DNA of 32,600 bases from Clostridiales bacterium. GTDB lineage: Bacteria; Bacillota; Clostridia; Christensenellales; Aristaeellaceae. How positions within the stretch are numbered: position 1 is the stretch's first letter; the number at the start of each line of letters is the position of its first letter. Both the position numbers and the translations under genes were made by a program. The stretch covers positions 1-32,600 of the forward strand of contig SVGN01000030.1 in the NCBI GenBank assembly GCA_015056315.1, given 5' to 3'. A model generated the notes under the pieces. The model ran no database searches. It was not told the DNA's origin and saw nothing but the letters and a program-made list of their open reading frames with translations. Positions 1 through 32,600 of the stretch are shown here, piece by piece.

Positions 1-460
1 CAATCGTCGTACAGCCCACTGCCGTGGTCTGTACTCGTTTCACTCCCCACCTGCGGGTCGCTAACGCCTTCGGCGTTGTGCCCACTGGGCACGCGCTTCC
101 CTCCGGTGCCCACTGAAGAGGGAGCCTGCTCAGTTGGCTGCCACCCGCAGCAATGCGCCGCAGCCAACATGGGTAAGACAGACCCGCCCCGGCAACGCCC
201 ACCTCCCACAAGGCTCTCCTCTTCAGAGGGAGCTGTCAGGCGAAGCCTGACTGAGGGTGCCGACCGCTGCCCACCTCCGGGTGTGCTGTATCATCCCCCG
301 GAGCCGCCCATCAACCCCCCCAGCGGAACATAACGAGCCGCACATCTTGCCCCTTCGGTGCTCGCTGTGCTCACAACAAGCGCTGCGGCGCAGGTTTGTG
401 GGCTCTGCCCACACCCGGCAGGAGGACGATCCCCCTGCACCCCGCATATTTCTACATACA
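1..460. other. Repeat-rich intergenic region without a gene
   Basis: No open frame here has a ribosome binding site or recognisable protein. The stretch consists of short palindromes (for example AACGCC-TTC-GGCGTT near 63-77 and GTGCCCACTGGGCAC near 78-92) and copies of a CTCTTCAGAGGGAGCTG-type repeat. The overlapping frames on both strands are a by-product of high GC content. Confidence 0.6.
209..268 (+). repeat. Interspersed palindromic repeat, CTTCAGAGGGAGCTG family, copy A
   Basis: The copy reads aaggct-ctcctcttcagagggagctgt, then a small palindrome (caggcgaagcctg), then actgagggtgccg. The same order of elements occurs at 32158-32213, with two partial copies just before it. A related inverted version (GGCTCCCTCTTCAGTGGG when read on the minus strand) lies near 107-150. 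This is a REP-like dispersed intergenic element; mobility is not shown by the sequence. Confidence 0.7.
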
Positions 461-500
461 GAAAGCCCCCCGGAGCCGCCAAACAGCAGCTCCGGGGGTT
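461..500 (-). terminator. Probable terminator of the cadherin-like gene
   Basis: The ten-base arm CCCCCGGAGC (467-476) pairs with GCTCCGGGGG (489-498) around a 12-base loop. On the minus strand it is followed by GCTTTCTG, so the U-tract is short. It sits about 20 bases after the stop of the gene at 521-1309. Confidence 0.65.
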
Positions 501-520
501 CCTTATACGCAAAGCCTCGA

Positions 521-1309
521 TCAAAAATCCGCGCCGTAGGGCAGGATGGCCACGATCTCGCTTTCAATGTAGATGATGGTGTAGAAGGCTTCCGCGTTAT
601 TCACCTTGTAGTTGGCAACAAACTCATCCATGTTCTTGGCACGGACGGGGTTCGTTGCATTACCGTAATACAGGATGCAGTGGGGATCCACCGGGTAGTC
701 GTAGTGATCCATGCCGGAATTCTTGAAGCTGGACTGGTTGCCGCTGGCATAGTCCTCGCCCAGGTACTTCAGGGTGACCAGATCGGCATCCACGCGCCAT
801 TCGTCCTTCTTGGTGTAGATGTTGGTCAGGTAACCGGCAGAGATGCGGGTGCGCTTGTCGCTGGGGCGGCGCTGCAGGTAGATGGTGTAGGTGGTGGAAG
901 CGCCGTTGTTGGTCACCTGGATGGTAACGGCCTGGGGCTCGTCGGTCATCTCGATCACCTGAGACTTGGCACCGCTCTGCACCACCTTGCCGTTTACGGT
1001 GATGGTGGCGTTGGGGTCAACGGCCACGGGGGTGAAGGTGGGGCGGGAGACCCAGTTGGCCACGGTGAGCAGGTAGGTGGTCTGCAGGGGGCTGAAGATC
1101 TCCGGCAGCATGATGCCGGTGTTGGGGCAGTTATGGGTCAGGCTGGAGAGCAGGGTGCTGCCTGCGGTGTAATTGGTGGTGTTGGTGGTGATGCCGTTGG
1201 TGGTGGGGAAGGAGTAGTTGCCGGGGTAGACGGGTTCATCCGCCAGAGCGGGAACACAGCCCAGAAGCAGGATGCATGCAAGCACCAGAGAAAGAATGCG
1301 GCGGGTCAT
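521..1309 (-). CDS. Secreted or lipid-anchored cadherin-like beta-sandwich protein
   Basis: The 262-residue product starts with a clear export signal (MTRRIL, then a hydrophobic run LVLACILLLGC). LLGC could be a lipobox, and ALA-DE a few residues later could be a type I signal-peptidase site. Residues about 80-170 look like a cadherin-like beta-sandwich domain (PF12733 type), with the characteristic ending TYTIYLQR. The C-terminal about 90 residues are rich in Tyr and Asn and were not recognised. The start at 1309 was chosen because AGGAGG lies eight bases upstream; a longer frame to 1426 has no such site and would bury the signal peptide. The gene stands alone after manA with a 157-base gap, and a hairpin terminator follows. 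Such domains are common in cell-surface proteins of Clostridia; binding partner unknown. Confidence 0.8.
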   Translation of the reverse strand: MTRRILSLVLACILLLGCVPALADEPVYPGNYSFPTTNGITTNTTNYTAGSTLLSSLTHNCPNTGIMLPEIFSPLQTTYLLTVANWVSRPTFTPVAVDPNATITVNGKVVQSGAKSQVIEMTDEPQAVTIQVTNNGASTTYTIYLQRRPSDKRTRISAGYLTNIYTKKDEWRVDADLVTLKYLGEDYASGNQSSFKNSGMDHYDYPVDPHCILYYGNATNPVRAKNMDEFVANYKVNNAEAFYTIIYIESEIVAILPYGADF

Positions 1310-1341
1310 GGTGGTTATTCCTCCTGTTCTACATTGCAGAT

Positions 1342-1373
1342 GGTGAAACAGGAGCTTTTTTCCCTGCTTCACC
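1342..1373 (-). other. Stem-loop in the leader of the cadherin-like gene
   Basis: GGTGAA-A-CAGG (1342-1352) pairs with CCTG-C-TTCACC (1363-1373), ten pairs with one A/C mismatch and a loop containing six A/T pairs. It lies 33 bases upstream of the start codon at 1309. It is not followed by a U-tract on the minus strand, so it is more likely a leader structure or mRNA-stabilising hairpin than a terminator. Confidence 0.4.
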
Positions 1374-1466
1374 CATATAACGCCGGAGGGCGGCTTTTTC
1401 TTGCAGCTCCATCCGGGAATTACCAAATATTATTCGTGAGGGGCTCCGGGTTTTCCTGCCGGATGA

Positions 1467-2678
1467 TTATTTTACGCTGGAAAGCAGCGCACGGCCCTTG
1501 CCGCGGAGGCTTACCGCGGGGCAGGCGGCGGGCAGCAGAAGACTCATACCGGCGGTGAGGGGCATCTGCGCGCCCTGCCAGCACAGCTCCATGGCATCCA
1601 GCGCGGTGAGCATCACAAAGCAGCCGCGGTTCTCCAGCGCCAGCTCGCCCTCCACACAGGCACAATCCAGCTTGAAGGCGGGCACATCCAGCAGGCGGGT
1701 CAGGCCGTGGCCGCCCTCGGGCATCTGCGCCAGCTGACCCTTCAGCGCCGGGTCGATCACATCCAGCGACTGGCGGATGTGCAGGGGGCGCTTTTCGCCC
1801 TTCTCGTTGGTGCGGTTGAAATCCCACAGGCGGTAGGTAACATCGCTGCTCTGCTGGATCTCGTACAGCACGATGCCGCCGCCGATGGCGTGCACCATGC
1901 CGCTGGGCATGTAGTACACATCGCCCGCCTTGACCGGCACCCGGTGGATCATGGGCTCGATATCCTCCCCGGCGTTAAGGGCAGCGCCCAGCGCTTCGAT
2001 GGTAACGCCCTCCTCGATGCCGTAGAGGATGCTGGCATCTTCCTCCGCGTGCAGGATCACCCACGCCTCGGTCTTGCCCAGCTTGTTTTCGTGCTTGCCG
2101 GAGTACTCGTCATCCGGGTGCACCTGTACGCTCAGGCTGCCCTTGGCGCACAGCAGCTTCAGCAGCAGCGGGAAGGCCTCGCCCTCGGGCAGGCCGGTCA
2201 TGGCCTGCGGATCCCAGCTGATGAGCTCGGTCAGGCTTTCGCCGTAGGGGGATACGCTCTCCAGCCCGGGAATGGCGCTGATCTCCAGCGCCTCGCCGGT
2301 GCGGGGGTCGGGGATGTTCTTGCCAAAGAGGCTGCCCAGCTTATCGCCGCCCCAGGGGGTCATTTCGCCGTAGCGGTAGGCGGGCTGCATGGGAATGGGC
2401 AGGATGGGGCAATCGCCCAGGGTGAGCTCGAAGCAGCTCTGCCCGTCGGCGGTCTTACCGGCCAGGTGAGCGTAGTCGGTCTCCAGCAGGGCGGCGGTGG
2501 CGGTGTCTTCGGCTGCCACCAGCATGCGGATGCAGTCGTAGCCTTCGTCGTAGGAGCAGCCCTCCAGCGTGGCCAGCTCATCCTCGGTCATGCTCTGGGC
2601 AAGCACATACAGGGGCTTTACGCCGTAGAGCCAGCAGCCATGGGTGGGGGTGAATACGGTCTGGGTCTTGGTGATCAT
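1467..2678 (-). CDS. manA: Mannose-6-phosphate isomerase, class I, with N-terminal extension
   Basis: This enzyme interconverts mannose 6-phosphate and fructose 6-phosphate in the cytoplasm. The cupin core covers residues about 96-403. The zinc ligands of type I enzymes can be placed: Gln185 and His187 in QVHPDD, Glu204 in KTEAW, and His263 in PSGMVHA. The substrate-loop sequence SSDVTYRLWDFNR follows at 277-289. The family is normally about 310-320 residues and begins at the equivalent of PMQPAYR (96-102). The first 95 residues here are therefore extra, and their origin is not recognised. The start at 2678 has GGAGG inside the last codons of the upstream ABC gene, only three bases away, so the two genes are translationally close and co-transcribed. 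Linkage to an exporter and a membrane protein does not itself point to mannose catabolism; it may serve sugar-nucleotide supply for the envelope. Confidence 0.9.
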   Translation of the reverse strand: MITKTQTVFTPTHGCWLYGVKPLYVLAQSMTEDELATLEGCSYDEGYDCIRMLVAAEDTATAALLETDYAHLAGKTADGQSCFELTLGDCPILPIPMQPAYRYGEMTPWGGDKLGSLFGKNIPDPRTGEALEISAIPGLESVSPYGESLTELISWDPQAMTGLPEGEAFPLLLKLLCAKGSLSVQVHPDDEYSGKHENKLGKTEAWVILHAEEDASILYGIEEGVTIEALGAALNAGEDIEPMIHRVPVKAGDVYYMPSGMVHAIGGGIVLYEIQQSSDVTYRLWDFNRTNEKGEKRPLHIRQSLDVIDPALKGQLAQMPEGGHGLTRLLDVPAFKLDCACVEGELALENRGCFVMLTALDAMELCWQGAQMPLTAGMSLLLPAACPAVSLRGKGRALLSSVK

Positions 2679-2681
2679 CGT

Positions 2682-4448
2682 TTATGCCTCCTCGGTGTAC
2701 ATCTTGTACAGCTGGTAATACAAACCCTGCTTCTCCATCAGCGCCCGGTGGGAGCCCTGCTCCTCGATGCCGTTCTCGGTAAGCACCCAGATGGTATCGG
2801 CACCCCGGATGGTGGTGAGCCGGTGGGCGATGGTGAAGGTAGTGCGGCCCACGCTCAGCTTCTCCAGAGATTGCTGCACCAGCCGCTCGCTTTCGTTATC
2901 CAGCGCACTGGTGGCCTCGTCCAGGATCAGGATGGGCGGGTTCTTCAAAAACACGCGGGCAATGGAGATGCGCTGCTTCTGGCCGCCGGAGAGCTTTACG
3001 CCCCTTTCGCCCACAAAGGTGTCGTAGCCATCCTTCAACTGAGAGATGAACTCGTGGGCACCGGCCAGCTTTGCCGCCTCCTCGATCTGCTCCCGGCTGG
3101 CGCCCGGCAGGCCGTAGGCGATGTTCTCGCCGATGGTGCCGGAGAACATGTACACCTCCTGCTGCACCATGCCGATGCTCTCCCGCAGGCTGTGCTGGGT
3201 AAGGGCGGTGATGTCCTTGCCATCGATCAGGATGCGGCCGCCGGTCAGGTTATAGAACCGGGGTATCAGGTTGCACAGGGTGGTCTTGCCGGAGCCGCTG
3301 GGGCCCACCAGAGCCACCCGCTGGCCTGCGGGCACGTGTACATTGATATCCGCCAGAACGGACTTGTCGTTATCGCTGTATCGGAAGCTGACGTGGTCGA
3401 AGGTCACATCGCCCTTCACATCGGTCAGCACGGCGGCACCGGGGGCATCCACCACATCCGGCTCATCGTCCATGATCTCGCAGAAGCGCTCGATGCCGGT
3501 CATGCCCCGCTGGAATTGCTCCATAAACTCCACGATGCGGCGTATGGAGGTGAGCAGCGTGCTCACATACAGCAGGTAGGCCATATAGTCGGGGGCGGTC
3601 AGCGTGCCCCGGATCATGAACAGCGCACCGGCGATCACCACCACGATGTACATCAGGCCGTCGAACACACGGGTGGTGGTGTGGAAGCCGCCCATGTAGA
3701 TGTAGCTCTTGTTTTTGATCTGAACGAACTGCCGGTTGCCCCGGTCGAACTTGGCCAGCTCCATGGGCTCGTTTGCAAAGCTCTTCACCACCCGGATGCC
3801 CAGCAGGCTGTCTTCCACCTGGGCGTTGATCTCGCCCACCTGATGGTTGCGCTCCTTGAAGGTCTGGCGCATCTTTCGGTTAAAGAAGCGGGTGCAGATG
3901 AGCATCAGCGGCAGCATGGCGAACACGATCAGCGTGAGCACCGGGTTCATGCCCATCAGGATGATGAAGGGCACCGTGATCTTGATGGCGGCGATGAAGA
4001 ACTCCTCCGGGCAGTGGTGGGCGAACTCGGTCACCTCGAACAGGTCGCTGGTGATGCGGGCCATCAGCTGGCCGATCTTGGCGGAGGAATAGTAGGCGAA
4101 GCCCAGCTTTTGCAGGTGCTGGAACAGGTCGTGGCGCATATCGCTCTCGATGAAGGTGCCCATGTGGTGGCCGCGGGTGGTCATGTAGAAGTTGGCAGCG
4201 GCATCCACGATGCGCAAAAGGATGTACAGCCCGCCGATCTTCAGCACGAACTCCACCGTCAGCGAGGCTGCGCCGGAGGTGGCCCGGTCGGTGATGGCGC
4301 GCACGATCATGGGCAGCACCAGCTCGCACAGGGTGGTGAGGGCGGCGCAGAAAAGGTCAAACACCAGAATGGGCAGGTATTTTTTGAAATACGGCAGAAA
4401 ACGCCGGATGAGCACGCCGGTCTTCATCGTGCGGTTCTCTTTCTGCAT
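2682..4448 (-). CDS. ABC exporter half-transporter (MsbA/MdlB-like)
   Basis: The product (588 residues) is a transmembrane domain fused to an ATPase domain; such proteins dimerise to export lipids, drugs or peptides. The ABC transmembrane domain covers residues about 15-310, with six hydrophobic segments. The nucleotide-binding domain shows Walker A GPSGSGKTT (382-390), Q-loop VQQE (428-431), signature LSGGQ (486-490), Walker B ILILDE with catalytic Glu511, and the switch His542 in IAHRLTT. All parts needed for ATP hydrolysis are present. Met1 at 4448 is preceded by AAGGAAG with about ten bases spacing; Met8 is an alternative but has a weaker site. It lies 40 bases after the membrane protein at 4489-5214 and three bases before manA, so it is the middle gene of a three-gene operon. 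The substrate cannot be read from sequence. Confidence 0.92.
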   Translation of the reverse strand: MQKENRTMKTGVLIRRFLPYFKKYLPILVFDLFCAALTTLCELVLPMIVRAITDRATSGAASLTVEFVLKIGGLYILLRIVDAAANFYMTTRGHHMGTFIESDMRHDLFQHLQKLGFAYYSSAKIGQLMARITSDLFEVTEFAHHCPEEFFIAAIKITVPFIILMGMNPVLTLIVFAMLPLMLICTRFFNRKMRQTFKERNHQVGEINAQVEDSLLGIRVVKSFANEPMELAKFDRGNRQFVQIKNKSYIYMGGFHTTTRVFDGLMYIVVVIAGALFMIRGTLTAPDYMAYLLYVSTLLTSIRRIVEFMEQFQRGMTGIERFCEIMDDEPDVVDAPGAAVLTDVKGDVTFDHVSFRYSDNDKSVLADINVHVPAGQRVALVGPSGSGKTTLCNLIPRFYNLTGGRILIDGKDITALTQHSLRESIGMVQQEVYMFSGTIGENIAYGLPGASREQIEEAAKLAGAHEFISQLKDGYDTFVGERGVKLSGGQKQRISIARVFLKNPPILILDEATSALDNESERLVQQSLEKLSVGRTTFTIAHRLTTIRGADTIWVLTENGIEEQGSHRALMEKQGLYYQLYKMYTEEA

Positions 4449-4488
4449 GGCGGCAAGACTTCCTTTGTGTTGATGTGTATAGGAAAAC

Positions 4489-5214
4489 TTATTTCTCGGG
4501 CGGTGAGACCAGCAGGGTCTGCTTCAGGATGGTCTCCAGCTGGAACTCGGCGGTGCGGGGCATGGTGATGGCGTACACTGCGCCCTGCCCCTGCCCGAAC
4601 ACGCGGATCTGCTCATCGTTCTGCAGGCGGGCGGCATCCATACCGGCCATGGCGTAGAGCCGGTCGGCCTGGAGGATGTAGTTGCCCCCCAGCAGGGTGA
4701 TGGCATCGATGGGGCGGATGCTTTCCACCAGCAGCTCTGCGCCGTCGGCCATCACATACGTAAGGGTGACCCTGCGGGCGTATTCGCCGCCGAAGGCTGT
4801 ATCGTACACCCGGGCGTGGCTGAGGGTGATATCGCCGGGGCGGATGCCCATCACCGGCTGGCCGAAGGTCTCGGCCAGGGAGGGCAGGTTGGCGCCTGCG
4901 GGGGCCTCCAGCGCGTTCATGGGGATGGTGATGGGCTGCGCCGTGGGAACGGCGGCAACGGTATCCAGCTCATGATCCGGCTCGCCCATCAGCAGGAACA
5001 GGTAGCCCAGCACCAGCGCCACCACCACCAGCAGCGTGATGGCCACCCGCCGGAGCACCTTCTGCCACAGGGGCGTGGGCTTGGGGGCGGGGGGCGTATC
5101 CTCATCCAGCGGCTTCTGCTGGGGCACGGAGCCCGGCGCGCGCATGCGGATCACATTGGCAGGGGTGGGGATGGAGCCTGTATGCTGTGCGGAGCGTTTT
5201 CTGCGTTTGGCCAT
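4489..5214 (-). CDS. Single-pass membrane protein with extracytoplasmic domain, unknown function
   Basis: The 241-residue product begins with a basic cytoplasmic stretch (MAKRRKRS, then a Pro-rich region to about residue 50). One transmembrane helix follows (about 57-80, rich in Val, Leu and Ala), then a domain of about 160 residues outside the membrane. Several short motifs look beta-stranded (VTLTYVMADGAELLVESI), but no family was recognised. The start at 5214 has GGAGGT six bases upstream; a start 13 codons earlier lacks one. It is the first gene of the operon with the ABC exporter and manA, behind a strong sigma-A-like promoter. A role as an accessory or sensor for the exporter is possible from position only. 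Confidence 0.75.
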   Translation of the reverse strand: MAKRRKRSAQHTGSIPTPANVIRMRAPGSVPQQKPLDEDTPPAPKPTPLWQKVLRRVAITLLVVVALVLGYLFLLMGEPDHELDTVAAVPTAQPITIPMNALEAPAGANLPSLAETFGQPVMGIRPGDITLSHARVYDTAFGGEYARRVTLTYVMADGAELLVESIRPIDAITLLGGNYILQADRLYAMAGMDAARLQNDEQIRVFGQGQGAVYAITMPRTAEFQLETILKQTLLVSPPEK

Positions 5215-5278
5215 TGGTTTACCTCCGGGGCTCGGCCTGGGGAAAAAAGCCACAACAGGCCGGGGTAGTACACTGGTG

Positions 5279-5308
5279 ATTATAGCATATCGGGCAGGGG
5301 GATGCCAA
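5279..5308 (-). promoter_or_regulatory. Sigma-A-like promoter of the 4489-5214 / ABC exporter / manA operon
   Basis: On the minus strand TTGGCA (5303-5308) is followed after 18 bases by TATAAT (5279-5284). The -10 carries the extended TGC just upstream. Five of six and six of six positions match consensus. Transcription would start about 60 bases before the start codon at 5214. Confidence 0.75.
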
Positions 5309-5357
5309 TCGGGAGATATGGGGGATTTGGGCGGGAGCGGGGGGAACGGAGGGGCGG

Positions 5358-5395
5358 AAAAAAGCGCCGGAGCGGGGGATGGGGTGCTCCGGCGC
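5358..5395 (-). terminator. Rho-independent terminator of the HD-GHKL gene
   Basis: A perfect ten-base inverted repeat, GCGCCGGAGC (5364-5373) and GCTCCGGCGC (5386-5395), is followed on the minus strand by six T residues. It lies 43 bases beyond the stop at 5439 and isolates this gene from the next operon. Confidence 0.9.
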
Positions 5396-5438
5396 GGGGG
5401 TGTGAAGGGGGAAGAGAGATCGTTACAGGTGGGGGTTG

Positions 5439-8400
5439 TTAGGACTTGCGCTTGGTGCCGAAGGCGTGGGTACCGTCCATAAAGCAGAATTCGATATCAT
5501 TATTCAATTCCAACACTTCTTTGGGGATGAGCTTGAGCATTTCCATGCGGTCTTTTTTACCGGGGGCAATGACATAGCCATTGTCACAGCCATAGTACAA
5601 AATGCTCCAGCCTTCTTTGATTCCCTGCATGTATTGGGGAATGTGTTCATAGTTCTTGATGAATGCTCTGTCCCATTCGGTAAGGGGGCGGGGGCTCATG
5701 AAGGCATAGATCAGGTACTGTTTGTCGCCGTTTCGTATGTTGTCATTTCCCGAACGGTATGAAAGATGCGCGTTTTGCTTTCCGGACAGTGCTTCCAAAA
5801 CAGCCTGTAAAGACATTGTATCGATGACACCACCAAAGCGGACGGGACTTGTTTTATAAATGCGTTCATACAATCCAACCCAATCTGTCACTCCTTCTTC
5901 CAGTAGCAGCGACAAGATATCCCGCTTACGGGCAAAAGGATAAAGATCAGTGACAAAATCGTATTGCGCATCATCATTGTTCCACACATCCACCAACACA
6001 GGTGTTTTATGCAGCCAAACATAGGTATGCAGATTGCGTCTCTCCGCAGGAAACGTAATAACAGCCTCTTTTTCAAGCAGATCGACCCTTGCGGCATCAC
6101 GGCACAGCAGGTTCAATATTCCAGCATCGTATTCCAACGTGCGATCCATAGGCAGGCGGCATTCTCTCGTACCAAACCACTGCTTCAGCGGGATGCCATA
6201 CAAACGCAACTCCTGAAAATCACCTTCGGCCATGCACTGCAGAACATCGTACATGCTATGAGCAGAAAGAAATCTCTGCATGAATTCAATCAAATGCTCC
6301 AGAAAGCGTTTGGGAAGTTGCGGGATCGATGCGGCATAGTGCTGCTGAATGCATTCTGCGATTCTTTGTGGCATAAGCGCCCGAGCATTCCTCATGCCCT
6401 CCAGTGCAGTCTCCGGCAACGCCCGTATTTCTCCGCGATCCACAGTAAGCAGCGGGCGATTTTTGCCCGCAAAGTTGTAGGAGAATACATCGTTACCAAA
6501 CAGGTGATCATATTGAAAACCAGAATATTTGGTAAAGATACCATTGATATAGCAGGAACGGTGCCTCCGCCATCGCGAAGATTGTTCCCACAGATTATCA
6601 ATATTGCCGGCTTCAGGCAGCACAAGAGATATGTAAGCTGTTGTATTCGATTCTTCATCTTTTGCACTGCAGAGATATCTTGTTGTGGCGGATAGATAAT
6701 TAGTCTTGAACACCCAATAAAAACTTGAATTGTCGATCGGCCAATCAATTGCTTCTTCCTTCTGCATGATTCGCTCTGCCAAAGCTGTATCCAACTGCAA
6801 ATCGACCATATTGACCAGTGTCCGGTTTTCACCGGTCGCACCCATAATCACTACCGGGATGCCGGGATCCGGAATACACACAAAGCGCTGGATCCTGTGG
6901 TACAGTGGCTTGGTGTATTGCTCTTCGAATCGCTCCGTTCCCTGCTGAATCCTCATTATAGCAGATGCATTTTTACTAATCCACACCTCCACCTCCGGAT
7001 CATCCGGCAGGCGATCTGTCACAGCGGCGGCAAACTTGTCCTTCAGATACAGCTTCACAATGGTGCCGTGGTCGCCCAGTTGTTCCTGCTGTACAGTGGT
7101 AGCATCGCAGAAATAGCCGTAGTCCTCGCTGCCCTTCATGCGAAGCCGTATGGTTTTGTCTTCTCCAAGGGTATAGTGCCGGGTGATCACTTCGATCTCA
7201 TCGGCGATCATATAGCAGGAAAGCAGACCGATGCCGAACTCGGAAATAGGCGCAACCGCATCCTTCCATGCAGCATTGCTGCGCCGGAAGTCGTCGGAAT
7301 GGTAATAGGAATTGCCGATGCGCAGCAGGTAGTTCTTTACAATGTATTCGGTCATGCCGGTACCCTCGTCCCGGCAATACAGCACCTTTCTGCCTTCCTC
7401 CTTGCTCAGACCGAATTCAATGCACGGATTGCTGGTTCTGCCGTTGCGTGCATCCTCCGCCCTCATACAGCGGCAGGCATCCAGCGCATTCTGGTACAGC
7501 TCCCGCAGGCACATCCACTCGTTCCTGTACAGGCGCGCGCCCATTAGAAGCTCGATGATCTTTCGCTGCTCCAGCCGGAAGCGGAGATCACGATCCGGTG
7601 TGAAGCCGATAGGGTTGATGCCGGAACGATCCACATGGCGGGGCAGCCCCAGCCGGTATCGTTCGTCGTTGGCATCGGTCAAAAAATTGGCATAGTAGCT
7701 CAACTCGTCATCTGCCCAGTTCAGATAATCGTGAAGGAAGTAGTACTCATCCGGGTTCTCGATGCCATCGTGGATATAGCTGATCTTCAATTGTTCATTT
7801 TCATTGGTGATGGTATACATAAGACCGGGCAGCTTAATGCGCCAATGCAGATCGGTGACGGTGTTCATAGGGTCGCTCGCTGCATATCGGGTACGGCTGG
7901 TACGGTCGTTGCTGACGTGGAGCACATCGCCCAGCCGCAGAAGCATGGCCAAATAGCGGACATTGCAGGTGGTTTCGGTGGCATCGGTAAACTGCTTCAG
8001 CACACGCAGCCCGGAGGGGAGCTTAAAGGTATCATCGATATTCCAGCAATGGGCGGCGCAGATGTTGCCTAATGCAGGAACTATGTGTTCCTTGTCGATC
8101 TTTGAAATGCCCGCCAGCATACGCTTCAGGTTCTGGGCATACCGATTCGACCGCTCGCCGTGAGTGCGGCGCAGGTGATCCTGCCGGGTTTCACGGATGA
8201 ATGTTTCTCTGTCTTCCGTTTCGGAAACAGGAGCCAAGCCCATTCTGTACTTTTCATAATCAACAAGCTCTTTGGCGTAGAACTCGATGTATTCATCTTC
8301 GCTTTCCGGGCAGAAAAACTGATCCTTTACGTCTGTATAAGGCCTCAAGCCGCTGCCCGACTTCCGCAGCATCGCCTGCATGCTGGTTTCGGGCTTGTCA

Positions 8401-8762
8401 TGGTGAAAGGCATAGTCTTCCTCTTCGATCTGCTCCAGAAAGCGCAGAAAATAATCCGGCAGGCACATACCGGCATCATGCAGATAGCAGCACAGGCGCA
8501 GCATGATCGCCTCCAGCAGGGTAAGGCTTTCCACACCGCGGATCTGCAGCAGCTTCTCGATGTTTTCCAGCACCTTTTTACTGTGGCCGGGGCCATGGTC
8601 ATCATAATCCGGCATCTGGTGTCGGATATTCTCCAAATGCGAGGTCAGCTGCTCGATGATCTTTTTGACAGAATCATTCAGTGGATTCAAACAATCAAAC
8701 AGCTCCTTATTGTCTACCAGAATGCGCCCCAATTCCTGATCGATCCAGCTGGTAACCGTCAT
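5439..8762 (-). CDS. HD-domain and GHKL (Hsp90-like) ATPase fusion protein
   Basis: The 1107-residue protein has two recognisable modules. An HD-type metal-dependent hydrolase region lies at about 45-290: His60 in GPGHSKK, the HD pair His95-Asp96 in YLHDAGM, a later His (AAHCW, about 238) and Asp279 in RLGDV. A GHKL ATPase domain of the Hsp90/MutL/histidine-kinase type follows at about 395-570: the N-box with Glu421 and Asn425 in RELYQNALDA, the G1 box DEGTGM from Asp465, and the G2 box EFGIGLLS at 508-515. The remaining about 530 residues are unrecognised. HD plus Hsp90-like proteins act in the cytoplasm and several relatives sit in stress or phage-defence contexts, but a defence role here is inference. 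The start at 8762 has GGAGG eight bases upstream; an 18-codon longer frame does not. Its downstream half is visibly more A+T-rich than its neighbours, and it is flanked by its own terminator, which suggests acquisition. Confidence 0.85.
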   Translation of the reverse strand: MTVTSWIDQELGRILVDNKELFDCLNPLNDSVKKIIEQLTSHLENIRHQMPDYDDHGPGHSKKVLENIEKLLQIRGVESLTLLEAIMLRLCCYLHDAGMCLPDYFLRFLEQIEEEDYAFHHDKPETSMQAMLRKSGSGLRPYTDVKDQFFCPESEDEYIEFYAKELVDYEKYRMGLAPVSETEDRETFIRETRQDHLRRTHGERSNRYAQNLKRMLAGISKIDKEHIVPALGNICAAHCWNIDDTFKLPSGLRVLKQFTDATETTCNVRYLAMLLRLGDVLHVSNDRTSRTRYAASDPMNTVTDLHWRIKLPGLMYTITNENEQLKISYIHDGIENPDEYYFLHDYLNWADDELSYYANFLTDANDERYRLGLPRHVDRSGINPIGFTPDRDLRFRLEQRKIIELLMGARLYRNEWMCLRELYQNALDACRCMRAEDARNGRTSNPCIEFGLSKEEGRKVLYCRDEGTGMTEYIVKNYLLRIGNSYYHSDDFRRSNAAWKDAVAPISEFGIGLLSCYMIADEIEVITRHYTLGEDKTIRLRMKGSEDYGYFCDATTVQQEQLGDHGTIVKLYLKDKFAAAVTDRLPDDPEVEVWISKNASAIMRIQQGTERFEEQYTKPLYHRIQRFVCIPDPGIPVVIMGATGENRTLVNMVDLQLDTALAERIMQKEEAIDWPIDNSSFYWVFKTNYLSATTRYLCSAKDEESNTTAYISLVLPEAGNIDNLWEQSSRWRRHRSCYINGIFTKYSGFQYDHLFGNDVFSYNFAGKNRPLLTVDRGEIRALPETALEGMRNARALMPQRIAECIQQHYAASIPQLPKRFLEHLIEFMQRFLSAHSMYDVLQCMAEGDFQELRLYGIPLKQWFGTRECRLPMDRTLEYDAGILNLLCRDAARVDLLEKEAVITFPAERRNLHTYVWLHKTPVLVDVWNNDDAQYDFVTDLYPFARKRDILSLLLEEGVTDWVGLYERIYKTSPVRFGGVIDTMSLQAVLEALSGKQNAHLSYRSGNDNIRNGDKQYLIYAFMSPRPLTEWDRAFIKNYEHIPQYMQGIKEGWSILYYGCDNGYVIAPGKKDRMEMLKLIPKEVLELNNDIEFCFMDGTHAFGTKRKS

Positions 8763-8806
8763 ACGCCCATCCTCCGTGCCTTGATTCGGTTTTATCCCTT
8801 TCCCCC

Positions 8807-8835
8807 AGTATACCACATCCCCTCACCCAAAAAAA
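8807..8835 (-). promoter_or_regulatory. Possible promoter of the HD-GHKL gene
   Basis: TATACT (8807-8812 on the minus strand) is a good -10 element about 45 bases upstream of the start codon. The matching -35 position is a T-run with poor similarity to TTGACA. The site overlaps the U-tract of the upstream terminator, so any transcription here is independent of the AEC gene. Confidence 0.35.
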
Positions 8836-8884
8836 GACAAAAAACGACCCTGCTCCCCTCCCGCAACGGGAAGAAAGCAGGGTC
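8829..8884 (-). terminator. Rho-independent terminator of the AEC transporter operon
   Basis: GACCCTGCT (8846-8854) pairs with AGCAGGGTC (8876-8884). On the minus strand the hairpin is followed by a T-rich run (GTTTTTTGTCTTTTTTT). It begins 38 bases after the AEC stop codon. Confidence 0.85.
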
Positions 8885-8921
8885 TGCACATATCCTTTGT
8901 GATCCGTTCAGACTGCTGCCA

Positions 8922-9866
8922 TCACATCAACAGCCCCAGACTTCTCAAGATCAGCACCCAGAAAAACACCGTGATCACCGAGAACGTGGTGGTGAACACC
9001 ACCTGTGCACCGGCCAGGTCGTCGTTGCCGCCCATCTGCTGGGCCATGGGGTAGCTGCTTACCGAGCAGGGGCTGGCGTAGACGGCGATCAGCGAAGCCA
9101 GCGCCACATCCCGGATGCCGATGAGGGCAGCGCCGGTCAGGAACACGCCCGGCACGAACACCAGGCGGCCCAGCACGCTCCAGGTGAGCAGCTTGGCGTT
9201 GGCCCTGGCCTTGCCGAAATCCAGCGATGCGCCCAGCACGAACAGGGCAAGGGGCGAGGAGATGTTGGCCAGCTTGCGCAGCGGCGTGTCGATCACCCCG
9301 GGCAGGCGTACGCCCAGCCGCCACAGAAGAAGCCCCGCCACCGTGGCAATGATCAGCGGGTTGGTGACCACGCCCCTCAGGATGCGCTTGGCATCGGGCT
9401 TCTGGTCGCTGCCGTTGATCATCAGGGCGATGGTGCTCATCACGTTGAATACCGGCACCACGATGGCCACCATCATGGCGGCGATGGATACATCCGCGCT
9501 GGGGTACATCATGTTCACCAGCGGGATGCCGAAGATGGCATAGTTGCTGCGGGCCACGCACTGGATGATCACGCCCCGGTCGCGGCGGGCCTTCACCAGC
9601 CTGGGCACCAGCAGGAACAGCACCGCAAAGCAGGTAAGCGTGGTAATGAGCGCATAGACCAGCGTGCGCACATCCACAGCCGCATCCCGGGGGGTATCGA
9701 TGATGTTGAAGGCCAGCAGCAGCGGCAAAAAGATCTTGAAAACGCAGCCGTTGATCTGCTTGGTGGCCTGTGCGTTCACCAGTCCGAAATGCCGCGCGGC
9801 AAAGCCCACGGCCATCATAATGAGCAGGGGCAGCACGGTGTTGACGGAGAAAAGCAGGTTTTCCAA
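8922..9866 (-). CDS. AEC-family transporter (auxin efflux carrier family permease)
   Basis: This 314-residue integral membrane protein has about ten hydrophobic segments in two five-helix halves, the plan of the AEC (Mem_trans, PF03547) family, which carries organic acids such as malate. Typical features are a first half ending in NYAIFGIPLVN and a second half with SPLALFVLGASLDF and an ASPCSVSSYPMAQQMG stretch. The start is a TTG at 9866 with GAGGTGAT just upstream; no ATG in frame fits. A promoter at 9902-9931 lies inside the 3' end of the preceding YhhN gene, so it may be transcribed alone or with the sugar genes. It ends in a strong terminator. The substrate is unknown; position downstream of the sugar genes allows, but does not show, export of an acid product. 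Confidence 0.88.
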   Translation of the reverse strand: MENLLFSVNTVLPLLIMMAVGFAARHFGLVNAQATKQINGCVFKIFLPLLLAFNIIDTPRDAAVDVRTLVYALITTLTCFAVLFLLVPRLVKARRDRGVIIQCVARSNYAIFGIPLVNMMYPSADVSIAAMMVAIVVPVFNVMSTIALMINGSDQKPDAKRILRGVVTNPLIIATVAGLLLWRLGVRLPGVIDTPLRKLANISSPLALFVLGASLDFGKARANAKLLTWSVLGRLVFVPGVFLTGAALIGIRDVALASLIAVYASPCSVSSYPMAQQMGGNDDLAGAQVVFTTTFSVITVFFWVLILRSLGLLM

Positions 9867-9901
9867 AGAAGATCACCTCGGTAGGAACAGTTTACCGCTG
9901 T

Positions 9902-9931
9902 ATTATAGCACAGTAAGGGTGCTGATACCAA
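9902..9931 (-). promoter_or_regulatory. Extended -10 promoter of the AEC transporter gene
   Basis: On the minus strand TTGGTA (9926-9931), 18 bases, then TATAAT (9902-9907) with TGC directly before it. The -10 overlaps the stop codon of the YhhN gene. The predicted start of transcription is about 30 bases before the TTG start codon. Confidence 0.6.
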
Positions 9932-10595
9932 GAAGAAACTGCGCCGTGTAGTAGATTCCAAGGCTGATGTACTGGTTGCGCACCGGGCGGGCGTTGAGCA
10001 TATTATCGCACAGGGTGATGTCGGAGAGCACGAACAGCAGCGCTCCTGCGGCGGCGCACCATGCCTGCGGGCTGCCAGCGGCAAGGGGCAGGGGCAGGGC
10101 AGCTGCCAGCAGGGCGGCAAGGGCGGCGGCATAGACGCACACACCGTAAAACAGCAGCCTGTCGGTGAAGCGCTTGCGCAGGCGCAGCAAAAGCCCCAGC
10201 AGCACAGCCAGCGCAGCCGCAAAGACCAGCAGGTGGATGCCGCCCGGGGGTTGAAGGCTCAGCAGCCCGGTCACGTAGCACAGATGCCCCAGCAGGAACA
10301 GCCCGCCCCCGGCGACGAAGTGAAGGCTCAGCACCACATCTCCCGCAAGGCAGAAGAGCAGACCGGCCAGCATCCAGCCCGGATAGGGAGAGCGCATCTC
10401 CAGGATCAAACACGACAGGGGAAACAGCGCAGCCATGGCTGTGGGCACACCCTTGAGCACCAGCGTGAAGGGCGTATCCTGCCCGTTTTTCATATGCCGG
10501 AAGCGGGTGGGCATAATGCTGCCCCAGACCACGAGCAGCAGGAAAACCGTCACCACCGGCAGCGGCAGGGGAGGATGGGTTCTTGCAAGGGACAT
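9903..10595 (-). CDS. YhhN-family membrane protein (lysoplasmalogenase-like)
   Basis: The 230-residue product has about eight transmembrane helices. It carries the family landmarks CLAGDVVLSLHF with FLLGHLCYV, and LFVLSDITLCDNML near the C-terminus. YhhN/TMEM86 proteins include lysoplasmalogenases, which cleave the vinyl-ether bond of lysoplasmalogens; many anaerobic Clostridia make plasmalogens, so the role fits, but activity is not shown. Two in-frame ATGs lie close together: the one at 10604 directly abuts AAGGAG, leaving no spacing, so the ATG at 10595 with nine bases spacing is preferred. A strong hairpin separates it from the upstream aldolase gene. Confidence 0.82.
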   Translation of the reverse strand: MSLARTHPPLPLPVVTVFLLLVVWGSIMPTRFRHMKNGQDTPFTLVLKGVPTAMAALFPLSCLILEMRSPYPGWMLAGLLFCLAGDVVLSLHFVAGGGLFLLGHLCYVTGLLSLQPPGGIHLLVFAAALAVLLGLLLRLRKRFTDRLLFYGVCVYAAALAALLAAALPLPLAAGSPQAWCAAAGALLFVLSDITLCDNMLNARPVRNQYISLGIYYTAQFLLGISTLTVL

Positions 10596-10637
10596 GGACA
10601 GCATCTCCTTTGGATGGGCAATGGGGCGGTCTGCAAA

Positions 10638-10669
10638 GCACACCGGCGGGATATCCACCGCCGGTGTGC
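10638..10669 (-). terminator. Strong intercistronic hairpin after the aldolase gene
   Basis: A perfect 12-base inverted repeat (GCACACCGGCGG at 10638-10649, CCGCCGGTGTGC at 10658-10669) with an eight-base loop lies just past the aldolase stop. The minus strand continues TTTGCAG, a weak U-tract. It could be a partial terminator or a 3'-end stabilising structure that lowers YhhN expression relative to the aldolase. Confidence 0.55.
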
Positions 10670-10681
10670 AGGTTTGCGCTG

Positions 10682-11539
10682 TTACGCCTTCCCCTCGGAG
10701 CCGAACAGCTTCATTTTCTTGATGGTCTCGGCCTTCACTGCTTCCACCTGCAGGTTCATCAGGTCGGTCATGGCGCATTTCTCCTGCTGTACGGCCTCCC
10801 GGATGGCTCTGGCACCGGCCACGTTGATATCGGTAAAGATATTCACCTTGGCAATGCCCCGGGCAATGGCGGTGCGGAAGTCCTCATCGCTGAGGCCGCT
10901 GCCGCCGTGGAGCACCAGCGGGGTCTCCGGGATGGCCTCCCGGATGGCGGTGATGCGCTCAAAATCCAGCTTGGGGGCAAAGCGGTAGGCCCCGTGGGCG
11001 GTGCCTACGGCAATGGCTAGGGCATCCACGTGGGTCTTTTCCACAAAATCCTTCGCCTGAATGGGGTCGGTGTAGAACGCGGAGGGATCCTGCATGGAGG
11101 GGTCGGTATCCATGCTGTCGTTGTCGCCCACATGGCCCAGCTCCGCTTCCACCGTGGCCCCGAAGGCATGGGCGATCCTGGTCAGCTCGCAGAGCTTGCG
11201 AACGTTTTCCTCGTAGGGGTCGGTGGAGCAGTCGTACATCAGGGAGGTGAAGCCCAGCTTCAATGCCTCCATGCATTTTTCAAAGGTGAGGCCGTGGTCG
11301 TAGTGGAGCACCATGGGCACATCGGTGCGCCTGGCCATGAAAAGCAGCGCATCCGCTACGCACTCCAGCGGGGAATAGGGCAGCAGGATCTCTGCCGTGC
11401 CCACGATCACCGGGCTGCGCAGGGCTTCGGCGGCCCCGATCACGCCCCGGGCCATCTCGGTGTTCAGGGCGTTGAACAGGCCCACCGCATAGCGTTCCTT
11501 CTGTGCCTTGGACAGAATGTGGCTGAAATTGACTAACAT
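10682..11539 (-). CDS. Class II fructose-bisphosphate aldolase family protein
   Basis: This zinc-dependent aldolase (285 residues, a usual length for the GatY/KbaY/FbaA group) cleaves a ketose phosphate into dihydroxyacetone phosphate and an aldehyde. Visible active-site elements are Asp81-His82 in LHYDHG, the EAELGHVG segment with Glu133, His182 in VGTAHG, His211 in VLHGGSGL, and Asn233 in KVNIFTD. The start at 11539 has AAGGAGAG eight bases upstream. The neighbouring genes (a PfkB kinase and a xylose-isomerase-like enzyme) point to a dedicated sugar pathway rather than glycolysis. The substrate could be fructose-bisphosphate, tagatose-bisphosphate or a ketose 1-phosphate; family membership alone cannot decide. 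Confidence 0.9.
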   Translation of the reverse strand: MLVNFSHILSKAQKERYAVGLFNALNTEMARGVIGAAEALRSPVIVGTAEILLPYSPLECVADALLFMARRTDVPMVLHYDHGLTFEKCMEALKLGFTSLMYDCSTDPYEENVRKLCELTRIAHAFGATVEAELGHVGDNDSMDTDPSMQDPSAFYTDPIQAKDFVEKTHVDALAIAVGTAHGAYRFAPKLDFERITAIREAIPETPLVLHGGSGLSDEDFRTAIARGIAKVNIFTDINVAGARAIREAVQQEKCAMTDLMNLQVEAVKAETIKKMKLFGSEGKA

Positions 11540-11672
11540 ATTGTGCTCTCCTTGTTGAAAATGATCCGGTGCGGCGGGAGGCTGCCTGCCCTGCCGCGCT
11601 TCGTTTCGGTGCAGCAACGGGGAACGGGTGCTTCGGCTGCTCTCGTTCTACCGAGTACCGACCGCAGCCTCC

Positions 11673-11776
11673 TTGCGCCGTGAAACGGCGCAAAGCCGGG
11701 TTTCCAAAGGGATGATATCCCTTTGGTGGGGTGCAGGGGCAAAGCCCCTGCCCCAGCTCATGGGCAAAGCCCCTGC
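11673..11776. repeat. Cluster of perfect palindromes between the PfkB and aldolase genes
   Basis: Three hairpins follow one another: TTGCGCCG/CGGCGCAA (11673-11693), CCAAAGGGAT/ATCCCTTTGG with a three-base loop (11704-11726), and GCAGGGGC-AAA-GCCCCTGC (11733-11751). A further GGGCAAAGCCC core follows at about 11762-11772. They fill most of the 247-base gap between two genes on the same strand and contain no coding frame with a start site. This resembles a REP/BIME-like intergenic element and may also influence mRNA processing. Confidence 0.65.
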
Positions 11777-11786
11777 TACAGCTCCG

Positions 11787-12914
11787 TTACACGCTCTCCC
11801 ACCCGGCTGCGATCCGCTCCCGCAGCTCGCTCAGGGGCCGCAGCCCGCTGAGGGCATCGTAGCTCTCCACGCAGCAGGCACCGGTGGCGGCAGCCAGCTG
11901 CACGCATTCGGCGGGCGGGCAGCCCTCCAGCATGGAGAGCAGGAAGGCAGCGATGCTGGTATCGCCTGCGCCGGTGCCGGAAAGCACCCGGCCCGGCTTG
12001 TAGCTCTTCTGGAAGAACCGCTGCTCCGCCCATGCGGCTGCATCCAGCCCGGCGCGGCGGCCAACGGCCTGCAATGCGCCTGCAGAGGCGGTGCGCAGGT
12101 ACATGCCCGGTGCGCCGCACTTCAGCAGCACAGCTTTGGCTCCCAGGCGCAGGCACTCCTCCGCCAGCGGGGCAATGTCCGTATCCGGCTCCAGCACCCG
12201 GGTGATCTCGTTCTCCCCGGCACGGGCCAGCCAGCTTTCGTAGCGGGGCCTGTCCAGCATGAAGCACAGCTCCTCGATGCTGGGCACGAAAAAGTCCACA
12301 TGGGGCAGCACATGGGCCAGCACGGTGCGCCAATCCAGCTGCCCGGCCTCGGTGGCCGGGTCTACGGCGGCCAGATCCAGCGAGGTGGAAAGCCCCAGCA
12401 GCTTGGCCCGCCGCAGAAGGGAGCACAGCTCCGCACCGCCGTTTTCGTACATGCGGCGCATCAGGGGCGGGTAGCCGAAGTGCAGGTGATCCGCTTCCTC
12501 CAGCATGCTTTCGGGAATATCGCGGGAGATAAAGGTGTTGTTCACACCGGGGTGGTGCAGAAAGATCCTGTCCACCCCCGGCGGAGCGATCACCACCGAG
12601 TAGGAGGTGGTGCCGCGGGGGTCGGTCAGGAGGCCGCCCTCTGCGCCGTATTTGCGCAGCCGATCCCGGATCATGGCACCGAAGGGGTCGTCGCCCACCT
12701 TGCCCGCCAGCCGTACCTCCGCCCCCAGCAGCTTCAGTGCAAGGCCGGTGTTGGCCACGCTGCCGCCGGTGTGGATATCCGCCGCCTCCACATTCGTCAG
12801 CTTTCCGGGCGACAGCGCCTCGGAAAACGTCATTTCCCGTTTGTGGGGAAATACAGGGGTAACATCGATGCAGATATGCCCCGCAGCGATGATGCGTTTG
12901 GTCTGTTCACTCAT
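11787..12914 (-). CDS. PfkB-family carbohydrate kinase (ribokinase/ketohexokinase-like)
   Basis: The 375-residue cytoplasmic kinase belongs to the ribokinase superfamily. The N-terminal substrate signature is GGSVANTGLALKLLG (50-64), followed by GKVGDDPFG. The C-terminal signature GTGAGDT (313-319) supplies the anion hole and the catalytic base Asp318. The protein is somewhat longer than the usual 300-330 residues, with additional sequence around 200-290. The start at 12914 has GGGAGGAG upstream. Its neighbours are a xylose-isomerase-like enzyme upstream and a class II aldolase downstream, so it probably phosphorylates the ketose made by the isomerase. The exact sugar and the phosphorylated carbon are not visible in the sequence. 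Confidence 0.87.
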   Translation of the reverse strand: MSEQTKRIIAAGHICIDVTPVFPHKREMTFSEALSPGKLTNVEAADIHTGGSVANTGLALKLLGAEVRLAGKVGDDPFGAMIRDRLRKYGAEGGLLTDPRGTTSYSVVIAPPGVDRIFLHHPGVNNTFISRDIPESMLEEADHLHFGYPPLMRRMYENGGAELCSLLRRAKLLGLSTSLDLAAVDPATEAGQLDWRTVLAHVLPHVDFFVPSIEELCFMLDRPRYESWLARAGENEITRVLEPDTDIAPLAEECLRLGAKAVLLKCGAPGMYLRTASAGALQAVGRRAGLDAAAWAEQRFFQKSYKPGRVLSGTGAGDTSIAAFLLSMLEGCPPAECVQLAAATGACCVESYDALSGLRPLSELRERIAAGWESV

Positions 12915-12943
12915 CTGTTTTTTCTCCTCCCGGGAGGGAACGG

Positions 12944-12975
12944 GCACGGCAGCGGTCAGAATACCGCTGCCGTGC
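12944..12975 (-). other. Perfect 13-base-pair hairpin between the isomerase and kinase genes
   Basis: GCACGGCAGCGGT (12944-12956) and ACCGCTGCCGTGC (12963-12975) form a 13-pair stem with a six-base loop. No U-tract follows on the minus strand, so it is unlikely to stop transcription fully. It probably protects the 3' end of the isomerase message or is a processing site. Confidence 0.5.
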
Positions 12976-12988
12976 TTTCGTGTATGGC

Positions 12989-14023
12989 TTATTCCAGCCC
13001 CATCAGCAGGCGCATGGTGTACATTTCCAGACCCTCGAAGTCTCTCTTGGCCACCAGCTCATCCCGCAGGGCATAGTCGAAGCGCTGGGCTTTTTCCTCC
13101 AGGGCTTTGAAGATGTTCAGGCTGTTTTCCAGGTGCTTGTAGCTGTCCTCCTGGGTGGTGGTGCGCATGGCTTTCACATCCAGGCCCACGTATTCGCCGT
13201 TTTTGCCGTAGCCGTTCTCCAGCAGCACCCGCACCTGGTTGAAGGCCACCCGCAGGTTCTCCACGCCGAAGGACTTGTCCTGGTCGAACTTGATGCCGTT
13301 CTGGTCGTTCAGGTGCACGGTAAAGAGCTTGTCAAAGGCCATCGCAAAGCCGATCTCGTGGGCGGGATCCAGACCCGCCAGCATGGCATGGGCGCTCTCC
13401 AGGTTGCCGCCCACGCGTTTCGGATCCTTCGTGGCGGCAGAGACCGCCAGCACATGGCCCATGGTGCCGCAGATGGAGCGGTCGATGGGCTCGTTGGGCT
13501 TGGGCTCGATGCAGATGCGGATGGTGGGGTCGTAATCCAGCATCTGGTCGATGGCGCTCACCAGCTGCCTGGTGGCCCATACCGGGCTCTTGCTCTCGGC
13601 ACAGAGGGTGCCCTCGCGGGCCAGCCAGAGCACGATCAGGTCGCAGCCCAGCTCCCGGGCGATGTCGATGGAGCGGAAGGAGCGCCACATGGCAAACTCC
13701 CGGTCCTCCTTGCGGGCAGACATATAGCCGCCGTCGATGGTGTGGGGATCCATCCACAGGCGGGGGGCAACGAACTCGGCCTTGAGGCCGTATTTGTCCA
13801 GCAGCGCCTTCACCTTGCGGGCTTCCTGTTTGATCTCTTCCTCGGTCAGATCGTTCATGTTCGGCACGGCATCGTCATCGTGGAACTGGATGGCGGAGAA
13901 GCCGATCTCCGCAAAGCGCTTGATCTTTTCCTCAAAGGAGATCTCATCACGGGTGGCGGGGCCGTAGGAATCTGCGCCGGAGTGAACGTTCCAGGGGCCG
14001 ACAGAGAATTTGAATTTGGACAT
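12989..14023 (-). CDS. Xylose isomerase-like sugar isomerase (TIM barrel)
   Basis: The 344-residue product aligns by eye with actinobacterial-type xylose isomerases: the N-terminal FSVGPWNVHSG, the catalytic FHDDD (His48, Asp51), IEPKPNEP with Glu173 and Lys175, NLESAH with Glu209 and His212, HLNDQNGIKFDQD with Asp240, Asp247 and Asp249, and LDVKAMR with Asp282. All metal ligands of the family can be placed. It is about 40 residues shorter than the usual 385-390, missing part of the C-terminal arm. The usual WGGREG is WLAREG here. The enzyme should interconvert an aldose and a ketose in the cytoplasm. The start at 14023 has GGGAGGAG and lies under a consensus-like promoter. No xylulokinase is nearby; a PfkB kinase and aldolase follow instead, so the substrate may not be xylose. 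Confidence 0.85.
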   Translation of the reverse strand: MSKFKFSVGPWNVHSGADSYGPATRDEISFEEKIKRFAEIGFSAIQFHDDDAVPNMNDLTEEEIKQEARKVKALLDKYGLKAEFVAPRLWMDPHTIDGGYMSARKEDREFAMWRSFRSIDIARELGCDLIVLWLAREGTLCAESKSPVWATRQLVSAIDQMLDYDPTIRICIEPKPNEPIDRSICGTMGHVLAVSAATKDPKRVGGNLESAHAMLAGLDPAHEIGFAMAFDKLFTVHLNDQNGIKFDQDKSFGVENLRVAFNQVRVLLENGYGKNGEYVGLDVKAMRTTTQEDSYKHLENSLNIFKALEEKAQRFDYALRDELVAKRDFEGLEMYTMRLLMGLE

Positions 14024-14099
14024 AGTGGGTCTCCTCCCTGCTTTGTTGTGGTGTTCGGTTGTTACGTTTGCGGATATCATCATACCGCCTGTTACCTCT

Positions 14100-14128
14100 A
14101 TTATAGTGGCAAACAGCAGCTTTTGCAA
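14100..14128 (-). promoter_or_regulatory. Sigma-A-like promoter of the isomerase-kinase-aldolase operon
   Basis: On the minus strand TTGCAA (14123-14128), 17 bases, then a perfect TATAAT (14100-14105). It leaves a leader of about 70 bases before the start codon at 14023, long enough for an operator. No clear LacI-type palindrome was seen in it. Confidence 0.75.
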
Positions 14129-14288
14129 GAGCGGTGCAGGCATCCGGCTCCCGCCCGTCGGCAGGAATTTGCCGCCCGGAGGGAGAAGTGTAACAGGGTC
14201 GTTATCCGTCATCATACCCGGCGGTGCGCCCCTCTGCTTTGCTTGCGGAACGGCGCATACCGCAGCCCGAAAGGAGCCATCATCCATC

Positions 14289-14735
14289 ATGCAGGACCGG
14301 AAAAAGACCCGCGCCGAAATGTGGCAGGCGCTCAAATTTACCCTGTTCTCCGCCAGCGCAGGCATCATCCAGCTGGGCAGCTTCGAGCTGTTCACCAAGG
14401 CCTTCGGCTGGACGTACCTGCCCGCCTACCTTACCTCGCTGGTGCTCAGCGTGCTGTGGAACTTTACCTTCAACCGCCGCTACACCTTCCGCAGCGATGC
14501 CAATGTGCCCCGGGCCATGGCGCTGGTGGCGCTGTTCTACGCAGTGTTCACGCCCCTGAGCAGCTGGTGGGGCAAGGCCCTGACCGATATCGGCTGGAAC
14601 GAGGATCTGGTCATGATCGGCACCATGCTCATCAACTTTGTTACCGAGTACCTGTACCAGAAATTCGTGGTCTACCGCGGCATGATCGATACCAACGATG
14701 TAGCCAGGCGCGCCAAGGAAAAAGAAAACGCCTGA
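14289..14735 (+). CDS. GtrA-like membrane protein
   Basis: The 148-residue protein has four predicted transmembrane helices and the GtrA family landmark NFTFNRRYTFRS between the second and third. GtrA-like proteins take part in moving lipid-linked sugars across, or synthesising glycans at, the cytoplasmic membrane. Start at 14289 (MQDRKK) is preceded by AAAGGAG at a long 12-base spacing; an earlier in-frame start would overlap the divergent promoter region. It is the first gene of a plus-strand group with a flippase-like protein 42 bases downstream, which supports a role in an envelope polymer. Confidence 0.85.
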   Translation: MQDRKKTRAEMWQALKFTLFSASAGIIQLGSFELFTKAFGWTYLPAYLTSLVLSVLWNFTFNRRYTFRSDANVPRAMALVALFYAVFTPLSSWWGKALTDIGWNEDLVMIGTMLINFVTEYLYQKFVVYRGMIDTNDVARRAKEKENA

Positions 14736-14777
14736 GAATAAAGGCCGCAGCACCGCAGCCGGAAAGGAGGCAGCCCC

Positions 14778-15767
14778 ATGAACGGAGCCACCCCACAAAA
14801 GAGCAGACCCAACTGGAAAAAGATCGTTACCATGGCGCTTTTTGTTGTGCTCATCGCGCTGCTGGCGTGGTATGTATGGCAGAACCGGGCGGATATGGCG
14901 CGCCTTCTGAGCCTGGATGCAGGCACGGTGGCGCTGCTTTTGCTGTTCGCCTTCTGCGGCTGTGTAATGAACTGCGTCTACCACCGCATCGTGCTGAGCA
15001 CCTTCCGGGTGCCCCTTTCGCTGGTGGACTGGATGGGCGTGGTGATGGTGGCCAACACCATGGCCTATGTGCTGCCGCTCAGGGCCGATCTGGTCTTCTC
15101 CGCCGCCTACTACAAAAAGGTGAAGGGGCTGGCCTATACCCGCAGCGTATCCATTGCGGCGGGCAATATCGTGTTCGGCGTAACGTTCTCGCTGCTGGAG
15201 ATCCTGGTGGCGCTCATCTGCTGCGGCCTGAAGGACGGGCTCTGGCCTCTGCCCCTGTGGCTGCTCACGATGGGCGGCCTTGTGTGCGTGGCGGTGTTCT
15301 GGGTGGTGGCGCTGGTGCTGGGCGAGAAGCCCCCGGCCTTTGTGCGCAAATACCGCATCCTGCGGGAGACGGTGGAGGGCTTCGTGCAGCTGCTGAAGGA
15401 TCGGCGCATGCTGCTGCAGGTGGTGGGCTGTCTTGCGGCCAACCATTGCTTCCACCTGCTTTTGTACATGGTGTGCTTCCACGCCGTGGGCATGGAGATC
15501 ACCATCTACGAGGCGCTTTTGTATAACCGCATGAGCTGGCTGAGCACCATACTGACCATCGTGCCGGGCAATATCGGCATCAAGGAAGCGGTGATGGGCA
15601 CCGTTACCGGGCTGATGGGCAGCCTGTTCCAGAACGGCGTGATGGTATCGCTCTTGCAGCGGGTGACCATCATGATCATCTACATCGTGTGCGGCACGGC
15701 CTTTGCGTGGCCGGTGTTCCGCAGAATGAAGCAGGCCGATGCGGCTGCGGAGGCAAACCATGAATGA
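14778..15767 (+). CDS. Flippase-like membrane protein (LPG synthase TM / UPF0104 family)
   Basis: The 329-residue product has about eight to nine hydrophobic segments and resembles the lysylphosphatidylglycerol synthase transmembrane region (AglD/MprF N-terminal type). Family-typical stretches are MAYVLPLRADLVFSAAYY in the first half and MSWLSTILTIVPGNIGIKEA near residues 255-275, where PGNIGIKEA is the most conserved part. There is no aminoacyl-transferase domain, so this is only the membrane half. Members are thought to flip lipids or lipid-linked sugars. GGAAAGGAGG lies directly before the ATG. The 3' end overlaps the start of uvrC by eight bases. Confidence 0.85.
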   Translation: MNGATPQKSRPNWKKIVTMALFVVLIALLAWYVWQNRADMARLLSLDAGTVALLLLFAFCGCVMNCVYHRIVLSTFRVPLSLVDWMGVVMVANTMAYVLPLRADLVFSAAYYKKVKGLAYTRSVSIAAGNIVFGVTFSLLEILVALICCGLKDGLWPLPLWLLTMGGLVCVAVFWVVALVLGEKPPAFVRKYRILRETVEGFVQLLKDRRMLLQVVGCLAANHCFHLLLYMVCFHAVGMEITIYEALLYNRMSWLSTILTIVPGNIGIKEAVMGTVTGLMGSLFQNGVMVSLLQRVTIMIIYIVCGTAFAWPVFRRMKQADAAAEANHE

Positions 15768-17616
15768 CCGCCTGAGGGAAAAGATCGCCATGCTGCCGGA
15801 GAGCCCGGGCTGCTATATTATGAAGAGCCGGGGCGAGATCATCTACATCGGTAAGGCGGTCAACCTGAAAAACCGGGTGCGGCAGTATTTTCACGGCAGC
15901 CACACCCCCAAGGTGGCCGCCATGGCCGCCCGTGTGGACGATTTCGACCTGATGCTGTGCCAGACCAACTTTGAAGCGCTCACCCTGGAGTGCAACCTGA
16001 TCAAGAAGCACAAGCCGTTTTACAACATCCTTCTCAAGGATGACAAGCACTACCCCTACCTGCGCATAGACCTTTCGGAGACCTACCCCCGGCTCACGCT
16101 GGCCAGGCGCATGCAGGCCCGGGACGGGGCGAAGTATTTCGGCCCCTACATCGGCGCAACGGCGGTGCGGCAGGTGATGGAGGAGGTGCGCCGTTTCTTT
16201 CCCCTGCGCACCTGCAAGCAGAGCCTGCCGCTGAAAACGCCCCGCCGCCCCTGCATGAACCACCAGATCGGCAAATGCCTTGCGCCCTGCGCCGGGCTGG
16301 TGAGCGAGAAGGAGTACCGGGCCATCCTCGACCGGGTGATCGCCTTTTTGAGCGGCGACAGCCGGGAGCTGCTCAAGCAGCTGGAAAGTGAGATGCTGGC
16401 CGCCAGCATGCGTATGGAATACGAGCAGGCAGCCGTCATCCGGGATAAGATCAACGACATCAAGCAGCTCATGGAGGAGCAGCACGCCATACAGACCAAG
16501 GCTGTGGAGCAGGATATCCTTGCCGTGGCGGTGGACGGGATCGATGCCATGGTGCAGCTGACCCACATCCGTGCCGGGCGTATGGAGGGCGGCCGCGCCA
16601 TACTGATGGAGGGCTGCGGCAGCGAGGAGCCGGAGCAGATCCTGGCCCAGTTCCTTACCCAGTACTACGACGATGAGCAGCTCATTCCCCGCAATGTGCT
16701 GGTGCAGTGCCTGCCGGAGCCCATCGACGAGCTGGAAAAGTGGCTCCGGGAGCGGCGCGGCGGCGCGGTAACGCTCAGCTGCCCCCAACGGGGCGATAAG
16801 GCCGACCTGATCCGTCTGGCGGTGAAGAATGCGGAGAACGCCCTCTTCCACCACCGGGAGAGCCAGCAGGTCAAATACGCCCGCACCACCCTTGCCATGG
16901 AAGAATTGCAGCAGGCGCTGGGCCTGCCCACGCTGCCCCGCCGCATCGAGGGCTACGATATCTCCAATACCCAGGGCATCCTCAGCGTAGCGGCCATGGT
17001 GGTCTTTGAGGATGGCCAGCCCGCCAAGAAGGAGTACCGGCATTTCCGCATCAAGACCGTGGAAGGGCCCAACGACTTTGCCTCCATGTACGAGGTCATC
17101 CACCGCAGGCTGAGCCACGGCCTGGAGGAGTACCGGGAGCGCACGGAGAACGGGCTGGATCCGAACACCGGGCGTTTTTCCAAGCTGCCGGATGTGATAC
17201 TCATCGACGGCGGCCCGGAGCAGCTGCGCTATGCCCAGCGGGCCATGAAGGCCGCCGGAGCAGATATACCCATGTTCAGCCTGGCGGAAAGGTACGAGAT
17301 CATCTTTGTGCCGGACCGGGAGGAGCCCATCGTGCTGGATCGCCGCTCCAATGCCCAGATGCTCATCCAGTATGTGCGCGATGAGGCGCACCGTTTCGGC
17401 ATTACCCACCACAGGGCGCTGCGGGGCAAGAACAACCTGCAAAGCGAGCTGGAGAAGATCGAGGGCATCGGCCCCAAGCGCCGCACCGCCCTCATACGCC
17501 ATTTCGGCGGCGTCAAGCCCATCTTTACCGCCTCCAAAGAAGCACTGATGGAGGTGGAGGGCATCAGCAGCGAGATGGCCGAGCGGATCCTGGCGTATGC
17601 CAAAACCAGAAAGTGA
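15760..17616 (+). CDS. uvrC: Excinuclease ABC subunit C
   Basis: UvrC makes the two incisions of nucleotide excision repair after UvrAB have found a lesion. The 618-residue protein has the full set of domains. The N-terminal GIY-YIG nuclease is at 10-90 (GCYIM and YIGKAVNLKNR). The UVR motif that contacts UvrB is near 205-240 (MRMEYEQAAVIRDKI). The RNase H-like 5' nuclease is at about 380-555, with Asp400 in DISNTQG, Asp483 in LIDGGPE and His550/His551 in THHR. The helix-hairpin-helix pair is at 565-618 (IEGIGPKRR and VEGISSEMA). Start at 15760 has GGAGG inside the preceding gene, with which it overlaps, so the two are translationally coupled. A terminator follows after five bases. Confidence 0.97.
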   Translation: MNDRLREKIAMLPESPGCYIMKSRGEIIYIGKAVNLKNRVRQYFHGSHTPKVAAMAARVDDFDLMLCQTNFEALTLECNLIKKHKPFYNILLKDDKHYPYLRIDLSETYPRLTLARRMQARDGAKYFGPYIGATAVRQVMEEVRRFFPLRTCKQSLPLKTPRRPCMNHQIGKCLAPCAGLVSEKEYRAILDRVIAFLSGDSRELLKQLESEMLAASMRMEYEQAAVIRDKINDIKQLMEEQHAIQTKAVEQDILAVAVDGIDAMVQLTHIRAGRMEGGRAILMEGCGSEEPEQILAQFLTQYYDDEQLIPRNVLVQCLPEPIDELEKWLRERRGGAVTLSCPQRGDKADLIRLAVKNAENALFHHRESQQVKYARTTLAMEELQQALGLPTLPRRIEGYDISNTQGILSVAAMVVFEDGQPAKKEYRHFRIKTVEGPNDFASMYEVIHRRLSHGLEEYRERTENGLDPNTGRFSKLPDVILIDGGPEQLRYAQRAMKAAGADIPMFSLAERYEIIFVPDREEPIVLDRRSNAQMLIQYVRDEAHRFGITHHRALRGKNNLQSELEKIEGIGPKRRTALIRHFGGVKPIFTASKEALMEVEGISSEMAERILAYAKTRK

Positions 17617-17621
17617 GCCGG

Positions 17622-17649
17622 GGGCTGCCGCATAATCGGCAGCCCTTTT
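17622..17649 (+). terminator. Rho-independent terminator of uvrC
   Basis: GGGCTGCCG (17622-17630) pairs with CGGCAGCCC (17637-17645) around a six-base loop and is followed by TTTT. It starts directly after the uvrC stop codon. Confidence 0.9.
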
Positions 17650-17754
17650 CGCATACACATTTTTTCCATGCCTCGGTTTTGCTTTTGTGGCAAGGATTGT
17701 CGCAAATAGCGCCGCCTGCGGCTGCGCACAATAGCCGCGAGGAGGCGAACAGCT

Positions 17755-18357
17755 TTGAAAAAGAAAACCGGAACCCTGTTGACCATTTCCCTTTTGTGCA
17801 CAGGCCTGTTCACAGCCTGCACCAGCAGCGCCGATACCATGCCCAATGCCGCCCCCACCGCAGGCCCCAACGGCATGGTGACCACTGCCCCGCAGGCCAC
17901 CACATCGCCTGCAGCGACCCAGAGCATGATGCCCGCCGCCACCGCCGAGCCTGCCACGGTAGGCGCAGCAGGCACCGTAGAGGATGCCCGCCGCCTGAGC
18001 GACCGTGTGGAGGATGAGGTGGAGAAGCTCTCCGAGGTGGATGATGCCTCTGCGGTGGTGGTCGGCAACATCGCGCTGGTGGGTGTCAGCTACGATGGCC
18101 AGTACCGCGGCGGCATGACCGACCGGCTCAAGGGCATGATCACCGAGCGGGTGGAGATGACGGATAAGACCATCACCGCCGTTCATGTGACCGACAGCCA
18201 GGAGCTGCGCAAGTCCATCGCTGCCCTCAACGACATGATGGATGATGCCAACGCAGGCTTTGAGCAGCTGCAGACCAAGGCGCTGGAGATCGCCGCCCAG
18301 CTCACCGGCGGCGGCCTGACCCAGCCCGGCACCACCCAGAAGCAGACCACTACCTGA
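17755..18357 (+). CDS. YhcN/YlaJ-family sporulation lipoprotein
   Basis: The 200-residue product starts with a lipoprotein signal ending in LFTAC, so Cys22 should be acylated. A Thr/Ala/Pro-rich linker of about 50 residues follows. The domain at about 75-185 matches YhcN/YlaJ spore lipoproteins: DARRLSDRVEDEVEKL, VVVGNIALVGVSY, and LKGMITERVEMTDKTITAVHVT. In Bacillus these proteins are found in the inner spore membrane and affect germination. The start is TTG at 17755 with GGAGG eight bases upstream. The gene is monocistronic between two terminators. It is the best evidence in the window that the organism forms spores. Confidence 0.88.
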   Translation: MKKKTGTLLTISLLCTGLFTACTSSADTMPNAAPTAGPNGMVTTAPQATTSPAATQSMMPAATAEPATVGAAGTVEDARRLSDRVEDEVEKLSEVDDASAVVVGNIALVGVSYDGQYRGGMTDRLKGMITERVEMTDKTITAVHVTDSQELRKSIAALNDMMDDANAGFEQLQTKALEIAAQLTGGGLTQPGTTQKQTTT

Positions 18358-18360
18358 TGA

Positions 18361-18403
18361 AAAAACAGAGCTGCCGCATTGATTTGCGACAGCTCTGTTT
18401 TGT
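18361..18403. terminator. Bidirectional terminator between the sporulation lipoprotein and feo genes
   Basis: AAACAGAGCTG (18363-18373) pairs with CAGCTCTGTTT (18390-18400). The hairpin has a T-rich run on its plus-strand side (TTTTGTATTG) and six T residues on the minus-strand side, so it can serve the plus-strand gene ending at 18357 and the minus-strand gene ending at 18457. Confidence 0.88.
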
Positions 18404-18456
18404 ATTGTTCTCACGGGCTTTCTCTATGGAGGTACCGAGCCGCTTTATCATATCCC

Positions 18457-18615
18457 TTACGGTTCCCCGCAGCCGCAACCGCAGCTCTTGCCTGCACACT
18501 GCTTGCTGTAGGGGCAGCCGATACACTTCTGTCCCTGCTTTTTGGCGCGGATCACATAGGCGGCAGCGCCGCCCACCAACAGCAGCAGAATGAGTATGAT
18601 GATCGCATTGGTCAT
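18457..18615 (-). CDS. FeoB-associated Cys-rich membrane protein
   Basis: This 52-residue protein consists of one N-terminal membrane helix (residues about 4-22, mostly Ile and Leu), a basic stretch RAKKQGQK, and a cytoplasmic tail with six Cys: CIGCPYSKQC and CGCGC. This is the PF12669 family, found next to feoB in many Firmicutes, presumably handling iron or the FeoB complex in place of FeoC. AAGGAGG lies about 11 bases before the ATG. It starts 47 bases after the feoB stop and completes the feoA-feoB operon. The reading was translated directly from the minus strand. Confidence 0.92.
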   Translation of the reverse strand: MTNAIIILILLLLVGGAAAYVIRAKKQGQKCIGCPYSKQCAGKSCGCGCGEP

Positions 18616-18662
18616 GGTCTCACTGTCGCCTCCTTGCGAAAAAACTGTGGGCAGGGCGCACC

Positions 18663-20672
18663 TTACGCCTGGGCCTTATCCACCTCGGTGGTAACGGTCT
18701 TATCGGCCTTGATGATGAGCCATACCACGATGGCCACCAGCGCAGCCACCACCATGAGGCCGGGCAGGAAGCCGCCGCCGAAGCTGCCGGTGGTGATCAG
18801 CGTGCCGATCTGGTAGACCAGGAAGCCCACGGAGAAGCCCACGCCCAGCTGCATGGCGATGCCGCCCAGGAGCCACTTCTTATCCTTGATCTCGGCATTC
18901 ATCGCGCCGATGGCAGCAAAGCAGGGCGGGGTGAACAGGTTGAACATCAGGTAGGCCAGCGCAGCCACCTTGGTAATGGCGAACACGGTAGCCACCTCGG
19001 CACCGGCACCCTCCATCAGGGCCAGCTCTTCGGTATCGATCAGGTTCTCCAGGCCAACGAAGCATACCGCCAGGGTGCCCACCACGTTCTCCTTGGCAAT
19101 AAAGCCGGTAACGGCGGCAGCCGCCAGCTGCCAGCTGAGCACGCCCACAACGGGCACCAGCACATACGCAAAGGGATGAGCGATGGAGGCCAGAATGGAG
19201 CTTTCGGCGCTCTCGGCCAGCTGGAAGCTCCAATCGAAGCTCTGCATGATCTGCACCACCGTGTTGCACAGCAGGATGATGGTAGCGGCCTTGACGATGT
19301 AGCTCCAGCCGCGGCTGAGCATGGAAAGGGTGGCGCGCTTGAGGCTGGGCCACTTGTACTCGGGCAGCTCGATGATGAAGTAGCTCTTGCGGTGCTTGCT
19401 GCCGGTGATTCGGTTGATGATCAGCGCACCGACGAAGATGAGCAGGATGCCGGCAAAGTACATCAGCGTGCCCACCCAGGAGGCATCCTGGAAGAAAGCG
19501 CCCGCAAACAGGGCGATGACCGGCAGCTTGGCGCCGCAGGGCATCCAGGGGGCCAGCATGGCGGTGGCCTTGCGCTCCCGCTCATTGCGGATGGTGCGGC
19601 AGGCCATTACGCCGGGGATGGCGCAGCCGGTGCCGATCACAAAGGGGATGACCGACTTGCCGCTCAGGCCCACCTTCTTGAAGATGGGGTCAAGCACAAC
19701 GGAGACGCGGGCCATGTAGCCGCAATCCTCCAGAAGGGCGATGAGGAAGTACATGACCATGACCAGCGGCAGGAAGCCCACAACAGCGCCCACACCGCCG
19801 ATGATGCCATCCACCAGCAGCGCCTGGAGCAGGGGGTGGGCGTTCTCCATCAGACCGCCTACCCAGCCCTGGAACTGCTCGATCCAGCCCACGAGGGTAT
19901 CGGCCAGCCATACGCCAAGCCCCAGAGGGCCGTCGCTCTGGGAGATGTGGAACACCAGGAACATGACCACCGCAAAGATGGCGATGCCCGCAATGGGGTG
20001 GGTGAGAACGGCATCGATGGTATCCTGCACGTTCTTGTCGCTGGTGCGCACGGTGCGTTTCTCCACATCGGCTACGATGCCGTTCACAAAGGCAAAGCGC
20101 TTGCGGTCGGCAGCCTCCACGGCGGCCTTGTCGGTCAGGTCCACATCGCCCTGGGCATAGGGAGCGGTCTGGCTCCGGCCCGCAGCGGCGATGGCGGCCT
20201 TTACCACAGCTGCCAGACCCTCGCCGGTGGTGGAGGTGGTCTCGATCACGGCGCAGCCCAGCTTCTGGGCCAGCTTGGCCTCGTCGATATCTGTCTTTTT
20301 CTTCTCGTTCACATCGGCCTTGTTCAGCGCCACCACCATGGGCACGCCCAGCTCCAGCAGCTGGGTGGTAAAGAACAGGCTGCGGCTCAGGTTGGTGCCG
20401 TCCACGATGTTCAGGATCACGTCCGGGTGCTCCTCGCGCACATACTCGGAGGTGATGCTCTCTTCGGAGGTGAAGGGAGACATGGAGTATGCACCGGGAA
20501 GGTCAACGGCGATCACATCCTCCCGGTCGCCGGTAAGGGCCTTGCGGATGGGCGCTTCCTTCTTGTCTACGGTAACGCCTGCCCAGTTGCCCACCCGCTC
20601 GTTGCGGCCGGTAAGGGCGTTGTACATGGTGGTCTTACCACTGTTGGGGTTGCCTGCCAGAGCAATTCTCAT
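18663..20672 (-). CDS. feoB: Ferrous iron transporter B
   Basis: FeoB imports Fe(II) across the cytoplasmic membrane under GTPase control. The 669-residue protein has an N-terminal G domain with P-loop GNPNSGKT (7-14), switch I around VGNWAGVTVDKK, DLPG (57-60) and NKAD (117-120). A helical linker to about residue 235 follows. The membrane core has two Gate repeats; its hallmark GTGCAIPGVMACRTI and the EDCGYMARVSVVLDPIF stretch are intact. The start at 20672 (MRIALAGN) has AAGGAGGAG upstream; a longer frame to 20816 lacks one and would run through the candidate operator. It sits between feoA and the Cys-rich protein. Confidence 0.96.
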   Translation of the reverse strand: MRIALAGNPNSGKTTMYNALTGRNERVGNWAGVTVDKKEAPIRKALTGDREDVIAVDLPGAYSMSPFTSEESITSEYVREEHPDVILNIVDGTNLSRSLFFTTQLLELGVPMVVALNKADVNEKKKTDIDEAKLAQKLGCAVIETTSTTGEGLAAVVKAAIAAAGRSQTAPYAQGDVDLTDKAAVEAADRKRFAFVNGIVADVEKRTVRTSDKNVQDTIDAVLTHPIAGIAIFAVVMFLVFHISQSDGPLGLGVWLADTLVGWIEQFQGWVGGLMENAHPLLQALLVDGIIGGVGAVVGFLPLVMVMYFLIALLEDCGYMARVSVVLDPIFKKVGLSGKSVIPFVIGTGCAIPGVMACRTIRNERERKATAMLAPWMPCGAKLPVIALFAGAFFQDASWVGTLMYFAGILLIFVGALIINRITGSKHRKSYFIIELPEYKWPSLKRATLSMLSRGWSYIVKAATIILLCNTVVQIMQSFDWSFQLAESAESSILASIAHPFAYVLVPVVGVLSWQLAAAAVTGFIAKENVVGTLAVCFVGLENLIDTEELALMEGAGAEVATVFAITKVAALAYLMFNLFTPPCFAAIGAMNAEIKDKKWLLGGIAMQLGVGFSVGFLVYQIGTLITTGSFGGGFLPGLMVVAALVAIVVWLIIKADKTVTTEVDKAQA

Positions 20673-20742
20673 GGGGTACTCCTCCTTAGGGGCTATGCAT
20701 AAATGCTGTATATCATAACACGAAGCGGATGTTCGCCTGCGG

Positions 20743-20758
20743 TTAGGATTACCTAACT
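20743..20758 (-). promoter_or_regulatory. Candidate iron-responsive operator upstream of feoB
   Basis: On the minus strand the site reads AGTTAGGTAATCCTAA. It sits on the near-perfect dyad GTTAGG-4-CCTAAC (20742-20757), which resembles DtxR/IdeR-type boxes. The pattern AGTTAG-2-A-3-CTAA is shared with a site at the feoA promoter. A possible extended -10 (TGTTATGAT on the minus strand, ending at 20712) lies between this site and feoB. Confidence 0.55.
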
Positions 20759-20761
20759 TGT

Positions 20762-20826
20762 TTCCGAAAAGAAAACGGTCTCGGGTGGGACCGCTCTGCT
20801 GCCGGAGCGGGGGCAAAAGCCCCGCT
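20762..20826 (-). terminator. Hairpins between feoA and feoB (possible attenuator)
   Basis: Directly after the feoA stop a stem AGCGGGG/CCCCGCT forms (20806-20826). A second short stem CGGTC/GACCG (20776-20793) is followed on the minus strand by TTTTCTTTT. Together they could stop part of the transcription from the feoA promoter, so feoB would then need its own promoter. Confidence 0.5.
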
Positions 20827-20828
20827 TC

Positions 20829-21047
20829 TCAGACGATGATGGCCTGCGCCAGCTGATGATCGATGGAGTAGCGCCCGTCCTTAACGGCCACCACGCAGCC
20901 GGAGCGCTTGCGGCTCACCACGGTGATGGGCTCGCCGCTGTAGCAGCCCAGCGAAAAGAGAAAAGCGTTCAGCTCCTCATCGTCGGTATCGATGCGCTGA
21001 ATGATGTACTCAACGCCTTCGTTTGCAAGAAGCAGATTCTGTTCCAT
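20829..21047 (-). CDS. feoA: Ferrous iron transport protein A
   Basis: FeoA is a small cytoplasmic SH3-like protein that supports FeoB. The 72-residue product has the family pattern: an initial EYIIQRIDTDDEELNAFLFSLGCYSG, then EPITVVSRKRSGCVVAVKDGRYSID, ending in the hydrophobic LAQAIIV. The start at 21047 (MEQNLL) has GGGAGG upstream. A consensus promoter is located about 110 bases before it, with a candidate operator over the transcription start. Confidence 0.92.
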   Translation of the reverse strand: MEQNLLLANEGVEYIIQRIDTDDEELNAFLFSLGCYSGEPITVVSRKRSGCVVAVKDGRYSIDHQLAQAIIV

Positions 21048-21141
21048 ATCGCTGCGCCTCCCAGCCACCTGCGCCGGTGGGTAATGTGCCGCTTGGTTAG
21101 TGCGGTTTAACCATTGGGCGGAAAGAAGGTCACTCCACAAA

Positions 21142-21157
21142 TTAGAAGTGACTAACT
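21142..21157 (-). promoter_or_regulatory. Candidate iron-responsive operator at the feoA promoter
   Basis: On the minus strand the site reads AGTTAGTCACTTCTAA and lies immediately downstream of the -10 element, where a bound repressor would block transcription. It shares AGTTAG-2-A-3-CTAA with the site upstream of feoB. A further imperfect dyad TGGTTA-8-TAACCA lies at about 21093-21113. Confidence 0.55.
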
Positions 21158-21159
21158 AA

Positions 21160-21188
21160 GTTATAGCACCGGTGGGCAGTTTTGTCAA
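21160..21188 (-). promoter_or_regulatory. Consensus sigma-A promoter of feoA
   Basis: On the minus strand TTGACA (21183-21188), 17 bases, then TATAAC (21160-21165): eleven of twelve consensus positions. Confidence 0.85.
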
Positions 21189-21265
21189 CAGAAGATTTCC
21201 GACAACTTTTGAACGTGGCGAAAAAACTACCCGATAGGACAAAAACGCCGTTGCGACCCTTCCTG

Positions 21266-21294
21266 TTGCATCTTTCTGGAAAGTGCGCTATCCT
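21266..21294 (+). promoter_or_regulatory. Possible promoter of the DMT transporter gene
   Basis: TTGCAT (21266-21271), 17 bases, TATCCT (21289-21294). Matches are moderate at both hexamers. It would give a leader of about 105 bases before the start at 21408. Confidence 0.4.
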
Positions 21295-21296
21295 TC

Positions 21297-21390
21297 TTCC
21301 CGGGGACTCATCGGCCATTGTGTGACGGATGCTGGCAAGACCGGGAAAGGCCCTGAGTGGTCTGAACACTGCCCTTGACCGCTTTATGAA
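21297..21390 (+). other. Structured 5' leader of the DMT transporter gene
   Basis: The leader can fold into an outer stem TTCCCGG/CCGGGAA enclosing about 35 bases, with an inner CATC/GATG pairing, and a second hairpin AGTG/CACT around GTCTGAA. No known riboswitch consensus (guanidine-I, SAM, fluoride, PRPP) was recognised in it. A regulatory function is a guess based on length and stem strength. Confidence 0.25.
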
Positions 21391-21407
21391 GTAAGGGGGA
21401 TGAGCGC

Positions 21408-22286
21408 ATGAACACCAAACAGAAACGGGGCATCCTCTTTGCCATTCTGGCTGCCGCCTTTTATGCGCTGAACGCGCCGCTTTCCAAGCTGCTGCTGGCC
21501 AAGGTGCCGCCCACCATGCTGGCTGCATTCCTGTATCTGGGCGCAGGCCTTGGCATGGCGGTGATGCAGGCCGTGGAGCAAAAGAAAGGCCTTGCCGCCC
21601 GGGAGCAGAAGCTGACGGTGAAGGAGCTGCCCTATACCATCGGTATGGTGGTGCTGGATATTGCCGCCCCCATTGCGCTGATGCTGGGCATCAGCCGCAC
21701 CACCGCAGCCAACGCATCCCTGCTGAACAATTTCGAGATCGTCGCCACCTCGCTGATCGCTCTGTGCATCTTCCAGGAAAAGATCTCGCCCAAGCTGTGG
21801 CTGGGCATCCTGTTGGTTACGGTGTCCAGCATCATCCTCTCGGTGGAGGACAGCAGCAGCTTCACTTTCTCCACCGGCTCTGTCTTTGTGCTCATCGCCT
21901 GCATCTGCTGGGGCTTTGAAAACAACTGCACCAGAATGCTTTCCTCCAAGAACCCGGTACAGATCGTGGTCATCAAGGGCATTTTCTCCGGTCTGGGTTC
22001 GCTGATCATCGCTCTTTGCATCGGCGAAAAGCTGCCGGGTGTGCTCAGCATCCTGGGTGCGCTGGGGCTGGGCTTTGTGGCGTATGGGCTGTCCATCGTC
22101 TTCTACATCTACGCCCAGCGGGAGCTGGGGGCTGCCAAAACCAGCGCCTATTATGCCGTGGCTCCCTTCATCGGGGTGGCGCTGTCGCTGCTCATCTTTA
22201 TGGAGCTGCCCGCAGCAGGCTTCTGGGTGGCGCTGGCGGTGATGGCCGCCGGTACCTGGGTGGTCACCGTGGCAGATAACGGCTGA
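21408..22286 (+). CDS. DMT-superfamily transporter (EamA family)
   Basis: The 292-residue protein has ten hydrophobic helices in two five-helix EamA repeats. The first repeat begins GILFAILAAAFYALNAPLSKLLL and the second SVFVLIACICWGFENNCTRML; the N-terminal FYALNAPLSK and CWGFENN positions are equivalent in the two repeats, as expected for an internal duplication. Members export amino acids, nucleosides or other small metabolites; the substrate is unknown. The ATG at 21408 is preceded by AAGGGGGATGAGCGC. It is monocistronic with a strong terminator and shares no operon with feo, which is divergent. Confidence 0.88.
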   Translation: MNTKQKRGILFAILAAAFYALNAPLSKLLLAKVPPTMLAAFLYLGAGLGMAVMQAVEQKKGLAAREQKLTVKELPYTIGMVVLDIAAPIALMLGISRTTAANASLLNNFEIVATSLIALCIFQEKISPKLWLGILLVTVSSIILSVEDSSSFTFSTGSVFVLIACICWGFENNCTRMLSSKNPVQIVVIKGIFSGLGSLIIALCIGEKLPGVLSILGALGLGFVAYGLSIVFYIYAQRELGAAKTSAYYAVAPFIGVALSLLIFMELPAAGFWVALAVMAAGTWVVTVADNG

Positions 22287-22317
22287 TACATCAGGCGCAA
22301 ACCTGCATACAACAACA

Positions 22318-22364
22318 AACGCCCCGGGCTTCCGTCGCTGTAACGGAACCCCGGGGCGTTTTGC
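22318..22364. terminator. Bidirectional terminator between the DMT transporter and the EAL protein
   Basis: AACGCCCCGGG (22318-22328) pairs with CCCGGGGCGTT (22350-22360); an inner TCCGT/ACGGA extends it. On the plus strand TTTTG follows, on the minus strand TTTGTTGTTG. It serves both convergent genes. Confidence 0.88.
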
Positions 22365-22369
22365 CGGCC

Positions 22370-25057
22370 TTACGCCAGCCCCGCATTGATATCCAGGATC
22401 TCCTGCCGCACATCGGCAGCGATCTCGCTCACCGGATCCAGCACCGGGCGGCCGGTGTAGAAGCCCTGGATCAGATCCACGCCCATCTCGATGAGGGTGC
22501 GCAGCTCCTTGTAGGTCTCTACGCCCTCGGCCAGCACGGTCATGCCGTTGTGGCGGGCAAAATCGATGGTGCTGCGCACGAACAGCTGCTTGTTGGTATC
22601 GTTGTGGATGTTGCTGATCAGGTAATGGTCTATCTTGATGATCTGGGGCGCATAGCGCATCAGGTTGACGATGTTGGAGTGGCCCACGCCGTAATCGTCC
22701 AGGGCAAGGATGCTGCCGCAGCCCTGCACGCACAGGCTGCGGATGGTCTCCAGCTCTTCGTTGGAGACGGTGTTCTCCTCCGTCAGCTCAAAGACCACGC
22801 GGCCCAGATGCTCGCCGTAGCAGGCAAAGAGCTTGTCCGCATCCTCCTTGCGCAGAAAATAGCCCGGTATGGTGTTGATGAACAGCTTCCGGTCGCCGAA
22901 GCTCTCCCGCTCGGTGGCAAAGCGCTCCAGAATGTTGAACAGGGTGTACTTCTCCACATCGTAGAGGCGGTTGTACTGGCGGGCGGCCTCCAGCACCTGG
23001 GGCGGCGACATGCCGATGCGCCGGTCGGTGCGCATCAGGGCCTCGTAGGCCAGCACGGTACCGTCCTTGGCGCTTACGATGGGCTGGAAGTGGTAGTGGA
23101 ACATGTTCTTGTCCATCAGCATACGGAAGGCAGCATAGTAGGCGTTGGGCTCGCTGGCGGCCTTGTCGGCCACGCCCTGCCCGGCCTTGAGCCGGTTGCG
23201 GAACAGCTCCTCGTTGGCGGCGCGCAGATAGCTCTCCAGCGTGCCGCTCCAGCCGCCGCTGACCACCGTGCACCCGCAGTTTACCTCCACATAGTACTCC
23301 AGCCCGCTGCGGCTGTTGTAGCTCTCGATCATGCTGTAGAAAACAGCGGTGGCATTGTTGATGGTATCGCCGATGTCGTTGCCGTCTATGTAATGGTGGA
23401 TGATGGCAAAGCTGTCCTCCGTTACGTGGGCAATGAAGCAGCGCAGGGGGTTGGCCAGGCGCAGGGCCTCGGCGGTCACCCGCAGGGCCTCCTCGCCCGC
23501 CTCTATGCCGTAGTTCTCTACGATGTAGCTGTACTTGGGCAGACTGTAGACCGATACGGTAAGCGATTTGTAGTGGTTGTTCTCCTTGGCGGCAAAGCCC
23601 TCGAACCAGTCCACCGCCCCCTTCAGGTTGGGCAGCCCGGTGACCGGGTTGGTGGTGGCCGCCCGGCGGATGCGCAGGTTCATGTTGGCCTGGCGGAAGT
23701 GGTTCACCGCAGAGCTCATGGCAATGTTCACCGCCGAGGAAATGCGCTTGATCTTATCGGCATTGCCGGGCAGGTCGTCGGTGCAGATGGCGTAGTAGCC
23801 GCAGGCCAGTTTGCCCGCATGCACCGGGGTGATGACGCAGCAGGTATCCTCCTTCAGCCACTCGTCCAGGTGGGGCACCATATCCGCAAGGCTCATGCGG
23901 CCGGGCCGGTCGCCGTGGGTGGGGTGGTAGCTGGAGGAGATCACCGTCATTTCGCCGGAGAAGGGCTCATCCTCCTTGCGGGTGGCCTCCAGCGCATCGG
24001 CCACAAAGCTGCTGTTGAGGCATACGTGGGAATTGCCGATGATGCACAGCGAAAGGCTCTTGTAGAGCTTCTTCATATCGGTAATGCCCTGCATGTGGTC
24101 TATGCAGGAGTAGATAAAATCCTCGTGGCTCTGCATGCTGTCCAGCACCGTATGCAGGCGGAAGGCGGCACGGTCGTCCATGGGGGCATGGGCGGCGCAC
24201 CCGCAGGATTCGGAGAACCGGGGCTCGTGGGGGTAGGTGAGGGCGCGGGGCGCTTCGCCGTCGATGGCGGCAAGGGCGGCCTTGATGGTGGCGGAGACCA
24301 GCGCACCGATATCCTCCCAGCAGGTAGTAAGGCGGGGGGAGAAGGAGTCGATGGCAGGCACACCGTCAAACCCGGTAACGATCACATCCCGGGGGATGTG
24401 GTAGCCCTGCAGCTGCAGCTCGGTGCAAACGCCGAAGGCCATACTGTCGTTGGCGCAGAAAATAGCCCGGGGCGGCCTTGTGCCCTTGGCCAGCAGCCCC
24501 CGCACACAGCGGCGGGCGGGCTCGTTCCAGTAGTCGCCGTAGGCTACCATCTCCGGCACGAAGGGGATGCCGTTCTCTGCCAGCACCTCCCGGAAGCAGG
24601 CGATGCGCTTCTCCGATTCCTCATCGCCCCGCTTGCCTGCCAGATAGAACACATCCCGCACCTCGTGGGTACGGATCACATGGTTCAGCAGGGCGCAGTA
24701 GGCATCGTGGTAGTCCGGCTGCACGCTCCAGCAGCCCTCGGCCTGCCCTTTGACCAGGATCACCGGCACCCCCTGCTCCTTGGCACGGGCGATGATCCCT
24801 TCGGGCACGGCAGGGTCGCAGAAGGCATCGGCCAGGATCACCACCGCATCGATCACCGAAAGGTTCATTACCCGGTAGACCGAGGCAGCGCCCTCATCCT
24901 GCTCGTTGTGGTTGAAAAAATCCACAAAGGTATTCAAAATAAGGAGCTTGCAGCCCCTGCGCTGCGCCATGCGGCTCAGGCGGTGGCAGAACTCCAGGTG
25001 GCTGGGGGTGTGCATTTTGGTGGTGCAAAGGGCGATCACCTTTTTGCCGCTCAGCAT
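22370..25057 (-). CDS. LacI-type ligand-binding, degenerate GGDEF and EAL domain protein
   Basis: The 895-residue cytoplasmic protein has no signal peptide and no membrane helix. Residues about 5-290 resemble the ligand-binding part of LacI/GalR regulators and periplasmic sugar-binding proteins (FYLAGKRGDEESEKRI, AIFCANDSMAFGV, IVTGFDGVPAID) without the DNA-binding helix-turn-helix. A poorly characterised region (290-460) is followed by a GGDEF-like domain (about 465-620), starting TNPVTGLPNL but with VTEDSF in place of GGDEF, so it should not make c-di-GMP. The EAL domain (640-880) keeps Glu672 in YEALMR, Asn728, Glu757, Asp787-Asp788, Lys808 and Glu844 in LAEGVET, so c-di-GMP hydrolysis is plausible. 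Start at 25057 has GGGAGGG upstream. A sugar-like ligand may control phosphodiesterase activity; this is inference. Confidence 0.9.
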   Translation of the reverse strand: MLSGKKVIALCTTKMHTPSHLEFCHRLSRMAQRRGCKLLILNTFVDFFNHNEQDEGAASVYRVMNLSVIDAVVILADAFCDPAVPEGIIARAKEQGVPVILVKGQAEGCWSVQPDYHDAYCALLNHVIRTHEVRDVFYLAGKRGDEESEKRIACFREVLAENGIPFVPEMVAYGDYWNEPARRCVRGLLAKGTRPPRAIFCANDSMAFGVCTELQLQGYHIPRDVIVTGFDGVPAIDSFSPRLTTCWEDIGALVSATIKAALAAIDGEAPRALTYPHEPRFSESCGCAAHAPMDDRAAFRLHTVLDSMQSHEDFIYSCIDHMQGITDMKKLYKSLSLCIIGNSHVCLNSSFVADALEATRKEDEPFSGEMTVISSSYHPTHGDRPGRMSLADMVPHLDEWLKEDTCCVITPVHAGKLACGYYAICTDDLPGNADKIKRISSAVNIAMSSAVNHFRQANMNLRIRRAATTNPVTGLPNLKGAVDWFEGFAAKENNHYKSLTVSVYSLPKYSYIVENYGIEAGEEALRVTAEALRLANPLRCFIAHVTEDSFAIIHHYIDGNDIGDTINNATAVFYSMIESYNSRSGLEYYVEVNCGCTVVSGGWSGTLESYLRAANEELFRNRLKAGQGVADKAASEPNAYYAAFRMLMDKNMFHYHFQPIVSAKDGTVLAYEALMRTDRRIGMSPPQVLEAARQYNRLYDVEKYTLFNILERFATERESFGDRKLFINTIPGYFLRKEDADKLFACYGEHLGRVVFELTEENTVSNEELETIRSLCVQGCGSILALDDYGVGHSNIVNLMRYAPQIIKIDHYLISNIHNDTNKQLFVRSTIDFARHNGMTVLAEGVETYKELRTLIEMGVDLIQGFYTGRPVLDPVSEIAADVRQEILDINAGLA

Positions 25058-25107
25058 AACGAGAAACCCTCCCTGCTTGAGAGAATTTAAAAAACTCTTA
25101 CTATTTG

Positions 25108-25136
25108 ATTGTACGGAATAACCGGGTGGGTGTCAA
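25108..25136 (-). promoter_or_regulatory. Consensus sigma-A promoter of the EAL protein gene
   Basis: On the minus strand TTGACA (25131-25136), 17 bases, TACAAT (25108-25113). It is back to back with the riboswitch promoter, only 14 bases separating the two -35 elements, so a single regulator could affect both. Confidence 0.85.
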
Positions 25137-25150
25137 GCGGTGCGCAAGCC

Positions 25151-25180
25151 TTGACGAAGCGGTTTTTCCGGTGCTACAAT
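25151..25180 (+). promoter_or_regulatory. Sigma-A promoter of the cobalamin riboswitch operon
   Basis: TTGACG (25151-25156), 18 bases, TACAAT (25175-25180). Transcription would begin near 25187, just before the riboswitch. Confidence 0.8.
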
Positions 25181-25194
25181 ACCCATGACAAATG

Positions 25195-25400
25195 CATAGG
25201 GAAATACGGTTTGAAAAGTTGTATGCTGAGTAGATGAAAAGGGAATCCGGTTCGAATCCGGAACAACCGCCATTACTGTATTTGACCATGGGAGGCGCAG
25301 CATGCCATTGGAGCCACGGCTCCGAGAAGGCGCGCAGCCCGCCCGGAGCGTTCCGGGCAGGTCATAAGTCAGGAGAACTGCCGTGCTTCCGTCAGGTGAA
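25195..25400 (+). promoter_or_regulatory. Cobalamin (adenosylcobalamin-type) riboswitch
   Basis: The aptamer core is visible in order: AAAAGGGAATCCGGTTCGAATCCGG (first part at 25237-25261, a stem with a GTTCGAAT loop), the ACCGCCATTACTGTA segment (25266-25280), a variable stem-loop domain, and the B12 box AAGTCAGGAGAACTGCC (25366-25382), which matches the consensus closely. It lies on the plus strand directly after a promoter and controls the ECF transporter operon. The 220 bases between it and the first gene contain no clear terminator with a U-tract, so the switching mechanism (translation or termination) is open. High cobalamin would be expected to lower expression. Confidence 0.93.
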
Positions 25401-25623
25401 CACGATTTGGTGTGAAGAGTGCAACCGATCCATTGCTGCAAGGCGGCTGCCGGTGCGCTCTTTGGGTGCACTTGGCGGGTGCTTCCCTTTGCGGTACAGA
25501 TCTGTTGCGCTCTTGTAACCATTCCGGTTTGCAGGAGCGTTTGTTTTACAAAGAACACAGAACAGGAAGGGGCCGGTGGCAGGCGGCGCTTTTCCCGTGC
25601 CGGAGAAGGGAGGGCGGATCTCA

Positions 25624-25857
25624 GTGACGCAGGAAGAAAAACGGGCGTGGGCGGCCAACCAGCTCCGGGCACGGCATGCGCAGCTGGGTACGCTGCCCCG
25701 CAAGGAGGATTTCGACGAGGTGACCCGTTCCCGCATCAAGGCGTTTTTAGGCCCCTGGCCCAGAGCGCTGGAGGCGGCGGGCCTCAAGGAGCCCCCACCG
25801 GCGCAGAAGCCCAAACGCCGTGCCGCCCGAAAAAACACCAACCCAAAGGAGAAGTGA
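25624..25857 (+). CDS. Small basic protein with a homing-endonuclease-associated (HNH) repeat
   Basis: The 77-residue product carries one repeat of the PF18780 type, a DNA-binding helical motif: LGTLPRKEDFDEVTRSRIKAF, followed by LGPWPRALEAAGL. A Lys/Arg-rich tail (KPKRRAARKNTNPKEK) follows. There is no nuclease domain. The GTG at 25624 is preceded by GGGAGGG; another GTG at 25576 with AGGAAGG is possible. It is the first gene after the cobalamin riboswitch and ends five bases before the next start, so it is co-transcribed with the transporter. A DNA-binding regulator is a guess; the frame is short, but the repeat match makes it likely real. Confidence 0.65.
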   Translation: MTQEEKRAWAANQLRARHAQLGTLPRKEDFDEVTRSRIKAFLGPWPRALEAAGLKEPPPAQKPKRRAARKNTNPKEK

Positions 25858-25862
25858 TCCCC

Positions 25863-26561
25863 ATGAAAAAGACCCTGTTGGTTGCCCTGCTGCTGTGTGT
25901 ATGCCTCGTTTCCTCTGCCCTGGGCGAGGCTGCTGCCCCCACCGCCGACCCGGTGGTGTACGTATCCGTCAACGATGGGCAGGGCGCGTTGGCGCTGGCC
26001 GCTGAGCCCATCACCGTTACCGATACTGATCTGGATGGCGCGCTCACCATCCACGATGCCCTCACCTGCGCCCATGCGGCTGCCTTCCCCGAGGGGGCGG
26101 AGGGCTATCTGGCAGCGGAGAGCGAGTTCGGCCTCTCCCTGCTCAAGCTGTGGGGCGTGGAGAACGGCGGCAGCTGCGGCTACTACCTGAACGATGCCTC
26201 TGCCTGGAGCCTGCTGGATCCCATCAAGGAGGGCGACCATGTAAAGGCCTTCAACTATACCGACCTGACCGGCTTTACCGATACCTACTGCTACTTCGAT
26301 GCCCTGCTCCTTGAGACCGCCGCAGGCACCGAAGTGACCCTCACCCTGACCGCTGCCGCCTTTGATGAGAACTGGATGCCCATCGCTGTGCCCGTGGCCG
26401 GTGCCACGCTGATCGTTGGCGGCGAGCCCACCGCCCTGGTCACCGATGCGGAGGGCAAGGCAGTGCTCACCTTTGAAGCCCCCGGCACCTACCTGATCAC
26501 CGCCGACAGCGCAGAGATGAATCTGGTGGATCCTGTGTGTGTGATCACCGTTGTGGAATGA
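25863..26561 (+). CDS. Secreted DUF4430-like (transcobalamin beta-domain-like) protein
   Basis: The 232-residue product has a Sec signal (MKKTLLVALLLC, cleavage probably near ALG-EA). Residues about 30-150 resemble DUF4430: an initial strand VVYVSVNDG, a segment with HDALTCAHAAAFPEG, then GGSCGYYLNDASAW and a DPIKEGDHVKAFNYTD end, where DUF4430 normally has a WMY-VNG motif and a GD-I-W ending. Residues about 155-232 look like a small Ig-like domain (PVAGATLIVGG, TDAEGKAVLTFEAPGTYLITAD). No sortase signal, lipobox or C-terminal anchor is seen. AAAGGAG precedes the ATG. It is the second gene under the riboswitch and probably binds cobalamin or helps the next protein do so; this is inferred from domain and context. 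Confidence 0.75.
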   Translation: MKKTLLVALLLCVCLVSSALGEAAAPTADPVVYVSVNDGQGALALAAEPITVTDTDLDGALTIHDALTCAHAAAFPEGAEGYLAAESEFGLSLLKLWGVENGGSCGYYLNDASAWSLLDPIKEGDHVKAFNYTDLTGFTDTYCYFDALLLETAAGTEVTLTLTAAAFDENWMPIAVPVAGATLIVGGEPTALVTDAEGKAVLTFEAPGTYLITADSAEMNLVDPVCVITVVE

Positions 26562-26643
26562 ACACTGCTGCGGCACAGCTCCGGCTGTGCTGCACTTCCC
26601 CTCCGGGGGCGTATGCCCCGAATACCATGATGGGAGCCTGACC

Positions 26644-28401
26644 ATGAAAACAAGAACGATCGCCCTCCTCGTTGCCCTGCTGCTTTGGCTGACCTGTGCG
26701 CTGCCCGCCTGCGCAGCCCCTGCTGCCGACCCTGCCGCACAGGTGGAGGCGCACATCAGCGCCATCCTCCGGGGGCAGATGGCCCGGGGCGGCGCAGACA
26801 GCCTGCAAGCATGGATCGATACCGCCCTGACCGATTCCGTCGGGCTGGGGGGCGAGTGGTATGTGCTGGGCCTTGGGCAGCTGCCGGGCTTTGAGGGCGA
26901 TCTGTCCACCCCGCTGGCTGCGCTGGAGGCAGCCCTTGCCCAAAGCAGCCTGTCGCTCACCACCCGGCAGAAGCTGGCGCTGTGCCTGCTGGCGGCAGGG
27001 GGCGATGCGGCGCTGGCGGCCCCCGCTGCGGAGGCCGCCGGGCAACAGGGCATCATGACCCGGATCTTCGGCCTGCACCTGCTGAATAACGGCTGCACCG
27101 CCGGGGCGCAGACCCGGGAGAGTGCGGTCGGGCAGCTGCTCTCCATGCAGCTGGAGGATGGCGGCTGGGCCCTGATGGGCAAGAACGCCGACGTGGATGT
27201 GACCGCCATGGCCCTGCAGGCGCTGGCTCCCCATACCGGCGACCCTGCTGTGCAGGAGGCCGTGCAGCGGGCGCTCATGCTGCTCTCTGCCCGCCAGCAG
27301 CCGGATGGTGGCTTCATCGGCATGGGCGTTGCCAACCCGGAGAGCGCCGCCCAGGTGCTTACGGCGCTGTGCGGGCTGGGCATCGATCCCGCGCAGGATG
27401 AACGCTTTGTGAAGAACGGCTGCACCATCATGGACAGCTTTGCGCCCTACGCCCTGCCGGAGGGCGGCTGGAGCCACACCGCCGGTGGCGGCCCCAATGC
27501 CACCGCCGCCGTGCAGATCTTTCTGGCCTGCACCGCCTACAGCCGCTTTTTGCAGGGGCTGCCGGGGCTGTACCTGATCGAGAGGACGGGCGCTGCCGGG
27601 GCTGCCGGTGTGCCCGGTGCGGCTGGCGATAGCACCGCCGATGCAGCGGATGCGCCCGTTTCGGTTGGCGACATCGTTCCCGCTGCCGCCGATGGGAACG
27701 GCGATCCCGCCGCCACCGATACCCCCACCACGGCTACCGATGACGATATGGGCGATCCCGCCGCCAGCCCCGCCGCCCCCTCGCTGGGCATCATCGGCGG
27801 GGCAGATGGCCCCACTGTGATCCTCGTCTCCGGAGGCTGGAAGCTCTGGGCCACCGCCGGCATTGCCGGAGCGGCGCTTCTGTGGTGCATCGGGCTGCTG
27901 ATCCGGCGCAAGCGCAGCCCCAGCAGCTACCTTGCGGCGCTGCTGGTGGCCGCTGCCGCCATCCTGCTGCTCTGGGTGACCGATGTGCAGAGCCCCGAGA
28001 GCTACTACCGCCGGCAGGAGCTGCCCGGCGGCGAGCCCATCGGCACCGTAACGCTGGAGATCCGCTGCGATACGCTGCCTGCGGGCACCGAGAATGTGCC
28101 TGCGGACGGTCAACTGCTGCCCCCCACCCGCTGCCCCATCCTGGCAGGGGATACGGTGTATGATGTGCTCATCCGGGCGGCCCGGGAGCATCATATCCAA
28201 TTGGATGCCAGGGGCGGCCCGGGCATGATGTACCTGGCGGGCATCCAGTACCTATACGAGCAGGCTCACGGCGAGCTTTCCGGCTGGATGTACTTTGTCA
28301 ACGGCGCATCCGCCTCCCAGAGCTGCGATTGCCTCCCCCTTGCGGATGGCGACAGCATCCTCTGGGCATACACCTGCGAAATGGGTGCAGACCTGAACTG
28401 A
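26644..28401 (+). CDS. Membrane-anchored transcobalamin-like protein: alpha6/alpha6 repeats plus DUF4430
   Basis: The 585-residue protein has a signal peptide (LPACAA, possibly a lipobox at Cys23). An alpha-helical repeat domain covers about 30-310, with prenyltransferase/squalene-cyclase-like repeats (EDGGWALMGKNADVDVTAMALQAL, PDGGFIGMGVANPESAAQVL, PEGGWSHTAGGGPNATAAVQ). An Ala/Asp/Pro/Thr linker (315-380) follows, then a GIIGGADGPT motif and two transmembrane helices (about 400-420 and 429-446) with RRKR between them. The C-terminal DUF4430 domain (465-585) has GWMYFVNG and GDSILWAYTCEMG. The topology places both folded domains outside. Animal transcobalamin and intrinsic factor have the same alpha6/alpha6 plus DUF4430-like plan and hold B12 between the domains. 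The start at 26644 has GGGAG upstream. It lies 82 bases after the DUF4430-like gene and 31 bases before ecfT. Binding of B12 is inference from plan and riboswitch. Confidence 0.85.
   Translation: MKTRTIALLVALLLWLTCALPACAAPAADPAAQVEAHISAILRGQMARGGADSLQAWIDTALTDSVGLGGEWYVLGLGQLPGFEGDLSTPLAALEAALAQSSLSLTTRQKLALCLLAAGGDAALAAPAAEAAGQQGIMTRIFGLHLLNNGCTAGAQTRESAVGQLLSMQLEDGGWALMGKNADVDVTAMALQALAPHTGDPAVQEAVQRALMLLSARQQPDGGFIGMGVANPESAAQVLTALCGLGIDPAQDERFVKNGCTIMDSFAPYALPEGGWSHTAGGGPNATAAVQIFLACTAYSRFLQGLPGLYLIERTGAAGAAGVPGAAGDSTADAADAPVSVGDIVPAAADGNGDPAATDTPTTATDDDMGDPAASPAAPSLGIIGGADGPTVILVSGGWKLWATAGIAGAALLWCIGLLIRRKRSPSSYLAALLVAAAAILLLWVTDVQSPESYYRRQELPGGEPIGTVTLEIRCDTLPAGTENVPADGQLLPPTRCPILAGDTVYDVLIRAAREHHIQLDARGGPGMMYLAGIQYLYEQAHGELSGWMYFVNGASASQSCDCLPLADGDSILWAYTCEMGADLN
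27784..27834 (+). other. OadB-like GIIGGADGPT motif preceding the membrane helices
   Basis: Residues 381-397 of the transcobalamin-like protein read LGIIGGADGPTVILVSG. This closely resembles the membrane motif of the beta subunits of sodium-pumping decarboxylases (OadB/GcdB), yet no other part of that family is present. It sits directly before the first of two transmembrane helices. Its function here is unknown. Confidence 0.6.
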
Positions 28402-28432
28402 TCCATCCCCTGCAGCAAAGGAGGGAAACCCC

Positions 28433-29305
28433 GTGCGGCGCTTCGAAGACCGGAACCCCATCGCCGTTGCCGTGTATCTGCTGGCAGCGGCGGGCGTTGC
28501 CATGCTTACGATGGATCCGGTACTGCTCTGCCTTTCGCTGGCGGGGGCGCTGCTCTCCCTGGGGGCCACGGGCGGCTTCGGCCCCCTGCGCTCTCACGGG
28601 TGGGCGGCTGTGCTCTTTCTGCTCACCGCGCTGATCAACCCGCTCACCTACCACAATGGGCGCACCGTGCTGCTGGTGGTGAACGATGCCCCCATCACGC
28701 TGGAGGCGGTGCTCTACGGCATGGCCGCCGGGGGCATGATCGTGGCGGTGCTGTACTGGTTCCGTATCTTCAGCCGCATCATGACCGGCGATAAGCTGCT
28801 TTACCTTCTGGGCGGGCTGAGCCCGGGGCTTTCGCTGGTGGTCTCCATGGCGCTGCGGTATGTGCCCCTGTTCGGCAGGCAATGGCGCAGGGTGCAGGCT
28901 ACCCAGCGGGCGCTGGGCCTCTACCGGGAGGATGACCCTGTGGCGGCGCTCCGGGGCAGGCTCAGGGTCTTTTCGGTCATGACCACCTGGGCGCTGGAGA
29001 ACGGCGTCATCACTGCCGACAGCATGGCGGCCCGGGGCTACGGCCTTGGGCGGCGCACCCACTTTGCCCGCTTCCGCTTCACCCTGGGGGATGGGCTGCT
29101 GACGGCGGCGAGCCTTGCGCTGGCGGGGCTCTCGCTGTGGGGCGCAGCCGGGCGGGGCGTGAGCTATTACCCGGCGTTTGCGATGGGCGCACTCACCCCC
29201 CGTGGGCTGGCGGGTTATCTGGCCTACGGCGTGCTGGTGCTCCTGCCCGCATTACTCAACATCAAGGAGGCGATGGTATGGCACTGCTTCAACTCCGGCA
29301 GGTGA
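28433..29305 (+). CDS. ECF transporter T component (EcfT/CbiQ family)
   Basis: The 290-residue membrane protein is the energy-coupling scaffold of an ECF importer. It has five to six hydrophobic helices. The cytoplasmic coupling helix contains SMAARGYG with the Ala200-Arg201-Gly202 motif that contacts the ATPase grooves, followed by RRTHF. The long amphipathic stretch from about 120 to 200 (YWFRIFSRIMTGDKLLYLLGG, SMALRYVPLFGRQWRRVQ) is typical of CbiQ-like proteins. Start is GTG at 28433 with AAAGGAGGG upstream. Its 3' end overlaps the start of the ATPase gene by 28 bases, so their translation is coupled. Confidence 0.92.
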   Translation: MRRFEDRNPIAVAVYLLAAAGVAMLTMDPVLLCLSLAGALLSLGATGGFGPLRSHGWAAVLFLLTALINPLTYHNGRTVLLVVNDAPITLEAVLYGMAAGGMIVAVLYWFRIFSRIMTGDKLLYLLGGLSPGLSLVVSMALRYVPLFGRQWRRVQATQRALGLYREDDPVAALRGRLRVFSVMTTWALENGVITADSMAARGYGLGRRTHFARFRFTLGDGLLTAASLALAGLSLWGAAGRGVSYYPAFAMGALTPRGLAGYLAYGVLVLLPALLNIKEAMVWHCFNSGR

Positions 29306-31332
29306 GCTTCACCTACCCCGGCGCACAGGCCCCTGCTGTGCATCAGGTCTCCTTTTCGGTGGAGAAAGGCGAGCTGGTGGCCATCTGCGGCGCTACCGGC
29401 AGCGGCAAATCCACGCTGCTCAGGCTACTCAAGCGGGAGCTGACCCCCATGGGGCAGCGGGAGGGCACCATCCTGCTGGATGGGGTGCCGCTGGAGCAGC
29501 TGCCGCCCCGCACCGCCGCTTTCTCCGTGGGCTATGTGATGCAGCGCCCCGATGAGCAGATCGTGACCGATAAGGTGTGGCACGAGCTGGCTTTCGGTCT
29601 GGAGAACATGGGGCTTGGCCAGAGCGATATCGCCCGCCGGGTGGCGGAAACAGCGGCCTATTTCGGCATCGAGGGCTGGTACGAGAAGCCGGTGGATCAG
29701 CTCAGCGGCGGGCAGAAGCAGCTGCTGAACCTGGCGGCGGTCATGGCCATGCAGCCCAGCCTGCTGATCCTGGATGAACCCACCGCCCAGCTGGATCCCA
29801 TCGCAGCGGCGGATTTCATTGCCACCGTGCACCGGCTCAACCGGGAGCTGGGCCTGACCGTACTGGTGATCGAGCACCGGCTGGAGGAGCTGATGCCCCT
29901 GTGCGACAAGCTGCTGGCGCTGGAGGCGGGCCGTCTGCTGGTCTGCGATGCCCCGGCCCGGGCAGCGGCTGCGCTGCGCAGCCACCCCTGCCTGCTGGAT
30001 GCCATGCCCGCTGCGGTGCGGCTGTACCATGCGCTGGGCGGGGCGGGGGAGTGCCCCCTCAGCATCGCTCAGGGGCGGCGCTTCGTGGAGGAGCGTCTCC
30101 GGGAGATGGCTGCGCCTGGGCGTGCGGAGGCTGCCCCCGGAGCCGCTGTCGGCGCTTGCGGGAGCGGGGCTGCATTGCCTGCTGCCGGTAACGGTCATGT
30201 GGATCATGCTGCCGGTACCGGCCACATTACACCGGGTGCAGCGGGCGGTACCGGTGATGCGGAGCATGCTGCCGGGCATACGGCTGCGTGCGCGGGGGTC
30301 GCCCCGTCTGCATGGGCGGGCTGTGCGCCCGCAGCTGCGAAGGCTGCCCACCGGCAGCTGCCGGTGGCGGCGGGCCGCCCCGGGCATTCGTCCCGGGAGG
30401 GCGCCGGGGAGCCGCCTGCGCTCAGGCTGCATCAGGTGTATTTCCGCTACGAGCGGAGCGGGCAGGATGTGCTCCGGGGCACCGATCTTACCCTGCGGCA
30501 GGGAGAGATCCTGTGCCTGCTGGGCGGCAACGGCTCCGGCAAGAGCACGCTGCTGAGCCTTGCGGCGGGGCTGAACCGGGCCCAGCACGGGCAGGTGCAG
30601 GTCTTCGGCAAACGGATCTCCGCCTACCGGGACCAGAGCCTGTACCGGGAGTGCGTTGCCCTTTTGCCGCAGGATGTGCAGACCGTCTTTCTCTGCGATA
30701 CGGTGCGGGAGGAGCTGCAAAAGGCCGGGGCGGACATTACCGCTTTGCCCTTCGACCTGACCCATCTCATGGACAGGCACCCCTACGACCTGTCCGGCGG
30801 CGAGCAGCAGCTGGTGGCGCTGGCCCGGGTGCTGGCGCTGAAGCCCCGCCTGTTATTGATGGATGAGCCTGCCAAGGGGCTGGACGCCCATGCCCGCAAG
30901 CAGTTTGCCGCCGTTTTGAAGCAGCTGAAGGCGGCGGGGGTCGCCTTGTTGATCGTGACCCATGATGTGGCCTTCGCCGCCCGGTGCGCCGACCGCTGCG
31001 TGCTGCTGTTCCGGGGTGAGGCGGTCTCGGAGGGCGAGGCCCGCAGCTTCTTCAGCGAGAACCTGTTCTATTCCACCGCCATCAGCCGCATGACCCGGGG
31101 CCTGTTGCCCGGAGCCGTTACCGTGGAGGATGCGGCAATCCTGCTGGGTGGGGAGGTGGCGGGTATGGCTCCGCTGGCTGCCGCTGGCGAGGATGGTGCA
31201 GCGGGCACGGCTCCGCAGGCTGCCGGTGGGGAGGATGATGCAGCGGGCGCGGCTCCGCAGGCTGCCCCTGGGGAGGATGGTGCGGCGGGCACGGCTCCGC
31301 AGCCCGCTCCTGCAAAGGAGGCGGCGGTATGA
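29278..31332 (+). CDS. Fused double ECF ATPase (EcfA-EcfA')
   Basis: The 684-residue protein joins two ABC ATPase domains that are usually separate subunits. Domain 1 (1-270): Walker A GATGSGKST (38-46), signature LSGGQ (142-146), Walker B LLILDE with Glu167, switch His200. Domain 2 (383-610): Walker A GGNGSGKST (416-424), signature LSGGE (505-509), Walker B LLLMDE with Glu530, His562. Both sites look competent. Between them is a low-complexity linker of about 100 residues (280-382) rich in Ala, Gly and His. The C-terminus ends in three 14-residue repeats (APQAA-GGEDDAAGA type). Start at 29278 has AAGGAGG; an earlier frame to 29137 is not supported. It powers the import of the S-component ligand. 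Confidence 0.93.
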   Translation: MALLQLRQVSFTYPGAQAPAVHQVSFSVEKGELVAICGATGSGKSTLLRLLKRELTPMGQREGTILLDGVPLEQLPPRTAAFSVGYVMQRPDEQIVTDKVWHELAFGLENMGLGQSDIARRVAETAAYFGIEGWYEKPVDQLSGGQKQLLNLAAVMAMQPSLLILDEPTAQLDPIAAADFIATVHRLNRELGLTVLVIEHRLEELMPLCDKLLALEAGRLLVCDAPARAAAALRSHPCLLDAMPAAVRLYHALGGAGECPLSIAQGRRFVEERLREMAAPGRAEAAPGAAVGACGSGAALPAAGNGHVDHAAGTGHITPGAAGGTGDAEHAAGHTAACAGVAPSAWAGCAPAAAKAAHRQLPVAAGRPGHSSREGAGEPPALRLHQVYFRYERSGQDVLRGTDLTLRQGEILCLLGGNGSGKSTLLSLAAGLNRAQHGQVQVFGKRISAYRDQSLYRECVALLPQDVQTVFLCDTVREELQKAGADITALPFDLTHLMDRHPYDLSGGEQQLVALARVLALKPRLLLMDEPAKGLDAHARKQFAAVLKQLKAAGVALLIVTHDVAFAARCADRCVLLFRGEAVSEGEARSFFSENLFYSTAISRMTRGLLPGAVTVEDAAILLGGEVAGMAPLAAAGEDGAAGTAPQAAGGEDDAAGAAPQAAPGEDGAAGTAPQPAPAKEAAV
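31168..31311 (+). repeat. 42-base tandem repeat in the 3' end of the ATPase gene
   Basis: Three complete 42-base units (31168-31209, 31210-31251, 31252-31293) and a partial fourth, each starting GCTCCG and containing GAGGATG-TG-GCGGGC, encode 14-residue repeats. Copies differ at several positions, so the array is not recent, but slippage would change its length in frame. Confidence 0.9.
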
Positions 31333-32015
31333 TCGTGATCCGAAGCAGCCGCCTGAGGGCATGGCTGCGCTGGCTGATCCCCCTGGTGCTGATCCCGCTG
31401 CTGGTGCTGCTGGGGGCGCTGGTGTTTCCCGAAAAGCGGTACCTGCTGGTAACGCTGGGCGTGGTGGTGCTTTCGTTGCTGCTGTTCCTCTGCGGCTTTG
31501 AGCGCAGACAGACCGGCTCACGGCGCATGGTGCTGGCAGCGGTGCTGACGGCCCTTTGCATCGCCGGGCGGTTCCTGCCGCTGGTGAAGCCGGTCACCGC
31601 CATCACTGTTCTGGCGGGGATCTATCTGGGCGGCGAGACCGGCTTCCTGGTGGGTGCCCTTGCCGCCGTGCTGAGCAATTTCTATTTTGGTCAGGGCCCG
31701 TGGACGCCCTTCCAGATGCTGGCCTGGGGCATGATCGGCCTTGCGGCGGGCTGGCTTGGCCGCCCCTTGAAGAAGAGCCGTTGGCTCCTGCTGGGCTTCG
31801 GTCTGGCGGCTGCGGTAAGCTATTCTCTCGTGATGGATGTATGGACGGTGCTCTGGTACGACAGCGGCTTCCGCTGGGAGCTGTACCTGAGCGCCCTCAC
31901 GGCAGCGCTGCCCCATACTGCCGTGTATGCGGCGGGAAATGTGCTGTTTCTGTGGCTTTTGGCAGAGCCCGTGGGTAAAAAGCTGGAGCGGGTGCGGGTG
32001 AAGTATGGGCTGTAG
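31329..32015 (+). CDS. ECF transporter S component, probably cobalamin-specific
   Basis: The 228-residue membrane protein has six to seven hydrophobic helices. The core VLTALCIAGRFLPLVKPVTAITVLAGIYLGGETGFLVGALAAVLSNFYFGQGPWTPFQMLAWGMIGLAAGW is the typical ECF substrate-binding layout, quoted here only by its landmarks: AGRF, VKP, GFLVGAL, GQGPWTP and MIGLAAGWLG. An extra helix at the N-terminus (17-33) precedes it. Specificity for cobalamin is inferred from the riboswitch and the transcobalamin-like partner, not from residues. ATG overlaps the ATPase stop codon as ATGA, which couples translation. It is the last gene of the operon; no clear terminator follows. Confidence 0.85.
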   Translation: MIVIRSSRLRAWLRWLIPLVLIPLLVLLGALVFPEKRYLLVTLGVVVLSLLLFLCGFERRQTGSRRMVLAAVLTALCIAGRFLPLVKPVTAITVLAGIYLGGETGFLVGALAAVLSNFYFGQGPWTPFQMLAWGMIGLAAGWLGRPLKKSRWLLLGFGLAAAVSYSLVMDVWTVLWYDSGFRWELYLSALTAALPHTAVYAAGNVLFLWLLAEPVGKKLERVRVKYGL

Positions 32016-32486
32016 AAGGGCAGCCCCGCCCCTCAAGGCTCCCGGCTCCCGCAGGCTCCCGGCCCCAACGAAGGCTCCTTCTTCAGAGGAAGCTGAGCAG
32101 CCCCTATACACCGGCTCCCTCTTCAGAGGGAGCTGACGGCGCAGGCTTCCCATTTTAGGCTCCCTCTTCAGAGGGAGCTGTCGGCGCAGCCGACTGAGGG
32201 TGCCGCCCGCTGACCCGCCGGGGGATGCCTCCGGCGGCCAGAGGGCGAGGGGGCTCCCGTACCGGGCCGGAGGCTGGCTCACCGTAGGCGAGACGGAAGG
32301 ACTGTGCTTTGCAATAACACCCGACCTGCTTATCACAAAGCTCCCCCCAAAAAAACAGGGCGAGCGATCCCCTACGGATCGGCGCAAACAAAAAGCTGCT
32401 GTGATCAATAAGATGGATGGAAAGGAAGGAGTTATCCTTCACTTTACAACCCAAGAAATGCCGAAAGCAGCAAGCCCGCCATGAAG
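32016..32486. other. Intergenic region between the ECF operon and the IS element
   Basis: It contains the tandem palindromic repeats listed separately (32071-32213) and a stretch with no recognised feature (32214-32486). No frame carries a ribosome binding site and a recognisable product. No terminator with a U-tract was found for the ECF operon. Confidence 0.6.
32071..32213 (+). repeat. Three tandem copies of the CTTCAGAGGGAGCTG repeat family
   Basis: Copy 1 (32071-32104) is partial and diverged (CTTCAGAGGAAGCTG), copy 2 (32112-32146) is partial, copy 3 (32158-32213) is full length and continues with CGGCGCAGCCG and ACTGAGGGTGCCG, as does the copy at 209-268. Each begins with a self-complementary GGCTCCCTCTTCAGAGGGAGC hairpin of eight to nine pairs. 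Confidence 0.8.
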
Positions 32487-32600
32487 TGACCCCAAAAAGT
32501 TAGACAGAAGAAAACAATTAAGCAACCGAAAGGGCTTGAAGTCTGTGAAGAGCAGGCGTCAAGCCCTTTAACTTAAGCTTGATACGCCGATTATTATAGT
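32487..32600 (-). mobile_element. IS3-family insertion sequence, 3' end (truncated by the window)
   Basis: The terminal inverted repeat TGACCCCAAAAAGTTAGACA at 32487-32506 is typical of IS150-group ends. The minus-strand 3' end of the transposase gene lies 11 bases inside it. The rest of the element is beyond 32600. Confidence 0.85.
32518..32600 (-). CDS. IS3-family transposase OrfB, C-terminal end (partial)
   Basis: The minus strand from 32598 reads YNNRRIKLKLKGLTPALHR and seven further residues, then TAA at 32518-32520. YNNRRIK-KLKGLTP is the conserved C-terminal sequence of the IS3/IS150 DDE integrase (rve) subunit. Only the last 26 codons lie in the window. The 11-pair palindrome AAAGGGCTTGA/TCAAGCCCTTT (32529-32569) is inside this coding end and could also act on transcript termination. 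Confidence 0.88.
   Translation of the reverse strand, partial: YNNRRIKLKLKGLTPALHRLQALSVA

Follow-up and report, generated by a model that had tools for sequence, protein, structure and literature searches.

The window analysed here, a 32,600-nt stretch of contig SVGN01000030.1 from a Clostridiales bacterium (assembly GCA_015056315.1; genome 3.09 Mb, 80% complete), carries a cobalamin riboswitch followed on the same strand by a small HNH_repeat open reading frame (ORF), an exported protein, a 585-aa membrane-tethered protein, and the genes of a complete ECF transporter. The features are as follows.

25151..25180, + strand: promoter-like site TTGACG-18-TACAAT (consensus match only)
25190..25399, + strand: cobalamin riboswitch aptamer RF00174 (81.8 bits, E 6.6e-19)
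25624..25857, + strand: small PF18780 (HNH_repeat) ORF, 77 aa (GTG start at 25624 picked by eye)
25863..26561, + strand: exported protein, 232 aa, with signal peptide (translation; homologues in relatives)
26644..28401, + strand: 585-aa membrane-tethered protein (translation, Pfam, hydropathy)
26839..27573, + strand: its alpha/alpha toroid (alpha6) domain, residues about 66-310 (profile match region)
27847..27987, + strand: its predicted membrane hairpin, a basic loop flanked by helices 402-420 and 430-448 (hydropathy)
28147..28374, + strand: its DUF4430 domain (transcobalamin beta-like), residues 502-577 (PF14478; family profile)
28433..29305, + strand: ECF transmembrane component T (CbiQ sub-threshold; relatives have a homologous T at this position)
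29278..31332, + strand: fused double ECF ATPase, A-A (two PF00005 stretches, TIGR04520)
31329..32015, + strand: ECF substrate component S, CbrT homologue (PF12822; 6fnp_A)

The riboswitch match covers the full model (positions 1-189, against a gathering score of 31.5) and is the only RF00174 match found in the source genome, with the promoter-like site directly before it. Its position at the head of a co-directional gene set agrees with the sequence-only reading, an earlier interpretation of this DNA, in which a cobalamin riboswitch drives one operon. Riboswitches of this family permit expression when intracellular cobalamin is low. The small HNH_repeat ORF between the riboswitch and the first exported protein is a conserved addition to the gene list of that reading: PF18780 scored 34.0 bits (cut-off 26) for the longer ORF reading from 25576, similar small ORFs were present at 23 of the 80 relative loci and at 7 of the 40 loci from the order (the two sets share one place), and in each of five genomes the ORF is the sole PF18780 match.

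All parts of the complete ECF transporter previously proposed (T, fused double A, and S) were found at 28433-32015, using Pfam and TIGR matches and comparison with relatives. The T component matched CbiQ at 12.9 bits, below the Pfam cut-off, and its assignment rests on relatives and position, while the double ATPase contains two ABC_tran (PF00005) stretches and scored 319.9 bits against the 315 of TIGR04520. The S component exceeded the PF12822 cut-off (38.3 bits) and matched the CbrT structure 6fnp_A at E 1.1e-10 as a single sequence and 3.1e-19 as a profile, by far the better of its two PDB matches at E<=1. Judged by these matches, it is a homologue of CbrT, the proven B12 S component, and the features of a CbrT-type transporter are present: an S component homologous to CbrT, a T component, and two ATPase domains. 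The ECF-CbrT of Lactobacillus delbrueckii (PDB 6FNP) transports cobalamin and cobinamide (PMC5997447, which credits the prediction of CbrT to Rodionov 2009); it resembles this locus in its S component but uses a shared ECF motor, whereas the present locus has its own dedicated T, A-A, and S, headed by a riboswitch and joined to an alpha6-TM-TM-DUF4430 protein. The gene order reported for L. delbrueckii is nrdJ-cbrS-cbrT-pduO (PMC5997447), and a Lactobacillus intestinalis record has nrdJ-DUF4430-S-adenosyltransferase; because these orders are alike, cbrS of L. delbrueckii is probably a DUF4430 gene.

Two exported proteins with DUF4430-like domains had been proposed upstream of the transporter, and this holds for the 585-aa protein, in which PF14478 (DUF4430) matched residues 502-577 at 51.6 bits (cut-off 23.8). 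The first exported protein had no Pfam match to DUF4430 and showed a weak profile-profile similarity to it (hhalign E 0.0014, probability 17.6%, residues 41-134 in a numbering with one extra leading residue); together with a sub-threshold PF13620 match (16.3 bits), this suggests a possible Ig-like or carboxypeptidase-regulatory-like domain after a weak DUF4430-like region. A loose count (a small-DUF match or a separate C-terminal-DUF ORF) puts homologues of this protein at 76 of the 80 relative loci, and it would probably serve as a further surface binder or scaffold.

In the 585-aa protein, Pfam and profile regions bear out the alpha6-then-DUF4430 order that had been likened to transcobalamin, haptocorrin, and intrinsic factor. 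By hydropathy, residues 6-24 form a signal segment and there are exactly two more helices (402-420 and 430-448), joined by a basic loop (IRRKRSPSS), so that both domains are predicted to lie outside the cell, a topology that had also been anticipated. Relatives' genomes were scanned with a six-sequence alignment as query (the first query was too divergent), and the aligned family comprises the 585-aa protein and 61 relatives (62 sequences). A single gene encodes both domains in 70 of the 80 relative loci; in other families they are mostly separate adjoining genes.

The claimed similarity to transcobalamin was found by sequence profile for the DUF4430/beta half and could not be detected for the alpha6 half. 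PF14478 was matched at E<=1 by all 62 aligned sequences. Searched against the PDB, the bacterial DUF4430 profile A9 gave 3u7z as its best match (E 9.3e-9), and the other five matches at E<=0.02 were all haptocorrin or transcobalamin-2 chains (haptocorrin 4kki at 1.7e-4, transcobalamin-2 5no0 at 0.0016, and three further chains at 0.02), with alignments falling on the C-terminal beta domain; an earlier, smaller profile had reached 4kki and 5no0 at E 0.54 and 0.29. The sole invariant tryptophan of DUF4430, W548, aligned to a transcobalamin tryptophan. On this profile evidence the DUF4430 domain is homologous to the transcobalamin beta domain, and InterPro's name in this context is presumably 'Transcobalamin-like, C-terminal'. 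The structure 3u7z (RUMGNA_00854) is solved and called a 'putative metal binding protein', a PDB name that gives no cobalamin role. The C-terminal domain of the animal carriers has already been called a DUF4430 domain (PMC4350170), and their beta domain alone binds cobalamin, while alpha and beta associate only with cobalamin (PMC5599065, PMC11107200).

For the alpha6 half, Pfam gave sub-threshold squalene-cyclase and prenyltransferase matches over the toroid of the single protein, and the family profile matched terpene cyclases best (squalene-hopene cyclase E 2.9e-18), with no transcobalamin among its 33 PDB matches at E<=10. Direct comparison with the transcobalamin alpha domain gave an hhalign probability of 0.5% and an hmmsearch score of 0.1 bits, and homology to that domain by sequence was set aside as unsupported; hence, we do not place the 585-aa protein in the animal carrier family. 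PF01122, which we take to be that family (the transcobalamin family), was not listed for the 585-aa protein and was absent from the 25 of 109 families listed for the 62 sequences.

The terpene-cyclase likeness of alpha6 would suit an arrangement in which DUF4430 alone binds cobamide and feeds the transporter, comparable to the two-gene Lactobacillus arrangement plus an extra surface domain, with alpha6 binding cell wall or protein, or representing a degenerate cyclase-like fold that takes a different ligand. Plasmid records of Lactiplantibacillus plantarum, Lactobacillus intestinalis, and Enterococcus raffinosus likewise place a DUF4430 gene beside S with no alpha6 annotated there, so that alpha6 is seemingly not needed for CbrT-type uptake. 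However, alpha6 and DUF4430 are fused or adjoining in many lineages, and six polar alpha6 residues are invariant in the 62 sequences (D185, T187, N231, E233, Q237, and H278), as might be expected of a ligand-binding face; we consider DUF4430 acting by itself unlikely, if still the most serious competitor to a two-domain clamp.

The association of alpha6-DUF4430 genes with cobalamin riboswitches and ECF genes, which the sequence-only reading had put forward for checking in other genomes, is strong. A riboswitch model (R1), built from 21 of the 80 relative loci themselves, matched 62 of these loci at E<=1, once each; 60 matches end ahead of the first recognised gene and two overlap its called start, at a distance of at most 672 nt, and many are of the compact AdoCbl-II type (Rfam, R1). 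The remaining 18 loci had no R1 match; in 10 of them the first exported gene is preceded by 600 nt or more of sequence. A strict regular expression had given a low count (3/80), which we regard as an artefact because Rfam and R1 show a cobalamin riboswitch in most loci; a second form found 44 of the 71 loci that have 600 nt or more upstream. Among 200 genomes of the order, RF00174 lies upstream on the same strand at 43 of 81 DUF4430 places and within 10 kb in another arrangement at none; no RF00174 match was listed near the other 38, and eight of 10 of these that were scanned further lacked a cobalamin riboswitch. None was found in a separate Latilactobacillus curvatus locus. Across 299 genomes of the phylum, DUF4430 was matched in 91: 83 genomes had both DUF4430 and a CbrT-like S, eight DUF4430 only, six S only, and 202 neither, and DUF4430 lies upstream of S on the same strand within 10 kb at at least 77 of 95 S places. 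Chance proximity, or no more than shared transcription, could conceivably explain why riboswitch, DUF4430, and ECF genes lie together, the exported proteins being unrelated surface proteins, but the odds ratio of 349 (from related genomes, so that its p-value is no fair probability), the fixed order, and riboswitch matches confined to the operon head make this extremely improbable.

CbiD and CobS, two markers of cobamide synthesis, had no match in any of five genomes, including the 80%-complete source genome (among the others, two are 97% and one 95% complete). The source genome has two B12-binding domains, and the bacterium appears unable to make vitamin B12. These markers also bear on the cargo, which might be a different compound related to cobalamin (cobinamide, cobyrinate diamide, a lower base, or another corrinoid) instead of intact cobamides. 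CbrT binds as well as transports cobinamide (PMC5997447), a review (PMC8123684) gives 'cobyrinate diamide uptake' beside cbrUVT, and a cobalamin riboswitch senses the end product, not the transported form; yet with CobS and CbiD not found, the usual route for finishing such precursors would be closed, and we regard such a cargo as improbable.

The analysis shows the gene order, the riboswitch, two homologies (S with CbrT, DUF4430 with the transcobalamin beta domain), the co-occurrence across genomes, and the missing marker matches. From these we infer, with a probability of about 0.7, an ECF importer for cobamides that receives its cargo from a transcobalamin-like clamp of two domains, tethered to the membrane, which would bind, close on one ligand, and hand it over. 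Under low intracellular cobalamin the riboswitch would let the operon be expressed, and the 585-aa protein, anchored by its membrane hairpin, would expose DUF4430 and alpha6 outside the cell. By analogy with the homologous transcobalamin beta domain, DUF4430 may bind the cobamide first; the alpha6 toroid would then close over it, holding the ligand between the domains near the membrane, and the clamp would pass it to the CbrT-type S component for the T and double-ATPase motor to drive inward.

Animal carriers free B12 only after proteolysis (PMC11107200), so a clamp that feeds a transporter would need to work differently. They share with the 585-aa protein the alpha6-then-beta order and the beta/DUF4430 profile homology, but they are soluble, lack the two membrane helices between domains, and have an alpha domain without detectable sequence similarity to bacterial alpha6, and in bacterial relatives the two halves are often two genes. 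As a tentative further step, to which we give somewhat less than even odds, the alpha6-DUF4430 protein may be a genuine bacterial equivalent of these carriers, closing on cobamide and opening at the membrane to the ECF S component; if so, split and fused forms would show the origin of the two-domain carrier.

The transporter part is probably that of the predicted CbrTUV-type cobalamin ECF transporters; cbrT and cbrV are reported to be common in Ruminococcus (PMC9306216), and several relative loci carry that name. A table in PMC9963975 annotates K8Q211 as 'Additional lipoprotein component of putative cobalamin ECF transporter', which means that the general link between a lipoprotein and a cobalamin ECF transporter has already been annotated; the same source describes a Lacticaseibacillus rhamnosus DUF4430 protein, called of unknown function and encoded near rtpR, which may be the same protein. 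The available portions of these CbrTUV and K8Q211 descriptions give no alpha6 domain, transcobalamin likeness, or lipoprotein mechanism, and our search of the open-licence literature, as far as its text was accessible, found no description of bacterial alpha6-DUF4430 proteins as transcobalamin-like. The new part is the proposed alpha6-beta clamp, which suggests that bacteria may catch the vitamin with a grip similar to that of the animal carriers. Such a dedicated external clamp would alter the picture for B12; it would offer a testable function for DUF4430, a bacterial protein for comparison with transcobalamin and intrinsic factor, and, in gut and rumen, a route by which bacteria unable to make B12 could compete for it.

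BtuCDF is alike in using an ABC motor for B12 import together with a binding protein outside the cytoplasm, and differs from this locus, which is of ECF type; the source genome has one strong FecCD gene elsewhere. Finally, the gene that occupies the DUF4430 position is called 'cobalamin ECF transporter' in an Enterococcus durans record, and another record labels that place DUF4430.

The cobalamin riboswitch, the exported proteins and the importer genes of the window lie together at 25151-32015, all on the + strand, behind a promoter-like site and in the following order:

within 25151-32015, + strand, cobalamin riboswitch (RF00174, 81.8 bits)
25624-25857, + strand, conserved small protein with PF18780 (HNH_repeat), between riboswitch and exported genes
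25863-26561, + strand, first exported protein (P0001, 232 aa)
26644-28401, + strand, second exported protein (585 aa): signal segment, alpha6 toroid (residues about 66-310), linker, helices 402-420 and 430-448, DUF4430 (502-577)
28433-29305, + strand, ECF transmembrane component (T), frame overlapping A-A
29278-31332, + strand, ECF fused double ATPase (A-A), frame overlapping T and S
31329-32015, + strand, ECF substrate component (S), frame overlapping A-A

This riboswitch and the DUF4430 domain of the 585-aa protein are the single matches to RF00174 and PF14478, respectively, in their own genome (3.09 Mb, 80% complete). The two halves of A-A are joined by a long Ala/Gly/His-rich linker, and its C-terminus is repetitive and Ala-rich. 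By eye, a divergent 895-aa ORF (22370-25057, - strand) resembles a LacI-type sensor region with GGDEF- and EAL-like domains after it.

The transporter half is of the kind named CbrT/CbrTUV. Searched against the PDB as a single sequence, S matched 6FNP chain A at E 1.1e-10 (runner-up 0.056), and as a 25-row profile at 3.1e-19, with 4hzu_S (3.8e-5) the sole other match at E<=1. 6FNP is ECF-CbrT, for which cobalamin and cobinamide transport are reported (PMC5997447), and this match tells of the probable substrate class; we put the probability that the ECF genes and S form a cobamide importer at about 95%. The genome itself encodes two B12-binding domains, and CbiD and CobS had no match in any of five genomes (this one, 80% complete, and four others at 95, 86, 97, and 97%), which points to an apparent requirement for imported cobamides. 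A proteomics table already names a lipoprotein as an additional component of a putative cobalamin ECF transporter (PMC9963975), and the C-terminal domain of animal B12 carriers has been described as DUF4430 (PMC4350170); in the part of the literature covered, we found none linking that lipoprotein with the DUF4430 ending of the animal carriers, nor a description of the alpha6 partner.

A profile of 46 bacterial DUF4430 domains gave nine PDB matches at E<=10, including 3u7z (9.3e-9), haptocorrin 4kki (1.7e-4), and transcobalamin-2 5no0 (0.0016), with three further transcobalamin-2 sequences at 0.02 and another at 1.6; differently named chains were ThiS (0.029) and collagen (0.062). An earlier 26-domain profile had reached transcobalamin-2 at 0.29 and transcobalamin-1 at 0.54. 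The profile aligns on the C-terminal domain of transcobalamin, where the family's sole invariant column, W548 in the window protein, meets a transcobalamin Trp. Counted by hand on the alignment, human L358, which holds the phosphate of cobalamin through its backbone (PMC5599065), lies four residues N-terminal of the Tyr aligned with conserved Y530. Judged from this kinship, DUF4430 likely binds the ligand. The solved structure 3u7z (RUMGNA_00854), labelled "putative metal binding protein", may by the same match be a cobamide binder.

The alpha6 half is a different matter. Both it and the animal alpha domain are alpha/alpha toroids, but homology between them is unsupported by sequence: direct comparison with the human transcobalamin alpha domain (verified against 2bb5_A) gave an hhalign probability of 0.5% and 0.1 bits, i.e., no detectable similarity, and transcobalamin was not among the 33 PDB matches of a 52-row alpha6 profile at E<=10; squalene-hopene cyclase (2.9e-18) topped these matches, above prenyltransferases and alpha-2-macroglobulin. 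When aligned, the 585-aa protein and 61 fused relatives (of 70 found; 62 sequences in all) share 20 invariant positions, including D185, T187, N231, E233, Q237, and H278 in alpha6 and G547 and W548 in DUF4430. In rat transcobalamin, the beta domain takes cobalamin first and the alpha domain closes afterwards (PMC11107200); a clamp of alpha6 and DUF4430 closing on the ligand is plausible, and we lean towards it. A basic loop separates the two helices of the 585-aa protein, and its residues 377-400 (27772-27843, GIIGGADGPT) resemble the oxaloacetate decarboxylase beta-subunit (PF03977, 17.4 bits, below cut-off), a stretch present in one order locus (L062) and absent from another (L081).

Among 200 genomes of the order, PF14478 occurred in 62 (81 places) and RF00174 in 127. 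Among the 150 riboswitches listed, RF00174 preceded at least 43 of the 81 places (31 genomes) on their own strand, at a distance of 212-6846 nt, and lay within 10 kb of no place in any other arrangement; the other 38 had no RF00174 nearby among those matches. When ten of these 38 were scanned with all Rfam, two had an AdoCbl or AdoCbl-II riboswitch, and in eight no cobalamin riboswitch reached gathering score. Across 299 genomes of the phylum, PF14478 was present in 91 and a CbrT-like S (E<=1e-8) in 89; 83 had both, 8 DUF4430 only, 6 S only, and 202 neither, assuming that both searches covered identical genomes, as those listed suggest. DUF4430 lay upstream on the same strand within 10 kb at 77 or more of 95 S places, which include a few fragments of one gene. 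Because the genomes are kin, the Fisher p of 1.5e-56 for co-occurrence is not a fair probability, and the pattern carries the weight instead.

A contig search returned 584 candidate stretches, 569 of them coding for alpha6-domain relatives, and we studied the best 80, many labelled as from rumen or gut and including cultured Ruminococcus flavefaciens strains. Alpha6 and DUF4430 shared a single ORF in 70, a P0001-like gene was present in 76 (a loose count), and T, A, and S were all found in 64, several contigs ending early. A riboswitch model built from 21 of these loci (R1) matched 62 at E<=1 (seven at 0.01-0.07), once per locus and always on the + strand, in 1.08 Mb. Sixty matches ended 5' of the first recognised gene, at most 672 nt away, and two (L133, L141) overlapped its called start; the 5 kb preceding the matches on that strand contained no recognised operon gene. 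The association with cobalamin riboswitches and ECF genes that the sequence-only reading asked to be checked in other genomes is strong. Of the 18 loci lacking an R1 match, 8 have <600 nt before their first exported gene and 10 have more. When 18 of the 80 loci were scanned with Rfam, gathering score was reached in 10 (RF00174 in 8, AdoCbl-II in 2), and one of the rest had a sub-threshold AdoCbl-II match. In four loci (L154, L163, L156, L165) T, A-A, and S precede the exported genes, the riboswitch sitting upstream of T in the first two. One locus (L138) has separate alpha6 (460 aa) and DUF4430 (162 aa) ORFs and a riboswitch nearly identical to that of L125; against 70 fused loci, this is either a recent fission or an assembly error.

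PF18780 occurred in 11 of the 200 order genomes (12 places). By hand comparison, eight of these genomes carry it 137-555 nt 3' of a cobalamin riboswitch and on that riboswitch's strand, a ninth (G181) has it between the A and S genes of a CbrT-type ECF operon, and two (G007, G188) show no visible link to either; each of five genomes checked had a single PF18780 match. The family is therefore nearly confined, in this order, to B12 riboswitch operons, and a regulatory role is our guess.

Split forms were common among 40 larger order stretches (L062-L101), where 2 of 15 alpha6 ORFs were fused as in the window and 13 had a separate DUF4430 ORF, downstream in 12 and upstream in one (L063); four of the 13 also carried a DUF4430 stretch N-terminally. 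RF00174 accompanied 14 of the 15 among the matches listed. In several split cases (e.g., L067, L069, L075, L076) a hydrophobic helix ends the alpha6 ORF and another begins the DUF4430 ORF, which, were the ORFs joined, would equal the hairpin of the fused protein; the second could alternatively be a signal peptide, and no C-terminal alpha6 helix was scored in L068, L078, or L080. A Latilactobacillus curvatus plasmid encodes, in order, an LPXTG protein, DUF4430, T, ATPase, and S, the first two covered by tblastn of the 585-aa protein, with no cobalamin riboswitch detected at that locus; Lactobacillaceae and Enterococcus records hold a smaller DUF4430-S pair. In L063, L066, and L071, alpha6 sits inside giant exported ORFs (about 2000-2300 aa) with additional DUF4430 stretches, and in L067 and L076 a large ORF with leucine-rich repeats, Listeria-Bacteroides repeats, and a cadherin-like domain lies between the riboswitch and the exported DUF4430 genes.
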